Shown here: in pieces, positions 1 to 64,000 of the stretch
How positions within the stretch are numbered: position 1 is the stretch's first letter
Layout of the letters: each line of letters opens with the position of its first letter
Source: Collinsella sp. An7
Lineage (GTDB): Bacteria > Actinomycetota > Coriobacteriia > Coriobacteriales > Coriobacteriaceae
Reading direction: 5' to 3'
Assembly (NCBI RefSeq): GCF_002159335.1
Contig: NZ_NFHP01000004.1
Span: forward strand, 62,001-126,000
Length of the DNA: 64,000 nt
Translations under genes and position numbers: made by a program
The notes under the pieces: model-generated
The model's database searches: none
What the model saw: the letters and a program-made list of their open reading frames with translations, nothing else
Told to the model about the DNA's origin: nothing

Positions 1-174
1 GCGGCGACCTCCACCAACCGCGATGGCGTTGCCGTGCTGCGCTTCTTGGTGGAGATCTCCGACGCGAGCGGGCTCGATCCGCTGCTGGCCGCCATCAGCC
101 GGGTGGAGAGCGTCTACGACGCGCGCCGCCTCAAGCCGGGAGAGGGCGCGCTGCAGATGAAGAGAAGGGGGTAA
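1..174 (+). CDS. relA: RelA/SpoT-type (p)ppGpp synthetase/hydrolase, C-terminal end only
   Basis: Only the last 57 codons lie in the window; the gene starts to the left. The readable peptide FLVEISDASGLDPLLAAIS followed by RVESVYDARR has the shape of the C-terminal ACT domain of long RelA/SpoT proteins, which make and break the stringent-response alarmone (p)ppGpp in the cytoplasm. The ACT domain is regulatory, so no catalytic residue can be checked here. The stop codon is TAA at 172-174. The next gene, 370 bp downstream, is an MBL-fold hydrolase. The family call rests on a short stretch and could only be confirmed with upstream sequence. Confidence 0.7.
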   Translation, partial: AATSTNRDGVAVLRFLVEISDASGLDPLLAAISRVESVYDARRLKPGEGALQMKRRG

Positions 175-185
175 CGCGGCCCCGC

Positions 186-283
186 GGTCTCCCGTAGCAC
201 CCGATTTGGGTCCTCAATCGTCGGTCGGCGCCCTTAGGCGTCCTCCCTCCTCTTTTGGGCAACCTCGGGCACTACGGAAGGCC
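186..283 (+). repeat. REP-like family A element, copy 1
   Basis: This 98-bp unit has inverted ends (186-204 against 265-283). Its core, CCTCAATCGTCGGTCGGCG then CTCCCTCCTCTTTTGGG, is shared with units near 5016-5090 and 46777-46876 and, on the other strand, with one near 17120-17250. The unit is non-coding, and a similar but more diverged unit lies immediately after it. Confidence 0.65.
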
Positions 284-403
284 GTACCCGGCCCGCTGAG
301 GCACGCCACCTTGCCGTTCAAGATTTCGGGCATGGCCCTAAGGCCTATCCCAAAGTCTTTCGCGGCAATCTGGCGCACTTCAGCGGGCCGTATGCTGTTG
401 TCG

Positions 404-438
404 ATGGGTCAGTTGGGGACGTGTTCCATTTGACCCAT
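404..438 (+). repeat. REP-like family B palindrome, copy 1
   Basis: An imperfect palindrome begins ATGGGTCAGTTGGGGACGTG and ends TTTGACCCAT. Near-identical copies lie at 5129-5163, 23240-23273, 43445-43479 and 46890-46924. Three of the five copies lie directly downstream of a family A unit. Confidence 0.7.
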
Positions 439-545
439 TTCGGGACAATGGGGCAGGGGCTTTGTCCCGCCAGCCCCCTGCCCTCATCTACGCCCGGCTG
501 GGTACAATCGTCTCAATTGATTACGTGCATTGTTGAGGAGGCGTC

Positions 546-1223
546 ATGGCTGATAGCTTTACGCTCGATACGACCCCCTGCGGGACGGTTGAGGTTGCGT
601 ATGTGGTCAACGGTCCGATTGAGACCAACACGTACTTTGTCATCTCGGGTGACGAGGCGGTGGTGATCGACCCGGCGTGGGACGGGGAGGAGCTGGCGCG
701 TTCGTTTGCGGCGGCGCACCCCGGAGTGAGAATCCGGGCCATCGTGTGCACGCACGGTCACGCCGACCACGTGGGTGGCGTGGCGGGTCTTCGCAAGGCG
801 CTCCCCGAGATTGAGTACCTGCTTCCCGCCGAGGATGTCGCAACTGTGGAGACCAATATCGCGCGCCAGCGCACCTGGGGCATCGAGACGCCGGATCCGG
901 GTGAGCCGACCCGCTTGGTGCACGAGGGCGACGTCATCACGGTCGGGTCGGCCCGGCTGCAGGCGATTGCAACCCCAGGGCACACACCGGGCGGCATGGT
1001 GTACTTCTGCGCGATCGACCAGGGGCCCATCGCCTTTGTGGGCGACACACTCTTTCCGGGGAGCCACGGTCGCACCGACCTCGCAGGTGGCGACGAGGTT
1101 GCCATCATCCGCTCGCTCCGGCGTCTGGGGCAGCTGCTCCCGTCTGCGACCAGCTGCCTTGTGGGCCACGGCCCCTCGACCACCATCGAACGCGAGCTCG
1201 CCACGAACCCGTTTATGCGCTAG
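546..1223 (+). CDS. MBL-fold metallo-hydrolase (glyoxalase II-like)
   Basis: This is a 225-residue cytoplasmic protein of the metallo-beta-lactamase fold. The metal-binding signature THGHADHVGG is at residues 69-78 (H70, H72, D74, H75). A second histidine motif, TPGHTPGG, and a later GDTLF aspartate complete the usual two-metal site. The length and the compact layout match small glyoxalase II/YcbL-type thioesterases, but the substrate cannot be read from the sequence. The ATG at 546 follows a strong ribosome-binding site (GAGGAG), and a -10-like TACAAT lies about 40 bp upstream. It follows the relA end in the same direction, probably with its own promoter. Confidence 0.85.
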   Translation: MADSFTLDTTPCGTVEVAYVVNGPIETNTYFVISGDEAVVIDPAWDGEELARSFAAAHPGVRIRAIVCTHGHADHVGGVAGLRKALPEIEYLLPAEDVATVETNIARQRTWGIETPDPGEPTRLVHEGDVITVGSARLQAIATPGHTPGGMVYFCAIDQGPIAFVGDTLFPGSHGRTDLAGGDEVAIIRSLRRLGQLLPSATSCLVGHGPSTTIERELATNPFMR

Positions 1224-1364
1224 GGGTGGCTGCCCGAGCGGGGCGGTGCCGATGGTGCGGACACCGCACCGAAACCGGCTGCCCGCGCCCTGCTCGCACC
1301 GGAGCCGTTGGGCTCGACGTCTGCCTCCCCGCGTATCGAGCGTCTACGCCCACGGCGCGCGTGG

Positions 1365-1370
1365 TACACT
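1365..1370 (+). promoter_or_regulatory. Possible -10 box for fba
   Basis: TACACT lies 40 bp before the fba ATG and is followed by AAGAGCGT. The same TACACTAA(A)GAGCGT string is found before the ATP-grasp ligase gene (48475-48480). No convincing -35 hexamer is visible. Confidence 0.35.
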
Positions 1371-1409
1371 AAGAGCGTCATTGGGCAACCCGTCTATTGG
1401 GAGGTTTCT

Positions 1410-2276
1410 ATGCTCGTCAATGCAGCTGACATGCTCAAGAAGGCCGAGGCCGGCAAGTACGCCCTCGGTGCCTTCAACACCAACAACCTGGAGTGGACGC
1501 TCGCTATTCTCCAGGCTGCCGAGGAGGCCAAGAGCCCGCTGATCATCCAGTGCACCGCCGGTGCCGCCAAGTGGATGGGCGGCTTCAAGGTCTGCGCCGA
1601 CATGGTCAAGGCCGCCGTCGAGGCGACCGGCGTGACCGTCCCCGTTGCGCTGCACCTCGACCATGGTTCGTATGAGGACTGCTTCAAGGCTATCGATGCC
1701 GGCTTTACCTCCATCATGTACGACGGCTCCCACGAGGAGACCTTCCAGCTCAACCTCGACCGCACCAAGGAGCTCGTGGAGCTCGCCCATGCCAAGGGCC
1801 TCTCCATCGAGGCTGAGGTCGGCGGCATCGGCGGCACCGAGGACGGCGTGACCTCCTCCGGCGAGCTCGCCGATCCGGCCGAGTGCAAGCAGATCGCCGA
1901 TCTGGGCGTCGACTTCCTCGCCTGCGGCATCGGCAACATCCACGGCGTGTACCCCGAGGATTGGGCCGGCCTTTCGTTCGAGCGCCTCGGCGAGATCAAG
2001 GAGCAGGTCGGCGACCTGCCGCTCGTCCTCCATGGCGGCTCGGGCATCCCGGTGGACCAGATCCAGAAGGCCATCTCGCTCGGCGTCTCCAAGATCAACG
2101 TCAACACCGACCTCCAGCTCGTGTTTGCGGCCGCTACCCGCAAGTACGTCGAGGCGGGCAAGGATCTCGAGGGCAAGGGCTTCGACCCGCGCAAGCTCCT
2201 GAAGCCCGGTCGCGACGCCATCGTCGAGAAGACCAAGGCCCTCATGGAGGAGTTCGGCTCCGTCAACAAGGCGTAA
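1410..2276 (+). CDS. fba: Fructose-bisphosphate aldolase, class II
   Basis: This 288-residue protein is a class II, zinc-dependent fructose-1,6-bisphosphate aldolase, which in glycolysis reversibly splits fructose-1,6-bisphosphate into DHAP and glyceraldehyde-3-phosphate. Family hallmarks are GAFNTNNLEW near the N-terminus, the zinc/catalytic segment HLDHG, the EAEVGGIGG loop, HGGSGIP, and KINVNTDLQ near the C-terminal phosphate site. The reading frame stays open upstream to 1308, but the ATG at 1410 was chosen because GGGAGG lies just before it and the protein then begins as its homologues do. A hairpin terminator follows. It appears to be a single-gene unit. Confidence 0.95.
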   Translation: MLVNAADMLKKAEAGKYALGAFNTNNLEWTLAILQAAEEAKSPLIIQCTAGAAKWMGGFKVCADMVKAAVEATGVTVPVALHLDHGSYEDCFKAIDAGFTSIMYDGSHEETFQLNLDRTKELVELAHAKGLSIEAEVGGIGGTEDGVTSSGELADPAECKQIADLGVDFLACGIGNIHGVYPEDWAGLSFERLGEIKEQVGDLPLVLHGGSGIPVDQIQKAISLGVSKINVNTDLQLVFAAATRKYVEAGKDLEGKGFDPRKLLKPGRDAIVEKTKALMEEFGSVNKA

Positions 2277-2309
2277 GTGCCACAGCGTGAGCAGCTTTTG
2301 AGCTTGGGC

Positions 2310-2341
2310 GAGGCCCGGCTTCCGCATGGGAGCCGGGCCTC
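2310..2341 (+). terminator. Hairpin terminator after fba
   Basis: The stem GAGGCCCGGCT / AGCCGGGCCTC encloses a TCCGCATGGG loop, 33 bp after the fba stop. The T-tract is weak, so the hairpin itself is clear but its termination efficiency is uncertain. Confidence 0.7.
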
Positions 2342-2667
2342 GTTGCGTCTGAGGGCTGCGTAGACCGCCACGCGCGGAAATACCTCTGCAGTTTGTCAAA
2401 CGATGGGGCCGAGACGCCGTTTTGTTTGAAACGGTGCAGCAGAATTGCGCTGGGCGCCGGAATTCTGCTGCAACTTGTCAAACAAGTGCCGGGAAAGCGG
2501 GTGCGGTTTGACGAACTGCTGTGGAGTGCGGCGAGACCTGGGATTCAGTGGCGGTTGGTCAATCGGGCGCGCCGCTCGCGCGGTCGTAACGGTTCCGACG
2601 CCATTCGATCGACGCGGTGCGGTCGTCTGTCGCCCGGGTGGGGCAGTTGTGGTACCATGGCTCGTGC
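2342..2667. other. Intergenic region with nested inverted repeats upstream of tRNA-Leu
   Basis: No gene is visible. The region contains a perfect 11-bp inverted repeat, GCAGCAGAATT (2436-2446) with AATTCTGCTGC (2461-2471). It sits inside a wider patchwork of GTTTGTCAAAC/GTTTGACGAAC strings from about 2388 to 2520. A -10-like TACCAT at 2653-2658 may serve the tRNA gene. Confidence 0.5.
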
Positions 2668-2753
2668 GCCTGAGTGGCGGAACGGCAGACGCAGGGGACT
2701 CAAAATCCTCCGGTGGTGACACCGTGAGAGTTCGAATCTCTCCTCAGGCACCA
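2668..2753 (+). tRNA. tRNA-Leu (anticodon CAA)
   Basis: This is an 86-nt class II tRNA with a long variable arm. The acceptor stem pairs GCCTGAG (2668-2674) with CTCAGGC (2743-2749), followed by discriminator A and an encoded CCA (2751-2753). The D arm contains GGCGGAACGGCAGACGC, typical of leucine tRNAs. The anticodon loop CTCAAAA gives CAA, which reads UUG. The T arm carries GTTCGAATC. Confidence 0.95.
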
Positions 2754-2763
2754 ATGCGCATCT

Positions 2764-2786
2764 AAGGGTCCCTCGGGACCCTTTTT
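2764..2786 (+). terminator. Terminator after tRNA-Leu
   Basis: The stem AAGGGTCCC/GGGACCCTT with a short TC loop is followed directly by TTT. It starts 11 bp after the tRNA end. Confidence 0.85.
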
Positions 2787-2869
2787 GCGTTGTGGAGATG
2801 GTTCCCGGTGCCTGCGCGCCTGTGTGCTACGGGCTATTTGCCGCGCGCCGGCATCCCTGTTCTCAGCCC

Positions 2870-3784
2870 CTATGCCAGCGGCGAGTACTCGTCGATGATG
2901 ATGTCGAGGCACTGCGGCAGCACGCGTGCGCCAAAGACCCCCGTGTTGCTGGAGATGAGCTCGCCGTCAAACTGCATGCCGAGCGAGGGGGTACAGGTCA
3001 CCTTGACCTCGCGGGCCTGGATCATCTTGAACTGCGGACGTCCGAGCCCCTTGCCCGCCGGGTCGATGACCGCGGCGAGTGCCGTGGGCAGCAGCTGCAC
3101 GAGCCCTACCGGTTCGATAACCGCGATGTCGAGCAGGCCGTCGTTCATGCGGCAGTCGGGGAAGAGGTTGATGCCGTTTTGGATGACGGCGGTGTTGCCC
3201 AGCATACACGAGATGCCGTCGAGCTCGTCCACCTTGCCGTCGTGCTCGATGGTAAAGTGAGCCACATCGGGCTCGAGGGTAGAGAGCGCCGAGAGAAAGT
3301 AGGCCACCTCGCCCATGTCCTTCTTGGCAGGGGCGGCCTTCTCCATGATGGTGGCGTCAAACCCCGATCCGGCGATGATGGTGAATCCGTGGCGCTCGAT
3401 GGCGCCGGAGTCGTTCTTCCAGAATAGCTCGCCCATATCGACCTTGGCGGTGCGCCCGGCGCGGCACGCGGCGGCAAGGGCGGCGATCTCGGTGCCGTTG
3501 CCGATGTTATTAAAGAAGAGGTTGGCCGTGCCCGAGGGAAAGACCAGCGTGGGGACGTGCGTGTCGCGCAGGCAGTCGAGCACGTTGGAGATGGTGCCGT
3601 CGCCGCCCGAGACCACCACGCGGTCAAAGCTGCGCGCGTCGGCCGTGGCATCGGCGGGCTCCGTCCCGCCACCGATGAAGCGCATCACCACTTCGTCGCC
3701 CGCCCGGACGAGCGCGTGCTCAAAGGCGAAGATCTCGTCGGAGCGCGGTCCCGAGGCGAGGTTGTGGATGATGAGGCAACGCAT
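2870..3784 (-). CDS. Diacylglycerol/lipid kinase family protein (DagK/YegS type)
   Basis: This 304-residue cytoplasmic protein belongs to the diacylglycerol/sphingosine kinase-like catalytic superfamily, which phosphorylates a lipid hydroxyl with ATP. It opens with MRCLIIHNLASGPRS, the usual first strand and nucleotide-loop region. The signature VVSGGDGTISNVLD and the next conserved block FPSGTANLFFNNIG follow. The C-terminal half has the expected beta-sandwich features (INLFPDCRMNDGLLDI). The start at 3784 was picked because it begins at the first strand; a longer frame upstream has no homology feel. It diverges from rnd across 91 bp that must hold both promoters. The lipid substrate is not evident. 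Confidence 0.85.
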   Translation of the reverse strand: MRCLIIHNLASGPRSDEIFAFEHALVRAGDEVVMRFIGGGTEPADATADARSFDRVVVSGGDGTISNVLDCLRDTHVPTLVFPSGTANLFFNNIGNGTEIAALAAACRAGRTAKVDMGELFWKNDSGAIERHGFTIIAGSGFDATIMEKAAPAKKDMGEVAYFLSALSTLEPDVAHFTIEHDGKVDELDGISCMLGNTAVIQNGINLFPDCRMNDGLLDIAVIEPVGLVQLLPTALAAVIDPAGKGLGRPQFKMIQAREVKVTCTPSLGMQFDGELISSNTGVFGARVLPQCLDIIIDEYSPLA

Positions 3785-3875
3785 GCAGGTTCTTCCGTTC
3801 TGGGCTAAAGCGCGTATAGTTACATTGTCGTATCCTACCCCCGCGCCCGTGGGGGATATCAAGGCACGGGAGAGC

Positions 3876-5012
3876 ATGATTATATCCACAGAGAGCGAAC
3901 TCGCCGAATTCTGCGCGCGCGCCGCGAGCTTTGATGCGGTCGCCGTCGACACGGAGTTTCTGCGCGAGCGGACATTCCATCCGCGCCTGTGCCTGATCCA
4001 GGTGGGGACGCCCGAGGAGTCGGTGGCGATCGATCCACTGGCGCTCAAGGGGCACCTGGACCCCTTGGCCGCGCTCCTCACCGACCAGTCCACCATCAAG
4101 GTCTTCCACGCCTGCACGCAGGACATGGAGGTCATCCTCCACGCGCTCGGGGTGCTGCCCGAGCCCATCTTTGACACGCAGGTAGCCGCCGCCTTTTTGG
4201 GCGAGCGCCTGCAGGTGGCCTACAACGGGGTGGTGCAGGCGTTCTGCGGGGTGACGCTCCCTAAGACCGAGTCGCTCACCGACTGGTCGCGCCGGCCGCT
4301 CACCGCAGAGCAGCTCGAGTACGCCCTCGATGACGTGCGCTACCTCATCCGAGCCTACGCGGTGATGCGCGAGCGCTTGGAGGCGGAGGGGCGTCTGTGG
4401 TGGGTGCTCGACGAGCTGCGCCCCCTGGTCGAGCGCTCGCATTACGAGATCGACCGTCGGCAAGCCTACAAGCGGGTGAAGCGCGTGAACTCGTGCACGC
4501 GCAAGCAGATGGCGATCGCCCGCGAGCTCGCCGCGTGGCGCGAGGGACGGGCCGAGAAGCTCGACATTCCGCGCAAATGGGTCATGTCGGACGAAGTGCT
4601 CGTGGCGCTCGTAAAGCGCGCTCCCCATACGGTGGAGGATGTGCGGGGCGTGCGCGGGACCGAGCAGCTCTCTGAGGGCGATGTGGCGGCGATTCTGGTT
4701 GCCGTGGACCGCGGGCGCCGCTGCCCGCCCGACCGCCTGCCGCCCGCGCAGCACGCGCGCAAGGCGCCTTCGGGCGAGCTCGAGAGCGTGGTGGACCTTA
4801 TGTACGCGCTGCTGCGGCTTGTGGCGGAGCGCGCCGGCGTGGCAACGGCGATGATCGCCTCGCGCGACGACCTGGTGGACTACGTGGACCATCCCGAGCG
4901 GAGCCGCCTGCGCGAAGGGTGGCGCTTTGAGCTGGTGGGCACGCGTCTGGACGACCTGCTCGCCGGGCGGATGGGACTGACGGTCAAAGACCGCCGAATT
5001 GAGCTCCTCTAG
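3876..5012 (+). CDS. rnd: Ribonuclease D
   Basis: This 378-residue 3'-5' exoribonuclease is of the DEDDy type and trims the 3' ends of tRNA precursors and other small RNAs. The exonuclease domain shows ExoI VDTEFLRERTFHPRLCLIQV (D25, E27), ExoII FHACTQDMEVI, and an ExoIII region with LEYALDDVRYLIRAY. An HRDC domain follows at about residues 210-290 (CTRKQMAIARELAAWRE then KWVMSDEVLVALVKRAP). A second, less conserved helical part completes the length normal for Rnd. The ATG at 3876 gives the expected N-terminus (MIISTESELAEFC). It is transcribed divergently from the lipid kinase gene. Confidence 0.9.
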   Translation: MIISTESELAEFCARAASFDAVAVDTEFLRERTFHPRLCLIQVGTPEESVAIDPLALKGHLDPLAALLTDQSTIKVFHACTQDMEVILHALGVLPEPIFDTQVAAAFLGERLQVAYNGVVQAFCGVTLPKTESLTDWSRRPLTAEQLEYALDDVRYLIRAYAVMRERLEAEGRLWWVLDELRPLVERSHYEIDRRQAYKRVKRVNSCTRKQMAIARELAAWREGRAEKLDIPRKWVMSDEVLVALVKRAPHTVEDVRGVRGTEQLSEGDVAAILVAVDRGRRCPPDRLPPAQHARKAPSGELESVVDLMYALLRLVAERAGVATAMIASRDDLVDYVDHPERSRLREGWRFELVGTRLDDLLAGRMGLTVKDRRIELL

Positions 5013-5015
5013 GCC

Positions 5016-5095
5016 GGCCTCCCGTAGCACCCGATCTTGGCCCTCAATCGTCGGTCGGCGCACGCAAGGCGTCCTCCCTCCTCTTTCAGGCCGAT
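5016..5095 (+). repeat. REP-like family A element, copy 2 (right arm degraded)
   Basis: It begins GGCCTCCCGTAGCACCCGA and contains the shared core CCCTCAATCGTCGGTCGGCG and CTCCCTCCTCTTTC. The expected closing arm is not recognisable, so this copy looks truncated or diverged. Confidence 0.55.
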
Positions 5096-5128
5096 CTGGC
5101 GCACCTCGATGGGCAGGGTTCGTTGTCG

Positions 5129-5163
5129 ATGGGTCATTTGGGGACGTGTTCCGTTTGACCCAT
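5129..5163 (+). repeat. REP-like family B palindrome, copy 2
   Basis: It runs from ATGGGTCATTTGGGGACGTG to TTTGACCCAT and is preceded by TGTTGTCG, as in the copy at 404-438. It ends 3 bp before the long palindrome at 5167. Confidence 0.7.
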
Positions 5164-5166
5164 TTT

Positions 5167-5226
5167 TGTGACAGTGGGGGCAGGTTATGTTGTCACGTGA
5201 CAACATAACCTGCCCCCACTGTCACA
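5167..5226. repeat. 60-bp perfect palindrome with no loop
   Basis: The left arm, 5167-5196, begins TGTGACAGTGGGGGCAGG. The right arm, 5197-5226, is its exact reverse complement, with no spacer and no mismatch. It is non-coding and lies between a family B repeat and xseA. Confidence 0.95.
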
Positions 5227-5319
5227 TTTTGAAGCGGTTCTCAGATTCTCATCAAAACCTTGTCCGCACGGGACGCTAGACTGGTTTCAATTGACATGAG
5301 CGATGGAGACGAGGAGCAC

Positions 5320-6819
5320 ATGAGCGGTTGGAATCTAACGGGAATCTCGGCCGCGCCGTGGGAGCACCCCGGCGCCGCCCCCAGTGCGGGCGCCGCAGCC
5401 GAGGACGACCCCAACATCCTCTCGGTTACCCAGGCGGTCAAGCTCGCGGGCGCCACGCTCGACGAGCTCCCGCCCATCACGGTGCTCGGCGAGGTATCGG
5501 GCTTTCGCGGGCCGTACGGGGCACGCGGGCACTGCTACTTTCAGATTAAGGACGAGTCGAGTTCGCTCGAGTGCATCATCTGGGGAGGCGTTTACAAGGC
5601 GAGCCCCTACGAGCTCAAAAACGGCCTCAAGATGCGCTTTACCGGCAAGTTTGAGGTCTACGCCCGTACGGGCAAGATGAGTTTTACCATCTCGCGCTTT
5701 GAGCCGGTGGGGGAGGGCCTGCTCCGCCAGCAGGTGGCGGCCCTTGCCGAGAAGCTCCGTCGCGAGGGTCTTATGGACGAGGCGCGCAAGCGCCCCATCC
5801 CGGCCTTCTGCACGCGCGTGGCGGTGGTAACCTCGCTCTCGGGTGCCGTTATCGACGACGTCAAACGCACGCTCCGGCGCCGGAACCCCCTTGTTGAGCT
5901 TATCTGCGTCGGGTCGCGCGTGCAGGGCGAGGGTGCCGAGGCGGAGCTTATCGAGGCTCTGGGAAGGGCCGCCGCGATTGAGCCCGCGCCCGATTGCATT
6001 CTGCTCGTGCGCGGCGGCGGCTCCTTTGAGGACCTCATGACCTTTAACGACGAGGCGCTCGCCCGCGCTGTGGCCGCCTCGCCCGTTCCCGTGGTGACGG
6101 GCATCGGCCACGAGCCCGATACCTCGATCTGCGACATGGTGAGCGACCGCCGCTGCTCCACGCCCACGGCGGCGGCGGAGTCGGTGGCCCCGGCAGCAAC
6201 GGAGCTTGCCGAGCTCCTTCGCACGCGCGAGCATCGGCTTGCCACTGCGATGGCGAGCGCCACGGGTGAGGCGGCATCCGAGCTTGCCCGCGCATCTGAG
6301 CGGGCGACCCACGCGATCGAGGCCCGGCTCTCGCGCGAGGCCCTCGCGCTCCGTGTGCTAGCCGAGCGGCCCTGCCTGCGTCGTCCCGACGAGACGGTGC
6401 TCAGGCGCGCCTCCGAGCTCGAGCAGAGCGCCGACCGGCTCGAGGCTGCCATGGCGCGCGGGCAGGAGCGGCTGCGGTCCTCGCTCGAGCGGCTGCTCGT
6501 GCGCTTCCCTGCGGGGGAGAGCCTGCTTGCCACGCCCCGGGCCGACCTTGCCCGTGCGAGTGAGCGGCTGGTGCGGGCCGGCCGGGGCGTCTGCGACGCG
6601 CGCAGCTCCGAGCTGGCGCGCCAGGCGGCATCGCTCGATGCGCTCTCGCCGCTCAAGGTTCTCGCGCGCGGCTACGCCATCGCCTACGACGGAGAGGGGG
6701 TCGCCACGAGCGCGGGCTCCTTTGCGCCGGGCGACGCGCTCCGGGTGCGCTTTGCCGACGGCGAGGTGTCGGGAACGGTCTCGGCAGTAGCCCCCGCAGC
6801 GGCAAGTGCGGGCGCGTAG
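5320..6819 (+). CDS. xseA: Exodeoxyribonuclease VII large subunit
   Basis: This 499-residue protein is the catalytic and DNA-binding subunit of exonuclease VII, which degrades single-stranded DNA from both ends together with XseB. The N-terminal OB-fold is visible (LGEVSGFRG, GHCYFQIKDE, then ECIIWGG) at about residues 60-115. The catalytic block LVRGGGSFEDLMTFNDEALA, the following GIGHEPDTSICDMVSDRR and the long coiled-coil C-terminal half are typical. The ATG at 5320 was chosen for the GAGGAG just upstream; an in-frame ATG at 5296 and a TTG at 5260 are alternatives. The N-terminal 40 residues are Ala/Pro-rich and probably disordered. xseB follows 114 bp downstream. Confidence 0.92.
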   Translation: MSGWNLTGISAAPWEHPGAAPSAGAAAEDDPNILSVTQAVKLAGATLDELPPITVLGEVSGFRGPYGARGHCYFQIKDESSSLECIIWGGVYKASPYELKNGLKMRFTGKFEVYARTGKMSFTISRFEPVGEGLLRQQVAALAEKLRREGLMDEARKRPIPAFCTRVAVVTSLSGAVIDDVKRTLRRRNPLVELICVGSRVQGEGAEAELIEALGRAAAIEPAPDCILLVRGGGSFEDLMTFNDEALARAVAASPVPVVTGIGHEPDTSICDMVSDRRCSTPTAAAESVAPAATELAELLRTREHRLATAMASATGEAASELARASERATHAIEARLSREALALRVLAERPCLRRPDETVLRRASELEQSADRLEAAMARGQERLRSSLERLLVRFPAGESLLATPRADLARASERLVRAGRGVCDARSSELARQAASLDALSPLKVLARGYAIAYDGEGVATSAGSFAPGDALRVRFADGEVSGTVSAVAPAAASAGA

Positions 6820-6933
6820 TCCCGCGGCGACCCGCAAGCGCTCCGCCTCTGGGGGGCGGAGCCAGCGCCCGAGGCGCGCGGACCACATACAGGTAACAAC
6901 GGGCCACGCGGCCCGAGGACAGAAAGGACGAAC

Positions 6934-7197
6934 ATGGCTGACACCAAGATCGAGGACCTCAGCTACAAGGAGGCCTCCCAGGAGCTTGAGCGCATCATCC
7001 GCGCGCTGGAGTCGGGCGACATGGAGCTCGAGCAGTCGCTCGAGAGCTACACGCGCGGCGTGGCGCTCGTCAAGAGCCTGCGCGAGCGGCTCGACAACGC
7101 CGAACAGCAGGTCAAGATCCTCGTAAAGGATATGGACGGCTCGGACACGCTCGTGGCGGGCGAGGCCGCCTCGACCGATGACGCGCTCAGCATCTAA
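6934..7197 (+). CDS. xseB: Exodeoxyribonuclease VII small subunit
   Basis: This 87-residue helical protein is the small subunit that binds the C-terminal region of XseA. The family signature is clear: DLSYKEASQELERIIRALE, then GDMELEQSLESYTRGVALV. The ribosome-binding site AAAGGA sits at the right distance from the ATG. It follows xseA in the same direction, and HIT-family hinT starts only 27 bp later, so the three genes are probably one operon. Confidence 0.93.
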   Translation: MADTKIEDLSYKEASQELERIIRALESGDMELEQSLESYTRGVALVKSLRERLDNAEQQVKILVKDMDGSDTLVAGEAASTDDALSI

Positions 7198-7224
7198 CCC
7201 AGGTACCGACCGAAAGGACCCATC

Positions 7225-7560
7225 ATGGCCGACTGCATCTTCTGCAAGCTCGCGAACCACGAGATTCCCACCACCATTGTTTACGAGGATGACCTGGTGG
7301 CCGCCTTTGACGACGCCAATCCGCAGGCTCCGGTGCACACGCTCGTGGTGCCCAAGGGGCATTACGAGAACATCGTGGACGGTGTGCCGGGCGAGGTGCT
7401 CGAGCACATGGCTCTCGCCGTTAAGAAGGTGGCCGAGGCCAAGGGCCTCACCGACGGCTTCCGCGTGATCGCCAACACCGGTGCGGCGGCGGGCCAGACG
7501 GTCATGCACCTGCACTGGCATGTGCTTGGCGGTACGGACCTGGGCGAGAACCTGGTATAG
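7225..7560 (+). CDS. HIT-family nucleotide hydrolase (HinT-like)
   Basis: This 111-residue protein of the histidine-triad superfamily hydrolyses nucleoside phosphoramidates or similar AMP/GMP-linked substrates. It begins MADCIFCKLANHEIP, the usual zinc-type start of bacterial HinT (two cysteines). It carries the catalytic triad HLHWHVLGG near the C-terminus. The length is normal for the family. AAAGGA lies before the ATG. It is linked to xseA-xseB by short spacing. Confidence 0.92.
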   Translation: MADCIFCKLANHEIPTTIVYEDDLVAAFDDANPQAPVHTLVVPKGHYENIVDGVPGEVLEHMALAVKKVAEAKGLTDGFRVIANTGAAAGQTVMHLHWHVLGGTDLGENLV

Positions 7561-7792
7561 GCAGCCCGGGCAGGACGGCGGAAGCGGGCTGCTCGACCAA
7601 CCGCGGACAAGGGAATGAAATCTGCGGGGAGCACGGCACCCCTGGGAAGCTTTGGGCGCAAGGGGCTAGGCCGCGCGGCATTTCTTCCCTGACGTGCCTA
7701 AGCGGATCGTACCGTACGCAGGGGGGTCAGCCGATCCCCCAAACCGCTGCCGGCACGCCCTTCCGCACGACACCCCGCCGCGCATTTGGCGG

Positions 7793-7798
7793 TATCAT
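7793..7798 (+). promoter_or_regulatory. Possible -10 box for the first acetate kinase gene
   Basis: TATCAT lies 54 bp before the ATG at 7852, in otherwise GC-rich DNA. No good -35 hexamer is visible at 17 bp. Confidence 0.35.
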
Positions 7799-7851
7799 AG
7801 GGGGACCGATTGGTCCTGTGGCGCCACGTGCGCCCCAAGAGAGGGAGACTC

Positions 7852-9024
7852 ATGAACGTTCTCGTTGTCAACGCCGGTAGCTCTACGCTCAAGTACCAGC
7901 TCATCGATACCAAGACGCATAAGGTGTCCGCCAAGGGCTCCTGCGAGCGCGTTGGGTTCTCGGGCGGCACCTTCACCCACACCGCCAACGGCGAGCCCAA
8001 GGTTACCGACAGCGTCGAGTTCCCCGATCACAAGGCCGCCATCGAGGTCGTGCTCAAGGACCTCGAGGCCCACAACGTCAAGATCGACGGCATCGGCCAC
8101 CGCATCGTGCAGGGTGGTTGGTACTTTGGCGACTCCACGCTCGTTGACGCCGACATCCTCGCCAAGATCCGCGAGGTCGCCCCGCTGGCGCCGCTCCACA
8201 ACAACCCCGAGGCCAACGTCATCGAGTTCTGCCTCGAGCAGTACCCCGAGCTCCCCAACGTCACGGTCTACGACACCGCTTTCCACTTTGACATGCCCAA
8301 GGTGGCCCAGACCTACGCCCTGCCGCAGGACGTGTGCGAGAAGCTGCACATCCGCAAGTACGGCGCGCACGGCACGAGCTACCGCTACATCTCGCAGAAG
8401 GTTGCCGAGATGACGAACGGCGCCGCGCACAAGGTCGTGGTGTGCCACATCGGCTCCGGCGCCTCGCTCTGCGCGATCGAGGACGGCAAGTGCATGGACA
8501 CCACCATGGGCCTGACCCCGCTCGACGGCGTGATGATGGGCACCCGCTGCGGCTCCATCGACCCGGCCACGGTCTGCTACCTCCAGCGCGAGGGCGGCTA
8601 CACCTTTGACGAGGTCGACGACATGATGAACAAGAAGTCGGGCCTCCTCGCCATCTCGGGCACCAATGACGTGCGCGACGTTGAGGAGGGTGCGGCCGCC
8701 GGCGACGAGGGTTGCGCGCTCGCCTTTGACATGTTCGTCTACAAGATCGCGACCAAGGTCGCCGAGATGGCCACCGCCATGTGCGGCATGGACACGCTCG
8801 TCTTTACCGCCGGCATCGGCGAGCACGCCCCGGCCGTCCGCGCCGGCGTGGCCGACCGCCTCGCTTGGATGGGCGTGCACATGGATCACGCCAAGAACGC
8901 GCTGCGTGCCGAGGGCGCCTGGTGCCTCTCCACGCCCGATTCGCCCGTGGCTGTCTATGTGATCCCCACCGACGAGGAGTACATGATCGCCTCCGACGTG
9001 GAGCGCATCGTCGGCAGCAAGTAG
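7852..9024 (+). CDS. ackA: Acetate kinase, paralogue 1
   Basis: This 390-residue enzyme transfers phosphate from acetyl phosphate to ADP, the ATP-forming last step of acetate fermentation. ASKHA-fold signatures are evident: the first phosphate loop NVLVVNAGSSTLKYQL, the conserved KYGAHGTSYRY and GSGASLCAIEDGKCMDTTMG blocks, MMGTRCGSIDP, and FTAGIGEHAPAVRAG. The ATG at 7852 is preceded by GAGGGAG and starts exactly at the first strand; a longer frame from 7810 has no support. A close paralogue follows 168 bp downstream in the same direction, and pta converges on the pair. Confidence 0.95.
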   Translation: MNVLVVNAGSSTLKYQLIDTKTHKVSAKGSCERVGFSGGTFTHTANGEPKVTDSVEFPDHKAAIEVVLKDLEAHNVKIDGIGHRIVQGGWYFGDSTLVDADILAKIREVAPLAPLHNNPEANVIEFCLEQYPELPNVTVYDTAFHFDMPKVAQTYALPQDVCEKLHIRKYGAHGTSYRYISQKVAEMTNGAAHKVVVCHIGSGASLCAIEDGKCMDTTMGLTPLDGVMMGTRCGSIDPATVCYLQREGGYTFDEVDDMMNKKSGLLAISGTNDVRDVEEGAAAGDEGCALAFDMFVYKIATKVAEMATAMCGMDTLVFTAGIGEHAPAVRAGVADRLAWMGVHMDHAKNALRAEGAWCLSTPDSPVAVYVIPTDEEYMIASDVERIVGSK

Positions 9025-9192
9025 CGCCATCTGCGCCAACAGGTTGCGTGCGGCGCGTCGGAGCTGGGTGCCCCGGCGCGCCGTCTGCCCTAGGAGCGGG
9101 CCCGTTTTGCGATTGACGCCCCGGCCGGTACGGCGGGGTGCTAGCGTAAAGGGGTGGCGCATACGGCGCCGCCCGATAGTTAAAGGAGAGCC

Positions 9193-10371
9193 ATGAACGT
9201 ACTCGTTGTCAACGCCGGCAGCTCGAGCCTCAAGTACCAGCTCCTCGATACCGAGACGCGTCAGATCAGCGCCAAGGGCAACTGCGAGCGCATCGGGCTC
9301 GACCGGGGCATCTTTACCCACACGGGCCGCGACGGCGTCAAGACGAGCGAGGACGCGCTCTTTCCCGATCACCGCTCGGCCATCGCGCGCGTGCTCTCGG
9401 TGCTCGCCGAGGGCGATTACGAGTTTGACGGCATCGGCCACCGCATCGTGCAGGGCGGCTGGTACTTTGACGACTCGGCTCTCGTGGACGACGATGTGAT
9501 GGCCAAGATCCTTGAGGTGGCTCCTCTTGCGCCCCTGCACAACTACGGGGAGGCCGCGGCAATCGGGTATTGCCGTGAGAAGTACCCCGACCTCCCCAAC
9601 GTGGCGGTTTTTGACACGTCGTTCCACATGTCGATGCCCGAGGTCGCCTACACCTACGCTCTCCCCAAGGACGTGCGCGAGCGCTACCACATCCGCAAGT
9701 ACGGCGCGCATGGCACGAGCCACCGCTATGAGTGGATGGTCGCCAAGGAGATGCTCGGCGACTTCTGCCACCGGCTGCTCTCGTGCCACCTGGGCAACGG
9801 CGCGTCGCTCTGCGCCATCGAGGACGGCGTGTGCCGCGACACCACGATGGGCCTGACCCCGCTCGACGGCCTCATGATGGGCACCCGCTGCGGCTCCATC
9901 GACCCGGCGACGGTGTGCTACCTCCAGCGCGAGGGCGGCTACACCTATGACGAGGTCGACGAGATGATGAACAAGCAGTCGGGCCTCTTGGCCATCTCGG
10001 GCATCTCGAGCGACGCGCGCGACATCCGCAACGGCGCCAACCAAGGTGACGAGAACTGCCTGCTCGCCTTTGACATGTTTGCCTACAAGGCGATGCTCCA
10101 GGCCGGTGCCATGATCGCGTCGATGGCCGGTGTGGACACCATCACCTTTACGGCCGGCATCGGCGAGAACGACTGGACCATCCGCCAGGCGTTCTGCGAG
10201 TGCTTTGACTGGCTGGGCGTGCGCATCGACCGCGAGCGCAACCAGGCGGCCGTGGGCAACGGGGCGCAGGTCATCTCGGCGGCGGGTTCGCCGGTTACCG
10301 TGATGGTGATTCCCACCGACGAGGAGTACATGATCGCGCTTGATGTTAAGCGGCTGGTAGAGGGCTGCTAG
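9193..10371 (+). CDS. ackA: Acetate kinase, paralogue 2
   Basis: This 392-residue acetate/propionate kinase family member is clearly a duplicate of the preceding gene. It shares NVLVVNAGSSSLKYQLLDTE, the GIGHRIVQGGWYFDDSALVD block, KYGAHGTSHRYEW, MMGTRCGSIDPATVCYLQRE and FTAGIGEN. Differences cluster in the N-terminal 90 residues and the C-terminal third, as expected if the copies have drifted in substrate preference or regulation; this is inference. The site GGAGAG precedes the ATG. The pair may be co-transcribed or separately promoted; 168 bp lie between them. Confidence 0.94.
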   Translation: MNVLVVNAGSSSLKYQLLDTETRQISAKGNCERIGLDRGIFTHTGRDGVKTSEDALFPDHRSAIARVLSVLAEGDYEFDGIGHRIVQGGWYFDDSALVDDDVMAKILEVAPLAPLHNYGEAAAIGYCREKYPDLPNVAVFDTSFHMSMPEVAYTYALPKDVRERYHIRKYGAHGTSHRYEWMVAKEMLGDFCHRLLSCHLGNGASLCAIEDGVCRDTTMGLTPLDGLMMGTRCGSIDPATVCYLQREGGYTYDEVDEMMNKQSGLLAISGISSDARDIRNGANQGDENCLLAFDMFAYKAMLQAGAMIASMAGVDTITFTAGIGENDWTIRQAFCECFDWLGVRIDRERNQAAVGNGAQVISAAGSPVTVMVIPTDEEYMIALDVKRLVEGC

Positions 10372-10606
10372 CGCAAGGTTGACTTTGGGGTCGTGGCGGT
10401 GACGGGGCGCGAGGGGAATCGCGCTCCGCGCTCTGCGGTCCTCAGGCGGCTCGTGCGCTGCACGAGGCGCCCCGCGGAAGACTTCGCTTAGAAACGCGAT
10501 TCCCCTCGCGTCGGGGCAGCAAAAAGCCGGCCCGCTCTCCTTCGTGCTCCATGGAGCGCAAGGAGAGCGGGCCGGCACGTTTGGTTGCGACCTGTGCGTT
10601 AGCGCG
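10372..10606. other. Convergent intergenic region with a spaced inverted repeat
   Basis: A perfect 16-bp inverted repeat, CGCGAGGGGAATCGCG at 10408-10423 and its complement at 10495-10510, encloses 71 bp of GC-rich sequence. The pta terminator lies to its right. No gene is seen. Confidence 0.6.
10518..10577 (-). terminator. Terminator of pta (minus strand)
   Basis: A long GC-rich stem, GCCGGCCCGCTCTCCTT with AAGGAGAGCGGGCCGGC, is followed on the minus strand by TTTTT. It lies about 30 bp past the pta stop and may also stop plus-strand transcripts from the acetate kinase genes. Confidence 0.85.
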
Positions 10607-11590
10607 CTACGCCATCTGGGCCTGGACGGCGGTGATGGCCACGACGCCCACGATGTCGTCGGCGGAGCAGCCGCGCGAGAGGTCGTTCACCGGCTTGGCG
10701 ATGCCCTGCAGGATGGGGCCGTACGCCTCGGCGCGACCGAAGCGCTGGACGAGCTTGTAGCCGATGTTGCCCGTCTCGAGGTTGGGGAAGACGAGCACGT
10801 TTGCGCTGCCGGCGACGGTGGACTCGGGAGCCTTGAGCTGGGCGACCTCGGGAACGATGGCGGCGTCGAGCTGCAGGTCGCCATCGATGGCGAGCTCGGG
10901 GGCCTTCTCCTTGGCAAACGCCGTGGCCTCCTGGACCTTCTTGGCGGTGTCGCCGCCGGCGGAGCCCATGGTGGAGTAGGAGAGCATGGCCACGCGCGGC
11001 TCCACGTCGCCCATGAAGGTCTTGAAGGAGTTCGCGGAGGCGATGGCGATCTCGGAGAGCTCGTCGGAGGTCGGGTCGATGTTAAGGCCGCAGTCGGCGA
11101 AGACGAGCGTGCCGTCGGCGCCGAACTCGGGGGTCTGGGTGCACATGACCATGAAGGCGCTGACGAGCTTGGTGCCCGGGGCGGTCTTCAGGATCTGGAG
11201 CGCCGGGCGCAGGGTGTTCGCGGTGGAGTGGCACGCGCCGGAGACCAGACCGTCGGCATCGCCCATCTTGACCATCATGGTGCCGTAGTAGGTGGCGTCC
11301 ATCATCTGGGCGCGCGCCTGCTCGATGGTCACGCCCTTCTTGGCGCGGAGCTCGGCGAACTTCTGCGCATAGGCCTCGTGCTTGGGAGCGGTGGGGGAGG
11401 TGGGGTCGATGACGGTGACGCCCTCGACGTCGATCTTGGCCGGGTCGCCCAGGATGATGAGCTCGGCGAGCCCCTCCTCAACGATGGTCTTGGCCGCCGC
11501 AATGGTGCGCGGGTCCTCGCCCTCGGGCAGGACGATCCGCTTCTTGTCGGCCCGCGCAGCCTCTTTCATGCGGTTTAGAAAGTCGCTCAT
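10607..11590 (-). CDS. pta: Phosphate acetyltransferase
   Basis: This 327-residue enzyme interconverts acetyl-CoA and acetyl phosphate, feeding the neighbouring acetate kinases. It is the short, single-domain form (PTA_PTB fold), starting with KRIVLPEGEDPRTIAAA. Further family blocks are MVKMGDADGLVSGACHSTA, FADCGLNIDPTSDELSEIA, SYSTMGSAGG and NVLVFPNLETGNIGYKL. There is no N-terminal DRTGG regulatory extension. It converges with the acetate kinase pair, so the three Pta-AckA genes form a small fermentation locus. A TATAAT on the minus strand at 11708-11703 is a likely -10 box. Confidence 0.95.
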   Translation of the reverse strand: MSDFLNRMKEAARADKKRIVLPEGEDPRTIAAAKTIVEEGLAELIILGDPAKIDVEGVTVIDPTSPTAPKHEAYAQKFAELRAKKGVTIEQARAQMMDATYYGTMMVKMGDADGLVSGACHSTANTLRPALQILKTAPGTKLVSAFMVMCTQTPEFGADGTLVFADCGLNIDPTSDELSEIAIASANSFKTFMGDVEPRVAMLSYSTMGSAGGDTAKKVQEATAFAKEKAPELAIDGDLQLDAAIVPEVAQLKAPESTVAGSANVLVFPNLETGNIGYKLVQRFGRAEAYGPILQGIAKPVNDLSRGCSADDIVGVVAITAVQAQMA

Positions 11591-11702
11591 GTACGCTCCT
11601 CAAAAAAACGCGCCCAGCACCGTGTGCGCCCCGTGAGCTGCAAAGACAACAAAAACAACAGACGGCGCCCGCGTGTTGAGCTTTCCTTGTGTGGCATCTC
11701 CT

Positions 11703-11726
11703 ATTATAGGCGGCGCGCGCTATAAT
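11703..11726. promoter_or_regulatory. Back-to-back -10 boxes for pta (minus) and glf (plus)
   Basis: ATTATA at 11703-11708 reads TATAAT on the minus strand, 113 bp upstream of pta. A plus-strand TATAAT sits at 11721-11726, 90 bp upstream of glf. The two are separated by a GC-rich CGGCGCGCGC core. Neither has a good -35 element. Confidence 0.5.
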
Positions 11727-11815
11727 CTCCTCTGATTATTCGGCCCTCTGTTCGCCCAAAATCGGGGCGGGCCATGAGGGAGGCGCCGATCACCGGCATC
11801 TCGTGAGGAGCATCG

Positions 11816-13018
11816 ATGGACATCACTTCTGGGCTACCCGAGTCGTTCAACCCCGGTTCGTACGACATGATCGTGGTCGGCGCGGGATACGCCGGATCGG
11901 TCTGCGCGCGCCGGCTGGCTGAGAGCGCGGGCTTCCGCGTGGCGGTGCTCGAGCGCCGCGACCATATCGCGGGCAACGCCTACGACCGCCTCGACGACGC
12001 GGGCATCCTCGTTCACGAGTACGGTCCGCACATTTATCACACCTTTGACGAGCGCGTGCACAACTTCCTGTCGCGCTTTACCAAGTGGACCGACTACCAG
12101 CACAAGGTGCTTGCCAACATCCACGGCACGCTCATGCCCGTGCCCTTTAACCACACCTCGCTCAAGCTCGCCTTTGGCGAGGAGCGCGGCGAGGCCCTCT
12201 ATCAGAAGCTCGTGGAGACCTTCGGCGAGAACAAGAAGGTCCCCATCATGGAGCTCCGCAAGAAGAACGACCCCGATCTGCAGGAGGTCGCCGACTATGT
12301 CTATGAGAACGTCTTTCTCCACTACACCATGAAGCAGTGGGGTCAGACGCCCGACCAGATCGACCCGTCCGTGACGGGGCGCGTGCCGATCTTTATCGGT
12401 GACGACGATCGGTATTTCCCGCAGGCCCCCTACCAGGGCATGCCCGCCGAGGGCTATACCAAGCTCTTTGAGCACATGCTCGACCACGACCTCATCGACG
12501 TCTTTGTGAACGTCGACGCGCGCGACATCCTCGAGATCGGCGAGACCAACGTGAGCGTGTGCGGCAAGGTCTACGGCGGTGAGATCATCTACACCGGCCC
12601 GCTCGACGAGCTCTTTAACCTCGACCTGGGCGCGCTGCCGTACCGCACGCTCGACATGGTGTTTGAGACGATCGACGTCGACCAGTTCCAGCCGGTGGGC
12701 ACCGTCAACTACACCACGAGTGAGGACTACACGCGCATCACGGAGTTTAAGAACATGACCGGCCAGGTGGTGCCGGGCAAGACCACCATCATGAAGGAGT
12801 ACAGCCACGCCTACGAGCCGGGCAGCGGCCAGACTCCCTACTACGCGATCATCGCGCCCGAGAATCAGGAGCTCTACGAGCGCTACCTGGAGCGCGTGCA
12901 GAACCTTACGAACTTCCACCCGGTAGGGCGCCTTGCCGAGTACCGCTACTACGACATGGACGCGGTGACGGCCTCGGCGCTCGACCTGTCCGACGAGATT
13001 ATCTCCTGCCATGCATAG
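11816..13018 (+). CDS. glf: UDP-galactopyranose mutase
   Basis: This 400-residue flavoenzyme converts UDP-galactopyranose to UDP-galactofuranose for cell-surface glycans. The N-terminal FAD-binding Rossmann motif DMIVVGAGYAGSVCARRLAE is followed by LERRDHIAGNAYD, and then the mutase-specific EYGPHIYHTF and LMPVPFNHTSL. KQWGQTPDQIDPSVTGRVPI and GTVNYTT are also family blocks. The ATG at 11816 gives a 15-residue leader before the flavin loop, normal for the family. The downstream glycosyltransferase overlaps by 8 bp, so the two are translationally coupled. Confidence 0.95.
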   Translation: MDITSGLPESFNPGSYDMIVVGAGYAGSVCARRLAESAGFRVAVLERRDHIAGNAYDRLDDAGILVHEYGPHIYHTFDERVHNFLSRFTKWTDYQHKVLANIHGTLMPVPFNHTSLKLAFGEERGEALYQKLVETFGENKKVPIMELRKKNDPDLQEVADYVYENVFLHYTMKQWGQTPDQIDPSVTGRVPIFIGDDDRYFPQAPYQGMPAEGYTKLFEHMLDHDLIDVFVNVDARDILEIGETNVSVCGKVYGGEIIYTGPLDELFNLDLGALPYRTLDMVFETIDVDQFQPVGTVNYTTSEDYTRITEFKNMTGQVVPGKTTIMKEYSHAYEPGSGQTPYYAIIAPENQELYERYLERVQNLTNFHPVGRLAEYRYYDMDAVTASALDLSDEIISCHA

Positions 13019-14117
13019 TTCGACCCCATTGACCGAGACACAGACGACGGCACCCGTCGAGGCGTCGGGAGAACCGATTCGCACGATGTTCAAGATCGTG
13101 ACGTTCGGCATTCCGTGCTATAACTCCGCGTCCGACATGGACCGGAGTATCACCTCGATTCTTGAGGGGAGCGGCTACGCCCCCGATGTCGAGATCATCA
13201 TCGTGGACGACGGCTCCGTGGACGAGACGCCCGCCAAGGCGGACGACTGGGCCCGCCGTTACCCCGGGCTCATCCGTGTGGTGCACCAGGAGAACGGCGG
13301 CCACGGCACGGCGGTGCTCTCGGGCCTGCGCGAGGCGACGGGTGTGTACTACAAGGTTGTGGACTCTGACGACTGGCTCGACGGCCAGGCGCTCGCCACG
13401 ATGCTCTCGATCCTGCGCGGCTTTGTGGAGCGCGATACGCGCGTGGACCTCTTTATCTCGAACTACGTGTACGAGAAGGTCCACGAGGGCACGCACACCA
13501 CCATCGACTACCGGTTCGCCATCCCGCGCAAGAAGATCCTCACCTGGAACGACGTGGGACACTTCCGTCCCGATCAGCACCTGCTCATGCACAGTCTGTG
13601 CTACCGCACCGATGTGCTGCGCGCAGGCGACCTGCCGCTGCCGCCGCACACGTTCTACGTGGACAACATCTACGCGTACGTGCCGCTTCCGCGCTGCAAG
13701 ACGCTCTATTACGCCGACATCGACCTCTACCGGTACTTTATCGGTCGCGAGGGGCAGAGCGTAAACGAGAGCACGATGATTAAGCGCATCGACCAGCAGT
13801 TCCGCATCACGCGCATCATGATGAAGGCCTACCATCTCTACGACGACATCGAGGAGAAACCGCTCGCGTCGTGCATGATGGGCTACTTCACCATGATGAT
13901 GGTCGTGTGCTCGATCTTCTCTAAGCTGGCCAACGACAAGAGCAAGGTGGACGAGGTCATCAAGATCTGGGCCGAGCTCAAGGCGTTCGACAAGAAGATG
14001 TACAACCATGCCCGCTGGGGGCTTTTGGGCTTTTGGACCAACCTGCCGACGCCCGTGGGCGAGAAGGTGTCCGTGGGGCTCTACCGCGCGGCGCAGAAGA
14101 TCTTCAAATTCAATTAG
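13011..14117 (+). CDS. Family 2 glycosyltransferase
   Basis: This 368-residue GT-A fold glycosyltransferase probably uses the product of the upstream mutase gene or another UDP-sugar to build surface polysaccharide. The nucleotide-sugar domain shows FGIPCYNSASDMDRSI, VEIIIVDDGSVDETP, the HQENGGHGTAV block and KVVDSDDWLDGQAL (the DXD-like site). The C-terminal part is less conserved and has an amphipathic helix region. No membrane span is obvious. The start overlaps the glf stop; an internal ATG at 13086 directly before the first strand lacks a ribosome-binding site. The acceptor is unknown. Confidence 0.85.
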   Translation: MHSSTPLTETQTTAPVEASGEPIRTMFKIVTFGIPCYNSASDMDRSITSILEGSGYAPDVEIIIVDDGSVDETPAKADDWARRYPGLIRVVHQENGGHGTAVLSGLREATGVYYKVVDSDDWLDGQALATMLSILRGFVERDTRVDLFISNYVYEKVHEGTHTTIDYRFAIPRKKILTWNDVGHFRPDQHLLMHSLCYRTDVLRAGDLPLPPHTFYVDNIYAYVPLPRCKTLYYADIDLYRYFIGREGQSVNESTMIKRIDQQFRITRIMMKAYHLYDDIEEKPLASCMMGYFTMMMVVCSIFSKLANDKSKVDEVIKIWAELKAFDKKMYNHARWGLLGFWTNLPTPVGEKVSVGLYRAAQKIFKFN

Positions 14118-14451
14118 AAGTGCACAGGGGGTGCGCTCCCACCGGTCGGGGGACGCCGCTGCTCCTCGCGACTTCAAACAATCCTGACTCGCACGAAGGC
14201 CCCACTGGGGCCTTCGGCTCATGCGGAACTCGTCGCGAGGAGCAGCGGCGTCCCCCACCTGCGTTTACCCTCTGTGTGGAAGAGGGCAAAGGCGCGTGGG
14301 ATACGTGGTTGCGGGCGGGGATGTTCGCAGAACCAAAGTGCACGGGGACGTTCTCGGGGAGGCCCGGTAGGTTGCACGCCAGCCAGACGAGTGGAATGAG
14401 CGAGAGCGCCACGGTGACGATGTTGATGACGCGCTGCGTGCGTGGAGACAT
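14110..14451 (-). pseudogene. Truncated DUF1648/SdpI-like membrane protein
   Basis: The first 48 or so codons look real. AGGTGA precedes the ATG at 14451, and the peptide has a hydrophobic helix (INIVTVALSLIPLVWLACNL) followed by PGLPENVPVHFGSANIPARN, the characteristic start of a DUF1648 domain. After about 14305 the frame runs into repetitive DNA, including a perfect 25-bp inverted repeat at 14148-14172 and 14232-14256, and loses homology. The frame then overlaps the end of the glycosyltransferase gene. It is most likely the N-terminal remnant of a DUF1648/SdpI-type protein that lost its 3' part. Confidence 0.5.
14148..14256. repeat. Nested inverted repeat (25-bp perfect arms)
   Basis: The arms at 14148-14172 and 14232-14256 are perfect complements beginning GGGGGACGCCGCTGCTCCTC. 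Inside is a second stem, GAAGGCCCC/GGGGCCTTC, at about 14195-14215. The structure can form a branched cruciform or RNA stem, and it lies inside the broken DUF1648 gene. Confidence 0.9.
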
Positions 14452-14542
14452 GGGATCACCTGACCTTGCTGCTTGGTAGGCGGGGCGTGCGCGTGGCGGC
14501 TGTTCCGTTCGCAGGTCTTTAACGCATGATAGGCCGTCCAGA

Positions 14543-14610
14543 TGGACAAAATCCCGAGAAATCAACGATTGCCGAAACAGAGAATCGTTGATTTCTCGGG
14601 ATTTTGTCCA
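14543..14610. repeat. 28-bp perfect inverted repeat with 12-nt loop
   Basis: The arms at 14543-14570 and 14583-14610 are exact complements (TGGACAAAATCCCGAGAAAT and onward). A third, slightly altered half copy, with the same AATCGTTGA-TTCTCGGGATTTTG pattern, lies at 14666-14693. The 14460-14712 interval has no gene. Confidence 0.9.
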
Positions 14611-14712
14611 CGCTGCTAGCAAAAGCGCAGGATTGCGATCTGCTCGGTTGGCCTGGCTCCACGCGAATCGTTGAATTCTCGGGATTTTGGCCAGTTTGGA
14701 GCTCTATGAGGG

Positions 14713-15717
14713 CTATATGAGGTCCCGCGCGGCGGGGAGGTCGTGGAGCGCGGTGGCCTCGGTGGCGCCGGCAACGAGTGCGGCCTCGAGCGTGCGCGTG
14801 GCAACAAGGCCGATGAGGTCGAGCGGGGGCGTGGGGCCCTCGAGTTCGCCGGTGGCCAGCACGTAGATGGTGTCGCCGTCGTTGGTGGTGTGCGTGGGGC
14901 GGATAACGTGCGCGTAGGCGTCGGCAGCCATCTGGGCGACCTTGGTGGCCTCGGCCTTGGTAAGGCGCGCGTTGGTCACAAGGCACGAGATGGTGGTGTT
15001 GGTGCGGTCGAGCGGCATCTCCATCTGGGCACCGGCGGCGAGCATGGCGTCTTCCATGTTGTCAAGCTGGAGCGAGTCGGGCGCGGCGCGCATGCCGGCA
15101 ATGGTGTGTCCGGTTGCGGGGTCCACGATATCGCCGCAGGCGTTGACCACGGCGATCGCGCCCATGCGGAGCCCCCCGAGCTTAAAGGCGCGGGCACCGA
15201 GTCCGCTTTTCATGGCGCGGTCCGGTCCGTTGAGCTTGCCAACGGTCGCTCCCGTGCCGGCGCCCACGCACCCTTCGGCAAGCGGGATGTCCGGGTCGCT
15301 GTCGAGCGCGGCGCGCGTGGCGGAGATTCCCGCGTCCACGCCCGGTCGCACCGTGGCGCTGCCAAAGGCGAGGTCGAAGATGCAGCTCGAGCAGACGATG
15401 GGCACGCATGCCACGCCCACGTCGAGACCGATGCCGCGTGCCTCGAGCTCGCGCGCCACGCCGGAGGCTGCCTCGAGCCCATAGGCCGAGCCGCCTGATA
15501 GACAGATAGCGTGCACTTCCTGGACGGTGTTCTCAGGCTTGAGCAGGTCGGTCTCGCGCGAGGCGGGGGCGCCGCCGCGCACGTCCACGGCACCTGTGGC
15601 CCCATGGGGCGCCACGATGACGGTGCAACCCGTACCCGCCTCGACGTCGGTCCAGTGGCCAAAGCGCAGCGCTCCCACGGCGGCGAGAGGAATGGGGGAG
15701 AGGCTTGAGGCTGTCAT
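14713..15717 (-). CDS. P1 family peptidase (DmpA/PepP1-like aminopeptidase)
   Basis: This 334-residue protein is of the DmpA/ornithine-acetyltransferase-like fold, a self-processing N-terminal-nucleophile hydrolase that removes N-terminal residues from peptides. Family blocks are LRFGHWTDVEAGTGCTVIV, the glycine-rich LSGGSAYGLEAASGVAREL, GATVGKLNG, and the processing region LDRTNTTISCLVTNARLTK. Next comes the HTTNDGDTIYVLATG block. The ATG at 15717 is preceded by AAAGGAA and matches the usual N-terminus. No signal peptide is seen, so it is cytoplasmic. The natural substrate is unknown. Confidence 0.85.
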   Translation of the reverse strand: MTASSLSPIPLAAVGALRFGHWTDVEAGTGCTVIVAPHGATGAVDVRGGAPASRETDLLKPENTVQEVHAICLSGGSAYGLEAASGVARELEARGIGLDVGVACVPIVCSSCIFDLAFGSATVRPGVDAGISATRAALDSDPDIPLAEGCVGAGTGATVGKLNGPDRAMKSGLGARAFKLGGLRMGAIAVVNACGDIVDPATGHTIAGMRAAPDSLQLDNMEDAMLAAGAQMEMPLDRTNTTISCLVTNARLTKAEATKVAQMAADAYAHVIRPTHTTNDGDTIYVLATGELEGPTPPLDLIGLVATRTLEAALVAGATEATALHDLPAARDLI

Positions 15718-15758
15718 AGGGTTCCTTTCGAGGATGGCTGCGTGCTCATCAGAGAATA

Positions 15759-15820
15759 TGGCTCTCACATGGCGCGTTAGTTCAGCGTTTTGTGCACAAA
15801 TCAGCGTTATGTGAGAGCCA
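15759..15820. repeat. Spaced 12-bp inverted repeat upstream of the P1 peptidase
   Basis: TGGCTCTCACAT at 15759-15770 is matched by ATGTGAGAGCCA at 15809-15820. Between them are two GCGTT-containing strings flanking TTGTGCACAA. It lies between the maf stop and the P1 peptidase gene and could be a terminator-like structure or operator. Confidence 0.5.
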
Positions 15821-15836
15821 AACCAACGGCGTTGGT

Positions 15837-16433
15837 TCAATTCAGCAAGCGCATGTGGCGGACGACCTCGGCAATGGGCAGGCCGACAACGTTATAGAAG
15901 TCGCCGTTGATGCCGCGCACCAACAGACGGCCGCCGGTGCCCTGGATACCGTACGCACCCGCTTTGTCGGCGGGTTCGCCGGTTGCCACGTAGGCGTCAA
16001 TCTCGGCATCGGCAAGATCGTAGAAGGTCACGTCGGTCACCACGGTAAAGACGTCGCGCGTCGCCGGCCGCTCGGGGGAGCCGGGCTCGCTGCCCTCGCA
16101 CGCCGCACGCAGCAGGCAGACGCCCGTAGCCACCTGGTGGGTGCGGCCCGAGAGGCGCCGCAGCATGGCTCGCGCGTCGGTCTCGTCGGCGGGCTTGCCG
16201 AGCGCCTCGCCGTCGATGGCCACGATCGTGTCCGCCGCAAGCACGAGCTCGCCGGGCTCGGCGCTCTCTGCCGCTACCGCCTCGGCTTTTGTGGCGGCCA
16301 GCCGTTCGACCAGCTCAAAAGGCGGCTCGCCCGCACGCGGGGTCTCGTCCACGTCGGCGGGGATGACCCGCACGTCAAAACCCGCCTCGCGCATCAGCTC
16401 GATGCGGCGCGGCGACTGGGAGGCAAGAATCAT
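15837..16433 (-). CDS. maf: Maf family nucleotide pyrophosphatase
   Basis: This 198-residue protein belongs to the Maf/HAM1 superfamily, which hydrolyses modified or non-canonical nucleoside triphosphates. It starts ILASQSPRRIELMREAGFDV, followed by VDETP, ERLAATKAEAVA, VLAADTIVAIDGEALGKP and SGRTHQVATGVCLL, all typical. An insertion of about 18 residues (around RAACEGSEPGSPERPATRD) lengthens a surface loop. It sits 12 bp downstream of the DJ-1/PfpI gene and is probably co-transcribed with it. Confidence 0.92.
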   Translation of the reverse strand: MILASQSPRRIELMREAGFDVRVIPADVDETPRAGEPPFELVERLAATKAEAVAAESAEPGELVLAADTIVAIDGEALGKPADETDARAMLRRLSGRTHQVATGVCLLRAACEGSEPGSPERPATRDVFTVVTDVTFYDLADAEIDAYVATGEPADKAGAYGIQGTGGRLLVRGINGDFYNVVGLPIAEVVRHMRLLN

Positions 16434-16445
16434 GCGACGTGCCTC

Positions 16446-16991
16446 CTAGAGCTGGATGCTCTCGCGCACCTTGGCAACGGCTGCCTCACCCGCGATATCG
16501 CCGAGCACGGCGAGCGCAAAGGGAAGCGCCTGCCCCATGCCGGAGGCGGTGATGATGTTGCCGTCCACAACGACGGTCTTGCCGCCTGCGTAGGTGCCCG
16601 CGGGAAGGGTCTTCACAAAATCGGGGAAGCACGTGGCGCGGCGCCCGACGAGGAGCCCCAGCTCACCCAAGATGGAGGGCGCGGCGCAGATGGCGGCGAC
16701 GTGCTTGGTGGCTGCAAACTCCGTTACCAGGTCGCAGACGCGCTGGTCCTGGCGCAGGTGGGTGGTGCCGGGCAGGCCGCCGGGGAGCACCACGTAGTCG
16801 TACTCGTCAAAGTTGGCCTCGTCAAACGTGAGGTCGCAGGTGATGTCGATCTGCTGGGAGCTCACAGCGTCGCGCGTGGACATGATCGAGACGAGTGAGA
16901 CGCGCACACCGCCCCTCCGCAGCACATCGACGATCGTGAGGCACTCGATGGTCTCGAATCCATCGGCAACGAGTACGGCAACGGCAGACAT
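16446..16991 (-). CDS. DJ-1/PfpI family protein
   Basis: This 181-residue class I glutamine-amidotransferase-like protein is of the DJ-1/ThiJ/PfpI family. The nucleophile elbow VAAICAAPSILGELGLL carries the conserved cysteine. The acidic residue at the start (ADGFETIECLTIVDVLRRGG) and the VVLPGGLPGTTHLR strand match the YajL/DJ-1 subgroup. AAAGGAA precedes the ATG at 16991. Members act as chaperones, deglycases or oxidative-stress factors, and the sequence does not decide among these. maf follows in the same operon. Confidence 0.88.
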   Translation of the reverse strand: MSAVAVLVADGFETIECLTIVDVLRRGGVRVSLVSIMSTRDAVSSQQIDITCDLTFDEANFDEYDYVVLPGGLPGTTHLRQDQRVCDLVTEFAATKHVAAICAAPSILGELGLLVGRRATCFPDFVKTLPAGTYAGGKTVVVDGNIITASGMGQALPFALAVLGDIAGEAAVAKVRESIQL

Positions 16992-17119
16992 GGGCGTTCC
17001 TTTCGACGTGGGCGCGCGGCCCCGGCAAATCATCAGGCATCTTGTACCCGCTTTGCCCCCGAGCCGGCGCTTCGCAGTTAGATAAATCGTCGGCGGTTCA
17101 CGTGCTTAAGGTACGTTGA

Positions 17120-17250
17120 CACTGCGGGCGAGGGTGTTCGATCGGCTCGGGGGCGTGAGGTGTGCCGTGTTGCCCTGAAAGAGGAGGGAATAGGCCTTTG
17201 CGCCATGACTGACAATTGAGGGGGCAAGACGGTGCGCCTCACGCCCTCGA
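17120..17250 (-). repeat. REP-like family A-related element, copy 4
   Basis: On the minus strand the core CCCTCAATTGTCAGTC and TCCCTCCTCTTTCAGGGCAA matches the family A core. It is flanked by inverted arms around CTCGAGGGCGTGAGG and CACCTCACGCCCCCGAG. The first arm overlaps the last codons of the RNA methyltransferase gene. Confidence 0.5.
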
Positions 17251-18558
17251 GAGGTGCACGACGGTCTCGCAGTGGAAGGTCTGCGGGAAAAGATCGACCG
17301 GGGTTGCGCGGACGGGGGAGAAGATGCCCTGCTCGCGGAAGCGCTTGAGGTCGCGCGCAAGCGTGGCCGGATCGCACGACACGTAGGCTACGTCGCGCGC
17401 CGAGGTCTCGGCGATGAGCTCGATGGCCTCGGGCGCGAGGCCGGCGCGGGGCGGGTCGACCACGAGCACGTCGGCGTCCGCATCGGGGAACTCGCGCACC
17501 GCGTCGCCGCCGATGACGTCGACGTTGTCGAGCCCGGCACGCTCGAGATTCCGGCGCAGGTCGCGCACGGCGGGGCCGTACGACTCCACCGCCGAGACGT
17601 AGTCCGCCCGGCGCGCGAGCGGCAGGGTAAAGGTGCCCGCTCCGCAGTAGAGGTCCATGGCGAGCTCGTCAGGCCGGGGCTTGAGCGCGTCGAGCACGAG
17701 GTCGATGAGAATCTCTGCCGCGCCGGTGTTCACCTGGAAGAACGACGGCGCCGAGATGAGCATCTCCTCCTCGCCGATCTGCTCGTTCCAGCAGCTCCTC
17801 CCGGCGAGCACCTCGGTGGCGCTCACGCGGCGTGCCTTCTTCTCGCCCTTGCTCATCACGCGTACCACGCCGGCACGGTCGGATACGGCGTCGGCCAGCA
17901 CACGGGCCACCTGCGCCCGCGGGAACCCGCCCGTGGGCGTCCACAGGGCGATCTCGAGCGCGCCGGTGCGGCGGCTCGCGCGGATGCCCACGCGCTCGAG
18001 TCCGAGGTCGCGCGAGTTGCCAAGGTAGGCGAGCGCTCCGGCAACGGCCTTGACTACCTTGGGGAACTTCTTCTCAAAGAGCGGGCAACGGTCCACACGG
18101 ATGATCTGGCGGGGGTCGCGCCCGTGCATACCGAGGAACATCTTGCCGCCGGCGCCCGTGGTGGGTGCGAGCTCGATCTTGTTGCGGTAACCCCAGACGT
18201 CCTTGCTGGAGCGCAGCGGTGCAACGAGCTCCTCGACCTCCGCACGCTCAAAGCCGCCGATGCGCTCGAGCGCGCTTTTGAGGTTCTCCTCCTTGGCGGC
18301 GCGCTGCGCGGTGCGCGAGAGGCCGCCCCACGGGCAGCCGCCGCAGACGCCAACGAAGGGGCATGGCGTGTCGACGCGCTCGGGGGAGGGCTCCACGATG
18401 CGGTCGGCCACGGCGCGGACGAGCGACTTTTCCTCGCTCACAACGTGCGCCTCGACGGTGTCGCCGGCGAGTGCGCCCGCCACAAAGACCGTCTTGCCTT
18501 CCGGCGTGTGCGCCAGGCCGTCCGGTCCGTATACCATGCGTTCGATGGTGAGCTGCAT
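17239..18558 (-). CDS. RNA (uracil-C5)-methyltransferase, TrmA/RlmD family
   Basis: This 439-residue SAM-dependent methyltransferase makes 5-methyluridine in rRNA or tRNA. An N-terminal TRAM domain (about residues 1-55) is followed by the iron-sulfur cysteine cluster CPFVGVCGGCPWG. The SAM-binding motif MDLYCGAGTFTLPLA, motif IV VLVVDPPRAGL and the catalytic SCDPATLARDL near the end are all intact. QVNTGAAEILIDLVL is the usual preceding helix. The start at 18558 has an excellent AGGAGGA site and begins at the TRAM domain. Whether the target is U747, U1939 or tRNA U54 is not determined. Confidence 0.92.
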   Translation of the reverse strand: MQLTIERMVYGPDGLAHTPEGKTVFVAGALAGDTVEAHVVSEEKSLVRAVADRIVEPSPERVDTPCPFVGVCGGCPWGGLSRTAQRAAKEENLKSALERIGGFERAEVEELVAPLRSSKDVWGYRNKIELAPTTGAGGKMFLGMHGRDPRQIIRVDRCPLFEKKFPKVVKAVAGALAYLGNSRDLGLERVGIRASRRTGALEIALWTPTGGFPRAQVARVLADAVSDRAGVVRVMSKGEKKARRVSATEVLAGRSCWNEQIGEEEMLISAPSFFQVNTGAAEILIDLVLDALKPRPDELAMDLYCGAGTFTLPLARRADYVSAVESYGPAVRDLRRNLERAGLDNVDVIGGDAVREFPDADADVLVVDPPRAGLAPEAIELIAETSARDVAYVSCDPATLARDLKRFREQGIFSPVRATPVDLFPQTFHCETVVHLSRA

Positions 18559-19142
18559 CGTTCCTCCTCGTTGTCTCGGCATCTCAGTGTAGGCGATGAC
18601 CTCGGGTGCGGAGGTGGCGCGCCCGCAAGTGCGGCAAAATCGCACGGGCGGGGGCGGGTAGGAGAGGCGTGGTGCTGTGGGGGCGCGTTGATTGTGCGCT
18701 GGATATAGGTGGGCCGGGCGCTTGGGTGCCGGGTACGCTCAGCGGGGCAGGTGCGCGCCGCCGGGCGCTTGTGGGTTGGGTGCGTGAAGCGGGGTGCGTG
18801 GTGAGTGGGCGTTTGGGCCCAGGAGCGCGAGGCCGGACCTTCTGGGTGCTCGGAGCAGAAACGCCGTTCAGGTGGGCGTTGTGCATTTTGGTATTGTCGT
18901 TCACTCATCCAACCAGCGTTTTCTGGCATCAAAATGTTGTTTGGATGAGTAAACGACGTTTATTGCAAAAAAACGGCGCGCCGGTCTGCCCGACGCGCCG
19001 TGTGCGCTGAACGTGTTGCAGCACCGTTTGCTGCTCGTCCGCCACGTTATTGCTGGTCATAGTACAGCTTGCCGGGCAACGGTCGGCGCGTGAGGCGTCT
19101 GCCGAGACCTCGATTGGCGGCGGCCCGGCCGCAGGAGTCCGG
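18559..19142. other. Non-coding region between ppk and the RNA methyltransferase gene
   Basis: I see no convincing gene. Open frames here have poor composition and no motifs. The clearest structure is a 17-bp inverted repeat with one mismatch (GTCGTTCACTCATCCAA at 18896-18912, matched at 18941-18957). Confidence 0.5.
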
Positions 19143-21860
19143 CTACCGGGTCTTGGTCCCTCGGATGAGCGTCTTTACGCCGAGGCCGATGAGCGCAAGG
19201 CCCGTGCGCAGGCGTCCGGCAGGGCGCTTGGCGAGCGTTCGCTGCGTGTCCGTGGCGGGGGAGGACTCGTTGTCGCCGGCGGTTGATCCGCTGGCCACCT
19301 GTCCCGCTCCGGCGGGCTCGGGCTCGATGAGCTCGGCCGCAACCGGTGCCTGTGCCGTGCGGTCGCGCTCGGCAGAAGCTGCGGAGGCTGTGGCGGCATC
19401 GGGCGCTGCCGGCGCAGCGGGGGTTTCCGCCGTCCCCGCGCCAACCTTGGCAGCCCCGGCGCCCACCCGCGTCGCAGCGGCGATCCGCCGCTGGGCAACC
19501 TCGGCCGCCTGGGCGCGCGCCTCCGTCTCGGAGAGCGCCGTCTCGAGCGCGGCGCGGGCTGCCTCGTCGGGCGAGGGCGCCTCGGGTTCGGGCACGATCT
19601 CCGGTGCAGAGGCGGCGGCAGCGCCCGCTCCATCAGCAGCCTCGACACCCGTACCCTCAGCCTCACCGGCCCCCGTGCCCAGAATCTCCGCGCGGGCGCG
19701 CTTGGGGTGCGCGGCGCGCTCGTAGGCCTGCGCGAGCAGGAACTCCTGCGCGTTGAAGGGCTCCTCGCCCGTGCCGCGCGCCACGTGCTCCCAGGCGCCC
19801 GCAGGCGAGAGCGCGCGGGCCTTCACGTTGTCGCGCAGCTGCGCCTGCATGTAGTCCTCCACAAGCGCGCGGCAGATGGGGTCGAGCACGGGGTAGGCGA
19901 TCTCTACACGGTGCTCGGTGTTGCGGGTCATCATGTCGGCCGACGAGAGGTAGACGATGTCGTTCTCGACGCCAAACGCGTAGACGCGCGCGTGCTCCAA
20001 AAAGCGCCCCACGATCGAGCGGATGTGCACGTTCTCGGTCTTGCCCGGCACGCCCGGCAGTAGGCACGAGATGCCGCGGATGATCATGTCCACCACCACG
20101 CCCGCCTGCGACGCCTCGGCGATTTTGTCGATGATCTCGCGGTCGGTGAGGGAGTTCATCTTAAAGAAGACGCGTGCGGGCTCGCCGGCAAGGGCGCGCT
20201 CGATCTCGCGGTTGAGGCCGTTCATGATGAGCGGCTTGAGCCCCGTGGGCGCCACGCCGAGGTAGCGGTAGTCGCCGTGGAGGTTGCCGAGCGCGAGGTT
20301 GCGGAAGAACGCGTTGGCGTCCTCGCCGATGCCCGGGTGCGCCGTCATGAGCATGAAGTCGGAGTAGAGGCGCGCCGTCTTCTCGTTGAAGTTGCCCGTG
20401 CCGAGCAGCGTGATGCGCGTGATGGCCATGCCCTCGCGGTAGGTGATCTGGCAGATCTTGGAGTGCACCTTAAAGCCCTCGGCGCCGTAGATCACGGTGC
20501 AGCCGGCCTCCTCGAGCCGCTCGGCCCACTCGATGTTGTTCTGCTCGTCAAAGCGGGCGCGCAGCTCCATGAGCACGGTGACCTCTTTGCCGTTCTCGGC
20601 CGCGTCGATGAGCGCCTCGCACAGGCGGCTCTGCTTGGCCACGCGGTAGAGGGTGATCTTCATCGAGATGCAGTCGGGGTCAAAGGCGGCCTCGTGCATG
20701 AGGTCGAGCAGCGGGTTCATCGACTCATAGGGGTAGAAGAGCAGCTTGTCGCCCTCGATGACCTGCTTGCGCATCGAGCGGCCCGGCTCGATGAGCGGAT
20801 TTGCCTGCGGACGGAACGGCTGAAAGACGAGCTCCGACTTGGCGGGCTCGGGCAGGTGCCCCTCGATGCCGTAGACGTAGTCGAGGTCGAGCGGGGTGGT
20901 GTAGGTGAGAACGGCGCGCGACGCCAGGCCGAGCGACTTGCGGATGCTCTTGAGCGTCGCGGGCTCGAGCCGGCCCTCAACCTGCAGCGCCACGGGCTGC
21001 AGGCGCAGGCGCTTCTTGAGGATCTTCTTCATGTGCTGGCGGTAGTCCTCGTCCTCCTCGACGCCCTCGCCGTCGGGGTCGATGTCGGCGTTGCGCGTGA
21101 CGCGCACCACCGCGCGGTCGAGCGGCGCGTAGGAGCCAAAGCAGCTGCCCAGGCAGGTGAGGATCACGTCCTCGAGGAGGATATAGCGGTAGCTCCCCGC
21201 CTCGGAGGGGAGCGCCACCACGCGGTTCATGGAGGCGGGCACCTCGATGAGGCCGATGAGGTTCTCCTCGTCGACGCTCTCGAGCGCGCACACGAGGTAG
21301 AGTGCGCCGTTGCGGAGGTTGGGGAAGGGGTGGCGCGGGTCGATGACGAGCGGCGAGATAACGGGCGAGACGTAGCTCTGGAAGTAGCGCTCCACAAAGG
21401 TGCGCTCGGTGCCCGCGAGGTCGTCGGTCGTGAGCCGGAAGACCCCGTGCGCCTCGAGGTCGGCCTCGATGGAGGCCACCACAGCGTTCTGGCGTTTTAC
21501 AAGGGGCGGCAGCGCCTGAAAGACGCGGTCGATCTGCTCGCTCGGCGTGAGGTTGCTCTTGTTGTCGACTGGCTGGCGCTTGAGGGTGGCGAGGTCGGAG
21601 AGACCGCCGATGCGGATCATAAAGAACTCGTCGAGGTTCGACTGGAAGATCGCCGCGAACTTGAGCCGCTCGAAGAGCGGGACGGTCTCGTCAAAGGCCT
21701 CGTCGAGCACGCGGTTGTCAAAGCGCAGCCAGCTGATCTCGCGGTTTTGCGTGTAGGTAAAGTCAAAGCGCTCAGAGCGGGCGAGCTCGCCGAGCGGCGC
21801 CTTTGTCTTCTTAGCCTTGGACTTCTTCTCTTTCTGGTCCTTGTCCTGCTTCGATGTCAT
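19143..21860 (-). CDS. ppk: Polyphosphate kinase 1 with a long Ala/Glu-rich C-terminal tail
   Basis: This 905-residue PPK1 reversibly makes polyphosphate from ATP. The N-terminal domain is seen in REISWLRFDNRVLDEA and SNLDEFFMIRIGGL. The phospholipase-D-like catalytic domains include VHSKICQITYREG, with the conserved histidine expected to be phosphorylated, GTGNFNEKTARLYSDFML, and LSSADMMTRNTEHRVEIAYP. The core ends near residue 725; about 180 further residues form a low-complexity Ala/Glu/Gly tail ending in a basic stretch (RPAGRLRTGLALIGLGVKTL). Typical PPK1 proteins stop near 700. The ATG at 21860 has AAGGTGG upstream. TAGCAT at 21907-21902 is a possible -10 box. Confidence 0.93.
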   Translation of the reverse strand: MTSKQDKDQKEKKSKAKKTKAPLGELARSERFDFTYTQNREISWLRFDNRVLDEAFDETVPLFERLKFAAIFQSNLDEFFMIRIGGLSDLATLKRQPVDNKSNLTPSEQIDRVFQALPPLVKRQNAVVASIEADLEAHGVFRLTTDDLAGTERTFVERYFQSYVSPVISPLVIDPRHPFPNLRNGALYLVCALESVDEENLIGLIEVPASMNRVVALPSEAGSYRYILLEDVILTCLGSCFGSYAPLDRAVVRVTRNADIDPDGEGVEEDEDYRQHMKKILKKRLRLQPVALQVEGRLEPATLKSIRKSLGLASRAVLTYTTPLDLDYVYGIEGHLPEPAKSELVFQPFRPQANPLIEPGRSMRKQVIEGDKLLFYPYESMNPLLDLMHEAAFDPDCISMKITLYRVAKQSRLCEALIDAAENGKEVTVLMELRARFDEQNNIEWAERLEEAGCTVIYGAEGFKVHSKICQITYREGMAITRITLLGTGNFNEKTARLYSDFMLMTAHPGIGEDANAFFRNLALGNLHGDYRYLGVAPTGLKPLIMNGLNREIERALAGEPARVFFKMNSLTDREIIDKIAEASQAGVVVDMIIRGISCLLPGVPGKTENVHIRSIVGRFLEHARVYAFGVENDIVYLSSADMMTRNTEHRVEIAYPVLDPICRALVEDYMQAQLRDNVKARALSPAGAWEHVARGTGEEPFNAQEFLLAQAYERAAHPKRARAEILGTGAGEAEGTGVEAADGAGAAAASAPEIVPEPEAPSPDEAARAALETALSETEARAQAAEVAQRRIAAATRVGAGAAKVGAGTAETPAAPAAPDAATASAASAERDRTAQAPVAAELIEPEPAGAGQVASGSTAGDNESSPATDTQRTLAKRPAGRLRTGLALIGLGVKTLIRGTKTR

Positions 21861-22170
21861 GGTTCCCACCTTGATACTCTCGCGCCCGCGGGGCGCGTTC
21901 GATGCTACCCCTCTATCTTACTCATCGGCCTGCCTCGCGTGCCAAGGCTTTAGTAAGCCTTTACATTGGGGAAGGGGATTGCGCGGGTGCGTGGCTGGCG
22001 GGGAGGCATGACGGTTGGCACGCGGCCGGCGGACAAGGAAGGGGCGCTCGCCCCGGCCCTCACGTTACCGTTTGACGAACGCCCCGCCGTCTTGCGCGGG
22101 CGGCGCGCACCGCGTGGCATACTGAGGGCTTCAGCCCGCGACGGCGGGCGCGACCTCGAAAGGAACCGCA

Positions 22171-23166
22171 ATGGGCGTCAACCTCTCTGGACGGAGCTTC
22201 CTCAAGCTCCTCGATTTTTCTACGGCCGAGATCGAGTACTTGCTCGCCCTCTCCCGTAACTTCAAGGATCTCAAGCGCACGGGTACGCCGCATCGCTATC
22301 TCGAGGGCAAGAATATCGTGCTGCTCTTTCAGAAGACCTCGACGCGCACGCGCTGCGCCTTTGAGGTGGCGGGGCACGACCTCGGCATGGGCGTGACCTA
22401 CCTCGACCCGTCGGGCTCGCAGATGGGGCACAAGGAGTCGATTGCCGATACCGCGCGCGTGCTCGGGCGGATGTTTGACGGCATCGAGTTCCGCGGGTTT
22501 GCGCACGCCGACGTGGAGGAGCTCGCGGCGCAGGCCGGGGTGCCCGTGTGGAACGGCCTCACCGACCTGTGGCACCCCACGCAGATGCTCGCTGACGTGC
22601 TCACCATGCAGGAGAACTTTAACTACGACCTGCGCGGCAAGACGGTGACCTTTATGGGCGACGCCAAGAACAACGTGGCGCGCTCGCTCATGGTGGTCTG
22701 CGCCAAGCTCGGCATCAACTTCCGCGCGTGCGGCCCGGCCGAGCGCATGCCCGACGACGACGTGCTCGAGGCGTGCCGCCCCATCGCCGAGGCCAACGGC
22801 TGCACTATCACACTGACGTCCGACCCGGCGGCCGGTGCTGAGGGCGCGCACGTGCTCTACACCGACGTGTGGGTCTCGCTCGGCGAGCCCTCCGAGGTCT
22901 GGGCCGAGCGCATCGGGCTCCTTGAGCCCTACCGGGTGACGCCTGAGCTCATGGCCCTCGCGGACCCGCAGGCGATCTTTATGCACTGCCTGCCGGCCTT
23001 CCACGACACCAAGACCACGACGGGCGCGCGCATTGCCGAGGAGTTTGGCATCTCCGAGATGGAGGTCTCCGATGAGGTCTTTGAGGGGCCGCGCTCGCGG
23101 GTCTTTGACGAGGCCGAGAACCGCCTGCACACCATCAAGGCCGTGATGTACGCAACGCTGAAGTAG
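22171..23166 (+). CDS. argF: Ornithine carbamoyltransferase
   Basis: This 331-residue enzyme combines ornithine and carbamoyl phosphate to citrulline, or runs the reverse, catabolic direction. Carbamoyl-phosphate site STRTRCAFEVA, the LDPSGSQMGHKESIADTARV block, WHPTQMLADVLTM and the ornithine-site HCLPAFHD are intact. Its length and MGVNLSGRSFLKLLDFST opening fit both anabolic ArgF and catabolic ArcB; no arginine deiminase or carbamate kinase gene lies beside it, so direction is open. AAAGGAA precedes the ATG. It appears monocistronic and is followed by REP-like repeats. Confidence 0.92.
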   Translation: MGVNLSGRSFLKLLDFSTAEIEYLLALSRNFKDLKRTGTPHRYLEGKNIVLLFQKTSTRTRCAFEVAGHDLGMGVTYLDPSGSQMGHKESIADTARVLGRMFDGIEFRGFAHADVEELAAQAGVPVWNGLTDLWHPTQMLADVLTMQENFNYDLRGKTVTFMGDAKNNVARSLMVVCAKLGINFRACGPAERMPDDDVLEACRPIAEANGCTITLTSDPAAGAEGAHVLYTDVWVSLGEPSEVWAERIGLLEPYRVTPELMALADPQAIFMHCLPAFHDTKTTTGARIAEEFGISEMEVSDEVFEGPRSRVFDEAENRLHTIKAVMYATLK

Positions 23167-23239
23167 GGCGATGCAACGGGCGGGCGTGGGGTGGTGACCC
23201 TGCGGCCGTTCTGCTTTTTCTAGGGTGTCGGCTTGTGGA

Positions 23240-23314
23240 ATGGGTCAGTTGGGGACGTGTTCGTTTCGACCCATTTTGGATGGGCTGAAGCGTGTGCGTC
23301 CCCAACCGACCCAT
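23240..23314 (+). repeat. REP-like family B palindrome, copy 3, with an inverted half copy
   Basis: The unit at 23240-23273 (ATGGGTCAGTTGGGGACG to GACCCAT) is followed at 23297-23314 by CGTCCCCAACCGACCCAT. The latter is the reverse complement of the unit's first half with one change. The pair could fold as one larger stem. Confidence 0.65.
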
Positions 23315-23335
23315 CGAGTAAGTTGGCGCCTGGGG

Positions 23336-23491
23336 CTAGGGATTGCAGTTGCCGCAGGGGCGGAATCCCGCGGCGGTAACCTCCTTGCGCGCGCCGGTGA
23401 ACTCCTGCTTGTTGTGCTCGGACATCCGATTGACCGAGCCGCAGCCGGGTAGGTGAAACACGTCGGTGTTGGTGTTGAGAATATACGTCAT
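23336..23491 (-). pseudogene. Ada-like zinc-binding domain, probably a 3' gene fragment
   Basis: A 51-residue segment reads NTNTDVFHLPGCGSVNRM, then TGARKEVTAAGFRPCGNCNP and stop. This is the zinc-ribbon-like domain (C-x(n)-C-x2-C) that usually forms the C-terminal end of larger secreted or nuclease-linked proteins. The frame continues upstream with PASPEPAGSGSTQ, a linker-like stretch, and then becomes meaningless after about 23520. It therefore looks like the tail of a gene whose 5' part was deleted. The ATG at 23491 could allow a free-standing 51-residue product, but no ribosome-binding site is convincing. Confidence 0.5.
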
Positions 23492-23539
23492 CTGGGTCGA
23501 GCCGCTCCCTGCGGGCTCGGGCGATGCGGGGCTGTGGGC

Positions 23540-23761
23540 GTGAAGATCAACCGGCAGACGGGGATGTGCCCGCTGTGCACCGAGCGCTACCACCTGGAGC
23601 AGGAACGCGCCTTCAACGAGCAGCTGGAGCGAGAGCGGGCGGCGTGCGAGGAGTCCGCCGAGCTCGAGGAGGTTCGGCGCGAGCGGGACATGATGCGGCA
23701 GCGCAATTCGCGGCTGTGCAGGAAGTATGGGCTCAAGGGGAGGCGGGAGCGGAAGTGCTGA
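23540..23761 (+). CDS. Small Cys- and charge-rich protein of unknown function
   Basis: A 73-residue frame starts at GTG 23540 and contains GMCPLCTERYHLEQERAF, then a strongly charged helix rich in Glu and Arg, and ends RRERKC. The CPLC pair suggests a zinc knuckle followed by a coiled coil. No family is recognised. It begins about where the opposing Ada-like fragment loses homology, so it may itself be a fragment joined by the same deletion. Its stop is 4 bp from the HxlR stop. Confidence 0.35.
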   Translation: MKINRQTGMCPLCTERYHLEQERAFNEQLERERAACEESAELEEVRRERDMMRQRNSRLCRKYGLKGRRERKC

Positions 23762-23765
23762 CGCC

Positions 23766-24101
23766 TCAATCGCCTGGCCGGTTCCTCTCGCCCCAGACGC
23801 ACAGGAGGTCGAGGACCTCCATGAGCGACGCGCCTCGCTCCGTGAGCGAGTACTCGACGCGCGGCGGGATTTGGGGGTACTCCCTGCGCGCGACGAGCCC
23901 GTCGGCCTCGAGCTCCTTGAGGCTCCGCGAGAGCGTGCGGTCGGATACCCCGCCGAGGTAGCGGCGCATCTCGTTGAAGCGGACGGGCTGGTACTCCATG
24001 AGGCAGTAAAGGATTGACATCTTGTGCTTGCCCCGGATGAGCGAGAGCGTGTAGCTGTACCCCGTGCCCTCGAACGACGCGCCCTCTATGCCCCGCCCCA
24101 T
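23766..24101 (-). CDS. HxlR family transcriptional regulator
   Basis: This 111-residue winged-helix protein is of the HxlR/YodB type. The DNA-binding core reads LIRGKHKMSILYCLMEYQPV, then FNEMRRYLGGVSDRTLSRSLKELEADG and VEYSLTERG. No redox cysteine is placed as in YodB/HypR (the single obvious one is in the first helix). GGAGGGGG precedes the ATG at 24101. It is transcribed away from the flavin reductase gene across 155 bp, the usual arrangement in which an HxlR protein represses its neighbour, so it likely controls that gene. Confidence 0.9.
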   Translation of the reverse strand: MGRGIEGASFEGTGYSYTLSLIRGKHKMSILYCLMEYQPVRFNEMRRYLGGVSDRTLSRSLKELEADGLVARREYPQIPPRVEYSLTERGASLMEVLDLLCVWGERNRPGD

Positions 24102-24256
24102 GTCGCACCCCCTCCGTGAAGCTCCCGTCGCATGCGCTTTACCAAATGATAGCACCTGACATTAATGCCGGTACTTAACAGAATGAGGACGCAGGGAGAT
24201 ACTCGAGGCAGGATGGCGCGGCCTGGTGCGGCCGCTCGAGCAGAGGAGGAGAGGCC

Positions 24257-24817
24257 ATGAAAAAGAATCTCGGCGTGGCGGGCGAGCTGTTTCCCCAGTC
24301 GGTCTTCATCGTCGCGAGCTACGGGGAGGACGGGACGCCAAACGCCATGAACGTCGCGTGGGGCGGCGAGTGCACCCGCACGCAGGTGGCGATCAACATC
24401 GGCGACCACAAGACGACCGACAACATCCTGGCGCGCGGGGCGTTCACGGTTGCGCCCGCCGACGCGGCGCACGTCGCCGAGGCGGACTACTTCGGTATCG
24501 CCACCGGGCGCAGGGTCAACAAGGCCGAGGGGTCGGGGCTCACCTTCACGCGTTCCGAGTTCGTCGACGCGCCGGTCATCGAGGAGTTCCCCCTCACCAT
24601 GGAGTGTCGCGTGGTTTCCGTCGAGGACTGGGCCGGCGAGAAGCGCTTCGTTGGGGAGATCGTCAACACCCGCGTCGACGAGGCGGTGCTCGACGGAGAG
24701 GGGCGCGTCGACTTCTCCCGGATGCGCCCGATCGTGTACGACTCGACGCGTCGCGTCTACCGGGCCGTCGGGGAGGAGGTCGGCGGCGCCTGGAGCGCGG
24801 GGAAGGCCTTGATGTAG
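24257..24817 (+). CDS. Flavin reductase-like domain protein (flavoredoxin type)
   Basis: This 186-residue FMN-binding split-barrel protein is of the flavin-reductase-like family. FPQSVFIVASYGEDGTPNAM followed by NVAWGG is the flavin-site opening. VAINIGDHKTTDNILARGAF, DYFGIATGRRVNKAEG and LTMECRVVSVEDW are the usual later blocks. The electron donor and acceptor cannot be read. The site GAGGAGAGG precedes the ATG. Its divergent HxlR neighbour suggests induction by an electrophile or redox signal (inference). A terminator follows. Confidence 0.88.
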   Translation: MKKNLGVAGELFPQSVFIVASYGEDGTPNAMNVAWGGECTRTQVAINIGDHKTTDNILARGAFTVAPADAAHVAEADYFGIATGRRVNKAEGSGLTFTRSEFVDAPVIEEFPLTMECRVVSVEDWAGEKRFVGEIVNTRVDEAVLDGEGRVDFSRMRPIVYDSTRRVYRAVGEEVGGAWSAGKALM

Positions 24818-24849
24818 GCTCCACCCAGCAGCGGGCGGAGGGCTTGTCC

Positions 24850-24877
24850 GGGCGCCCGGAGGGGCGCCCCTCTTTGT
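24850..24877 (+). terminator. Terminator after the flavin reductase gene
   Basis: The stem GGGCGCCC/GGGCGCCC with a GGAG loop is followed by CTCTTTG. It marks the end of the core region just before phage-derived sequence. Confidence 0.75.
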
Positions 24878-24885
24878 GACGCGCC
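24872..24885 (+). repeat. CTTTGTGACRCGCC motif, copy 1 (before terS)
   Basis: CTTTGTGACGCGCC lies 51 bp before the small terminase start. Similar strings precede the portal (27769-27781, CTTTGTGACGGGC) and scaffold (37737-37750, CTTTGTGACACGCC). It may be a phage regulatory element or part of a terminator. Confidence 0.5.
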
Positions 24886-24935
24886 ACGAGAATCCACCGT
24901 GAGGGAATCTATCGACCTTTCACGGGGGTGATTGC

Positions 24936-25357
24936 ATGGCGAGGCGGGCGAAGCTGACGCAGGAGATGGTCGACGAGGCGATCCGCCTCAAGGCGGACGG
25001 CCTTTCCAACGGCGACATCGTCTGCGCCCTGGGGATCCACGAGTCCACGTTCTACCGCTGGATCGGCGACCCCAAGAACAGGCTGCAGCGCGCGTTAAGC
25101 GAGGGCTAAAAAAGGAGGAGAGCGCGTTCAAGCGGACGCTGCTCACGACCATCCGCTCGGCGGCGCTGGCGAGAAACCAGTACTGGACGGCCGCCGCGTG
25201 GCTGCTGGAGCGCAAGTACCCGGACGAGTTCGGCAAGGCGGATCGCCAGCGCGATGACACCAACGCCGACGCCACGCCGAAGATCGTGCTCGGCGTGGTG
25301 GCGCAGCCGGTGCAGGAGACGCTGCCCGGCCTCGACGGGGGCGGCGCCGATGGTTGA
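24936..25357 (+). pseudogene. Phage terminase small subunit, frameshifted
   Basis: The first half reads MARRAKLTQEMVDEAIRLKA, then GIHESTFYRWIGDPKNRLQ and ends ALSEG-stop at about 25109, a helix-turn-helix DNA-recognition domain. The second half, LKKEESAFKRTLLTT then WTAAAWLLERKYPDEFGK, continues one frame back and ends at 25357. Adding one G to the GAGGG run just before CTAAAAAAG would restore a single protein of about 140 residues. So it is a frameshift by loss of one G, or a sequencing error. An intact subunit would bind phage DNA and hand it to the large terminase, which overlaps the end by 8 bp. Confidence 0.75.
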
Positions 25358-26627
25358 CGCGTCCTCGCTCGTGATTCCGGCCTTCCACGACGTGCTCGGC
25401 GACGTGATGGCCCACGGCCACACGCACTACTGGCTGCACGGCGGGCGCGGCTCCACGAAGTCGAGCTTCATCAGCCTGTGCGTCGTCCTCCTCGTCCTCA
25501 TGCACCCCGAGGCGAACGCGGTGGTGGTGCGGCGCTTCTCGAACACGCTGCGCGACTCCGTGTTCTTGCAGATGACGTGGGCGATCGCGGCGCTGGGGCT
25601 CGACGCGTGGTTCCGGGCCCGCATCTCGCCGATGGAGCTCACCTACCTGCCGACCGGGCAGCGCATCGTGTTCTGCGGCGTGGACGACCCGCTGAAGCTC
25701 AAGGGCGTGAAGTTCTCGCGCGGGTACGCCGCCGTGATCTGGTTCGAGGAGCTGGACCAGTTCGACGGCATCGACGCGATGCGGAGCATCCTGAACTCGC
25801 TTCGGCGCGGCGGCGAGGACTTTTGGATCTTCTACAGCTACAACCCGCCGCGCACGCTGTGGAGCTGGGTGAACCGCGAGAAGCTGGAGCGGGAGCGCAG
25901 GGCTGACACGCTCGTGCGGCAGAGCTCGTACCTCGACGTCGTCGAGAGCCACCCGGAGTGGCTGGGCGGACCCTTCGTCGAGGAGGCCGAGTACCTGCGC
26001 GAGGTCGACGAGCGGGCGTGGCGCTCGGAGTACCTGAGAGAGGTCACGGGCACGGGCGGCTCGGTCTTCAACAACGTGGTCTCGATGCGTCTGTCCGACG
26101 CGGCGTGCCGGGGCTTCTCGCGCACGCGTTGCGGCGTGGGCTGGGGGTGGTTCCCGGACCCGTGGCGGTTCGTGCGCTGCGGCTGGGAGCCCGGCGAGCG
26201 GCGGCTCACGATCTTCGGGGAGCTCTCGGCGAACAGGAAGACGCCCTCGGAGACGGCGGCGATGGTGGTCTCGGCGCTCACCTACGCTGACGAGCCCGGC
26301 GAAGATCCCTATCTTCATGATGAATTGATCTGATGCGACGACACTCCGGACGGCAAGCAGAGCATGGCCGTGTGGCGGCGCGAGGCGGGGCTTCGTGTTC
26401 GGCCCGCGAGGAAGAGCAACATGCGGCGGCTCAGCTACGAGTGGCTGGCGGGGCTGCGCGAGATCTGCATCGACCCGGAGCGGGCGCCGCTCGCCTACGA
26501 GGAGTTCCGCCTCAAGGAGTACGAGCGCGACCGCGACGGCACGTGGGTGGACGATATCCCGGACGGCAACGACCACTCCATCGACGCGGTGCGCTACGCG
26601 ATGATGGACGACGTGCTGAGGGGATAG
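25350..26627 (+). pseudogene. Phage terminase large subunit with an internal stop codon
   Basis: The ATPase part shows Walker A WLHGGRGSTKSSFIS and Walker B AVIWFEELDQFDG, typical of PBSX/SPP1-like terminases (Terminase_3). The frame meets TGA at 26331-26333 (after YLHDELI). It continues in the same frame with CDDTPDGKQSMAVWRREAG and SNMRRLSYEWLAGLREI to the natural end at 26627, part of the nuclease domain. The codons around the stop (26300-26335) are noticeably AT-richer than the rest. Unless TGA is read through, the packaging motor would lack its nuclease C-terminus. Start ATG 25350. Confidence 0.82.
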
Positions 26628-26702
26628 CGGTGCGGGCGTCCTTCTCGTCCTATTTTGATACGCAACGCCATGCATCTGCCGTAGCGGTGCTCGGGCGCTT
26701 GC

Positions 26703-27440
26703 TTATAGGCGACCCTCGAGCGCCTCGAGATAGACCCCGGGATGCCACAAACTCGCCTCGCCGTGCCGCCAGCCAGGGTGCTCGACAAGCGTGCTGCCCG
26801 GCATGGCCTTAGCCAGGGCGCGCGCCGAGCGCACCATGATACGGGGCTCCTTCCCGCCGACAAGGATGGTGGCCCGCGCCCCGCAGCCCGCGAGCTCGGG
26901 TCTCAACCGGTAGGAACTGTTCGCCCGCATAAAGGCGATCATGTCCCGCTTTGATATGGCGCAGCTGTCACGGTAATAGGACTCGTAGAGCTCCTCGGGG
27001 AGATGGAGGCTCGCGAACTGCGCCCGCGCGAACCAGGGACGCCGCACGAGCGGGTAGCTCAGGGCGACGGCGGGCGCGACGAGGGCGCGGGCAGCACGCA
27101 TGGGGAGCACGAGCGCGCTCTCGATGACGGCGCGCCCCGCGATCCGCGGCTGCTGCGCAAGGGCCTCGAGGGCGACCTGCGCCCCGAGGGAGACGCCGCC
27201 GAGCGCGTCGACGCGCCCGCCGAGCTCGCGGTCGATGAGGGCAACGAGCTCGGAGGCGTTTTCCTCGATCGAGGTGAACGGTCGGTCCGAGCCGGCGTGC
27301 CCGTCGAGCACGGGTAGCACGACACGGTACCCGTTGGCGGCGAGCAGGTCGGCGACTGCCCGGTAGTTCCACCACGAGAGGCCGCCCCCGTGCAGGAGCA
27401 CCGCCGTCCGCGTGCCCGAGCCGAGCGTGTGAGTGATCAT
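26703..27440 (-). CDS. Alpha/beta hydrolase
   Basis: This 245-residue alpha/beta hydrolase fold protein has an oxyanion region VLLHGGGLSWWNYR, nucleophile elbow ALGGVSLGAQVALEAL (Ser in GVSLG), and a late EHPGWRHGEASLWHP histidine. It resembles small esterases/lipases of the AB_hydrolase_6 type; the substrate is unknown. It is read opposite to the phage genes, sitting between terL and portal. AAAGGA lies upstream of the ATG at 27440. It is flanked by CGTCCTTCTCG strings at 26638-26648 and 27755-27766, which may mark an insertion. Confidence 0.85.
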   Translation of the reverse strand: MITHTLGSGTRTAVLLHGGGLSWWNYRAVADLLAANGYRVVLPVLDGHAGSDRPFTSIEENASELVALIDRELGGRVDALGGVSLGAQVALEALAQQPRIAGRAVIESALVLPMRAARALVAPAVALSYPLVRRPWFARAQFASLHLPEELYESYYRDSCAISKRDMIAFMRANSSYRLRPELAGCGARATILVGGKEPRIMVRSARALAKAMPGSTLVEHPGWRHGEASLWHPGVYLEALEGRL

Positions 27441-27788
27441 CTGGGTCCTTTCGACGGGGACATTGCCCGGGCGGCGCCGTTGGAGGCGGGCGCGCGCTTT
27501 GGTCGGCGCATGGTCGCTCGGCTCTTCTCGCCCCGTGCGGACATTATACGGGGCGCATGCGGGAGTTTTCCACATTGGGGCCTCCGGGCGCTCTTCTCGG
27601 CGTGAGACGCTTTGGAACGCTGGGCAACGGAACGCGCGGAGCGCTGGGAGGTTATCGACAAGTTCTCGCGGGAATGTGCAAAACCGCTGGTGGCGGTGCG
27701 TGCCTGGGCGTTCTTCTCGCCTAGAGCGCAATTCAGTTGGCTACTGAATCTCGGACGTCCTTCTCGGCCTTTGTGACGGGCGGGTTCA
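27441..27788. other. Intergenic region with repeated TTCTCG motifs
   Basis: This 348-bp space between the hydrolase start and the portal carries TTCTCG at 27526, 27595, 27663, 27714 and 27761. Four are preceded by CT, TTC or CC and followed by C/G. The portal gene's upstream CTTTGTGACGGGC is at its right end. No gene is seen. Confidence 0.5.
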
Positions 27789-29336
27789 ATGGGCGTGTTC
27801 GGACGAGGCGGGAGGTGCGCTGTGCAGGGGCTGGATGACGAGTACTGGGTGCCGGAGCATGTGAGGGAGTGGCTGAGGTCGCTCGGGTTCTCGCTGCCGC
27901 TGGAGGACATGGAGCCCCACATTCGCTCCTGGGATAGGTGGATGCGGGCGCTCGGGGACTTCTACGACTATCGGGACACGGACGGCGTGGGGCGCGTGTA
28001 CGAGGTGCACCGGCGCTCGATCCACCCCGCGATGCGGGTGTGCCGCGAGTGGGGGTCGCTGCTGCTGAACGACCGGACGCAGGTGGCGTGCGAGGAGCAG
28101 GCGTGCACGGACTGGCTCACGCGGTTCATCGCGGACACGGGGTTCCTGCCGGCGGCGCAGGCGACGGTGGTGCGCGCGTTCGGCCTGGGGACCGGGGCGT
28201 GGGCGCTCTGGGTGGACGCGGGCGCGGGCGAGGTGCGCGTGAGGAGATACGACGCGCGGATGGTGGTGCCGCTCACGTGGGACGAGGAGGGCGTGACGGA
28301 GTGCGCGTTCGTGACGCGGGCGTTCTGGAGGGGCAGGGCCATCGACCAGGTGCAGCTGCATCTGAGGGGCGCTGACGGCACGTTCTTCTTGCCAAGCGAA
28401 TCATCTGGAGGGGCTGTGGCGGCAGGTTCTTCTCGCCCAAGCTTTTCTCCCCTTGAAAGCGGCGCACGTGAGGAAACCTATCGGATTGTAACCGCCTGCT
28501 TCGACCGTGACGGGAACCGCGTCGAGCCCGAGGGCGTGTGCCCGGTGTACGACACGGGCTCGGCGTGGCCGACTTTCGCGCTCGTGAAGCCGGCTATCGA
28601 CAACACGCGGGTGGACATGAGCCCCTACGGGCGGTCGGTGTTCGCGGACGCGGTGGACGCGATCCAGGCGGTCGACCTCTGCTACGACGCGATGATGGGC
28701 GAGATCGACAACGGGAAGATGCGCGTGTTCCTCTCGGACGTGATGTTCGACGTCGAGCGCGACGGCAAGGGCGGGCGCGTCTCCATCCCCTTCGGGCGCC
28801 AGGACTGCACGGTGTTCCGCAAGGTCATGAGCACGGAGGACACGATCCACGAGTTCGCGCCGACGCTGCGCACTGAGGCGCAGGCGCGGGCGTTCCGCGT
28901 GGCGCTGCAGACGCTCGGGGACCTCTGCGGCTTCGGCATCAACTACTTCGACCTCGAGAACGTCGGGTACGTGAAGACGGCCACGGAGGTGTCGACGGAC
29001 AACTCGGCGCTGATGCGCAACATTCGCCGGCACGAGCGCGCGCTCGAGGGCGCGCTCGCGGGCATCTGCCGCGCGCTGCTCGCGGCCGAGCGCAGGCTCG
29101 GGGTGGAGCTGCCCGACGAGGGGCTCGTGCGCGTCACGTTCGACGACAGCATCATCACGGACACGACGGCGGAGAAGCGCCAGGACATGGACGAGGTCGC
29201 CGCTGGGCTCCTGGAGCCGTGGGAATACCGGGCCAAGTGGCGCGGCGAGGACGAGGCGACCGCTCGCAGGGCGTCGGCGGGACGCGCGCTCCAGGGTACA
29301 CCGACTCCGGCAACCCTCTCCACCGCCCCTGCCTGA
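27789..29336 (+). CDS. Phage portal protein (SPP1 Gp6/A118-like)
   Basis: This 515-residue protein would form the dodecameric portal ring through which DNA enters the capsid. Features of the A118/SPP1 portal group are WRALGDFYDY-like N-terminal helices, a CREWGSLLLNDRTQV segment, GVCPVYDTGSAWPTFALV, and the late CGFGINYFDLENVGYVKTAT followed by EVSTDNSALMRNIRRHE. A Ser/Gly/Pro-rich linker (about residues 200-225) has different codon use. ATG 27789 is used; GTG 27822, with GGGAGG upstream, is an alternative. The gene appears intact, unlike the terminase genes before it. The usual minor capsid gene is missing after it. Confidence 0.85.
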   Translation: MGVFGRGGRCAVQGLDDEYWVPEHVREWLRSLGFSLPLEDMEPHIRSWDRWMRALGDFYDYRDTDGVGRVYEVHRRSIHPAMRVCREWGSLLLNDRTQVACEEQACTDWLTRFIADTGFLPAAQATVVRAFGLGTGAWALWVDAGAGEVRVRRYDARMVVPLTWDEEGVTECAFVTRAFWRGRAIDQVQLHLRGADGTFFLPSESSGGAVAAGSSRPSFSPLESGAREETYRIVTACFDRDGNRVEPEGVCPVYDTGSAWPTFALVKPAIDNTRVDMSPYGRSVFADAVDAIQAVDLCYDAMMGEIDNGKMRVFLSDVMFDVERDGKGGRVSIPFGRQDCTVFRKVMSTEDTIHEFAPTLRTEAQARAFRVALQTLGDLCGFGINYFDLENVGYVKTATEVSTDNSALMRNIRRHERALEGALAGICRALLAAERRLGVELPDEGLVRVTFDDSIITDTTAEKRQDMDEVAAGLLEPWEYRAKWRGEDEATARRASAGRALQGTPTPATLSTAPA

Positions 29337-29468
29337 CGCGGGCGAGCGGGATTGTGCAGCCCCGCGCCCGGCGGCGGCGCGGACGCCCCGTGCGCGCAAC
29401 CGGAGCGGCGACGGGCGCGGGGCGGACGGGCGCTGGTTGGCAGCGTCGGGCGGGGGCGGTGGAGGGGC

Positions 29469-30713
29469 TTAGCCTTCGTCCTTCTCGCCCGCCCTTGTCG
29501 ACACCGCTCGGATGACGTCCCCGTCGATGACGATGGCGTCGGCCTCGTTGAAGGCGAAGCGAAGGGTCTCGAGCTCGCTCTCGGTCCTCTCGGCGATAGC
29601 CCTCACGACGTTCTCGGACCCCATGGCGTCCCGCAGATCGGCCTTCTCGGCGGCGAGGTTATCCTTCGCGGCGCTTCTCGCCCGCACGGGGCTTATGCGC
29701 GACGCCTGTCTCCGCACCGCGTCGAACGCGGCGGCGGCACCCTTGGCCCCCTCGTTCGCCTCGACGGGGTCGGCGAGCGCCAGCGGCGCACCCTTGAGGG
29801 AGGATATGCGCCTCTCGACCTGCTCGCGCGCGGCGTTCCGGGCGCTCGTCAGCTCCTTTGACGCCTTCCCGACCATAGAGAGCTCCTTCTCGATGCGCTC
29901 GCCCGTGTAGTCGCACTCGAGGCGCATGCCGATCTCGCGCGCGGCGACGAGGAGCTGGAAGGCCGCCGCGGCGTGCGCCTCCGACCTTCGGAGGCCCCCT
30001 ATCGCGCGCTCGACGTCCGCCCGGGACATCCTCCCCTTGGCGGTCTTCGATGCGATCCCCCGCATGGCGTCCGCTTCGTAGTGGCACGCATCCTGCGCCT
30101 CGACGGTGGCGTCCTCGATCGCCTGGAGCGCGACGGTGCGCTTGTCGGAGTCGGCGCCGCTCTCGTCGAACATGAGGGCCACGCGCTCGAGCGCGTCGAA
30201 CCGGGCCTTGAGCCTGCACTCGCGGCTGCGCTCCATGGCGCGCTGGATCTCGGCGACGCCCTCGGATATGCCCTCGAGCTTGTCGTTGATCTGGGTCATG
30301 TATGCCTGGCCGACGAGCACCGCCGCGCCCTGGAGCGCGAGGTTGGCGACGACGGTCGGCTGGAGCCCCGCCTGCTTGATTGTCGCCATCTCGTTGAACT
30401 TGCCGTCCTTCATGTTGGAGAGCAGGTTCCAGCCGTCGCTCTTACACACGCAGAGGTCCGCCCAGCCGACGCCCTCGGGGAACTTGACCACCGCCATGCC
30501 GTAGGACTGTGCCGCCTGCGCCGCGTTCGCGGCGGCGGGTATGAGTGCGTCGGCGAAGGATGCCGCCCGCTCGCCCGCGGCAACGACCACGGTGCGCGTA
30601 ATGGTCTCTTCGATCGGCGCGAGCTCGCAGTCGCCCGCGAGGGTGATGGATGGCTCCGGGTCGCGGTCGTCCTCGGGTTGGTTTCTGTTGAAGATGCGGT
30701 CGAGGAAGGACAT
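29469..30713 (-). CDS. Protein of unknown function (414 aa)
   Basis: I do not recognise this protein. It has a charged N-terminus (MSFLDRIFNRNQPEDDRD), a central hydrophobic or amphipathic stretch around residues 105-140 (TVVANLALQGAAVLVGQAYM), then INDKLEGISEGVAEIQRAME and long helices with coiled-coil character to the end. No signal peptide or enzymatic motif is seen. CAGGAGG precedes the ATG at 30713. It lies just after the portal gene on the opposite strand and is the last of the minus-strand cargo genes. By position it could be a phage-resistance or membrane-associated accessory protein, which is speculation. Confidence 0.7.
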   Translation of the reverse strand: MSFLDRIFNRNQPEDDRDPEPSITLAGDCELAPIEETITRTVVVAAGERAASFADALIPAAANAAQAAQSYGMAVVKFPEGVGWADLCVCKSDGWNLLSNMKDGKFNEMATIKQAGLQPTVVANLALQGAAVLVGQAYMTQINDKLEGISEGVAEIQRAMERSRECRLKARFDALERVALMFDESGADSDKRTVALQAIEDATVEAQDACHYEADAMRGIASKTAKGRMSRADVERAIGGLRRSEAHAAAAFQLLVAAREIGMRLECDYTGERIEKELSMVGKASKELTSARNAAREQVERRISSLKGAPLALADPVEANEGAKGAAAAFDAVRRQASRISPVRARSAAKDNLAAEKADLRDAMGSENVVRAIAERTESELETLRFAFNEADAIVIDGDVIRAVSTRAGEKDEG

Positions 30714-31112
30714 CGCAGCCTCCTGTGGATCAAGTTCGTGCGTCTCGCTCTTGCGTATTGTCTCACGATTGAGGGGCGAAGCCGCCCGCGCCTTGGCGCG
30801 GGCCAGTCTGGTGTGGCTCGGTCATGGGCGGATGGCGCCTTCCGGTGGCGTCGGGTCGCTGCCGCACGCCCGCCCCGCCGCCCCGCTGCCGCCCGGGGGC
30901 GACGCGGGACGGGCGAGCGCGCGGGTGCGGGCGGAGCTTGGAGCGGATGGCCCGGGACGAGTAGCACGCGGCGGCTCCGGGCGTCCCCGAGGCGGCGGGG
31001 CGGGCACATCCATTGCCATCAAGACGCAAAGACCCAAAGCAACTACGCCGCAACATTTCCCGAGACAGGACAGGTAAGCCCAGTGACCAACTCCGATGAA
31101 TATCCGAGAAGG
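30714..31112. other. Non-coding interval between the unknown gene and SIMPL gene
   Basis: The right part is moderately AT-rich and should hold the downstream end of the restriction-modification operon. The middle (about 30840-30990) is extremely GC-rich and low in complexity. No gene, tRNA or clear terminator was recognised. Confidence 0.4.
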
Positions 31113-31781
31113 TTAGTGGCTTGCAGTGTTCGCAAGCCACCAGTCAACGTCCACATGGCATTCAATGTTAATGGGCTCTGGTGAGAAGTCGGGCATTGAA
31201 GAGTCGCCAAGTGGACTCGAAGGCGGGGCTGCGTCGAAGCAGATCGTGCCGAATCCATCGTTATCGCGCCGGTAGCGGATTTCTTTGACGCCCCCGAGCA
31301 CCATTCCCGCTGCCTCTGCAAGCGTTTCCGCACTGCTTCGGGCGCGCTCGACCGCCTGCCTGATGAGGGCGTCCTCAGATGCGTGCACGTCTTTCAGCTC
31401 ATAATGCAGCCCAATCGATGCCGACGTTCCGCACTCCGCAAGCGCCTGCCAAATCGCGCCCACGTCGTTGTTCTTGCGGGTGACTTCCAAGCTCCCGTAG
31501 CAGACATAGTCATAGCCGTCGATCGTGCCCCTCTTGCCCGTGCGGTGGGCATAGGATGCGTATCCTGACGTCTTGAAATCATCGACCACGCCGAACCGTT
31601 CGAGCGCGACCTTCACCTTCTGTTGCTCTGAGGCGAAATCTGTTGCGCAGGCGTCCTGAGCCTTGCAGCGTCGTCCGAACCTGATGCCGAATATCGCGAT
31701 GTCGGGCTCAATCGACGCCTCCGCAGTCGCTCCCACCTTCACTACCGGGGCCTGCGTACGCATAATCTCCTCGCCTGTCAT
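31113..31781 (-). CDS. SIMPL (DUF541) domain protein
   Basis: This 222-residue SIMPL/DUF541 protein has a family opening, VKVGATAEASIEPDIAIFGI, a central YEL..VHASEDALIRQAVERA helix region with RSSAETLAEAAGMVLGGVKE, and a C-terminal strand pair (INIECHVDVDWWLAN). Many family members are secreted or membrane-linked and one interacts with a kinase. This one has no signal peptide, so it should be cytoplasmic. The start at 31781 has AAGGGAAG upstream; an internal ATG at 31763 (MRTQAP) also has a ribosome-binding site. It follows res by only 25 bp and is probably the fourth gene of the restriction-modification operon. Confidence 0.8.
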   Translation of the reverse strand: MTGEEIMRTQAPVVKVGATAEASIEPDIAIFGIRFGRRCKAQDACATDFASEQQKVKVALERFGVVDDFKTSGYASYAHRTGKRGTIDGYDYVCYGSLEVTRKNNDVGAIWQALAECGTSASIGLHYELKDVHASEDALIRQAVERARSSAETLAEAAGMVLGGVKEIRYRRDNDGFGTICFDAAPPSSPLGDSSMPDFSPEPINIECHVDVDWWLANTASH

Positions 31782-31806
31782 GTTGAACTTCCCTTGTTTA
31801 GCCGAC

Positions 31807-34629
31807 TTACTCGTACTTGTGGGACAGCGGGCCACGGTAAAGCTCTTCTGCCATGTCGCCGTCGAATCCTATGATTGCATCCTGCACCTTGGGGTCGAGC
31901 AGGTTGAGCGACCGATACTTGTCGTGCCCCTCGCTCATGGAACTGATAGAGAGCACTTGGACGAATGTGTCGGGATACTCGCGCAGGTACTCTACGTAGC
32001 CCTTGAGCTTCGGAACGGCGTCAGCGAGGTACGAGCCGTGCGGATCGATGATCGAGGGCCGGATTGTCCCCTCCGCATCACGTACGAAGAAGATGAAGTC
32101 GGGATGTACTGCCTTGCGGCCGACGGGTGAGGTGTACGGAATGGAGAAGGCGAGGGGTGACATGCTTTCCGCCGGATTACGATAGAAGGCCACGGTTCGG
32201 GGCCGCTCAAGCTCTCGGCTCACTACGTAGGTTTCATCGTCGTTGAGGTCGAGCGGGCAGAGGCCGTCCTCCTCCTGGACGATGTGCTTGGGCCAGCGCG
32301 TCTCTGCCGCCTTGACGTTCACGGTTTCCGGCCACTGCATGTGCGTAGTGAGCTTGCTCCCCGTCTCGCTCTCCAGTTCACGGTAACGCTGCTTGTGCTT
32401 GTCGCTCAAAAGGTCGTACTCCGTGGAGCCCTTGTCGAAGAGGCCCACGCGTTCGGTCTTCGCCCACTCACTCAGCGCCGTTACGACAGATGCTGTGCGA
32501 CATGCCGCGGCGAGGTCGAGGTCCATTTGTCTGCGAGTCTTTCCCTCAAAGAGGAGGCGCTTGCGATAGGCGTTGGTGAGCTCGCGTCCCCCGAAGACGG
32601 CGTCGGCTTCGCGCGCTGCCTTGGCAATCCCCTCGTCATCAACGACGACCTCTTCGCCGCGCTCGGTCACCTCATTGCCGTGACGCTTGTCGATACGGAT
32701 GAGCTTGGTATTGGTGGTCTCGATTTCGGTGCGAACGGGCTCGACCTCGTCTTCGCAGCTGACGAGCGCCCCCGCGAGGTTGCGGGCGAAGTCCTCGTTG
32801 ACGCGCCTGCCGGCGTCGCGGTCTATCCCTGTGTCCATGAAGAGGGTGGCTGTTCTGAGGAGGCTCACGAACTCGTTGCGCGCCTTCTTGGGATTGCGGC
32901 GCACCTCGATGCTCTCGAAGGCCGCCCGTATCCCGTCCCACTCTTCATGAGTAAACGAACCATCTCGAGGGCTTAGCGGCTTCGGAGGCGCCATGGGCGT
33001 AGGCTTCACCACGCTGTCATACTCGATGTTTACAGTAGCACCCTGCTGCGGATGATTGCCATCGGATCCCTCGGTTGGTGGAGTCGATACGAAATCAATC
33101 TTTGTCTGGACATTCTCCGGGTTTTCGCCGAGTTCGAACTGATAGCCCGGCTTATTCTTTTCCGCCTCGCGTCGGGCTGCCTCAGCCCTTTCATAGGCGA
33201 TCTGCTCCCGTTCGTAATCCTCCTGCGTGCGGGGAGCCGCCGCGCGTACTGTTACGGGCTGAACGGTAACCTTCGCCACTGCGGTGCCGCCCATCTCGTC
33301 CGTCTTGCCAGTGAGGTAGTCGACCACTCCTTGCGTGGCATCTCTGTTGAACTGAGGCAGATAGCATGCTATTGAGTTGAGCAGATCGTCAGCCTCGACT
33401 CGACGCGCGAGCGGCGTACGGACCATGCGGCCGATGAGCTGCGCAATGTAGGTGGGATCCTTGCGATTGCGCTGGGAGAAGATAACCTCGGCTCTGGGGC
33501 AGTCCCATCCGTTGGAAATCGCTTCCTTGGCGAAGAGCACCTGGATGTGGGGGCTCGCCTGCACGAGCTCGGGTCTGACGTAGGGGATGAGGTACTTGCC
33601 CGCGGCAAGGTCCTTGTGGTCTCCGAACACGTTGGCGAACGACGCGGCCTCATTGAGCCCGGGCACGATTTTGCAAATCTGGTCGCACATCTCCTTGATG
33701 CTCTCGGTGGACTGCTTGTCCTTGACCTGCACAATCATGAGCGGCCAGACGAACTGCTCGCCCTGCTCACGGCAGTACGTGTCCCAGTGCTCCCGGCAGA
33801 GCTGGAAGCGCTCGGCTGCCATGGTGAGGTATTGGTGCTCAACGGGGTCGTCGCTCTCGGGAACGCGCAGCTCGATTGTGTCCTTAATGAGGCCGGACTC
33901 TTGGACATCTGTCGGCGACACGCTGACCCGTGCCTTGCGGTCGCGGTCCCGCATGCCGTCCATGCGGGCCTCGAATCTCTCCGGGGTCGCCGAGACGCCC
34001 ACGACCATGGGCATGGGCGCCCTGTCCTCGTAGCCGTTCACGATGTTGCCGTATATGGTCTCCGTCGACTTACCGCCAGAGGCGTTTGTGCCGAATCCGC
34101 GATGCGCCTCATCGATGAAGAGGTAGAGGTTCACAGCTGGGTCCTTGATTGTGCGGTCGAGCACGTCCCAGAACACGCGGCCGGAATTCTCCTCGCCTCC
34201 CTTCACGAGCTTGTTGCCGCGTCCGAGAAGGTCCTTTGAGAGGAAGTAGACATGGCGTGGGTCGAGTACCTCATGAGCAGCGCAGAACGTGTTGCCCACG
34301 TCCTCCAGGCAGCGTGTGTCGCCCGGCCAGTCGGCGAGCTTGTCGGAGCAGGATACGAATCGCGCATGGGTCTGCTCGTTCAGGCTCGGGGAGTCGGAGA
34401 CCCAGAGCACGGTGGCGCGCTCGTCGGGTAAAAGACCGAGCTCGTCGTTGCCGAAGAACAGCGCTTCGATAACGGCGGCGCACATGACCGTTTTGCCTGA
34501 TCCCGTGATCGAGGAGAGGCAGACACTCGACAGGGCACCGTCTCGTTCGTATGCGGAGCGCATCTGGCGAAGGCGATCGTAGAGCGTAACGACCGCATTT
34601 GTTTGGAAGTCTTTGAGCTCGACTCTCAT
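31807..34629 (-). CDS. Type III restriction endonuclease subunit Res-like DEAD/DEAH helicase
   Basis: This 940-residue superfamily 2 translocase/restriction subunit has Walker A TGSGKT (42-47), DEAH (173-176) with IDEAHRGFGTN, motif III GVSATP (about 211-216), and motif VI-like IAQLIGRMVRTPLARR. A C-terminal nuclease-like segment reads HPDFIFF (842-848) followed by IIDPHG (860-865), then PKLKGYVEYLREYP. Canonical type III nucleases show D...(E/D)xK; here the second half is D-P-H, so cleavage chemistry may differ. It starts 3 bp after the mod stop and needs Mod for target recognition in known systems. SIMPL follows. Confidence 0.88.
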   Translation of the reverse strand: MRVELKDFQTNAVVTLYDRLRQMRSAYERDGALSSVCLSSITGSGKTVMCAAVIEALFFGNDELGLLPDERATVLWVSDSPSLNEQTHARFVSCSDKLADWPGDTRCLEDVGNTFCAAHEVLDPRHVYFLSKDLLGRGNKLVKGGEENSGRVFWDVLDRTIKDPAVNLYLFIDEAHRGFGTNASGGKSTETIYGNIVNGYEDRAPMPMVVGVSATPERFEARMDGMRDRDRKARVSVSPTDVQESGLIKDTIELRVPESDDPVEHQYLTMAAERFQLCREHWDTYCREQGEQFVWPLMIVQVKDKQSTESIKEMCDQICKIVPGLNEAASFANVFGDHKDLAAGKYLIPYVRPELVQASPHIQVLFAKEAISNGWDCPRAEVIFSQRNRKDPTYIAQLIGRMVRTPLARRVEADDLLNSIACYLPQFNRDATQGVVDYLTGKTDEMGGTAVAKVTVQPVTVRAAAPRTQEDYEREQIAYERAEAARREAEKNKPGYQFELGENPENVQTKIDFVSTPPTEGSDGNHPQQGATVNIEYDSVVKPTPMAPPKPLSPRDGSFTHEEWDGIRAAFESIEVRRNPKKARNEFVSLLRTATLFMDTGIDRDAGRRVNEDFARNLAGALVSCEDEVEPVRTEIETTNTKLIRIDKRHGNEVTERGEEVVVDDEGIAKAAREADAVFGGRELTNAYRKRLLFEGKTRRQMDLDLAAACRTASVVTALSEWAKTERVGLFDKGSTEYDLLSDKHKQRYRELESETGSKLTTHMQWPETVNVKAAETRWPKHIVQEEDGLCPLDLNDDETYVVSRELERPRTVAFYRNPAESMSPLAFSIPYTSPVGRKAVHPDFIFFVRDAEGTIRPSIIDPHGSYLADAVPKLKGYVEYLREYPDTFVQVLSISSMSEGHDKYRSLNLLDPKVQDAIIGFDGDMAEELYRGPLSHKYE

Positions 34630-34632
34630 CTC

Positions 34633-36786
34633 TTACCTCACTGCATCCTCGGCGGCGATCTTGAACGATCGCAGGTAGCTTTCGTACAGTCTCACGCACT
34701 CGAGGTCCCCGAGCTCAGCTTTTACGCTGGCGAAACGCCCGGCGTCATCTGTCACGATGAAGACGCATGAGAGCGCAGGCTTTGAGCGCACGGAGCCGAC
34801 AAACTCGCGCACGCAGCTGTAGTCGAAGAGGACGGCGTAGGTGTCTGCGACGGCGAAGCCTCTCTCTTCGTGTCCGATCATTCTCCCACGGGCGCCTGCC
34901 CTGAGCCAGAGCAGGGGCGCGACCTCCTCGAAAGCGGCTCCCAGCTCCACGGCGTCGGGATTCTGGTAGGTGAGGTCGAAGAAGACTGCGTTCTCCTCGA
35001 AACCGTCCGCCATGGGAAACTCGTCGGTAAACTTGTAGTCGCCCTTTATGGGATCTCCGTCCGGAGTGCGCCCAGTGATAGCGGCCCTGATGCGAGGCTT
35101 GGTTATATACTCGCAGATGCCGAAGTGCTCCCACTCGGGGTCACCATGGCGATAGCCCTGCTTCGTAAGCTCCTTTTCCTCCACCTCTGAGACCTCGTTG
35201 TTCGTCACGCAGATGCAGCGTCGATGGCCGCCGTCCTGGTGGTTGAGACGCATAACCGCGTGGGCAGTGGTACCGGAACCAGAAAAGAAGTCAAGCACGA
35301 GAGCATTAGGGTTGTTTCTGATCACGAAAGAGAGCGCATCTTCAACTGCATACAATGATTTTGGATAAGAGAATTTCCTCTCGGGCAGTAGCGCCCCGAT
35401 TAAGAGAGAGCCATGTGTCTCTGCATTATGGGATTTCTTGTTCCATACGCGTTTCGGAATAACCCCTTTTTCAACTCTATAGCTGCATATTACGGATCCG
35501 TCTTCATTTCGCCCAACAATGCGAATGGACCCTGATTCTATGGCGTTAACAGTACCCTCCGGTAAATATTTAATTGTGATGTTGCGCATTCCCTTCCGTT
35601 GGGTAACGCTGGATCGGATATACCCTTTCGATAAATCTCTTCTTGCAGTAGAAGGGGTTATTCCCCAAATCCCCTCTGTGCCGTTTTTCCTTAAAGGCCA
35701 AACGGCGTCGCATCCTTCAGGACACGGCACGGAATTTCTTTCCACATTGTCCGCAATTGAATCTCCGATTGATTTTATGAACCCTGTTTCAGAGTCAACA
35801 AAAACCGGATAGAACTGGTCTTTTCGCGCACCACGCACCGCACTTGGTTCACGCCGACGCATCCCCAGCCAATCAACATCTTTACCTAACTTCTCTTTAG
35901 AATTGCGGGTATTATCAAGCATGTTGTCTGCGCCTAAGCCAATTTCGGCTTCGCCAATTCGGACAAAAAAGAGATACTCTTCAACCCGAGAAAACTGTCC
36001 CGCACGCGCTACTCCCTTTGCGCTTATAACGGTGGTGATCATCTCGCTGCCGCAAGACGGGAACAATTGCTCCAACAGCAATCCAAGCCGCAGATATTCT
36101 TTTTCATCAATTGCCACAATTAGAACTGAGCTAGCTGGATTGAGCAACTTCTTCGCGAGCTTGAGGCGACGCTCCATCATGGCGAGCCATTTGGAGTGAC
36201 GGTACTCGTCGCTGCCATCAACGTAGTCGTTGTTGTATTTCCAATCCTTCGCGCCTGAGTTGTAGGGCGGATCAATATAGATGCAGTCAACCTTGCCTGC
36301 GTAGCAGAAGAGCAGGCTCTCGAGTGCGTGGTAGTTCTCACCGTTGATGACGACCTGATAGGGCTTGTCGCCGCCGCGCTCCACGCGCCCAGTTTCGCGG
36401 AGACCTGCATAGATAGGCTGGTCGTACTCCGCGACCGCCACGAGGTCGTCAACATTCGCCTGTCGCGGTTCTTCGTCGTTTTCGTTGTAGCTGTTGGTAC
36501 GATAAGCGGTGAGGCTGGCAGTGCTCCCGCAGATGGCGTCGACGAGCCAGAGCAGCTTGGAAGCGGCACCCTCTTTCTTTCCACGCTCAGGGAGCACTTG
36601 GACCACGTCGCCGGCAGACACGGCCTTTCCGTAGAGCCTCATACGCTCCGGGCGGTTGTGCTCGAAGACGAGACCGAATTGCCGCGAGGCGGCGAACGCC
36701 CTGATTTCCGAGGCGAGCACATCGTCTCCGAGGCGAGAGGCGCGCTCAATCATGTCCTGTATTTGAGCTTGCGCTGTCTGTGCCAT
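34633..36786 (-). CDS. Type III DNA methyltransferase Mod (N6-adenine, beta class)
   Basis: This 717-residue protein would methylate adenine in the recognition site and specify it for Res. Order of motifs is beta class: IV DPPYNSG (172-178) precedes I DFFSGSGTT (499-507). The variable target-recognition region lies between them, about residues 240-480 (DNA 35340-36060). It is clearly AT-richer than both flanks, pointing to exchange of the specificity domain. GGAGGG precedes the ATG, and the stop of the small upstream gene is 2 bp away, so the two are translationally coupled. The target sequence cannot be read. Confidence 0.93.
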   Translation of the reverse strand: MAQTAQAQIQDMIERASRLGDDVLASEIRAFAASRQFGLVFEHNRPERMRLYGKAVSAGDVVQVLPERGKKEGAASKLLWLVDAICGSTASLTAYRTNSYNENDEEPRQANVDDLVAVAEYDQPIYAGLRETGRVERGGDKPYQVVINGENYHALESLLFCYAGKVDCIYIDPPYNSGAKDWKYNNDYVDGSDEYRHSKWLAMMERRLKLAKKLLNPASSVLIVAIDEKEYLRLGLLLEQLFPSCGSEMITTVISAKGVARAGQFSRVEEYLFFVRIGEAEIGLGADNMLDNTRNSKEKLGKDVDWLGMRRREPSAVRGARKDQFYPVFVDSETGFIKSIGDSIADNVERNSVPCPEGCDAVWPLRKNGTEGIWGITPSTARRDLSKGYIRSSVTQRKGMRNITIKYLPEGTVNAIESGSIRIVGRNEDGSVICSYRVEKGVIPKRVWNKKSHNAETHGSLLIGALLPERKFSYPKSLYAVEDALSFVIRNNPNALVLDFFSGSGTTAHAVMRLNHQDGGHRRCICVTNNEVSEVEEKELTKQGYRHGDPEWEHFGICEYITKPRIRAAITGRTPDGDPIKGDYKFTDEFPMADGFEENAVFFDLTYQNPDAVELGAAFEEVAPLLWLRAGARGRMIGHEERGFAVADTYAVLFDYSCVREFVGSVRSKPALSCVFIVTDDAGRFASVKAELGDLECVRLYESYLRSFKIAAEDAVR

Positions 36787-36788
36787 GG

Positions 36789-36980
36789 CTAACCCTCCGC
36801 TGCGCTCTGGGCGCGGCGCCTGCGCTCTTCGCCCATCATCTGCCTGAACAAATCGATCTTTTTCATACCGGACCTCTGGGCCCAGCGCTCGAACTCCTCG
36901 TACTCCTTCGTCGTCGTGTTGAGGAGCAGGCAGGTGTGGTCCATCGGGGTGGGGCCCGGATTTTTTCTTTCCTGAGACAC
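36789..36980 (-). CDS. Small ribbon-helix-helix-like protein, putative regulator of the RM operon
   Basis: A 63-residue protein starts with GTG at 36980 behind GGGAGG. The pattern is a short strand (HTCLLLNTT), helix (TKEYEEFERWAQRSG) and helix (KKIDLFRQMMGEERRRR), as in Arc/CopG-type ribbon-helix-helix DNA-binding proteins. It is the first gene of the operon and is followed after 2 bp by mod. A 13-bp inverted repeat overlapping the operon -10 box lies 20-50 bp upstream of its start, the natural binding site for such a dimer. Role as autorepressor or timing protein is inferred. Confidence 0.6.
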   Translation of the reverse strand: MSQERKNPGPTPMDHTCLLLNTTTKEYEEFERWAQRSGMKKIDLFRQMMGEERRRRAQSAAEG

Positions 36981-37000
36981 GCTCTGACCTCCCGTTTATC

Positions 37001-37031
37001 TATATTCCATATATTTATTATATGGGATATA
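37001..37031 (-). promoter_or_regulatory. Operon promoter inside a 13-bp palindrome (putative operator)
   Basis: TATATTCCATATA (37001-37013) and TATATGGGATATA (37019-37031) are inverted copies with one mismatch, spaced by 5 bp. On the minus strand a perfect TATAAT -10 box (37022-37017) sits across the centre. A weak -35 (TTCCTC, 37045-37040) is 17 bp upstream. The site is very AT-rich in GC-rich surroundings and lies just upstream of the RHH-mod-res-SIMPL operon. Confidence 0.7.
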
Positions 37032-37073
37032 GGAAGACCGAGGAAGAGCGCCCTCGCCTTTTCGACGTGAGGA

Positions 37074-37694
37074 TTACTTTTCAGCTAGGGAACTGAGCTG
37101 GAGTTTGTTGCGATCTACGAGTAATGCGAAATCCGGACTGAGCCACATGCTCGACTCTCCCGGTCCGAGGACGAGAGGCATGCGGTCGTGGATGGGAGCA
37201 ACGCTCGCGTTGGGCGTGGTGGTCACGATAGAGAAGTGGCCCTCCTCCTGGATGGCGGCGAGCAGGAATGCCCGGGCGCTGGGGAGGCGGAAGCGGTACT
37301 GGCGGCGGACGGGCTTGCCTGTCTGCTCGCTTATGACCTTCTCTGTGGCGCTGGACTCGTAGAAGGCGCGCACCGGCACGAGGCAGCGGCCGTGCGCGAT
37401 GGCCTTAGCCCACATGCCGCGCCTCCCACGTCGGAACTGCTCGAGTGCGGACTCTATGCGGGTGTTGAAGACGGCGTGCGGCTTGCCGTCCAGCGGAAAG
37501 CCCCACTCGAGCTTTGCCACAGTGAGGGCGCCGTCCTCCTTGGGGACGTAGACGGCGACGGTGGAGCCGGGATGCGCGTCGTGCATGGCATCGAATTGCC
37601 AGTCGTCGTCAAGCGCGTGGCCGCGCCCGCTATCGCGGGCGTCGAGCACTGCCTGGGCCTCCTCCACTGTGAGCGGGCTGAACCGAACGCACAT
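37074..37694 (-). CDS. SOS response-associated peptidase (SRAP/YedK-HMCES family)
   Basis: This 206-residue protein is of the family that crosslinks to abasic sites in single-stranded DNA and protects replication forks. The required residues are present: Cys2 (MCVRFSP), Asn77 in VFNTRIE, Glu113 in RAFYES and His169 in APIHDRMPLVL. The active-site blocks differ from the commonest wording (FNTRIE rather than NARSE), so it is a diverged member. GGAGGAG precedes the ATG at 37694. It lies just upstream of the restriction-modification promoter, same strand. Mobile copies of this family are frequent in phage and plasmids. Confidence 0.88.
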   Translation of the reverse strand: MCVRFSPLTVEEAQAVLDARDSGRGHALDDDWQFDAMHDAHPGSTVAVYVPKEDGALTVAKLEWGFPLDGKPHAVFNTRIESALEQFRRGRRGMWAKAIAHGRCLVPVRAFYESSATEKVISEQTGKPVRRQYRFRLPSARAFLLAAIQEEGHFSIVTTTPNASVAPIHDRMPLVLGPGESSMWLSPDFALLVDRNKLQLSSLAEK

Positions 37695-37736
37695 CTCTCC
37701 TCCTTCCGTTGCGGACATTATCCCCCGGCAACACCC

Positions 37737-37750
37737 CTTTGTGACACGCC
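37737..37750 (+). repeat. CTTTGTGACRCGCC motif, copy 3 (before the scaffold gene)
   Basis: CTTTGTGACACGCC overlaps the first bases of the hairpin at 37749-37790. It matches the strings before terS and portal. Confidence 0.5.
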
Positions 37751-37790
37751 CGTACCCTGACCGAGACGTTAGGGTGCGGGCTTTCTCTTT
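37749..37790 (+). terminator. Phage hairpin terminator upstream of the scaffold gene
   Basis: The stem CCCGTACCCT/AGGGTGCGGG (one wobble pair) is followed by CTTTCTCTTT. It sits at the junction of the minus-strand cargo and the returning plus-strand phage genes, 26 bp before the scaffold start. Confidence 0.6.
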
Positions 37791-37815
37791 GCCCGCCTTA
37801 CGGAAAGGACGGGAC

Positions 37816-38331
37816 ATGGATGGCTTGCAGGACGGGACGCAGCAGGTCGACGAGGGCGCGGCGCAGCAGCCGGAGCCGCAGGGCGACCAGGCGCAGCAGG
37901 CGCCGGCGCAGGTAGGGTCGGGCGACGCCGCGAGGGCGCGCGCGGACTACGAGGCGGCGCTCAAGGAACGCGACGCGAGAATCGCGGAGCTCGAGGGCGA
38001 GATCGCCGAGGCCGCGAAGACGGCCGAGAGCGCGGAGAAGCTGCGCGCCGAGATGGACGAGCTGCGGCGCCAGGGCGACGAGCAGCGAATCGGCTTCGAG
38101 CTGCAGCTCGCCGGCGTGCGCAACGTCAAGGCCGCCCGCGCCCTTCTCGCCGACTACGACAACGACGTGGAGAAGCTCAAGGCCGCCGAGCCGTGGCTGT
38201 TCGGTGCGGGTGCGGCCTCTCCGGCGCCTGCGGGCGCCACCGGGCTCCCCAACGCGGGAGCCGCGGCCGACGAGGGTTCGCAGATGAGGCGCTGGCGCAG
38301 GATCGCCGGCATCGAGGACGACAGGGAGTAG
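37816..38331 (+). CDS. Phage capsid scaffolding protein
   Basis: This 171-residue protein is acidic and Gln/Ala-rich at the N-terminus. A long coiled coil follows (about residues 45-110: YEAALKERDARIAELEGEIA, EKLRAEMDELRRQGDEQ) and then VRNVKAARALLADYDNDVEKLK, the usual shape of head scaffold proteins of SPP1/A118-like phages (DUF4355/GP20 type). It lies 3 bp before the capsid gene, as expected. AAAGGAC precedes the ATG at 37816. It appears intact. Confidence 0.75.
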   Translation: MDGLQDGTQQVDEGAAQQPEPQGDQAQQAPAQVGSGDAARARADYEAALKERDARIAELEGEIAEAAKTAESAEKLRAEMDELRRQGDEQRIGFELQLAGVRNVKAARALLADYDNDVEKLKAAEPWLFGAGAASPAPAGATGLPNAGAAADEGSQMRRWRRIAGIEDDRE

Positions 38332-38334
38332 AGC

Positions 38335-38697
38335 ATGCCGAGCTCAATCGCATACACGAGGAACTACACGAGCATCCTGGACGAGGTCTACAAGCGCGCG
38401 GCGTGCTCGACGTGCGTGAACAGCCCGCGCCGCATGGCGCGCGCGGGGCGCAACGCCAAGGAGATCATGGTCCCGAAGATCGAGGTGTCGGGCCTCGGCG
38501 ACTACACGCGCAACATGGGCTACAAGACGGGATCCATCACCTACGGGTTCGAGACCAAGACGTTCAACTACGACCGCGGCATCAAGCTCGTGGCCGACGT
38601 GGTGGACGCGGGGGAGGCCGACGCCCTCGGCCGTTTCGTCGCCGCCGGCCCCGAGCTGCAGCGCACGCCGCCATCTTTTTACTGCCAGTGGCGGTAA
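38335..38697 (+). pseudogene. Phage major capsid protein, N-terminal part only
   Basis: The first about 110 codons match a phage major capsid protein (YTRNYTSILDEVYKRAA, then KIEVSGLGDYTRNMGYK, FETKTFNYDRGIKLVADVVD, FVAAGPELQRT). The homology ends at about 38667, where a near-perfect hairpin (38671-38705) begins. The frame stops at 38697 after a few unrelated residues, so roughly two thirds of the protein are missing. I could not find the rest downstream. No functional capsid can be made from this locus. Confidence 0.75.
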
Positions 38698-38705
38698 AAA
38701 GATGG
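38671..38705. repeat. Inverted repeat at the capsid gene break point
   Basis: CCATCTTTTTACTGCC (38671-38686) and GGCGGTAAAAAGATGG (38690-38705) pair with one mismatch around AGT. It begins exactly where capsid homology ends, so it may be the end of an inserted element or a terminator brought with the Abi gene. Confidence 0.7.
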
Positions 38706-38851
38706 AGGTAAAAGCAGGCACCACTGGCCCACGAGGAGTTCCACCCTAACTTGTCAGTTCGCAAGACGAGTTCATTAAGATGACCGTGCTGCCATCTGAC
38801 TTCATGACGGCGCTCATCGCTCGATCCCGTTGCCGAGAACCGCGAGGACTC

Positions 38852-38885
38852 GCCTTGCTTGAAATTGGCCGATGGTGGTATAAAC
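38852..38885 (+). promoter_or_regulatory. Possible promoter near the Abi gene start
   Basis: TTGCTT with an 18-bp gap to TATAAA lies around 38854-38883. It overlaps the TTG start chosen for the Abi protein; if real, it argues for a leader or small RNA between here and the first ATG at 38991. Confidence 0.3.
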
Positions 38886-39872
38886 CATATCGACAGTACC
38901 CCACACGCGAGCGGCAACGCAGCGAACCAGGCGGGGTCATCTTTTTCTCCGCTTCCAGAAGCAACGACCTACGTCGAGCAGCTCTCCAAAATGAAGGGGC
39001 GAGGCCTCGCCGTTGCCGACGAGGGGCTTGCCATCGCCCGGCTGCGCGACCTGAACTACTATCGGCTCCGCGGCTACTGGCTCACGCTCGAGCGGGACGG
39101 TTCCTTCATCGAGGGCGCGAGTTTCGATGACATTTGGGAGATCTACCAGCTCGATCGTGGACTTCGCACGTGGCTCTGGCGCGCGATAGCACCCGTCGAG
39201 ATTAAGCTGAGGACCCAGTTCGCCTACTACTTCGCCCATCTGTGCGGCGCCGACGCTTATCTCAATGTCGAAAACTACAGGAGTGCCTCCGGGTTCCAGA
39301 AGGCCGTCTCGAACTTCGAGCGAGAGAGGGACAGGGCCTACAGCCAAGGCGTGCCCTGCGTGGTTCATAACATGGATAAGTACGGAAAGCTGTCGGTTTG
39401 GGCAGCGGTGGAGTGCATGTCGCTTGGCACGCTCTCGATGCTCTATGGGAACCTCGACCCCGACACGGGCACCAGCGACAGCTCGAGAGGGGTTCAGGCG
39501 GAGGTCGCGGAAGCCTTTGGCACAAAGCCGTACTACCTGAGAAGCTGGATGCACCATCTGACCACGGTCCGCAATATTGCCGCCCACCACGACCGCTTCT
39601 ACAACCGCGTGATGACCATCCGTCCCGCTCTCCTGAAGAGGGACGAGAAGTGCGTCAGACGACGCGACATGAGCAAGCAGTTCCCGACCTTCCTCGTGAT
39701 TCGCAGAATATACGAGAAGTCTTGGCCTGAGGAATGGGAGTCGCTCCTGGATGAGCTTGCCTCCTGCATCGAACAACATCCTTCCGTCAGCCTTATCCCC
39801 ATGGGTTTCCCGAAGGACTGGATGAGCAGGATGGGCGCGGCTACGTCCAGGGCGATCATCCCGAGGACGTAG
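38859..39872 (+). CDS. Abi family protein (Abi_2, AbiD/AbiF-like HEPN)
   Basis: This is an abortive-infection family protein, 337 residues if the TTG at 38859 is used. Family blocks are ATTYVEQLSKMKGRGLAV, LRDLNYYRLRGYWLTLER, RAIAPVEIKLRTQFAYYFAH and LRSWMHHLTTVRNIAAHHDR. The last holds the HEPN R-x4-H motif (R238, H243), expected to be the RNase or toxin active site. Start choice is uncertain: TTG 38859 keeps the conserved ATTYVEQL segment, while ATG 38991 would lose it. Neither has a good ribosome-binding site. Related genes protect against phage by halting growth. It occupies the place of the missing capsid half. Confidence 0.85.
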   Translation: MKLADGGINHIDSTPHASGNAANQAGSSFSPLPEATTYVEQLSKMKGRGLAVADEGLAIARLRDLNYYRLRGYWLTLERDGSFIEGASFDDIWEIYQLDRGLRTWLWRAIAPVEIKLRTQFAYYFAHLCGADAYLNVENYRSASGFQKAVSNFERERDRAYSQGVPCVVHNMDKYGKLSVWAAVECMSLGTLSMLYGNLDPDTGTSDSSRGVQAEVAEAFGTKPYYLRSWMHHLTTVRNIAAHHDRFYNRVMTIRPALLKRDEKCVRRRDMSKQFPTFLVIRRIYEKSWPEEWESLLDELASCIEQHPSVSLIPMGFPKDWMSRMGAATSRAIIPRT

Positions 39873-40186
39873 GGGCAGTTCCAGCGCGAGAGCGGAGCCT
39901 CGTCGCCGCGGATTCCCGTTGCGCGCGAGGGCTATGCGGACGACCCCCGACGGCTCGCGGAGAGCTACGTCCTGCTCATCGGCGGACTGTTCGCATGAGG
40001 GCGCGCCGACCGCGCCTCTCGACACTTCGCAAAGGGGCGCACGAGGACGACCTCGCACCCCGTTGCCTGAATGCGGGCCGCCCGTACCGAGCCGGTCCGT
40101 ACTGCCTAAATTAGCTCGGAGCTAATGAAACCATCCCCTCGAATCCCTATGCTGGGGCCTACGTTGCGTTCCCTCGAGAGAAATGG
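39873..40186. other. Non-coding right edge of the phage-derived region
   Basis: I see no intact gene. A short in-frame run ending LAESYVLLIGGLFA-stop (to about 39998) could be a phage gene remnant, but it is too short to name. A 17-bp palindrome, ATTAGCTCGGAGCTAAT, is at 40111-40127. Confidence 0.4.
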
Positions 40187-40723
40187 GTGATAGGGATGGG
40201 CAAGAGCGTTTGGGTTGGAAAGAGCTTTGGGCGTCGTGCGGTTGTTGCGGGTCTTGCGGCGGCGCCTTGCATCGCGCCAGTGGCCCTCACGGGCTGCGGC
40301 GACGATGCGTCGAGCGGCGGGGACGCACCCGCGCAGGAGCAGGAGGCGCCGAGCACGCTCGACCTTGCCGTGGGCACCTCTGCCGAGCTCGATAACGGCC
40401 TCACCATCACGGTCGACTCGGTGGACACGAGCCTCGTCGACTACGACGGGTCGGCCATCGTCGGCGTGCACGTCACCTACGTCAACGGCAGCGAGGACAC
40501 TGCCAACTATAACCCCTACGACTGGAAGGGCGAGGACGCCAACGGTGCCCAGGAATCCACGGTTATTTACGTAGATGCCGTCGACCAGCTGAACTCGGGG
40601 TCGCTCGCCGCGGGCGGTACGGTCTCGGGCAACATGTACTTCAAGGGCGGTACGCAGAAGCTTCTCTACTTTGCCAACACCCTGCTTGACGACGAGCCCA
40701 CGGCGAGCTGGAACCTCGCCTAG
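40187..40723 (+). CDS. Secreted lipoprotein (DUF4352-like)
   Basis: This 178-residue lipoprotein has a signal peptide with a positively charged start and a lipobox ending VALTGC, followed by an acidic Ser/Gly/Glu linker. The mature domain reads LDNGLTITVDSVDTS, IVGVHVTYVNGSEDTANYNP and VSGNMYFKGG, the immunoglobulin-like pattern of DUF4352/telomeric-repeat-like lipoproteins, which commonly sit on the outside of Gram-positive membranes. The GTG at 40187 is used; the ATG at 40196 is an equally plausible start. Function is unknown. A small membrane protein gene follows in the same direction. Confidence 0.75.
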   Translation: MIGMGKSVWVGKSFGRRAVVAGLAAAPCIAPVALTGCGDDASSGGDAPAQEQEAPSTLDLAVGTSAELDNGLTITVDSVDTSLVDYDGSAIVGVHVTYVNGSEDTANYNPYDWKGEDANGAQESTVIYVDAVDQLNSGSLAAGGTVSGNMYFKGGTQKLLYFANTLLDDEPTASWNLA

Positions 40724-40783
40724 CCGTCGAGCGCGATCCGGTCTGCCCGATGGGCCTGCCCAGTGTGGAACAAGGGGGATTTC

Positions 40784-41158
40784 ATGAAAGAGAAGAAGAA
40801 CATTCCGCTCATCATCGCCATGGTGATCGGCGTTGCCTACGCGCTCTACTCGCTCTGGTATTGGATGGCCGGCGGTGCCGCGGCGCAGGCGGGCACAGAT
40901 TCCGCTGCGCAGCTTGGTGGGGCGATGGCCGCGGCGATCGTGATGCCGCACGTGATGGTCGAGCTCATCGCCGCCGTCTTTAACGTGCTGGGCGTCGTCT
41001 TTGGCAAACCGGCTTTTGCGCTCACCGCGGGCATTCTCTATGCGGTCGCGATGGTGCTCTTTCCGATGTACTTTATGTTCGTCATCGTCGAGATGGTGCT
41101 CTGCTTTGTTGCCTTTGCCCAGATGCGCAAGGCACGGCGCGCATCGTCCGGGCAGTAG
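40784..41158 (+). CDS. Small integral membrane protein
   Basis: This 124-residue protein has three or four hydrophobic segments (about residues 8-28, 42-62, 65-85 and 88-112: IPLIIAMVIGVAYALYSLWY, then MVELIAAVFNVLGVVF, FALTAGILYAVAMVLFPMYF) and a basic C-terminus (RKARRASSGQ). AGGGGGA precedes the ATG at 40784. No family is recognised. It is 60 bp downstream of the lipoprotein gene and followed by a terminator. Confidence 0.7.
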   Translation: MKEKKNIPLIIAMVIGVAYALYSLWYWMAGGAAAQAGTDSAAQLGGAMAAAIVMPHVMVELIAAVFNVLGVVFGKPAFALTAGILYAVAMVLFPMYFMFVIVEMVLCFVAFAQMRKARRASSGQ

Positions 41159-41241
41159 CCGCTCGCACGACGCCAAGGCAAACGCAACCGATGGCAGGGA
41201 GCGGGCACAAGCCGCTGCACCCTCGCAATGAGGACCGGGGA

Positions 41242-41276
41242 CGCGACCGGGCCCGTGAGACGCGGGCCCGGTCGCG
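41242..41276 (+). terminator. Hairpin after the membrane protein gene
   Basis: CGCGACCGGGCCCG and CGGGCCCGGTCGCG form a perfect 14-bp stem with a TGAGACG loop. The T-tract is short (CGTTCG). Confidence 0.7.
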
Positions 41277-41346
41277 CGTTCGGCGGCGGGCGCAGCATGG
41301 TATGGTGCAGAGGGAGGCGACAACGGGCTCGGAGGGGTGCTGGAAG

Positions 41347-41913
41347 ATGTTTGCGAGTGGTGCGGATCGTGGCGGGCGGCGCGCTGTGGCGGCCGAGGGC
41401 ACGCGCGGCGGGGAGCCGACCTGCGCTGCGGCGTCGGCGGCTACTCAGGCGGACGCCGAGCCGGGCACTCCCGGTGCCGTGAACCCGCTGGTAGAGGAGC
41501 CCCTTACCGAGGAGCTCCTCGACGAGCTCCTTGCCGCGCCGAGCCCCGTGGCCTTTACCGAGGCGCACGGCATCGCTCACCGGACCCTCGCCGAGTACCT
41601 CAACCAGCTTCTTGCCGAGAAGGGCCTCAAGCGCGCACAGGTGGTGCGCGAGGCGGGCCTCAACGAGACCTTTGGCTACCAGATCTTCAAGGGGCAGCGC
41701 GGCGCCGGGCGCGACAAGGTACTGTGCCTTGCGCTCGCCATGGGCTGCGACCTTGTGGAGACGCGGCGCCTGCTCAAGACGGCCGGCGTAAACGAGCTCT
41801 ACTGCAAAGATCGGCGCGACGCCATCATCATCTTCTGCATCGACCGCGGCTTTACCCTGCAGCAGGTGGACGACGAACTCTACCGGTTTGGCGAGAAGAC
41901 GCTAGGGGAGTGA
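41347..41913 (+). CDS. Helix-turn-helix protein next to a membrane kinase
   Basis: This 188-residue protein has an Ala-rich variable N-terminus of about 70 residues, then LAEYLNQLLAEKGLKRAQVV, REAGLNETFGYQIFKGQRGA and KVLCLALAMGCDLVETRRLL, an XRE/Cro-like helix-turn-helix with an extended C-terminal helical part. The latter (RRDAIIIFCIDRGFTLQQVD) looks like a conserved ligand or partner domain. No enzymatic motif is seen. It lies 144 bp before a Ser/Thr kinase gene in the same direction; a functional link is likely but inferred. Confidence 0.75.
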   Translation: MFASGADRGGRRAVAAEGTRGGEPTCAAASAATQADAEPGTPGAVNPLVEEPLTEELLDELLAAPSPVAFTEAHGIAHRTLAEYLNQLLAEKGLKRAQVVREAGLNETFGYQIFKGQRGAGRDKVLCLALAMGCDLVETRRLLKTAGVNELYCKDRRDAIIIFCIDRGFTLQQVDDELYRFGEKTLGE

Positions 41914-42020
41914 GACCGGCGGGCGCGGAGCGGGTGTTCTTGCCCGGCGGATGCCCTCGTCCCGTGCCTGGCCCTCGACATGCGGGCCCCGTCGGTTCGG
42001 CCGCCCGTTCCACCTCCGTT

Positions 42021-42050
42021 TTGTCGACCTCCTTGGCCCCGTGCTACCAT
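42021..42050 (+). promoter_or_regulatory. Promoter of a probably leaderless kinase mRNA
   Basis: TTGTCG (42021-42026) and TACCAT (42045-42050) with an 18-bp spacer end 7 bp before the ATG at 42058. No ribosome-binding site precedes that ATG, so transcription probably starts at or next to the start codon. Confidence 0.55.
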
Positions 42051-42057
42051 GTGCCCC

Positions 42058-43434
42058 ATGGATACCCAGACACAGCAACCCGATGACCTCGAGCTCTACC
42101 TTGCCGCCGTGGCGCGGGAGGGTTCCTACGCTGTGGAGCGCCCGCTGGGCTCGGGCGATAGCGCGGGCAGCACTGAACTCGTGATGTTTCGTGGGGTGGA
42201 CGGCGCCGCGCTCGGGCCCTTTGTGCGCAAACGGATCGACCTCGCCACCGGCGTGGGCGGCGCGTACGAGGCGCTGTGGGCCGCCGAGCGCGCGGGGCGG
42301 CGCTTTAGGCATCTGCCGCGTGTGGCCGAGTGCTATAAGACCGGTTATGAGCTTGTAGTTGTTGCGGAATATGTGCCCGGGCGCACGCTCGAGGAGGAGG
42401 TTGCGGTGTGCGGCGCCTCGCCTGAGCTCGCCCGGCGCATCTTTCCGGCGCTTTGCGAGGCGGTGGGCGAGCTCCACGAACTCTTTGACCCGCCGCTCAT
42501 CCACCGCGACCTCAAGCCCCAAAACGTCATCGTGGCGCCCGAGGGGCTCTTTCTCATCGACCTTGGCATAGCACGGCGCTTCCACGAGGGGGCGGGCGCC
42601 GACACTGTGCGCTTTGGCACCCGAGCCTACGCGCCGCCCGAGCAGTACGGCTTTGGCCAGACCGACGTGCGGAGCGATGTCTACGCGCTCGGCATGCTCC
42701 TGTGGTACTGCCTGGTGGGCGAGGAACCGCCCGTGCCCTTTGGGGAGGCTGCGCTCGCGCAGGTCGGGCGCACCTATGCGGAGGTCATCGCACGGGCGAC
42801 GGCCTTTGACCCCGAGGCGCGCTACGCAAGCGTGCGCGAGCTGGGGGAGGCGTTTGCCCGGGCAAGCGGCGGCGCTCGTGTTCCGCGCGGCGACGGCCGG
42901 CCGGGTGAGGGCGAGCGTGCGAAGGCGGCTGAAGCCGCGCTCACGCCCGCGCCTGCATCTGCGCCCGCGCCCGCCGCCCCAGAGCCCGTGCAGCCCGCAG
43001 ATCCGTACGAGCCGGGCGAGCAAGCCGCGTCCCCGCGCCGTCCGGAGCGCCAAGGAGGCTTCTTCCGTCGAATTGCCGCCTGGCCCCGTCGCATCGCCGC
43101 CTGGGCCAACCGGCTACCCGCCCCGCTCGGTATCGCGTGGAACGTGTTCGTGCTCCTTATCTACCTGCTGCTCGCCTCGTCGTGCGTCTCGGCGGTCGTG
43201 CAGCCCACCGAGGCCGATCGCGCCTACCCCGTGTGGTTTCTTGCGCTCGAGTACCTCGGCATGACGCTCTCGTGGGCTAGCGTCTTGGCCTACCTGGTGC
43301 TCGACAAGCGGCGCCTCCGCCGGCGCATCCCCCGGCTCGCCCGGCGCACGTGGCGCCAGGACGCCCGCCTCGCGCTCATCGTGGTCATGGCCACGCTCAC
43401 GGTGACGGTTGTCGCCCGTATGACCCTCGGCTAG
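42058..43434 (+). CDS. Membrane-anchored Ser/Thr protein kinase
   Basis: This 458-residue Hanks-type kinase has a catalytic domain (about residues 20-260) with HRDLKPQNVIV, IDLGIARRF (DLG in place of DFG), RFGTRAYAPPEQYGFGQTDV and SDVYALGMLLW. The glycine loop is relaxed (RPLGSGDSAGSTE). A Pro/Ala-rich linker follows, then about three transmembrane helices from residue 360 (IAWNVFVLLIYLLLASSCV; LEYLGMTLSWASVLAYLVL; LALIVVMATLTVTVVA). No extracellular sensor domain is present. The start at 42058 fits a leaderless promoter. It follows an HTH protein gene. Confidence 0.88.
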   Translation: MDTQTQQPDDLELYLAAVAREGSYAVERPLGSGDSAGSTELVMFRGVDGAALGPFVRKRIDLATGVGGAYEALWAAERAGRRFRHLPRVAECYKTGYELVVVAEYVPGRTLEEEVAVCGASPELARRIFPALCEAVGELHELFDPPLIHRDLKPQNVIVAPEGLFLIDLGIARRFHEGAGADTVRFGTRAYAPPEQYGFGQTDVRSDVYALGMLLWYCLVGEEPPVPFGEAALAQVGRTYAEVIARATAFDPEARYASVRELGEAFARASGGARVPRGDGRPGEGERAKAAEAALTPAPASAPAPAAPEPVQPADPYEPGEQAASPRRPERQGGFFRRIAAWPRRIAAWANRLPAPLGIAWNVFVLLIYLLLASSCVSAVVQPTEADRAYPVWFLALEYLGMTLSWASVLAYLVLDKRRLRRRIPRLARRTWRQDARLALIVVMATLTVTVVARMTLG

Positions 43435-43444
43435 GGCGGTAAAA

Positions 43445-43479
43445 ATGGGTCAGTTGGGGACGTGTTCCGTTTGACCCAT
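43445..43479 (+). repeat. REP-like family B palindrome, copy 4
   Basis: It runs from ATGGGTCAGTTGGGGACGTG to TTTGACCCAT, 10 bp after the kinase stop, followed by TTTTT. No family A unit accompanies this copy. Confidence 0.7.
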
Positions 43480-43607
43480 TTTTAGCCCTCATCTGCCACT
43501 GCCACGGTGCCATTCTTCTTTTTACGTGTTAAGAACAGCACCGCCCGCCGCCCCGCCTCTTGACAGGGTGCATAATAGCCATTTGCCTTATCCGAAGGGA
43601 GGATTCC

Positions 43608-44606
43608 GTGCAATCTGTTTTCGGCCAGCGTGCGCCCTTTGCCGACGTGCGGCGCGTCGGCATTCCGCGCGCGTTGCTCTACTACCGCTACGGCATTGCC
43701 TGGCGCACCTTTTTTGAGCAGCTCGGCCGCGAGGTCGTGCTCGACAGCCCGTCCGACCGCGGTACGCTCGAGGTGGGCGACCGTCTCTCCGTTGACGAGT
43801 GCTGCCTGGCCTCCAAGCTCTTCTTAGGCCATGTGGCGGCGCTCGCCGGCCGCTGCGACGCCGTCTTTATCCCGAGCCTCATGGGCTACGGGCGCTTTGA
43901 GACCTTCTGCACCAAGTTCCAGGCGCTGCCCGACCTCGCCGAGAACGCCTTTGCGGTGGCGGGGGAGAGCCTGCGCGTCATCTCGATGCGCGTGGAGGAG
44001 CCGCGCGGCACCTCCGAGGAGGACGCCTACCTGGGCGTGGCGGCGGAGCTCGGCGCCACGCGCAAGGAGGGACGCCGCGCCTACCGGGCGGCCATCGCCG
44101 CGCAGCGCGCTTACGACGAGCGCATGGCGCGCGAGCAGGAGCAGCTCGTCAAGAGCCTCGCCAAGCTGCCCGCCGAGGAGCGCCCACTCACCATCCTCGT
44201 GGCGGCGCACCCCTACGTGAGCCACGATCCCTTTGTGGGCGGCGTGGTAGAGGACGCCCTGCGCGAGCAGGGAGCGTGCGTGCTCTTTGCCGACGAGACC
44301 GACCGCGCCCGCACCCTCAAGAAGAGCTACGACTTTAGCCACTCCATCCCCTGGATCGTCAACCGCGAGCTCATCGGGTCGATCCTCATGCTCCACGAGT
44401 ACGTGGACGGCATCGTGCTCATGAGCGCCTACCCCTGCGGTCCCGACTCCATGGCCGACGACGCCATCGAGCGCTGCATCCACGGCAAGCCCATCCTCAC
44501 GCTCACCGTCGACGCGCAGGGCGGCACCGCCGGCGTGGAGACGCGCGTGGAGAGCTTTGTCGACATCCTCTCCTACCAAAAGAAGGGAGGCTATCTGCAT
44601 GCCTAG
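43608..44606 (+). CDS. 2-hydroxyacyl-CoA dehydratase D-component-like protein (DUF2229), first subunit
   Basis: This 332-residue protein has the fold of the iron-sulfur subunits of 2-hydroxyacyl-CoA dehydratases and double-cubane cluster reductases. Candidate cluster cysteines are in VDECCLASKLFLGHV, RFETFCTKFQALPD and MSAYPCGPDSMADD. It starts VRRVGIPRALLYYRYGIAW, typical of the DUF2229 group. GTG at 43608 is preceded by GGGAGG. It overlaps the next gene by 8 bp; the three genes 43608-46769 form one operon with an ATPase activator. The substrate is unknown. Confidence 0.8.
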   Translation: MQSVFGQRAPFADVRRVGIPRALLYYRYGIAWRTFFEQLGREVVLDSPSDRGTLEVGDRLSVDECCLASKLFLGHVAALAGRCDAVFIPSLMGYGRFETFCTKFQALPDLAENAFAVAGESLRVISMRVEEPRGTSEEDAYLGVAAELGATRKEGRRAYRAAIAAQRAYDERMAREQEQLVKSLAKLPAEERPLTILVAAHPYVSHDPFVGGVVEDALREQGACVLFADETDRARTLKKSYDFSHSIPWIVNRELIGSILMLHEYVDGIVLMSAYPCGPDSMADDAIERCIHGKPILTLTVDAQGGTAGVETRVESFVDILSYQKKGGYLHA

Positions 44607-45816
44607 CCTTTCATCCGGCCCCGAGCAGAGCGCCGGCGAGCCGCGGCGCCCCAAGCGCGCATCCGAGGAGCAGGGGCGCGTCGTGATGCAGCCGGGCCGC
44701 CCGCGTCCGCTCTTCTTTACGGGCAAGCGTCCCAAGCGCGACCGGCACTCTCGGCGCAAGGTGGCGTTCTTTCACTTTCGCAACTACGAGCCTGCCTTCA
44801 AGTTCTTTGTGGAGCAGGTGCTCGACGCCGACTTTATCCCGCTGCCGCCGCCCACGCGTCGCACGGTCAAGATCGGCGAGGAGCTCTCGAGCGACTACGT
44901 CTGCACACCCTTTAAGCACATCATGGGTGACTACGTGGAGGCGCTCGAGCGCGGCGCCGACGTGCTCGTGCAGGTTACGGGGTTCTGCCGCCTCAACTAC
45001 TATGGCGAGCTCGCCCAGATGATTCTGCGCGACCGCGGCTACGCCGACTTCGATATGCTCAACTTCTCGGACGTGGGCACGGGCAAGGTCCGCGACTACG
45101 TGGCCTACTGCAAAAAGGTCGTAAACCCCAACCTCTCCATTCCGCACGGGGTCAAGGGCCTCTACGCGGCCTGGCGCATGGTGGAGCATATCGACGAGTT
45201 TCGTGATCTCTACCTGGCGCGCGCCGGGTTTGCGCAGGAGGCGGGCTCGTTTGAGCGGGTGCGCCGGAGCTTCATCGCGCGCATGAACGCCGCTACCACG
45301 CTCAGCGATATCGAGACGGGCTTTCGCCAGTCGGTGGACGAGCTCGAGGCGCTGCCGATCGATAAGCCGGCCGATCCGGTGCGCGTGGCGATTCTGGGCG
45401 AGTACTACACCGCTCAGGACCCGTCGAGCAACCTCGGGCTCGAGCAGAAGCTCCTCGACATGGGGGTCGAGCTCGTCAACTACATGTCGATCTCCAACTT
45501 CAACCTGCACTACAACGCCGATGCCACGCGGGCGAGCATCACCGAGTACAGTCGCTTTGACATGGGGCCGACCTCGAGCTTTAACATCGCCGCGGCCAAG
45601 CGTGCGGCCGAGGAGGGCTTTGACGGCATCGTGCACATCAAGAGCGCCGGCTGCACGCCCGAGATCGACGTCATGCCGCCGCTGCAGCGCATCAGCCGCG
45701 ACTACCACGTGCCCGTGCTCTTTCTGACGTTTGACACGCAGACCTCCGACGCCGGACTCGACACCCGGCTCGAGGCCTTCTACGACATGATCGCAATGAG
45801 GAAGGTTCGCTCATGA
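44599..45816 (+). CDS. 2-hydroxyacyl-CoA dehydratase D-component-like protein (DUF2229), second subunit
   Basis: This 405-residue partner of the preceding protein has an Arg/Pro-rich N-terminal extension of about 50 residues, then the same fold. The conserved cysteines are in SDYVCTPFKHIMGDYVEALE, VQVTGFCRLNYYGELAQMIL and HIKSAGCTPEIDVMPPLQRI. The GEYYT/SNFNLHYNADATR region is typical of this group. In many bacteria these modules and the activator are fused in one very long protein; here they are three separate genes. It overlaps the activator gene by 4 bp. Confidence 0.8.
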   Translation: MPSLSSGPEQSAGEPRRPKRASEEQGRVVMQPGRPRPLFFTGKRPKRDRHSRRKVAFFHFRNYEPAFKFFVEQVLDADFIPLPPPTRRTVKIGEELSSDYVCTPFKHIMGDYVEALERGADVLVQVTGFCRLNYYGELAQMILRDRGYADFDMLNFSDVGTGKVRDYVAYCKKVVNPNLSIPHGVKGLYAAWRMVEHIDEFRDLYLARAGFAQEAGSFERVRRSFIARMNAATTLSDIETGFRQSVDELEALPIDKPADPVRVAILGEYYTAQDPSSNLGLEQKLLDMGVELVNYMSISNFNLHYNADATRASITEYSRFDMGPTSSFNIAAAKRAAEEGFDGIVHIKSAGCTPEIDVMPPLQRISRDYHVPVLFLTFDTQTSDAGLDTRLEAFYDMIAMRKVRS

Positions 45817-46769
45817 AGGCATATCTGGGTATCGACACCGGCTCCATCTCCACCAAGGGCGTGGTGATTGACGAGGACCGCACGATCATCGCCCGCAGCT
45901 ACCTCTGGACGGAGGGCGACCCGGCCGGCGCGGTGCGGCGCGTGGTGGACGACCTGCGCGGGCAGATCGACCTCAACGAGGTCGAGGTCATGTCCATCGG
46001 CACGACGGGCTCGGCGCGCCGTCTGGTGGGTGCCATGCTCGAGGCACAGATCGTCAAGAACGAGATCACCGCGCATGCGGTGGGTACGACCTTTCTGCAC
46101 CCGGACGTGCGCACGATCCTCGAGATCGGCGGCCAGGACTCCAAGATCATCTGCATCGAGAACGGCATTGCCGTGGATTACGCCATGAACACGCTCTGCG
46201 CGGCGGGCACGGGCTCCTTTCTCTCGAGCCAGGCGCACCGCTTGGGTGTGGAGGTTGAGGATTTTGGACGCATCGCGCTCACGAGCGACAAGCCGGCCAA
46301 CATCGCCGCGCGCTGCACGGTCTTTGCCGAGAGCGACCTGGTACACAAGCTCCAGGTGGGCTACGAGAAGAAGGACGTTATCGCCGGGCTCTGCCGCGCC
46401 GTGGCCACCAACTACCTCAACAACGTGGGCAAGGGCAAGAAGATCGAGAGCCCCGTGGTATTCCAAGGCGGCGTCTCTAAGAACGTGGGCGTGGTGGATG
46501 CGTTTGAGAAGGCGCTCGGCAAGAAGGTCATCGTAGACCCGGACGGGCACCTGATGGGCTGCTTTGGCGCAGCGCTGCTTGCCGCCGACGCGCCCAAGAT
46601 GCGCGAGCAGCCCTTCCGCTTTGACATCGACGACTTTGATTTCCGCACGCGCGAGGTGGTCTGCGGCCACTGTGCCAACCATTGCGAGATCGTCTGCGTC
46701 TACCGCGACGACGAGCTCATCGATTCGTGGGGGAATAGGTGCGATCGCGGCGCCATTAAGGTTCACTAA
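45813..46769 (+). CDS. BadF/BadG/HgdC-type ATPase, CoA-substrate enzyme activase
   Basis: This 318-residue ASKHA-fold ATPase hydrolyses ATP to push low-potential electrons from its [4Fe-4S] cluster into the partner protein. LGIDTGSISTKGVVID (phosphate loop), SIGTTGSARRLVG, ILEIGGQDSKIICI and VVFQGGVSKNVGVV are family motifs. The bridging cysteines are C129 (LCAAGTGSF) and C168 (AARCTVFAESD). A C-terminal addition has five more cysteines (C284, C287, C291, C295, C310), which may bind a metal. Operon partners are the two DUF2229 proteins upstream. Confidence 0.9.
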   Translation: MKAYLGIDTGSISTKGVVIDEDRTIIARSYLWTEGDPAGAVRRVVDDLRGQIDLNEVEVMSIGTTGSARRLVGAMLEAQIVKNEITAHAVGTTFLHPDVRTILEIGGQDSKIICIENGIAVDYAMNTLCAAGTGSFLSSQAHRLGVEVEDFGRIALTSDKPANIAARCTVFAESDLVHKLQVGYEKKDVIAGLCRAVATNYLNNVGKGKKIESPVVFQGGVSKNVGVVDAFEKALGKKVIVDPDGHLMGCFGAALLAADAPKMREQPFRFDIDDFDFRTREVVCGHCANHCEIVCVYRDDELIDSWGNRCDRGAIKVH

Positions 46770-46776
46770 CCCGTCC

Positions 46777-46876
46777 GGTCTCCCGTAGCACCCGACCTTG
46801 GCCCTCAATCGTCGGTCGCCGCACGCGAGGCGTGCTCCCTCCTCTTTCGGGCCAACCTCGGGTGCTACGGGAGGCC
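46777..46876 (+). repeat. REP-like family A element, copy 3
   Basis: This is the best-preserved copy. GGTCTCCCGTAGCACCCGA at the left is closed by TCGGGTGCTACGGGAGGCC at the right, with the shared core CCCTCAATCGTCGGTCGCCG and CTCCCTCCTCTTTCGGGCC between. A family B unit follows at 46890-46924. Confidence 0.7.
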
Positions 46877-46889
46877 GGCTCCGTGGCAG

Positions 46890-46924
46890 ATGGGTCATTT
46901 GGGGACGTGTTCCGTTTGACCCAT
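46890..46924 (+). repeat. REP-like family B palindrome, copy 5
   Basis: It runs from ATGGGTCATTTGGGGACGTG to TTTGACCCAT, 13 bp after the family A unit. This repeats the A-then-B order seen at 186-438 and 5016-5163. Confidence 0.7.
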
Positions 46925-46938
46925 TTTGCGCGCGTATG

Positions 46939-46964
46939 AAAAAAGGCCCCAAACGGGGCCTTTT
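46939..46964 (-). terminator. Terminator of the secreted cell-wall protein gene
   Basis: On the minus strand the stem GGCCCC/GGGGCC with a GTTT loop is followed by TTTTTT. It begins 2 bp past the stop codon. Confidence 0.85.
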
Positions 46965-46965
46965 C

Positions 46966-48099
46966 TTAAATTCTGTTCATCTGTGCGGCGACCTTGTTGT
47001 ACCAGTCCTGCCAGGTGGGAGGGCAGTACTTCTTGGCTGCGGCGACGGTGAGAGTCGGGCCGTAGACGCGCTTGAGGTAGGCCACATGCGCGGGGATGGA
47101 CTGCTCCCAACTGCTGAAGCTCTGGCCCATCCAGCCCCAGGCGTTGTAGGGGCGGAAGCAATGCGCACCCTTGGTGCTCTCGATGCAGCTGATAGCGGGC
47201 GACCAGCGCGGGTCCACGCCGGAGTTCCACGCCGACTCCGCAAAGAGACGCCCGTAGCCCGCGAGAGGCGAGCCGGCCAGATAGGCGTCGATGCGCGAGG
47301 CCCACTGGTTAACGAAGTCCTCCTTGCTGAGGTTCCAGTTAACCCCGCCGGAGCTCACCGAGGTGTCAACGGACTGGCCCGGGGTGGTGGCGGTGTTGGA
47401 GCTGTTGCCCGAATCGGCGCCCTCACCCGTGGCCGGGGCGGTCGCCTCGACGCTCTGCTGCGCGGCAAGCTCAGCCAGGCGCGCAAGCTCGGCGGCGTCC
47501 TCCTCCTCCGCCTTCTTCTGGGCGGCGGAGCGGGCGGCCTGCGCCTCGGCGAGTGCGTTCTCGGCAGTGCGGCGCTCCTCCTCGAGCTGGGCCTTGGCCT
47601 GGTCGAGCTCGGTCTTCTGCTGCTCGAGCTCCTGCTCCTTGGCGTTGAGCTCCTCGATGGCGGCGTTGTTGGAGGCCTGGATCTGGTCCATGTAAACGAC
47701 GTTGGTGATGAGGTCGTCGAGGGACTCAGACTTGAGCACAAAGCTCACGAGGGGGTTAGAGTTGCTCTGGTACTTGTAGGCGTCGCGCATCGCACGGCTC
47801 GCCTCGGCCTGGAGCTCGGGAAGCTCCTCCTCGATCTGGGCGATGTTGGCGGTGTTCTCGTCGATCTTAGCCTGGAGCTCGTTCAGCTTGGCCACGGCCT
47901 CGTCGTAGGCGGCGGCGTACTGGTCGACCTGGCTCTCGGCGGCATCGAGCTCAGCCTGCGTCTCGGCCGAGACGGCATAGGCCGCAACGGGGGAGAGCAC
48001 GGGCGTCGCGGTAAAGGCCACGGCGAGGGCGGCGCAGGTGAGCGCGCGGGCCGGACGCCGGGCGATGATGCTGATGATCGAACGGTTGGAATCTCGCAT
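46966..48099 (-). CDS. Secreted coiled-coil protein with lysozyme-like C-terminal domain
   Basis: This 377-residue exported protein has a signal peptide (RALTCAALAVAFTATPVLSP, cleavage after AYA) and then a long coiled coil (about residues 45-220; QAELDAAESQVDQYAAAYDE and so on) like CwlO/RipA-type cell-wall hydrolases. A Ser/Thr/Gly linker follows, then a domain of about 115 residues with FAESAWNSGVDPRWSPAISC, IESTKGAHCFRPYNAWGWMG and a final Trp-rich stretch. The Ile-Glu-Ser and NAWGW patterns fit a lysozyme-like glucosaminidase or transglycosylase. A -10 box TATACT lies upstream. Likely a peptidoglycan remodelling enzyme. Confidence 0.82.
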   Translation of the reverse strand: MRDSNRSIISIIARRPARALTCAALAVAFTATPVLSPVAAYAVSAETQAELDAAESQVDQYAAAYDEAVAKLNELQAKIDENTANIAQIEEELPELQAEASRAMRDAYKYQSNSNPLVSFVLKSESLDDLITNVVYMDQIQASNNAAIEELNAKEQELEQQKTELDQAKAQLEEERRTAENALAEAQAARSAAQKKAEEEDAAELARLAELAAQQSVEATAPATGEGADSGNSSNTATTPGQSVDTSVSSGGVNWNLSKEDFVNQWASRIDAYLAGSPLAGYGRLFAESAWNSGVDPRWSPAISCIESTKGAHCFRPYNAWGWMGQSFSSWEQSIPAHVAYLKRVYGPTLTVAAAKKYCPPTWQDWYNKVAAQMNRI

Positions 48100-48591
48100 T
48101 AGAAGTCCTCGTCCTCGAGATACGTCGTACCGAATCTACGTCGAGCAGTATACCCCGGGGTTTTTATTAAATAACCCCCTATACAATCCTTAAGGCTCAA
48201 GTTGAAGGTTTAAGATTGCGTCCGACCTGCGGGTTTAATGCCACGTTAAGAAACTGTGGAGTTTCAAGCTCACGTTTAAGGTTAAGGATGAACAGGGCGA
48301 AAAGCCTGCGGCAAGCGGTGCGTCTGAGGAGACGTTTGCGGCCTAAAGCAGGGAAAACGAGTGCGCGGGTGGGCAGAGGGGTCCGCAAGACGGGGGAGAT
48401 GCCTCTGAGCGCCCCGCAAGATGGGGAACGCGTAGAAGCTGCCTCGCCTCCGCCGACTCCGAGCGCGCTCACGCTACACTAAAGAGCGTTTGCACCGTAC
48501 GGCCGCCCCAAACCTCCGGGGCAGACAGCACGGCGCGCCGAGCGCCCCCTTGAGCGGCGCGCCCGGGCACATCCGGCGAGAGAGGGAGCAC
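48100..48591. other. Divergent promoter region with an AT-rich block
   Basis: No gene is seen. An AT-rich segment at 48161-48300 includes TTATTAAATAACCCCCTAT; an ATAACCCCCTAT string recurs at 57960. The minus-strand -10 TATACT at 48153-48148 serves the cell-wall protein. TACACT at 48475-48480 probably serves the ATP-grasp ligase gene, with a leader of about 105 nt. Confidence 0.5.
48148..48153 (-). promoter_or_regulatory. Probable -10 box of the cell-wall protein gene
   Basis: AGTATA on the plus strand reads TATACT on the minus strand, about 50 bp upstream of the start at 48099. A TTATTT 16 bp upstream could act as -35. Confidence 0.45.
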
Positions 48592-49845
48592 ATGGCCCTT
48601 ACCTTTACCGAGCGCGAGTTTATCCCCGTCCTTCTGGGCGGCGACATCAACGTCTACTCCGTGGCCCGCGCCTTTTACGAGGAGTATCAGGTCAAAAGCG
48701 TCGCCTTTGGCAAGTACCACACCGGCCCGGCGTTCCGGAGCCTCATGATCGACTATCGGCCCAACGAGCGCATCGATACCGACGAGGTCTTTCTGCCCAC
48801 CGTCAACGCGTTTGCGCGCGAGCACGCCGATAAGAAGATCGTCCTCATGGGTTGCGGCGACGCCTACGTGGCGCTCATCGCCCGCGCGCAGGACGCCGGC
48901 GCCCTCGAGCCCAACATCATCGCGCCCTACGGCCCCTTTGAGCTCATGGACAGCTGCCAGAAGAAAGAGGTCTTCTACCAGCTCTGCGAGAAGCACGGTG
49001 TGCCCTATCCGCACACCTTCACCTTTACCGCGGCCATGGCTGCCGACCCGGGCACTATGGCCGAGGCGCTCGACGGGCTCGACTTTCCCTACCCGATGAT
49101 TCTCAAGCCCTCCGACGGCATCGCCTATTGGGAGCACCCCTTTGCCACGCAGCAGAAGGCCTACACGATCGGCTCGCGCGAGGAGCTGGAGAGCGTCATC
49201 CGCGACGTCTACGCCTCGGGCTACACCGACGACCTCATCATCCAGGATCGCGTGCCGGGCAACGACGAGTACATGCGCGTGCTCACGAGCTACTCCGACC
49301 GCACGGGCAAGGTCCGCATGATGTGCCTCGGCCACGTGCTCCTCGAGGAGCACGGCCCGCATGCGCAGGGCAACCACGCCTGCATCATCACCGAGCCCAA
49401 CGACGAGCTCATGGGCGGCGTGCGCGAGCTGCTGGAGGACCTGCACTTTGTGGGCTTCTCCAACTTCGACGTCAAGTACGACGAGCGCGACGGCTCCTTT
49501 AAGTTCTTTGACTTCAACACCCGCCAGGGGCGCAGCAACTACTACGTCACGGGTTCGGGCTTTAACGTGGCGCGCTACGTGGTTGAGGAGTACGTTTACG
49601 GACGCCCCTTCGACCCGGCGTTTGAGACGGCCCGCGAGGAGCACCTCTGGACTGTGGTGCCGCGCGGCGTGATCCGCCGCTACGTAAAGGATCCGGAGCT
49701 GCGCGCGCGGGCGCTCAGACTCATGCGCGAGGGGCGCTCGGTAAACCCGGTCTTTATGAAGGGCGACTTTACCTTCAACCGGTGGCTGCGCATGGTGCAC
49801 ACCACGCTCAGGCACTATAAGATCTTTAAGCAGTACTACCGGTAG
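48592..49845 (+). CDS. ATP-grasp ligase, probable D-aspartate ligase for peptidoglycan cross-bridge
   Basis: This 417-residue ATP-grasp enzyme couples an amino acid to a carboxylate. Family features are VLLGGDINVYSVARAF, MDSCQKKEVFYQLCEKHGVP, the ATP-loop region MILKPSDGIAYWEH, IIQDRVPGNDEYMRVLTSYS and the metal/ATP segment FVGFSNFDVKYDERDGSFKF then FDFNTRQGRSNYY. The pattern is that of the carboxylate-amine ligase group that includes the Enterococcus faecium D-aspartate ligase. An aspartate racemase-like gene follows 117 bp later, the same pairing as in that system, which supports D-Asp as substrate. GAGGGAG precedes the ATG at 48592. Confidence 0.78.
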   Translation: MALTFTEREFIPVLLGGDINVYSVARAFYEEYQVKSVAFGKYHTGPAFRSLMIDYRPNERIDTDEVFLPTVNAFAREHADKKIVLMGCGDAYVALIARAQDAGALEPNIIAPYGPFELMDSCQKKEVFYQLCEKHGVPYPHTFTFTAAMAADPGTMAEALDGLDFPYPMILKPSDGIAYWEHPFATQQKAYTIGSREELESVIRDVYASGYTDDLIIQDRVPGNDEYMRVLTSYSDRTGKVRMMCLGHVLLEEHGPHAQGNHACIITEPNDELMGGVRELLEDLHFVGFSNFDVKYDERDGSFKFFDFNTRQGRSNYYVTGSGFNVARYVVEEYVYGRPFDPAFETAREEHLWTVVPRGVIRRYVKDPELRARALRLMREGRSVNPVFMKGDFTFNRWLRMVHTTLRHYKIFKQYYR

Positions 49846-49962
49846 CGGCGCGGCTGGCGGGTGGTGCGCGGCGGGGTGCGGCCCAGAAGCGGATGCGCGG
49901 GTGGCCTGCACGCAGTGCATGCCCGCCGGCAACAGGGCAAAGGCCCGCAGGAGGTGAGCGAC

Positions 49963-50715
49963 ATGGAGAAACTCGGTGTGATCGGCGGCATGGGCCCCGA
50001 GGCTACCTCGTACTTCTACGACCAGGTGGTGCGCCACACGGCGGCTACCTGCGATCAGGAACACCTCAACATGGTGATCCTCTCGTGCGCCTCCATGCCC
50101 GACCGCACCCGCGCGATCGAGACGGGCGACCACGCGGGCCTGCTCGCCGAGATGCGCGCGGCCACGGCGGCTCTCGAGGACCTTGGCTGCGGGCACATCG
50201 CCATTCCGTGCAACACCTCGCACTACTTCTACGACGCCATCCAGGCCATGACGAGCGTTCCTGTCATCCACATGCCGCGCGAGGCGGCGCGCTACGCGGT
50301 GGCCGGTGCCGTGGCGGGGGAGTGCGACTTTGACCCCGAGCGCAGCGGCGGGCTCTTTGAGCGTCCCATCCGGCGCATCGGCATTATGGGGACGGACGGT
50401 ACGGTGGATTCCGGCGTGTATGCAGACGCTTGCGCGCTCGTGGGCGCCGAGGCGGTGGTGCCGAGCGCGCCACGGCAGCGCGACGTGATGTCGCTCATCT
50501 ATGACGACGTCAAGGCGGGGCGCGAGCCGGACCTCGACAAGTTTGACCGGGTGCTTGCTGAGTTTGACGAGGGCGGTTGCGACCGCGTGATCCTGGCCTG
50601 CACGGAGCTCTCGGTCCTCGGGCGCTACCGCGCGATGCCGCCGCGTGTGCTCGACGCGATGGATGTGCTCGTGCGCGAGAGCATCGTGCGCTGCGGGGCC
50701 CCCTACCGGGCGTAA
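49963..50715 (+). CDS. Aspartate/glutamate racemase family protein
   Basis: This 250-residue cofactor-independent racemase shows the N-terminal motif KLGVIGGMGPEATSYFYDQV, the first catalytic cysteine in AIPCNTSHYFYDAIQ and the second in VILACTELSVLG, both intact. The fold fits aspartate racemase more than MurI (GGMGPEAT, MPDRTRAIETGD). AGGAGGTGAGCG precedes the ATG. Next to an ATP-grasp ligase it probably supplies D-aspartate for the peptidoglycan bridge. It is the last gene before the riboswitch region. Confidence 0.88.
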   Translation: MEKLGVIGGMGPEATSYFYDQVVRHTAATCDQEHLNMVILSCASMPDRTRAIETGDHAGLLAEMRAATAALEDLGCGHIAIPCNTSHYFYDAIQAMTSVPVIHMPREAARYAVAGAVAGECDFDPERSGGLFERPIRRIGIMGTDGTVDSGVYADACALVGAEAVVPSAPRQRDVMSLIYDDVKAGREPDLDKFDRVLAEFDEGGCDRVILACTELSVLGRYRAMPPRVLDAMDVLVRESIVRCGAPYRA

Positions 50716-50847
50716 GCGCCTCGGGCCAGGCGTACTTCCCGCGCTCGACTCGGCGTGTGCGACGGGGAGCGTTCCCCTGTGGGCCCCCGGTGTGTCACCG
50801 GCTCCCTGCCGCGTTCCGCCGCGGGCCAACCTCTCATCCCGATGTGC

Positions 50848-50853
50848 TAGCAT
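50848..50853 (+). promoter_or_regulatory. Probable -10 box of the riboswitch-led operon
   Basis: TAGCAT lies 12-15 bp before the start of the riboswitch-like sequence, giving a leader of about 240 nt up to the ATG at 51100. Confidence 0.45.
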
Positions 50854-50865
50854 ACGGGGCACATA

Positions 50866-51010
50866 TACGTTGGCCTCGAGAGTGGTGCGGAGACGTACGG
50901 GCGCCAGGCGCCTAGGGGAAGAGGGGTGCGAGACCCCCGCTATACCAGTAACCGTGAATCGCGATGCCCGCCGGGTACTCGCGCCGCAGATCGGACGGCG
51001 CGCGGCGGGA
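50866..51010 (+). ncRNA. Cobalamin riboswitch (by eye)
   Basis: The leader contains the ordered conserved pieces of an adenosylcobalamin-type aptamer. These are a 5' GTGGTGCGG segment, AGGGGAAGAGGGGTGCGAGA followed by CCCCCGCTATACCAGTAACC then GTGA, and then a CCCGCCGGGTACTC block. A perfect stem, GCGCCG/CGGCGC, at about 50981-51002 follows and could be part of the expression platform. No T-run terminator is seen, so control may act on translation of the downstream ATG. This was recognised by consensus strings only; a covariance search is the decisive test. Confidence 0.7.
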
Positions 51011-51099
51011 AGGGCGGTGAGCCGGATCGCCTCCTCTCGATAGGCGCGCAGGCAACGCTTGGGTGCATGCGCGTCGGGCCCTGGGAGAGAGGTGCACCT

Positions 51100-54000
51100 A
51101 TGAAGGTGAATCGGGACGCTGCACGGGCGCGGGAGGCGCTCGGCCGCGGCGGACGTTGGTGGCGCGCGGGCGCGCCCTGGCGCCGTGCGACCGCGCGGCG
51201 TGCAGTCGCCGTCGGACTTACGGGATTGCTGCTGTTTGGCCAGGTTCCCGCGGCAGCGTGGGCGGCGGAGGCAGAGGCCCTCGGGCACGTGGCCCAAAAC
51301 GTGGTTGCGCTTGCGCAGAACGCAGGCGAGGGTATCGCTGCGACGGACGCGGTCGGTGCCGAGGGCACGGCGGCGGATGGGGCTGCCGGCGCCGGTGACA
51401 CGGCGGCGGGCGCAGATTCTGCCGAGGGCACGATTGCCACAGACGCGGGGGATGGCGCGACATCCGCGGCAACAGACGATGCGTCCCCGGAGACGGCTGC
51501 GGACGCGGCGCCGGCACCGGATGCGCCCTCGACCGATGCGGCGGCGCCGTCTGCCGCCGATGGGACGACGGCGCCCGACGCCGCTTCGCAGGCGCATGCG
51601 GGGGCCGCGTACCTGCTGATTCAGGACGCAAAGGACGCAGCGTCGTCGGAGGGCCGCGTCGAGGGCGCCGTGAGCGCGGGCGCGACGCTCTGGGCCAACC
51701 TGTTCATCGGTGGGGAGGATGCCGATGGGGCCGATGCCGACGCGGCCGTGGCCGCGCAGGACGGCTGGACCTACCAGTGGTACGCCTGCGGCACCGCCTC
51801 CGCGCGCATAGACGACTACGAGCCCATCGCGGGCCAAACCGCGCAGAGCCTCGTTCTCACCGAAGACCTGGCAGAGCAGCTTGCGGGCAGCTATCTCGCC
51901 GTCGCGGTGACGGTCGACAGTGAGCGCCACGTGGGTCCTGCGGAGCGCTTTGGCACCGCGCAGGGCTCCCTCGATACCGTCGCGCCGGTCGGCCCCGTTG
52001 CGGCGCCCCCTGCGAGCGCGTCTACGGGGGCTGCGTCCACGGCGCCCGAGACGGCGGGCGCCTCCCATGCCGCTACCGCAGGAGCGGACGAATCGCCTGC
52101 GACCGACGAGGGCGTCGCGTCCCTCGCCGTGACGGCGGCGGCAGGCGACGCTGCGATCGCGGACGCCGCCGTGGGCGCCGCCCCTGCTAGGGACGCGGGG
52201 CGCTACACGCTCTCGGGCATCAAACTGTCCTCGAGCGGTCAGGCGGCGCAGGCGGGCAACGTCATCACCGCCACGGCGCAGGTGCGCCAGGGCTACTACG
52301 ATGTGGCGGCTCCCGCGGACGCCGCCCTCGGCTTCATATGGGAGGTGCAGGACGAGGCGGGGTCGTGGCAACCGCTCGACGAACGCCTTGCCGCGAGCGG
52401 CAAGGGTGACCTCCTTTTGCTCGACGGCTACGTGGGCAAGACGCTTCGCGTGCGCGCCTCGGCGCTCGACAACGAGGTCGTCTCCGAGAGCTTCACCGTG
52501 CTCGCGGCGGGTACGTACGACCTGCTCCGCGTGACCACCTCGCCCCTTGTCTCCAGCTCGACCACGCAGCTCTTTACGGGCGATACCGTGACGGCGACGG
52601 TCCAGGCGCGCCGGCTCGGCGGGTCCGCGACCTACGGCGACAACGTGACCGACAGCGTTGCGGTCCAGTGGTATGCGGCAGACACCGCCGAGGGCCCCTT
52701 TGCGGCGATCGACGGGGCGGACGGGGCCTCGCTCACCATCGGCGCTGACCTCGCCGGCTTCTACCTCAAGGCGGTGGCGACCAGCGGTTCCTCCACGGTG
52801 GAGATCGCCGCGGCGAACCCCGTCATCGATGCGACGTCGCTTGCGGGCATCGCGGCCAAGCTCGCAGACGAGAGCTGGCGCCCCGAGCTCACCTACGGCG
52901 TGGACACCAACCTGAACGACGTGCTCCGGGCGAAGCTCGCGCGCATGGGCGCGGACGACGTCGCCGTGCGCACGGTCGCCGTCGAGGTCTCGCGGCCTGC
53001 CGAGGGCGCGGTGCTCGGCATCTCGACCGATGATGCCTCAAACGGCGCCATCACCTACTTTTTCATGGACCCCGACGACCTCACGGGTTGGGGCGGGTTC
53101 ACCGGCTACCGCACGTTCACACCTACGTTCGAGCTTGCGCGCGACGGCGAGACCGTTCTGTTCACCCCCGAGCGCACGGCGACCATGCCGTGGGACGAGG
53201 CGCGCTTCGATGAGATGCTCGCATCCGATGCGGCGGCCGCCCTTGCCATCGGGTACACCGCAGGCGACGCGGCGGAATCCGTCACCCAGGACGTGACGCT
53301 GCCGCTCAAGCTGGCCGACAAGAGCTGGTCGACTGTCAGCTGGACGAGCTCCGACGAGGACGTCGTCAAGGTTACCGGCAACAGCTGGGACAAGACCATG
53401 ACCGGCGCGGTCACGCGGCCGGCGGAGGATACCGAGGTCACGCTCACGGCTACGGTAGGCGTAGTGACCTCGGGCGGCCCCGAGGTTACGGTCGAGGTGC
53501 CGTTCACGCTGACGGTCAAGGCCGATCCCGCCGCCATCGAGGAGGAGACGGCCGCGCTCGCGGCGAAGGTCGACGCCGCCTTCACGCCCGACGCCCTCAC
53601 CTACAGCGCTGACGGCGCCGCGGTCGACGCGGCGGCGGTGGCGGGCGACCTGCAGCTGCCCACGACGCGCGCCCTCGGTATCGACGGCAAGTATTACACG
53701 GTCGCGTACGCGGCCTCGACGGACGCCCTCGTCATCAACGGGTACCGCGCCAACGTGTACCAGCCGCTGCCGGGCGGCGCGCCGCGCGAGGTCGAGCTCG
53801 CGCTCACGGTGACGAGCAAGGATAACCCCGCAATCACGGCGACCAAGACCATCGCGCTCACCGTCTCGCCGCTCGCGGCGGAGGCGATCGATGCCGAGCT
53901 CGCCCTTATGGAGGAGGCCACGGCGGGCTATGCCGCCGCCCTGCTCGACGGGCAGGGCGCCGATGCCGTGACGGGCGACCTCGCCATCTTCCAGAAGGCG

Positions 54001-56685
54001 TACCGCGCCGAGGACGGCTCGCTCGCGTGGGCGCGCGATTACGCGGAGGCCTCCGCCGCGGGCGACGGTATCGAGACCGTCGACCTCGAGGCGGATGACG
54101 AGATGGGCGTCGTGCCCGGCCATTGGTTCAAGTCAAGCGACGCCGGCGTGGTGGCGCACGACACGCTGCGGGTGACCCAGCCGGAATACGACACGCAGGT
54201 CACCGTCACGAGCATGCTCGCGAGCGAGAGGTTCGCGCGCTACGCCGAGCTCTATGCGGACGATGCCACGTGGGGTCCCGCGTTTACCCGGCTCGCCGGC
54301 CAAGAGGTGCGCGCCACCTTCACGGTCGCGGGCACGAGGGGGCCTGAGGACCCGGATGTGGAGGCCACAGTCGCCATCATCGGTGCAGACGCCTTTGGCG
54401 AGGACCAGGTCTGGGTGGCGCGCACGTCCTACGACCTCGCGAAGGGGTCGACGGCGGCCGACCTTATCGAGGCGGCGCTCGCCGACGCCGGGCTCGCGCA
54501 CGAGGCGTCGGGCGTGGGCACCGAGGGGTACTACCTCAGCACGATCACCGCTCCGGACGGCCGCGTGCTGGGCTGGGACGAGGAGACGGGCAAATACTGG
54601 CAGCTCTTTGTGGACGGCGCCGCCTCCGATACGGGCGCGGGCCAGGTGGCGCTCGAGCCGGGTACCGACGTCGTGCTGTACTACGCGCCCTACGGCGCGT
54701 CGCCGGAGGATATCGGCAAGGCCAAGATCACGGTGACCGCGCAGATCATCGGTCCCGATGCGGAGGGCGCGGACGCGTCGTGGATGGGCCTCACCGAGAT
54801 CTCGCTCCCGCAGGGCTCCACGGCGGCCGACCTCACCGAGCGCGCCCTCGCGCTCGCGGGCCTCGAGGCGGATACGGGCACCGGCTCGTACGGCTGGTTC
54901 CTCAACAGCATCACCTCGCCTTTCACCGGCGAGTCACTGGGCACGGTCGAGACCTCGCCCGGTACGTGGTCGTACTGGCAGCTGTTTGTGGATGGCGCGG
55001 CGTCCGACCTCGGCGCGGGCAGCGTGGAGCTCAAGCCGGGCACCCAGGTGGTGTGGTATTACTCCGCGTACGGCGCCGAGCTTCCCGCAAACGACGTCAC
55101 GGTCGATCCGGACGCCTGGGACGAGCGCCCCTCCGACTGGGAGGCGGCGTGGGAGGGCTTCGCCCCGGGTGCCCTCGCGGGCATCGCCACGCCCACCGAG
55201 GGCGGCGAGCTCGCCTGGGCGGTCGCCACGGGGGCCACGCCGGGCAGCGCCTCCGCCGTCTATCAGAGCGACCCCGCCATCGCGGGCGGCCGCGTCTTTT
55301 TGGCGGTGGGGGACACCCTCAGGGCCTATGACAGCGCGACGGGCACGGAGCTCGCCCGCGCGACCCTCGCCACGAGCATCGATTCCGCCTGCCGGCTCGT
55401 CTTTGCGGACGGTCTCATCGTCGTGCCGCTCCACGGCGGCCGGCTGCAGGTGCTCAGGGCCGATACGCTCACCACGGTCTCGCTCACCTCGGAGCTCGCG
55501 GTGGGCGCGCAGGCGCTCTCCTCGGTGACCGTGTGGGACGGATACGCGTATTTCGGCACGACGGACGGCGCCGGCGCCGCGGGCGCGCTCTTCTGCGTCA
55601 ACCTGCGGACGGGCGCCGTCGCGTGGTCGACGACCGGCTCCGGTGACGCCGGTTACTACTGGACGGGCGCCGTGCGCGCGGGCGATCGCGTGGTCGCCGT
55701 CGACGGCGCGGGTACAGTGCGCTCGCTCGACGCGGCGACGGGTGCCGACGAGCAGACGCTCGCGCTCGGCGCCGACGCACGCGCGGCGCTCGTGGCAGAC
55801 CCGTCGGACGCCTCGACGCTCTACGCCGTAACGCAGGACGGAACCCTCCACCGCATCACGGTTGCGGCGGACGGATCGCTTGCGCTCACGGGCAGCGTCC
55901 GCTTTGCGGCGAGCTCGACCTCCACGCCCACCATTGCCGACGGGCGCGCCTATGTCGGCGGCGCCACGGAGAGTTACACGGGTGTGCTCGCGGTCATCGA
56001 TCTGGCCACCATGACGGTCGAGCACGAGGTCACCGGCTTTGCGAGCGGGGCGTCGCTTCCCGGCGACGTCAAGGCGGCGCCGACGGTCGCGGTGCAGGGC
56101 GACGCCACCTACGTCTACTTCACCTGCAACGCCGCGACCGGTGCGGTGTACCGCTACCGCCTGGGCGACGATGCGGCGGTGCTTGTGTACGAGCCGACGG
56201 GAGCCTATGCCGACTGGTGCATGGCGAGCGTGGCCGTCGATGCCGAGGGCGCGCTCTATTACGTCAACGACTCCGGCCATCTCTTCCGCATCGATGCGGG
56301 CGCGGCACTGCCCGATCCGGAGGCGCCGGCAGACCCCGAGGGCTCGGGGACATCGGATGGCGCGGGGCAGAGCGGCACGGTCTCCGGCGCGGGCGGGGCA
56401 ACCGGCGGCACCGTGCCGCAGATCGTGCTTACGGGCACGGCCGCGGCCGCCGACGCCGCCGCATCGAATGGCGATGCCGGCGATACCGCAGACGCCGAGC
56501 CCCAGAGCTTGCTCTCAGCCTTCGCCCGCGCGGGGGAGGACGGTGCGGTTGCGGCGGCTTCCGCCGCCGACGCGACCGAGGGCCCGCGCGCCCCGCTCGT
56601 CGCCGTCTTCCTCCTTGCCATCGCCGCGGGCGTCATCCTCATCATCGGTCTTGTCGTCACGCGCCGCCGCGCGGGGGAGGAGTAG
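51100..56685 (+). CDS. Giant secreted surface protein with two DUF4430 domains and a beta-propeller
   Basis: 1861 residues. A long signal peptide (AVAVGLTGLLLFGQVPAAAW) is followed by a low-complexity Ala/Asp/Thr region to about residue 170. Ig-like segments come next, including an atrophied-Ig type (TWTSSDEDVVK-like; about residues 700-1000). Two DUF4430 domains lie at about 1086-1203 and 1210-1325 (each with KYWQLFVDGAASDTGAG or SYWQLFVDGAASDLGAG). A PQQ-like beta-propeller spans about 1362-1735, then a C-terminal membrane anchor (VAVFLLAIAAGVILIIGLVV) and a basic tail. DUF4430 is the transcobalamin/intrinsic-factor C-terminal-like domain. With a cobalamin riboswitch upstream, cobalamin capture is the likely role. 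The stop is 1 bp before the next gene. Confidence 0.85.
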   Translation: MKVNRDAARAREALGRGGRWWRAGAPWRRATARRAVAVGLTGLLLFGQVPAAAWAAEAEALGHVAQNVVALAQNAGEGIAATDAVGAEGTAADGAAGAGDTAAGADSAEGTIATDAGDGATSAATDDASPETAADAAPAPDAPSTDAAAPSAADGTTAPDAASQAHAGAAYLLIQDAKDAASSEGRVEGAVSAGATLWANLFIGGEDADGADADAAVAAQDGWTYQWYACGTASARIDDYEPIAGQTAQSLVLTEDLAEQLAGSYLAVAVTVDSERHVGPAERFGTAQGSLDTVAPVGPVAAPPASASTGAASTAPETAGASHAATAGADESPATDEGVASLAVTAAAGDAAIADAAVGAAPARDAGRYTLSGIKLSSSGQAAQAGNVITATAQVRQGYYDVAAPADAALGFIWEVQDEAGSWQPLDERLAASGKGDLLLLDGYVGKTLRVRASALDNEVVSESFTVLAAGTYDLLRVTTSPLVSSSTTQLFTGDTVTATVQARRLGGSATYGDNVTDSVAVQWYAADTAEGPFAAIDGADGASLTIGADLAGFYLKAVATSGSSTVEIAAANPVIDATSLAGIAAKLADESWRPELTYGVDTNLNDVLRAKLARMGADDVAVRTVAVEVSRPAEGAVLGISTDDASNGAITYFFMDPDDLTGWGGFTGYRTFTPTFELARDGETVLFTPERTATMPWDEARFDEMLASDAAAALAIGYTAGDAAESVTQDVTLPLKLADKSWSTVSWTSSDEDVVKVTGNSWDKTMTGAVTRPAEDTEVTLTATVGVVTSGGPEVTVEVPFTLTVKADPAAIEEETAALAAKVDAAFTPDALTYSADGAAVDAAAVAGDLQLPTTRALGIDGKYYTVAYAASTDALVINGYRANVYQPLPGGAPREVELALTVTSKDNPAITATKTIALTVSPLAAEAIDAELALMEEATAGYAAALLDGQGADAVTGDLAIFQKAYRAEDGSLAWARDYAEASAAGDGIETVDLEADDEMGVVPGHWFKSSDAGVVAHDTLRVTQPEYDTQVTVTSMLASERFARYAELYADDATWGPAFTRLAGQEVRATFTVAGTRGPEDPDVEATVAIIGADAFGEDQVWVARTSYDLAKGSTAADLIEAALADAGLAHEASGVGTEGYYLSTITAPDGRVLGWDEETGKYWQLFVDGAASDTGAGQVALEPGTDVVLYYAPYGASPEDIGKAKITVTAQIIGPDAEGADASWMGLTEISLPQGSTAADLTERALALAGLEADTGTGSYGWFLNSITSPFTGESLGTVETSPGTWSYWQLFVDGAASDLGAGSVELKPGTQVVWYYSAYGAELPANDVTVDPDAWDERPSDWEAAWEGFAPGALAGIATPTEGGELAWAVATGATPGSASAVYQSDPAIAGGRVFLAVGDTLRAYDSATGTELARATLATSIDSACRLVFADGLIVVPLHGGRLQVLRADTLTTVSLTSELAVGAQALSSVTVWDGYAYFGTTDGAGAAGALFCVNLRTGAVAWSTTGSGDAGYYWTGAVRAGDRVVAVDGAGTVRSLDAATGADEQTLALGADARAALVADPSDASTLYAVTQDGTLHRITVAADGSLALTGSVRFAASSTSTPTIADGRAYVGGATESYTGVLAVIDLATMTVEHEVTGFASGASLPGDVKAAPTVAVQGDATYVYFTCNAATGAVYRYRLGDDAAVLVYEPTGAYADWCMASVAVDAEGALYYVNDSGHLFRIDAGAALPDPEAPADPEGSGTSDGAGQSGTVSGAGGATGGTVPQIVLTGTAAAADAAASNGDAGDTADAEPQSLLSAFARAGEDGAVAAASAADATEGPRAPLVAVFLLAIAAGVILIIGLVVTRRRAGEE

Positions 56686-56686
56686 C

Positions 56687-57802
56687 ATGACTGCCACCGA
56701 TCAGGGGCGCGCGCCCCACTGGATCCGTCCCGCGCTCGCCGCGCTCGCGGTCCTGCTCATCGTCGTCGGTGTCGGCGGGGCGATTGCCCTCGGCGCCGGA
56801 GACGGCCTCGCGGGGCTTCTCGGCTCCGACCTCTTTCAGACGGTGGCCGAGGAGCCGGCGGAAGATGATGCCGCGCTCACGGCGACGGTCACCGTCGACG
56901 ACGTGCAGGGGGCGCTCGCGGAGCTCCCCGGTGACCTGGCCATCTCCCCGGACGCCACCGGCATCACCTGCGTGGTGGACGGTGACGGCATCTGGGTGGA
57001 GTACCCCGAGGCGACCGATGCCTCCGCGGTCATCGACCTCGCCGCGCGGCGCGCGGCGGGCCTCGCGCAGTGGGCCGCGCAGGCGGACCCCGCTATCAGC
57101 CAGGTGACCTGGATCGCCGAGGATGCGGGTCAGACGGCGCTTTTTGCCCTGGCCCTCGATCCCGCCGCCGTTGTGTCCGATGCGGCAGACGCCTCTGCCG
57201 CGGATATCCTCGCTGCGGCCACCGGCTACCGCATCGCGGGCGACGCGTACGCCTCTCTCGACGACCCGGCCTTCGAGCAGGAGGCGGGTGCGGCGCCCTC
57301 GCTGCCCGACGGCAGCGAGGTGCCCATCGAGCTTGCGCAGACCGCAACCGATGGGGCCGATGCCGCGCAAGGCGGCGCCTCCGGCTCGACGGGGGGCGGC
57401 GCTGCCGGCGCGGCGCAGGGCGGCCCGACCGGCACCGCGTCCGGCACCACGTCCGGCACCACGTCCGGCACCACGTCCGGCACCACGGCAGACCTCATCA
57501 CGGTGTCCATCACCGTCGACGGCTCGGCTGCCGGGGCGGGCGCCTCGTCCGCCACGGTATCGCTCGCAGCGGGCTCAACGGTCTACGACGCGCTTGCCAA
57601 AACGGGCATCAGCATCTCCGCCTCGGGGTCTGCCTACGGCATGTACGTGTCGGCGATCGGAGGCCTCGCGGAGCGCCAGCACGGCCCCATGAGCGGGTGG
57701 ATCTTCAGCGTCAACGGCGTCGAGCCCAGCGTGGCGTGCTCCGCCTATACGCTCAGCGCGGGCGATAGCATCGTGTGGACGTACGTGAACGTGGAGGAGT
57801 AA
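56687..57802 (+). CDS. Membrane-anchored DUF4430 protein
   Basis: This 371-residue protein has an N-terminal membrane anchor or signal (ALAALAVLLIVVGVGGAIAL), an extracytoplasmic middle part of no recognised family (about residues 60-230), then a Gly/Ser/Thr linker encoded by four perfect 12-bp repeats. A C-terminal DUF4430 domain (about 268-371) contains SLAAGSTVYDALAKTGISIS, GMYVSAIGGLAERQHGPMSG and WIFSVNGVEP. It starts 1 bp after the giant protein and must be co-transcribed, thus also under the riboswitch. Its lone DUF4430 domain suggests a second cobalamin-handling step at the membrane, which is inference. Confidence 0.82.
   Translation: MTATDQGRAPHWIRPALAALAVLLIVVGVGGAIALGAGDGLAGLLGSDLFQTVAEEPAEDDAALTATVTVDDVQGALAELPGDLAISPDATGITCVVDGDGIWVEYPEATDASAVIDLAARRAAGLAQWAAQADPAISQVTWIAEDAGQTALFALALDPAAVVSDAADASAADILAAATGYRIAGDAYASLDDPAFEQEAGAAPSLPDGSEVPIELAQTATDGADAAQGGASGSTGGGAAGAAQGGPTGTASGTTSGTTSGTTSGTTADLITVSITVDGSAAGAGASSATVSLAAGSTVYDALAKTGISISASGSAYGMYVSAIGGLAERQHGPMSGWIFSVNGVEPSVACSAYTLSAGDSIVWTYVNVEE
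57439..57486 (+). repeat. Four tandem 12-bp repeats inside the DUF4430 gene
   Basis: GTCCGGCACCAC is repeated four times exactly and encodes a Ser-Gly-Thr-Thr linker. Perfect short tandem repeats can change copy number and so alter linker length without shifting the frame. Confidence 0.9.
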
Positions 57803-58355
57803 GCGACGGGAAGGGTTTCCGTTACGCGTCGGTTTGCGGGGCGCGGGCGCAAGGGGTGCGCCCGCGCCCCGTTTTGCCGCACCGGAGAGTTCGAGAGCGC
57901 CGCCCGCGGGAGGAGAGCCGCGCGCATCCCGCACGGAGGCGCCGTTTCACCGAAATAAATAACCCCCTATGGACAAAAAGCGCATCGAAATAATGATTGA
58001 CCCTCGTTCTCAGGGGCCTTCACTGTGCTGCGACGGGACATGGCGCCAGCTACAACCAGCGTTTCCGCAGGAAACGTCCTGTCGCCAAGGTGAGTGCGGG
58101 CAACTTGCGCGCGCCGGAAGCCTCTGCTCCCGTGTCCTGTCGTTATTTGAAGCGCTTTTCTGGCCAGAGGGGTTATTAATATCCCTGTTGGGCGCGACCT
58201 GGCCACCCGTGAGCGGCGCGCAATCGATGGGCGCCGCGCGATTTCGCGATTCCCGCGGGCGGGGTGCTATGTGTCAATCGCGGGGAATGCGCGAGGCGCC
58301 ACAGATGCGTCGTGTTCCACGCCGGGGCGCCGGGGCGGCGGGCGGCGGCGGAGGG
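57803..58355. other. Intergenic region after the DUF4430 operon
   Basis: No gene is recognised. After the operon terminator there is an AT-rich patch at 57950-58010 with AAATAACCCCCTATGG, similar to 48161-48183. A further pair, ATTCCCGCG and CGCGGGGAAT, lies at about 58250-58290. Confidence 0.45.
57838..57876 (+). terminator. Terminator of the DUF4430 operon
   Basis: The stem GGGGCGCGGGCGC/GCGCCCGCGCCCC with a short AAGGGGT loop is followed by GTTTTG, 35 bp after the stop codon. Confidence 0.8.
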
Positions 58356-58754
58356 CTACCCTGCGAGGAACTTCTTGCGGCTGAAGAAGTTGTACCAGGT
58401 CACGCAGAAGGTGGCGATGACCTTCATGGCCTGGTAGGCGATGTTGAGCACGGTTACGCCCACAAACATAAAGACGTCGTTGAGGCCCAGGCCCACGGCC
58501 GAGAGAATCGCAAAGATGGTGAACTCGCGCTTGCGGCTCATGTCGTCGCGGTGATCAAAGACGTAGTGCATGCTCAGCGCGTAGTTGAGAATGACCGACG
58601 CGGTAAACGAGATCGTGGTGGAGAGCAGGTAGTCGGCGTGGCAGAGCTCCACCAAAAAGACCAGCAGCGCCCAGTCGACCGCGAAGGAGATGATTCCCAC
58701 CACGGCGAACTTCATAAACTGCATGGTCGACGGTTTGGAGAGCGCAGCGCGCAC
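58356..58754 (-). CDS. GtrA family membrane protein 1
   Basis: This 132-residue protein has four transmembrane helices of the GtrA type (MKFAVVGIISFAVDWALLVF; LLSTTISFTASVILNYALSM; REFTIFAILSAVGLGLNDVF; the last before WYNFFSRKKFLAG). Members flip or present lipid-linked sugars to surface polysaccharide pathways. The HYVFDHRDDMSRKREF turn is the family hallmark. GTG at 58754 has AAAGGGG upstream. A close paralogue lies 233 bp further on the same strand. Confidence 0.88.
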   Translation of the reverse strand: MRAALSKPSTMQFMKFAVVGIISFAVDWALLVFLVELCHADYLLSTTISFTASVILNYALSMHYVFDHRDDMSRKREFTIFAILSAVGLGLNDVFMFVGVTVLNIAYQAMKVIATFCVTWYNFFSRKKFLAG

Positions 58755-58987
58755 GATGCCCCTTTTCTCTCAGGCGGCGCCGGAGTGCCCCGGCGCATCG
58801 GTTACCGCGGGCGCGTCTCGGCAGAATCCGAGTCCGGGCGGCCGCGAGTACCAGGAACTATACGGTAAACATCAGGATTGTGTAAGCGACGCGCCGCCTC
58901 GGGCGAGAAAACCGCGCATTCTGCACAGTTGGGTGGGCGCGGCTACCGGCCGCGTCGTCGCCGAGCACCCGGTCCGGCCCGCCGGGC

Positions 58988-59383
58988 CTACTTGCTCTCG
59001 TCGCCCTCGAGGAAGATCTTGCGGGTCACAAAGTTCCACACCATCACAACGGCCGTTGCCACCAGCTTGACGAGGCGGTAATCGAGCGTCACCACCTCGG
59101 TGCCGAGCCACATGAGCGCGTCGTTGATGCCGAGCCCCACGGCCGAGAGCACGACAAAGATCACAAACTCGCGTTGGCGGCTCATGCCCTCGCGATGGCT
59201 AAAGACGTAGCGCATGCTCGCGAGGTAGTTAAAGATCACCGAAACGATAAACGAGATGGTGGCCGAGACTACGGGGTTGAGCCCAAAGACCTCGGTGAGA
59301 AAGACGAGCACGCCAAAGTCGATGGCAAAGGCGATAACGCCCACGATGCCAAACTTCACGATCTGAGCCAGGAGCTTTTGCAC
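58988..59383 (-). CDS. GtrA family membrane protein 2
   Basis: This 131-residue paralogue of the preceding gene has IVKFGIVGVIAFAIDFGVLV, ATISFIVSVIFNYLASMRYV, FVIFVVLSAVGLGINDALMW and WNFVTRKIFLEG at the end. The two proteins share the FNY/LNY-x-MxYVFxHR-xxMSR turn and the spacing of all four helices, so they arose by duplication. GTG at 59383 is preceded by GGAAAGGA. No glycosyltransferase gene is adjacent; the nearest is 13-14 kb in the glf region. Confidence 0.88.
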   Translation of the reverse strand: MQKLLAQIVKFGIVGVIAFAIDFGVLVFLTEVFGLNPVVSATISFIVSVIFNYLASMRYVFSHREGMSRQREFVIFVVLSAVGLGINDALMWLGTEVVTLDYRLVKLVATAVVMVWNFVTRKIFLEGDESK

Positions 59384-59591
59384 GGTCGTCCTTTCCGGGT
59401 GCCGGCGGATAGGGTGGCGCGGACTGCGCCGACCACCCAGTATAGCGCCGAGGCGGCGCCAGGGCGCGTGGGCACCGCTGACACTCCGTCAAAATCGCGC
59501 TCATGGCGGCCCGGACTCTGCAATAATATTGCGTAGATAGGTAACGGTCCGGTACCGTGCATATGCCGGCACCCGGTGCAAAGGAGCGGCT

Positions 59592-60479
59592 ATGAGCGAC
59601 TTCGTACTGTCTTGCGAATCCACGGCGGACTATCCGCGCTCGTTTTTTGAGGAGCGGCAGATCGCGTGGGTGCCCTTCCACTACAACCTCGACGGCGTGA
59701 GCTATCCCGACGATCTCTATGCCTCCATCTCGCCCGAGGCATTCTTTGACAAGATCAAGGCGGGCGCACAGCCCACGACCTCGCAGGTGGGCGTCGGCGA
59801 CTACGTGGAGCTGTGGGAGCCCTTCCTCAAGGAGGGCAAGGACGTGCTGCACCTCACGCTCTCGTCGGGCATCTCGGGCACGTACAACTCCGCCTGCGTG
59901 GCGGCCGAGCAGCTGCGCCAGGCCTATCCCGAGCGGACCGTGCGCGTGATCGACTCCTTGGCGGCGTCGGCAGGCTACGGCCTGCTCATGGAGTACCTCG
60001 CCGACCTGCGCGATGGCGGCATGGGCTTTACCGAGCTCGGCGATTGGGCCGAGGAGCACAAACTCAACGTCAACCACTGGTTCTTTGTCTCCGATCTCGA
60101 CTGCCTCAAGCGCGGCGGTCGCGTCTCTGCCACGAGCGCGCTTCTGGCCAACGCGCTCAAGATCTGCCCCGTGCTCAACGTGGACTACGAGGGCAAGCTC
60201 ATTCCGCGGCAGAAGATCCGTACCACCAAGAAGGCGATCGCCGAGCTCGTGCGCATGATGGAGGCGCACGCCGAGGACGGGCTCGCCTACAGCGGCAAGT
60301 GCGTGCTCTCGCAGTCTAACTGCCGCGCCGACGCTGATGCCGTGGTGGCGGGTATCGAGGAGAAGTTCCCGCAGCTCGCGGGTAAGATCGAGGTCAACAA
60401 CATCGGCACGGTGATCGGTTCGCACACCGGTCCCGGTACGGTGGCGCTTTTCTTTATGGGCGACCGCCGGGTGGACTAG
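59592..60479 (+). CDS. DegV family fatty-acid-binding protein
   Basis: This 295-residue DegV/FakB-type protein binds a fatty acid for phosphorylation by a FakA-like kinase. VLSCESTADYPRSFFEERQI, QPTTSQVGVGDYVELWEPFL, LTLSSGISGTYNSACVAAEQ, DSLAASAGYGLLM, FVSDLDCLKRGGRVS and GSHTGPGTVALFF are family blocks. The ATG at 59592 has AAAGGAG upstream. It is a single-gene unit with its own terminator. Confidence 0.92.
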   Translation: MSDFVLSCESTADYPRSFFEERQIAWVPFHYNLDGVSYPDDLYASISPEAFFDKIKAGAQPTTSQVGVGDYVELWEPFLKEGKDVLHLTLSSGISGTYNSACVAAEQLRQAYPERTVRVIDSLAASAGYGLLMEYLADLRDGGMGFTELGDWAEEHKLNVNHWFFVSDLDCLKRGGRVSATSALLANALKICPVLNVDYEGKLIPRQKIRTTKKAIAELVRMMEAHAEDGLAYSGKCVLSQSNCRADADAVVAGIEEKFPQLAGKIEVNNIGTVIGSHTGPGTVALFFMGDRRVD

Positions 60480-60486
60480 CAGCTCA

Positions 60487-60520
60487 TCGCCCCGTCGCGC
60501 ATGTGTGCGCGGCGGGGCGA
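60487..60520 (+). terminator. Terminator after the DegV gene
   Basis: TCGCCCCGTCGCGC/GCGCGGCGGGGCGA with an ATGTGT loop is followed by TTTGTGTTTC. Confidence 0.85.
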
Positions 60521-60641
60521 TTTGTGTTTCTGGCTGTGTGTCGATGCGGGCGCGCGTTTGTGGGACTGCGGGGCGCCGGTTCGGGCGCCCGGGCGAGCGT
60601 TGACGCGGATATCGCCAGGGTGCCGGCAGCGCGTGCTGCGG

Positions 60642-61172
60642 CTAGGCGCAGTGGTCGGCAAAGGTCTCGTAGCGCACGAGCCGCTCGAGGGGCTGGGACT
60701 CCTCGTGCATGTGCGAGGGGTGGCTCTCCTCGGAGGGGTACCCGAGCGGCATCACTGAGATGATGCGGTGCGTGCGCGGGATGTCAAACTGGCGGCGCAG
60801 CTCAGACGGGTCGATGAGGCCCACCCAACAACTGTGGACGCCGAGCTCGGCCGCCTGGAGCATCATGTGGGTCGCGGCGATCGAGGTGTCGACGATGCCA
60901 AAATCGACGACGTCCGGGTTGTGCGAAGCCACGGTCATGTCGTAGGTGAGGACGAGCACCACGGGCGCGCCAAAGCGGCAGCGGGTGCACCGGTCGATCT
61001 TGGCCAGTCCCTCGGCGCTCTGCACCACGAGCGTGCGTTGGGGCTGGAGGTTTCGCGCGGTGGGTGCGATGCGTCCGGCCTCCAGGATCGCCTGGAGCTT
61101 CTCGGGCTCGAGCGGGATGGGGGCGAAGTTTCGCTCTGAATAGCGCTCGCGCGCCAAGTCGATGAATGCCAT
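60642..61172 (-). CDS. Nitroreductase family protein
   Basis: This 176-residue FMN-dependent nitroreductase-like protein reads IDLARERYSERNFAPIPLEP, ILEAGRIAPTARNLQPQRTL and WVGLIDPSELRRQFDIP, then ISVMPLGYPSEESHPS. The cysteine-rich stretch IDRCTRCRFGAPV is not usual for the family and may be a metal or redox site. The length is short but complete. CAGGAGCG lies before the ATG at 61172. Substrate unknown. Confidence 0.85.
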   Translation of the reverse strand: MAFIDLARERYSERNFAPIPLEPEKLQAILEAGRIAPTARNLQPQRTLVVQSAEGLAKIDRCTRCRFGAPVVLVLTYDMTVASHNPDVVDFGIVDTSIAATHMMLQAAELGVHSCWVGLIDPSELRRQFDIPRTHRIISVMPLGYPSEESHPSHMHEESQPLERLVRYETFADHCA

Positions 61173-61316
61173 GAGTCGCTCCTGTTTCTTTTAGCTTGTT
61201 CGGGCATGCGCGCACGGGGCAGGCCGCATGCTCTGGTAAGCTTGCGGACATAACACGTATGAATGTACCCCGTTGCGCCCCGTGCGCGCGGGTTATCGAT
61301 AGCTGGTGGTACGCAT

Positions 61317-61466
61317 ATGGTGGATATTGTCGACCTGCTTGCCCCGTTTGGGCTGGTACTTGGTGCAATCGCGGTGGCGGCGCTGCTCTATTTTGTGGTG
61401 ACGACCATCAAGTCCCGCCGCTCGGGCGGAGACGACGCTTCGGGTCGGGGCGGGCACGCACGCTAG
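61317..61466 (+). CDS. Small single-span membrane protein
   Basis: A 49-residue frame reads MVDIVDLLAPFGLVLGAIAV, then AALLYFVVTTIKSRRSGG and a charged tail. One clear transmembrane helix, a Lys/Arg stop-transfer segment and GGTGG just upstream of the ATG make a real small protein likely. No family is recognised. Confidence 0.5.
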   Translation: MVDIVDLLAPFGLVLGAIAVAALLYFVVTTIKSRRSGGDDASGRGGHAR

Positions 61467-61572
61467 CGCAACCGACCGGGCCCCGTTGTGCGCATCGGCG
61501 CAACCGACCGGACTCCGCCGCGCACAGTAGGGCGACCGCCACGGGGCGCGCGCGATTTTGATCGGCGCCTCC

Positions 61573-62562
61573 CTAACGCGCGGCCTTTCTGATCTTGGCG
61601 AGGTAGAAGCCCTCGTAGTCGCGGGTGGGGCAGATGGTGAGCGTGCCGGGCAGACCGTTGGGCAAGAGCGGGAGCGCCCCATCCTCGGCGGCGCGGGCCA
61701 GGGCCTCTGCCGTTGCCGGGCGGGTCGGGGCGTCCTCGGGGAGCGCGCCCGCAAGCGGTACGATCGAGCAGTCGCGATGCCGTTTGAGGGCAGCCTCGAC
61801 CTGCTCCTCGTTCTCTTGCGGGAGCACCGAGCAGGTGGAGTAGACGAGCTCTCCACCGGGTTTGAGCACGGTGAGCGCCCGGTCGAGGAGGGAGCGTTGC
61901 GAGCGCGTGACCTTAGCGAGGAGCTTGGGCGTTACGCGTGCCGCCGCGCGCTCGTCGCCGACACGGAGCGTACCCGTGCCGGTGCAGGGAGCATCGAGCA
62001 GAATCTGATCGAACGAGAAGAACTCGTCGAGCTGCCGAGCGTCGACGCGCATGACGTTGGCACCGCGCACGCCGAGCTTCTCAAGGTTGTAGGCGAGCTT
62101 CTCCGCGCGCGGCGCGTTCATCTCGCAGGCGGTGAGGTGGGCGGCCGGGGCGAGGGCGGCGAGCTCGGTGGTCTTGCCGCCGGGTGCGGCGCACATGTCG
62201 AGGATGTCCGCGCCGTCGCGCGGACCGAGCGCGAGCGGCGGCAGCATGGACGAGAGGCTCTGCAGGTAGACTTTGCCTTCTTGGTAAATGGACAGGTCCC
62301 ACACGGCGTGCTCGCGCACGTTGGTCAACACAAACGCATCTGCGTACCAGGGGACGGTCTCCCATGAGATGCCGGCCTGGCTGAGCGCCTCGGCCACCTC
62401 GTCGCGCGTGGCCCGGAGCGTGTTGGCGCGGAGCGTCACGGGCCGCTCGCAGGCAGCGGCGAGCCCGGCGCGGATGCGCGCTGCGGCGTCGGCGTCAAAA
62501 CGCTGGGCGAGTGCCTCTTCTAGAATCGACGGCAGGATGGGGGCGGTGCGGGGTTCGTCCAT
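61573..62562 (-). CDS. RsmB/NOL1-NOP2-Sun family RNA (cytosine-C5)-methyltransferase
   Basis: This 329-residue SAM-dependent m5C methyltransferase has motif I ILDMCAAPGGKTTELAALAP and motif IV DQILLDAPCTGTGTLR, with the first catalytic Cys. Motif VI LVYSTCSVLPQENEEQVEA carries the second Cys, and KVYLQSLSSMLPPLAL is typical. No C-terminal PUA domain is present, so it is the short type. The start at 62562 has AAGGA upstream; the ATG at 62577 is possible. The target is rRNA or tRNA; not decided. Confidence 0.9.
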   Translation of the reverse strand: MDEPRTAPILPSILEEALAQRFDADAAARIRAGLAAACERPVTLRANTLRATRDEVAEALSQAGISWETVPWYADAFVLTNVREHAVWDLSIYQEGKVYLQSLSSMLPPLALGPRDGADILDMCAAPGGKTTELAALAPAAHLTACEMNAPRAEKLAYNLEKLGVRGANVMRVDARQLDEFFSFDQILLDAPCTGTGTLRVGDERAAARVTPKLLAKVTRSQRSLLDRALTVLKPGGELVYSTCSVLPQENEEQVEAALKRHRDCSIVPLAGALPEDAPTRPATAEALARAAEDGALPLLPNGLPGTLTICPTRDYEGFYLAKIRKAAR

Positions 62563-62667
62563 AGCGGTCCTTCCCATGCGGATGCTTCCAGCATGGTAGC
62601 AGAGCCGCCCGCCCGTCCGCGGCGCGGTGCCGCCGCGCGTCAGGCGAGAGCGCCTGTCGCCACCCGC

Positions 62668-63414
62668 CTACAGCACCAGGCCAAACGCGATGAGCGCCAC
62701 GCAGCACACCGCGACCACCGCGTCGCGCGCGGCAAAGGGATAGCGCTTGTAGCTGCTCTCGCGTGTGCGCAGGTAAAAGCCGCGCTCCTCGGCCGCAAGG
62801 GCCGTGGCGTCGGTCTTTCCCACCGAGGTCACGAGCAGCGGCACGCACACGGGCAGCATGAGCGTGAGCTTCTTAAAGGGGTTCTTGGTATCAAACTCCA
62901 CTCCGCGGGCCGTCTGCGCCTCCATGATGGCGTTCATCTCTTGGGTAAAGACCGGCACAAAGCGCAGGGCGGTGGTAAAGGTAAAGGCGTACTTGTAGGG
63001 GATATGCAGGTGCTCAACGCACGCGTTGGCAAGGTCGGTGAGCTTGGTCACGGTGAGCATGAGCACGAGCGGCAGCGCCACGCCCAAAAGCCGCAGGCAC
63101 GCCTTGCTGCCCGAGATGAGCCCCTCGTCGGTCGCAAAGAACAACACGGGCGTTCCGCGGCGCACAAAGATTGCCTGCAAAGCGAGCATGAGCGCGGCTA
63201 CGGGGACGAGCACTTTGAGCAGCGACAGCAGCCGGGAGCCGCTGCCCGCGTAGATGCCGAGCACGAGCGTGAGCGCAAGCAGGGCGATGAGCGCGGCGTA
63301 GCTGTCGGCGAGGAAGGTCGCTGCGATGATGGACGCCGCGAGCGCGACCTTGGTTACGGGGTTGAGCCGGTGGAGCACCGTGGTGCCGGGGATGTAGTCG
63401 ATGACGTTAAGCAC
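62668..63414 (-). CDS. ecfT: ECF transporter transmembrane component EcfT
   Basis: This 248-residue membrane protein couples the ATPases to the substrate-binding S component of an energy-coupling-factor vitamin or metal transporter. About five hydrophobic helices are seen (VALAASIIAATFLADSYAAL; LIALLALTLVLGIYAGSG; and so on). The cytoplasmic coupling motifs with Ala-Arg-Gly are TARGVEF and AEERGFYLRTRES. GTG at 63414 overlaps the end of ecfA by 8 bp, showing translational coupling. The S component is not within the window. Confidence 0.9.
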   Translation of the reverse strand: MLNVIDYIPGTTVLHRLNPVTKVALAASIIAATFLADSYAALIALLALTLVLGIYAGSGSRLLSLLKVLVPVAALMLALQAIFVRRGTPVLFFATDEGLISGSKACLRLLGVALPLVLMLTVTKLTDLANACVEHLHIPYKYAFTFTTALRFVPVFTQEMNAIMEAQTARGVEFDTKNPFKKLTLMLPVCVPLLVTSVGKTDATALAAEERGFYLRTRESSYKRYPFAARDAVVAVCCVALIAFGLVL

Positions 63415-64000
63415 GGTTGACCAGCTCCTTTACGGTCCGAACAACATCGGCGACCTCGCTCGCGTGCGCGAACGCGGGGCTTGCCTCTCGAGTGAGGCGC
63501 TCGGCCAGGGCGGTGACCTGCGGCGGCGCTACGCGGGCGCGCTCCATGAGGGCCGCGTCGGCAAAGATGTCGCGCGTGGCGCCGGCGCCGAGGATGCAGC
63601 CGTCGGCCATCACCGCCAAGCGCTCGGCAAAGTCCGAGACAACCTCCATGTCGTGGCAGACCATGATGACGGCGCACCCGTGCTCGGCCATCTCTCGCAC
63701 CGTCTCCATAACGGTCATGCACTCGCGGTAGTCGAGGCCGCTCGTGGGCTCGTCGAGTACCACGATGTCGGGCTCGACCACCACCACCGAGGCGAGCGCG
63801 ACCATCTGCCGCTGCCCGCGCGAGAGCGAGAAGGGCGACTCCTCCGCGGGGAGGCCAAAGCGCTCAATCACGCGCTCGGCACGGCGGCGCGCCTCGGCGC
63901 GGTCGATGCCGGCCAGCTCGAGGCCAAAGGCAACCTCGTCGAGGACCGTGTTTTTGCAGAGTTGCCGGTCGGGGTTCTGAAAGAGCGTTGCCACGTGCCG
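63407..64000 (-). CDS. ecfA: ECF transporter ATPase EcfA, 3' part
   Basis: The N-terminal start lies beyond the right end of the window, so only about 198 codons are visible. Readable ABC motifs are the Q-loop region HVATLFQNPDRQLCKNTVLD, signature FSLSRGQRQMVALAS, Walker B PDIVVLDEPTSGLD and the switch histidine in IMVCHDMEVV. TVLDEVAFGLE after the Q loop is the EcfA hallmark. It drives transport with EcfT and another ATPase. Confidence 0.92.
   Translation of the reverse strand, partial: RHVATLFQNPDRQLCKNTVLDEVAFGLELAGIDRAEARRRAERVIERFGLPAEESPFSLSRGQRQMVALASVVVVEPDIVVLDEPTSGLDYRECMTVMETVREMAEHGCAVIMVCHDMEVVSDFAERLAVMADGCILGAGATRDIFADAALMERARVAPPQVTALAERLTREASPAFAHASEVADVVRTVKELVNRA

Follow-up and report, generated by a model that had tools for sequence, protein, structure and literature searches.

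The window analysed here, a stretch of 64,000 nucleotides from Collinsella sp. An7, carries on its minus strand four closely spaced genes in the order ribbon-helix-helix (RHH)-like regulator, Mod, Res and SIMPL/DUF541, and this raises the question of what the SIMPL protein has to do with the type III restriction-modification (R-M) genes next to it and of how the whole set came to reside at this place. An earlier note on this DNA had described the set with gaps of 2, 3 and 25 bp, and order and spacing were both recovered (Table 1), whereby the 25-bp gap between res and SIMPL presumes the ATG at 31781 as start codon; the GTG at 31835 would make SIMPL overlap res. The span up to position 37031 assigned to the set needs correction at its outer end: all four genes were found, but the small ORF starts with the GTG at 36980, and positions 37000-37032 constitute an inverted repeat.

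Table 1. Cassette and surrounding element remains, with positions in the window
Feature	Position	Strand	Evidence
Fragment of element gene h140, residues 63-139	23525..23755	+	tblastn, 96%
Terminase small subunit (TerS), frameshifted	24936..25327	+	tblastn, two frames
Terminase large subunit (TerL), one in-frame stop	25350..26627	+	tblastn, 92% over 425 aa
Putative alpha/beta hydrolase between TerL and portal	26703..27440	-	weak NCBIfam hydrolase matches; same gene beside portal in G204/L105
Portal protein, left edge of cargo slot	27789..29336	+	Pfam SPP1_portal below cut-off; relatives in the order
U414, cargo gene of 414 aa, no family	29469..30713	-	ORF
SIMPL/DUF541 protein, 222 aa, downstream cargo gene	31113..31781	-	Pfam PF04402, 81.5 bits (cut-off 25.2)
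Res, type III restriction helicase/nuclease, 940 aa	31807..34629	-	Pfam ResIII; PADLOC REase_III; 9-sequence alignment
Mod, type III N6/N4 DNA methyltransferase, 717 aa	34633..36786	-	PADLOC MTase_III 9e-217; Pfam N6_N4_Mtase
RHH-like putative small regulator, 63 aa, GTG start	36789..36980	-	ORF; comparable ORFs immediately ahead of mod at 4 further loci
Operator-like inverted repeat, TATAAT hexamer inside	37000..37032		14-nt arms, 93% complementary, 5-nt spacer
SRAP (HMCES/YedK-type) gene beside scaffold gene	37074..37694	-	Pfam SRAP
Capsid scaffold protein, right edge of cargo slot	37816..38331	+	Pfam Phage_scaffold 1e-6, below cut-off; conserved next to MCP
Major capsid protein (MCP), homology stops at residue 111 of 338	38335..38697	+	tblastn; intact relative is PHROG major head protein
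AbiD/Abi_2 gene after capsid break	38859..39872	+	PADLOC AbiD 6e-73

The prototypes of type III R-M systems are EcoP1I and EcoP15I, each built from Mod and Res. With these the window set shares the succession of mod and res, the beta-class DNA methyltransferase motifs of Mod (DPPY at residue 172, followed by FSGSG at 501) and the superfamily-2 helicase motifs of Res (GSGKT at 43, DEAH at 173 and SAT at 213), whereas it differs by an RHH gene placed before mod and by the nuclease motif of Res, which reads PD...DPHG/EPH and not PD-ExK. Precisely, PDF at residue 843 and DPHG at 862 form a variant found instead of PD-(D/E)xK, and its H, D and K are invariant in the nine aligned sequences. For the 63-aa ORF no significant family match was obtained in profile searches and the RHH label derives from its residue pattern; the predicted structure possesses two helices (mean pLDDT 72), and ParG, CopG, ParD and Arc are among its Foldseek matches, all non-significant; pattern, model and matches taken together weakly suggest an RHH-type protein. 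RHH-type ORFs ending 11 bp or less from the mod start were identified in five of 12 Mod-Res loci, the window included (window, G078, G195, G294 and G286). Together with the Mod and Res motifs this supports the claim of a type III system with its own small regulator, and RHH-like gene, mod and res make up a believable type III R-M operon whose RHH-type gene probably autoregulates. The arm match of the upstream inverted repeat was equalled by five of 1000 first-order Markov resamples; its TATAAT hexamer was spotted by eye and a promoter scan gave no full promoter at that place. In L068 and L133 the small genes are preceded by imperfect palindromes only.

The claim that SIMPL is an accessory of this restriction system did not fare as well, nor did the expectation that the order RHH-mod-res-SIMPL recurs elsewhere. 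Relatives of Res were found in 12 other genomes among the 297 of the order and in three more among 396 of the phylum, and in none of these 15 does a SIMPL gene adjoin res; the sequence downstream of res is readable in 12 of them, and the three in which the res stretch ends early (G262, G078 and G020) are devoid of a SIMPL match anywhere in the genome. Likewise, 27 other SIMPL loci were surveyed over up to 1.5 kb on each side and this res is absent from all of them, and at family level SIMPL occurs in nine of 65 genomes and is paired with res in the window genome only, where it is a single-copy gene. A contig scan with Res returned one relative, from Collinsella tanakaei, with no SIMPL downstream (L002 and L063 being one and the same stretch); in IMG/VR no relatives of SIMPL or Res were found, and the open-access literature searched gives no account of a SIMPL-restriction link. 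Within these samples the pairing is confined to this strain, a result which the earlier note itself had named as refuting its proposal, and SIMPL as a conserved accessory of mod-res is rejected on account of its absence beside res in the other genomes sampled. Judged from these gene neighbourhoods, the window SIMPL is a one-off companion of the type III R-M genes and no longer a likely R-M subunit, which bears directly on the original claim. That the protein lacks a signal peptide, unlike many relatives, stood in its first half: by eye no N-terminal hydrophobic stretch is present, but the eight aligned relatives are without one as well (several alignment rows begin inside the gene, and L032 was excluded owing to an in-frame stop), and a missing signal peptide is usual among these SIMPL proteins. 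The structure model matches BP26 (4hvz, Foldseek E 3e-10), and with BP26 and the Campylobacter jejuni protein 7c50 the window SIMPL shares Pfam family and fold; BP26 is periplasmic by name, whereas the window protein is leaderless.

What the earlier description of this otherwise real gene set had missed is its setting. The four genes are located between phage portal and scaffold/capsid genes, adjoining SRAP and AbiD genes, and by its gene content the surrounding region is a copy of an integrative element that has decayed. This element is common in the order Coriobacteriales, with portal relatives in 77 of 297 genomes. Altogether 42 portal loci were inspected (window, L074 and L105-L144), in 26 of which portal and scaffold are both readable, with genes called by a codon-score script and not by a standard gene finder. 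The 25 slots other than that of the window measure 4,782-12,686 bp (median 9,676). Across all 26 slots 168 cargo genes fall into 109 BLAST clusters, meaning that the gene sets differ between the same two conserved genes. Defence families (PADLOC/Pfam) were identified in 20 of the 25 slots, comprising types I, II and III R-M, DISARM-like, Abi and IetS genes, and restriction or methyltransferase genes in 17, by direct match or as BLAST homologues; no clear defence gene was recognized in the remaining five (L109, L114, L117, L124 and L143). PADLOC matched 26 of 30 large cargo proteins as compared to two of ten host genes outside the element, whereby the scan took in 30 of 162 non-window cargo proteins, mostly large ones chosen, with models that also match ordinary ATPases. 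A fragment of a relative of the window Res resides in one such slot (G264, L074). In 16 of the 42 portal loci no scaffold was seen, with some contigs ending early; nine of these show 12.3-14.1 kb downstream without a scaffold, hence their slot is either longer or decayed. On this comparison the portal-scaffold slot is a large defence hotspot inside the head module. No account of it was found in the open-access literature searched, and the available parts of PMC10023795 and PMC13060105 name no such element. As far as described in the accessible text of PMC9122126 (2022), P2/P4-type hotspots are likewise places where two conserved phage or satellite genes flank alternative defence genes, but they average 3.2 and 2.6 kb, are cos-adjacent and are reported without type I R-M, whereas the Coriobacteriales slot extends over 4.8-12.7 kb, lies inside the head module and accommodates type I, II and III R-M as well as DISARM-like systems.

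As to the kind of element, integrase, repressor, primase, terminase, Dit, Tal-like, fibre-like and endolysin genes would be in line with an ordinary temperate siphophage whose slot is a common moron site. This is nevertheless held to be rather unlikely, as connector and Dit are separated by 152-203 bp in each of the 37 stretches (at least nine of them counted twice, nine IMG/VR stretches being the same elements as genome loci), hence no tail-tube or tape-measure gene fits in between, and none was found elsewhere in three elements followed from end to end. Related phages do possess both genes, as annotated for Eggerthella phage PMBT5 (MH626557) and as judged by size and position for L181. PMBT5 shares with the element the order portal-scaffold-MCP (MCP 36.5% identical) and an interval of about 6 kb that separates portal from scaffold and contains a methyltransferase and a Lar-like gene; it differs in being a complete siphophage of 30.9 kb with tail tube and tape measure. 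According to the consulted part of its own paper PMBT5 is lytic. The element is perhaps a capsid-making satellite. Capsid-forming PICIs were reportedly introduced by Alqurainy et al. in 2023. In the G116 element integrase, primase, terminases, portal, capsid and connectors are all present (TerL taken from G090), and several of these hallmark genes are lost from the window copy. The accessible text of PMC10690885 describes capsid-forming PICIs with the same genes and equally without a tail tube; the element differs from them by its scaffold gene, by the lack of a detected capsid or head maturation protease and by retained Dit, Tal-like, fibre-like and lysis genes, and was not classed with them since the tail-tip genes are kept. 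An HNH gene also belongs to the set of such PICIs; in the element the 140-aa gene located ahead of TerS has a PHROG of no assigned function as its sole match. A tentative idea, judged to have somewhat less than an even chance, is that of a head-making satellite family of the Coriobacteriales which dropped tail tube and tape measure and kept its own tail-tip and host-recognition genes, whereby capsid and tip would dock onto the tail of a helper phage and the head-module slot, about 13 kb at most, would be used to carry entire defence systems (type I and type III R-M among them) that hosts can retain after decay of the element. If true, it would represent a testable case of an element with head and tail tip but no tube between them.

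For the cassette itself a good deal of confidence is placed in the reading that the portal-scaffold slot of this integrative head-making element carries many alternative defence payloads, one of them being the complete type III R-M operon, with SIMPL, U414 and SRAP as separate passengers; anatomy, slot conservation, defence content and the missing SIMPL-res linkage are the sequence-level observations behind it. A dedicated cytoplasmic SIMPL accessory, e.g., a stress sensor or ring-forming scaffold that acts on Mod-Res, could invoke the 25-bp gap on the same strand without a predicted terminator or promoter in between, the leaderless protein and some SIMPL relatives in the vicinity of other defence genes, namely type I R-M (G074, G154), a type IIG-like/GmrSD pair (G263), Abi_2 (G210) and a C5 methyltransferase (G096). 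It is regarded as highly improbable, as no other res relative in the order and phylum samples adjoins SIMPL, the nearest SIMPL (58%, G070) is not accompanied by res, and the SIMPL genes of G174 and G094 have the same flanks as those of G074 and G154, yet the 7.5 kb inspected there contain no R-M. Only slightly better placed is the view of the cassette as a relic with drifting R-M genes in a dead element: the TerS frameshift, the TerL stop, the MCP cut at residue 111 and a window copy without integrase or tail genes all fit, but the four reading frames are open and the Mod and Res motifs intact. Under the payload reading, the RHH protein would probably bind the upstream inverted repeat and limit expression, Mod would methylate host DNA and Mod-Res would cut incoming DNA without the mark; SIMPL, possibly read through from res, would not act as a conserved subunit. 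The element in the window has decayed around a cassette with still open frames, and cargo would by some route be exchanged between slots. If this holds, a large part of the differences in phage defence between strains of a major group of gut bacteria may be traceable to one locatable slot, the sequence between portal and scaffold would give an inventory of defence payloads and lead to new ones among cargo genes such as U414 (no match in Pfam, PADLOC or NCBIfam), and systems as large as type I and III R-M would indeed travel in phage-like particles. Two neighbours of the cassette have counterparts in other slots: the SRAP cluster occurs in five of the 26 portal-scaffold intervals, window included, and a 77% identical AbiD/Abi_2 gene sits inside the slot of G171 (L127).

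In the window, which spans 64 kb on contig C13, the four minus-strand genes, encoding an RHH-like ORF, Mod, Res and a SIMPL/DUF541 protein, form a cassette that lies between the portal gene and the scaffold/capsid genes of an integrative prophage-like element, the latter genes being on the opposite strand. Relatives of the portal were found in 77 of 297 Coriobacteriales genomes and 42 portal loci (the window, L074 and L105-L144) were examined, of which 26 hold portal and scaffold within the examined stretch. The 25 portal-scaffold intervals (slots) other than that of the window span 4,782-12,686 bp (median 9,676). Lack of a scaffold in the other 16 loci is partly due to contig ends; nine of these show no scaffold across 12.3-14.1 kb, and in genome G041 the capsid gene is about 16.7 kb away from the portal. 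Sister elements (L187-L191) have about 0.7 kb from portal to capsid and no slot. The annotation of the related phage PMBT5 shows about 6 kb at this position, encoding a methyltransferase and a Lar-like protein; the slot may therefore predate the element family of the window. A SRAP gene sits next to the scaffold gene in five of the 26 slots, the window's included, so in one lineage it may be a constant feature at the right edge of the slot.

The 168 genes of the 26 slots fall into 109 BLAST clusters. Defence families, assigned by direct match or BLAST homologue, were identified in 20 of the 25 non-window slots and restriction or methyltransferase genes in 17, while five slots (L109, L114, L117, L124, L143) showed no defence family. 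Next to the families tabulated, AbiH, GmrSD, IetS, Ppl-like, Abi_2 and HEC-01A were found. PADLOC matched 26 of 30 large cargo proteins as compared to 2 of 10 host genes. As the two host proteins matched resemble ordinary enzymes, single ATPase matches need care. Surface-polysaccharide genes may be another payload, as contig C11 of the same genome starts with capsid and scaffold pieces beside such genes, like the L120 slot.

Cargo families of the slots and coordinates of single features
Feature	Location
Type III R-M	L106, L107, L111, L119, L133, L136, L141; L118 (with Mod)
Type II	L126-L130, L134
Type I	L131
Methyltransferase and PDC-S06	L140, L142
DrmD	L118
HKD-SNF2	L133, L136, L141
Capsid/scaffold pieces, polysaccharide-type genes	L210 1-6000
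HxlR-type regulator, flavoprotein-like gene (named by eye)	window 23766-24817
Alpha/beta hydrolase	window 26703-27440
Res	window 31810-34629
SRAP	window 37074-37694

Within the window's cassette all four genes reported by the earlier note are present, with the RHH start at 36980 instead of 37031. Family scans named SIMPL, type III Res and type III Mod, and gave no significant match for the small ORF, whose residue pattern, two-helix model and weak fold matches, known RHH proteins among them, tentatively suggest an RHH identity. Mod possesses DPPY and FSGSG, and Res GSGKT, DEAH, SAT and a nuclease-like PDF...DPHG motif, the histidine of which is invariant in an alignment of nine Res sequences; this Res subfamily has PD...DPHG/EPH where PD-ExK is expected. 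The mod start was examined in 12 Mod-Res loci: in five, an RHH-type ORF stops within the span from 2 bp before to 11 bp after it, and G188 and G209 have a different, HTH-type ORF at the same place (both types by our reading). A 14-nt inverted repeat precedes the window's RHH gene, its arm match equalled in 5 of 1000 first-order Markov resamples, and perfect palindromes precede the RHH-type ORFs of G078 (12 nt) and G195 (11 nt). Based on these motifs, ORF positions and repeats, the proposed type III system with its own regulator is likely an autoregulated operon, the regulation itself being predicted from sequence.

The claimed pairing of SIMPL with res was not borne out, since no other res relative in the order or phylum sample has SIMPL beside it where the downstream side is readable. 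SIMPL is present in 28 of 297 order and 9 of 65 family genomes, and its 27 other loci lack a relative of the window's Res within up to 1.5 kb on either side. Such relatives occur in 13 of 297 order genomes; of the 12 other loci nine are readable downstream and hold no SIMPL (tblastn). In the remaining three (G262, G078, G020) the sequence runs out within about 0.1-0.5 kb, and these genomes have no SIMPL match anywhere. Four other genomes contain both genes, on separate contigs. Res was found in 5 of 396 phylum genomes, the three new to the order sample being without SIMPL. The closest SIMPL relatives have mixed surroundings, with defence genes near some and not others. Being unlinked to Res elsewhere, with its nearest relatives in mixed places, SIMPL in this cassette is best regarded as a lone passenger. 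Its structural model matches BP26. In G074 and G154 (L033, L035), SIMPL has type I R-M genes at a distance of 1.4-5 kb; G174 and G094, with the same flanks, show none within the 7.5 kb inspected.

The gene order in G116 and G090 is integrase, repressors, primase, terminases, portal, slot, scaffold, capsid, connectors, Dit, Tal-like, fibre-like proteins and endolysin. In every one of 37 stretches, at least nine of which are represented twice, 152-203 bp separate the last connector from Dit. At this place the related phages PMBT5 (as annotated) and L181 (judged from size and position) carry genes for a tail tube and a tape measure. The element would either take its tail tube from a helper or build an unusual short-tailed particle. 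It resembles both P2/P4 hotspots, which are about 3 kb on average, cos-adjacent and without type I R-M (Rousset et al., PMC9122126), and capsid-forming PICIs, which build their capsids themselves and obtain tails from helpers (PMC10690885), but by the tests made belongs to neither class. In the phylum sample, 11 of 396 genomes contained its capsid, every one in the same order.

The window's copy of the element is decayed: TerS, the terminase small subunit, is frameshifted, TerL contains a stop, the capsid is cut at residue 111, and integrase and tail genes were not found in this copy. The R-M reading frames are open. Two genes between TerS and a fragment of h140, the 140-aa element gene preceding it, mark a possible further cargo site, and a hydrolase gene between terminase and portal adjoins the portal in L105 as well.

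Follow-up and report, generated by a model that had tools for sequence, protein, structure and literature searches.

A candidate corrinoid-capture operon of surface-anchored DUF4430 and beta-propeller proteins behind a predicted cobalamin-clan riboswitch in Collinsella

Scavenging of B12 by exported proteins of Gram-positive bacteria was predicted when the SLBB (transcobalamin C-terminal-like) clade was defined (Burroughs, Balaji, Iyer and Aravind, 2007, PMC1796856). The operons described there resemble the locus reported here in carrying the same domain family on exported proteins with the same predicted role, in fusions to Ig-like and, in Clostridium, beta-propeller domains, and in the presence of a second paralogous SLBB protein and of a CbiO-like ATPase with a CbiQ-like membrane protein in the operon (PMC1796856). 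The term riboswitch has no occurrence in that text, whereas a covarying riboswitch with a putative expression platform is described here; new with respect to the 2007 prediction are this riboswitch evidence and platform, the link to a CbrT-like S-component, the propeller family, the occurrence in Coriobacteriia, giant proteins with up to four DUF4430 domains and an ECF cassette split off to a second riboswitch locus. No experimental test of bacterial DUF4430 function was found in the open-access literature. The beta domain of human transcobalamin, intrinsic factor and haptocorrin shares its fold and a detectable sequence homology with the bacterial domain, but the animal proteins possess an alpha6/alpha6 barrel that is absent here, and membrane anchors are present here. 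ECF-CbrT of Lactobacillus delbrueckii (structure 6FNP) is a proven B12 transporter (Santos et al., 2018, PMC5997447) whose S-component is homologous to that found in the genome studied here, where, unlike in ECF-CbrT, exported proteins with DUF4430 domains and a propeller are linked to the transporter and the S-component is fused to two ATPases. Among analogues that have been tested, the nearest is BtuG of Bacteroides, which, like BtuH, serves surface-anchored B12 capture from B12-riboswitch loci (Wexler et al., 2018, PMC6143338; PMC8941943). BtuG is a seven-bladed propeller that works with BtuB in the outer membrane and has been reported as confined to Bacteroidetes (PMC6143338), whereas the propeller here is of BamB/PQQ type with an ECF transporter as its presumed partner, and the two propeller systems are likely convergent.

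The window analysed here, a stretch of 64,000 nucleotides of Collinsella sp. An7, covers contig positions 62001-126000 of a genome of 2.37 Mb in 18 contigs and contains a leader, a gene for a giant surface protein and a gene for a small membrane-anchored protein (Table 1). The two genes lie 1 bp apart by their ORF coordinates, and an earlier note made from the sequence of this DNA had placed both correctly; its description of the products as exported and membrane-anchored agrees with the signal-like stretch and C-terminal helix of the giant and with the N-terminal helix of the small protein. Taken together, the riboswitch, DUF4430 domains homologous to the beta domain of transcobalamin, the surface anchoring and the linkage to a CbrT-like ECF transporter point to corrinoid capture, as that note had proposed, although the idea itself was already present in Burroughs et al. 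(2007, PMC1796856). The operon very likely encodes the surface half of a corrinoid (B12) uptake system of Gram-positive gut bacteria that feeds a CbrT-like importer, with the binding itself predicted, and the independent lines of RNA switch, carrier homology, B12-transporter homology, operon linkage and co-occurrence make this a strong inference.

Table 1. Positions within the window of the leader, gene and domain features of the DUF4430 operon
Feature	Position	Strand	Evidence
5' GGCC element, pairs with 51077-51080 beside the ribosome-binding site	50872-50875	+	Pairing kept across leaders
Cobalamin-clan riboswitch aptamer (predicted); P1 = 50877-50882 with 51034-51039	50877-51039	+	AdoCbl-II 24.0 bits, alignment, covariation
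GGCC and CTGGGAGAGAGG: 3' half of the putative platform helix and Shine-Dalgarno-like stretch	51077-51091	+	Sequence
Giant surface protein, 1861 aa from ATG	51100-56685	+	ORF, Pfam, homologs in 80 named loci
N-terminal export signal-like stretch of giant, AVAVGLTGLLLFGQVPAAAWAAE	51100-51270	+	Sequence
aBig_2 Ig-like domain (PF20578) of giant	53227-53523	+	Pfam E 3.4e-17
DUF4430 domain 1 of giant	54445-54684	+	35.1 bits, cut-off 23.8
DUF4430 domain 2 of giant	54814-55065	+	44.5 bits, cut-off 23.8
BamB/PQQ-type beta-propeller of giant	55168-56313	+	AF2 model, Foldseek, alignment
C-terminal transmembrane anchor of giant, followed by TRRRAGEE	56590-56658	+	Sequence; shared by 43 homologs
Small membrane-anchored DUF4430 protein, 371 aa	56687-57802	+	ORF, Pfam, orthologs in 75/80 loci
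Transmembrane helix of small protein, residues 13-36	56723-56794	+	AF2 model
DUF4430 domain of small protein	57572-57787	+	66.7 bits, cut-off 23.8; fold comparison

In the proposed mechanism, scarcity of intracellular cobalamin would lead the leader to permit translation of both genes, and the giant would be secreted and stay attached through its C-terminal helix. Its Ig-like segments would keep the tandem, transcobalamin-beta-like DUF4430 domains and the propeller at a distance from the membrane, in a position to catch corrinoid. The small DUF4430 protein, which in other members is a lipoprotein, would receive the corrinoid near the membrane and pass it to a CbrT-like S-component. The latter belongs to an ECF ABC transporter whose genes form a second locus with a separate copy of this riboswitch. 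Ligand binding, hand-over, the OFF state with B12 present and control at the level of translation are predicted steps, whereas the covariation and homology of the riboswitch, the identities and folds of the domains, the linkage in operons, the relation to CbrT, the co-occurrence across genomes and the B12 need of the host were observed. A more detailed arrangement is offered tentatively and is on balance doubtful, namely that the corrinoid is held between the transcobalamin-type beta domain and the BamB-type propeller, the latter replacing the animal alpha-barrel, in a relay from a giant wall-spanning antenna through the membrane DUF4430 protein to a CbrT-type ECF transporter, which would compete with host carriers for B12 in many gut Actinobacteriota and Clostridia and would be distinct from BtuB/BtuG. 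The locus is a concrete candidate B12-capture system for Coriobacteriia and some Clostridia, for which the RNA switch gives independent evidence of the ligand, and judging from gene content and homology the catching of B12 by a large set of Gram-positive bacteria of the gut very probably works by such proteins. It is also relevant to the suggestion, made in 2007, that the B12 carriers of animals were acquired from Gram-positive bacteria.

All three DUF4430 domains, two in the giant and one in the small protein as the earlier note had counted them, exceed the Pfam gathering score of PF14478 (Table 1), and Pfam likewise recovers the Ig-like segment (aBig_2) and the beta-propeller that had been read in the giant. 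The correspondence of DUF4430 to the C-terminal beta domain of transcobalamin and intrinsic factor holds at the level of both profile and model, with human transcobalamin (transcobalamin-2) as the first match of the DUF4430 profile search (E 1.7e-4) and Z scores of 14.6-16.4 for the AF2 model of the small protein against the beta domains of the three animal carriers (Z 16.4 for haptocorrin, 15.7 for intrinsic factor and 15.3 for the transcobalamin beta domain), whereas the scores of unrelated beta-grasp folds start at 8.3. By this model, the DUF4430 domain of the small protein is a beta-grasp fold of transcobalamin type. The middle part of the same protein (residues about 65-220, 56879-57346) is a confidently modelled alpha/beta domain that gave weak fold matches alone, to CamS/sex-pheromone-precursor lipoproteins (Z 6.3-6.5 within the full-length model). 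Neither protein has a Pfam match to the alpha6/alpha6 barrel or to the animal cobalamin-binding family, and both are related to the beta domain of the animal carriers only.

The transporter to which the surface proteins would deliver is encoded on contig 15 of the same genome, where a riboswitch is followed by a gene for a DUF4430 lipoprotein, which holds the one remaining DUF4430 domain of the genome, the fourth, just downstream of the riboswitch, and by genes for an EcfT-like protein and an EcfAA'S fusion in which the S-component is joined to two ECF ATPases. In a search of the PDB, the S-component profile matched CbrT of ECF-CbrT (6fnp_A) at E 2e-10 over about 165 residues, with the next match at 0.24, which leaves CbrT as the one significant relative among proteins with a known structure; the Pfam label of the S-component is the riboflavin S-component family, a broad relative. 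The S-component was matched in 60 of the 64 genomes of the bacterial family, in some of them by a fragment. What is split between two loci in the window genome is contiguous in Eggerthellaceae of the same order (riboswitch, propeller protein, small DUF4430 protein, EcfT and EcfA) and in the Ruminococcaceae locus L178, where an RF00174 riboswitch at 2423-2626 precedes genes for a C-terminally anchored propeller protein, a DUF4430 lipoprotein, EcfT, EcfAA' and EcfS. Eight of the nine Clostridia loci found via the propeller carry RF00174 on the same strand just upstream of the propeller gene, at 75-88 bits.

The window genome encodes one protein with a B12-binding domain, which is MetH by sequence, and a class II ribonucleotide reductase NrdJ above cut-off, and by this gene content the host is a B12 user. 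CbiC, the one marker of de novo corrin synthesis examined, was not found in the window genome and is absent from most genomes of the family, and the host is very probably unable to make the corrin ring. Gut corrinoids are diverse, and it might be asked whether the main substrate is a corrinoid other than complete B12 (cobinamide, pseudo-B12 or another cobamide), taken up by the same mechanics. This is favoured by the fact that ECF-CbrT carries both cobalamin and cobinamide (PMC5997447) and that crystals of the isolated human transcobalamin beta domain have been obtained with cyanocobalamin and also with cobinamide (PMC5599065). The evidence assembled here does not separate the substrates, as a riboswitch that senses the finished intracellular cofactor fits either, and with most family genomes lacking CbiC this narrower reading is considered unlikely. 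The same crystal structures bear on the absence of an alpha-barrel partner as in transcobalamin, which counts against corrinoid capture in general, because an isolated beta domain crystallised with cyanocobalamin and cobinamide indicates that the barrel is not needed for some corrinoid binding.

The propeller was modelled with high confidence (AF2 pLDDT 94.8, pTM 0.93), and both sequence and fold searches led, in the matches listed, to BamB/PQQ propellers and not to the BtuG type; Foldseek placed BamB at 5e-16, with designed eight-bladed propellers also among the best matches, and BtuG was absent among the 50 fold matches listed. At least 190 relatives were found in one scan, in which the closest named relative was a 'Candidatus Coprousia avicola' record with 96% identity over the matched segment, among Enorma and Collinsella. 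All 80 loci share the propeller, by which they were identified, and in 60 of them a DUF4430 domain resides on the same polypeptide. The combination of tandem DUF4430 domains with a propeller, which had seemed unusual from the sequence of this locus, is not so, and the system is widespread. The propeller is the conserved core and the most conserved part of the system. Conservation of its mouth loops exceeds that of the rest only modestly (0.58 vs 0.50) and is given no weight here.

The relatives of this common BamB/PQQ type bind many things, which counts against corrinoid capture, and propellers of the BamB type are scaffolds elsewhere; the Ig-like domains, low-complexity N-terminus and size of the giant resemble those of adhesins, and its DUF4430 number varies from 0 to 4 across the 80 loci. 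From these features the giant could be a surface adhesin or glycan-binding protein that merely happens to be regulated by B12 and in which the DUF4430 domains serve a structural purpose. Such a role is very unlikely in view of the conservation of riboswitch, propeller, DUF4430 and ECF transporter in two phyla, and the adhesin-like part appears dispensable because the Clostridia form of the protein consists of little more than signal, propeller and anchor.

None of the cobalamin families reached its Rfam gathering score in the window, and the sole match in 50700-51200 at a relaxed threshold was to AdoCbl-II (RF01689) at 50905-50974 on the + strand, with 24.0 bits and E 0.0033. The earlier note had named a search of the leader with the Rfam cobalamin models as a check on its aptamer; run naively, this check speaks against the aptamer because 24.0 bits lies below the gathering cut-off of 36.5 bits, whereas three homologous leaders exceed that cut-off at 38.9, 38.7 and 37.3 bits. 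As the copy in the window, at 50870-51044, scores below the cut-off by itself, its membership among the cobalamin riboswitches of Rfam clan CL00101 rests on the leader family. For each of the two cobalamin models, the top two matches in the whole genome are the leader in the window and the site on contig 15, which have long identical stretches in common, and a profile built from these two copies recovered the leader at 36 of the 40 DUF4430 loci taken from other genomes; of the four loci without a match, three have a riboswitch just beyond the examined stretch or on another contig. In 26 aligned leaders, 97.7% of the cells of the predicted structure are paired, 16 of 29 pairs show changes on both sides (including all 6 pairs of the closing helix P1), and 85 double-change cells compare with 24.5 in shuffles, a number that none of 500 shuffles reached. 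The window leader scores 143.6 bits against the family's own covariance model R1, in whose training set it is included. By this covariation and by the three relatives above the cut-off, which bear out the aptamer claimed from the sequence, the window leader is a diverged member of the cobalamin riboswitch clan. Four loci (L042, L060, L062 and L067) have a compact form of the leader, without the peripheral arm 3' of the AACCGT core.

Control would be exerted at the translational level by a helix between two GGCC elements, the 3' one of which lies directly upstream of a CTGGAGAGAAAGG-like ribosome-binding site; the Shine-Dalgarno-like stretch sits 8-9 nt 5' of the start codon, and the same layout is found in all leaders listed. 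The pairing is complete in 40 of 40 leaders and is matched by none of 5000 shuffles, with few independent events behind this count, and compensated pairs (GACC/GGTC and GGTC/GACC) were seen. That the leader is a degenerate relic or another RNA with no working riboswitch, as the score of 24.0 bits against a cut-off of 36.5 for the copy in the window might suggest, is hardly credible beside the compensatory changes across the family, the conserved pairing to the region of the ribosome-binding site, the three members above the Rfam cut-off and the canonical riboswitch that occupies this place in Clostridia.

The riboswitch and DUF4430 also occur together across genomes. Among the 64 genomes of the family, DUF4430 is found in 58 and the riboswitch in 57, all 57 within the 58, while none of the six DUF4430-negative genomes has the riboswitch (Fisher p 9e-8, w/o correction for shared descent); carrier genomes have one riboswitch match each and the window genome has two. 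In keeping with corrinoid capture, two of the genomes that lack the system (G044 and G062) carry CbiC and are also without the S-component, and one (G056) has no B12-binding domain; two others are less than 90% complete. A further one (G004) has the S-component, a MetH-type domain and NrdJ but no DUF4430, and it counts against corrinoid capture, as do six of seven tested loci of Atopobiaceae (L105, L107, L110, L111, L123 and L147), in which no cobalamin riboswitch was recognised. The seventh (L106), a locus of the same kind, carries RF00174 at 74.4 bits, and riboswitch control in the propeller operons of Atopobiaceae may have been lost, replaced or diverged. Five genomes (G021, G022, G023, G033 and G034) likewise count against it, since they combine riboswitch and DUF4430 with the absence of a B12-binding protein of PF02310, with sub-cut-off matches to NrdJ in four of them and none in one.

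A second ECF module within the window (62668-63994, - strand) was rejected as a B12 transporter. In this module, as in locus L180, EcfT and EcfAA' are encoded together with an S-component whose gene is near a tRNA-guanine transglycosylase (queuine) gene, and because the S-component gene in the window adjoins that for queuine tRNA-ribosyltransferase, the module probably transports a queuosine precursor and has nothing to do with B12. Immediately downstream of the DUF4430 operon, the - strand carries two tandem genes for similar small membrane proteins that look GtrA-like (58356-58754 and 58988-59383), and upstream of the DUF4430 region a BadF/BcrA-type activator ATPase (Pfam PF01869) is encoded at 45813-46769 on the + strand.
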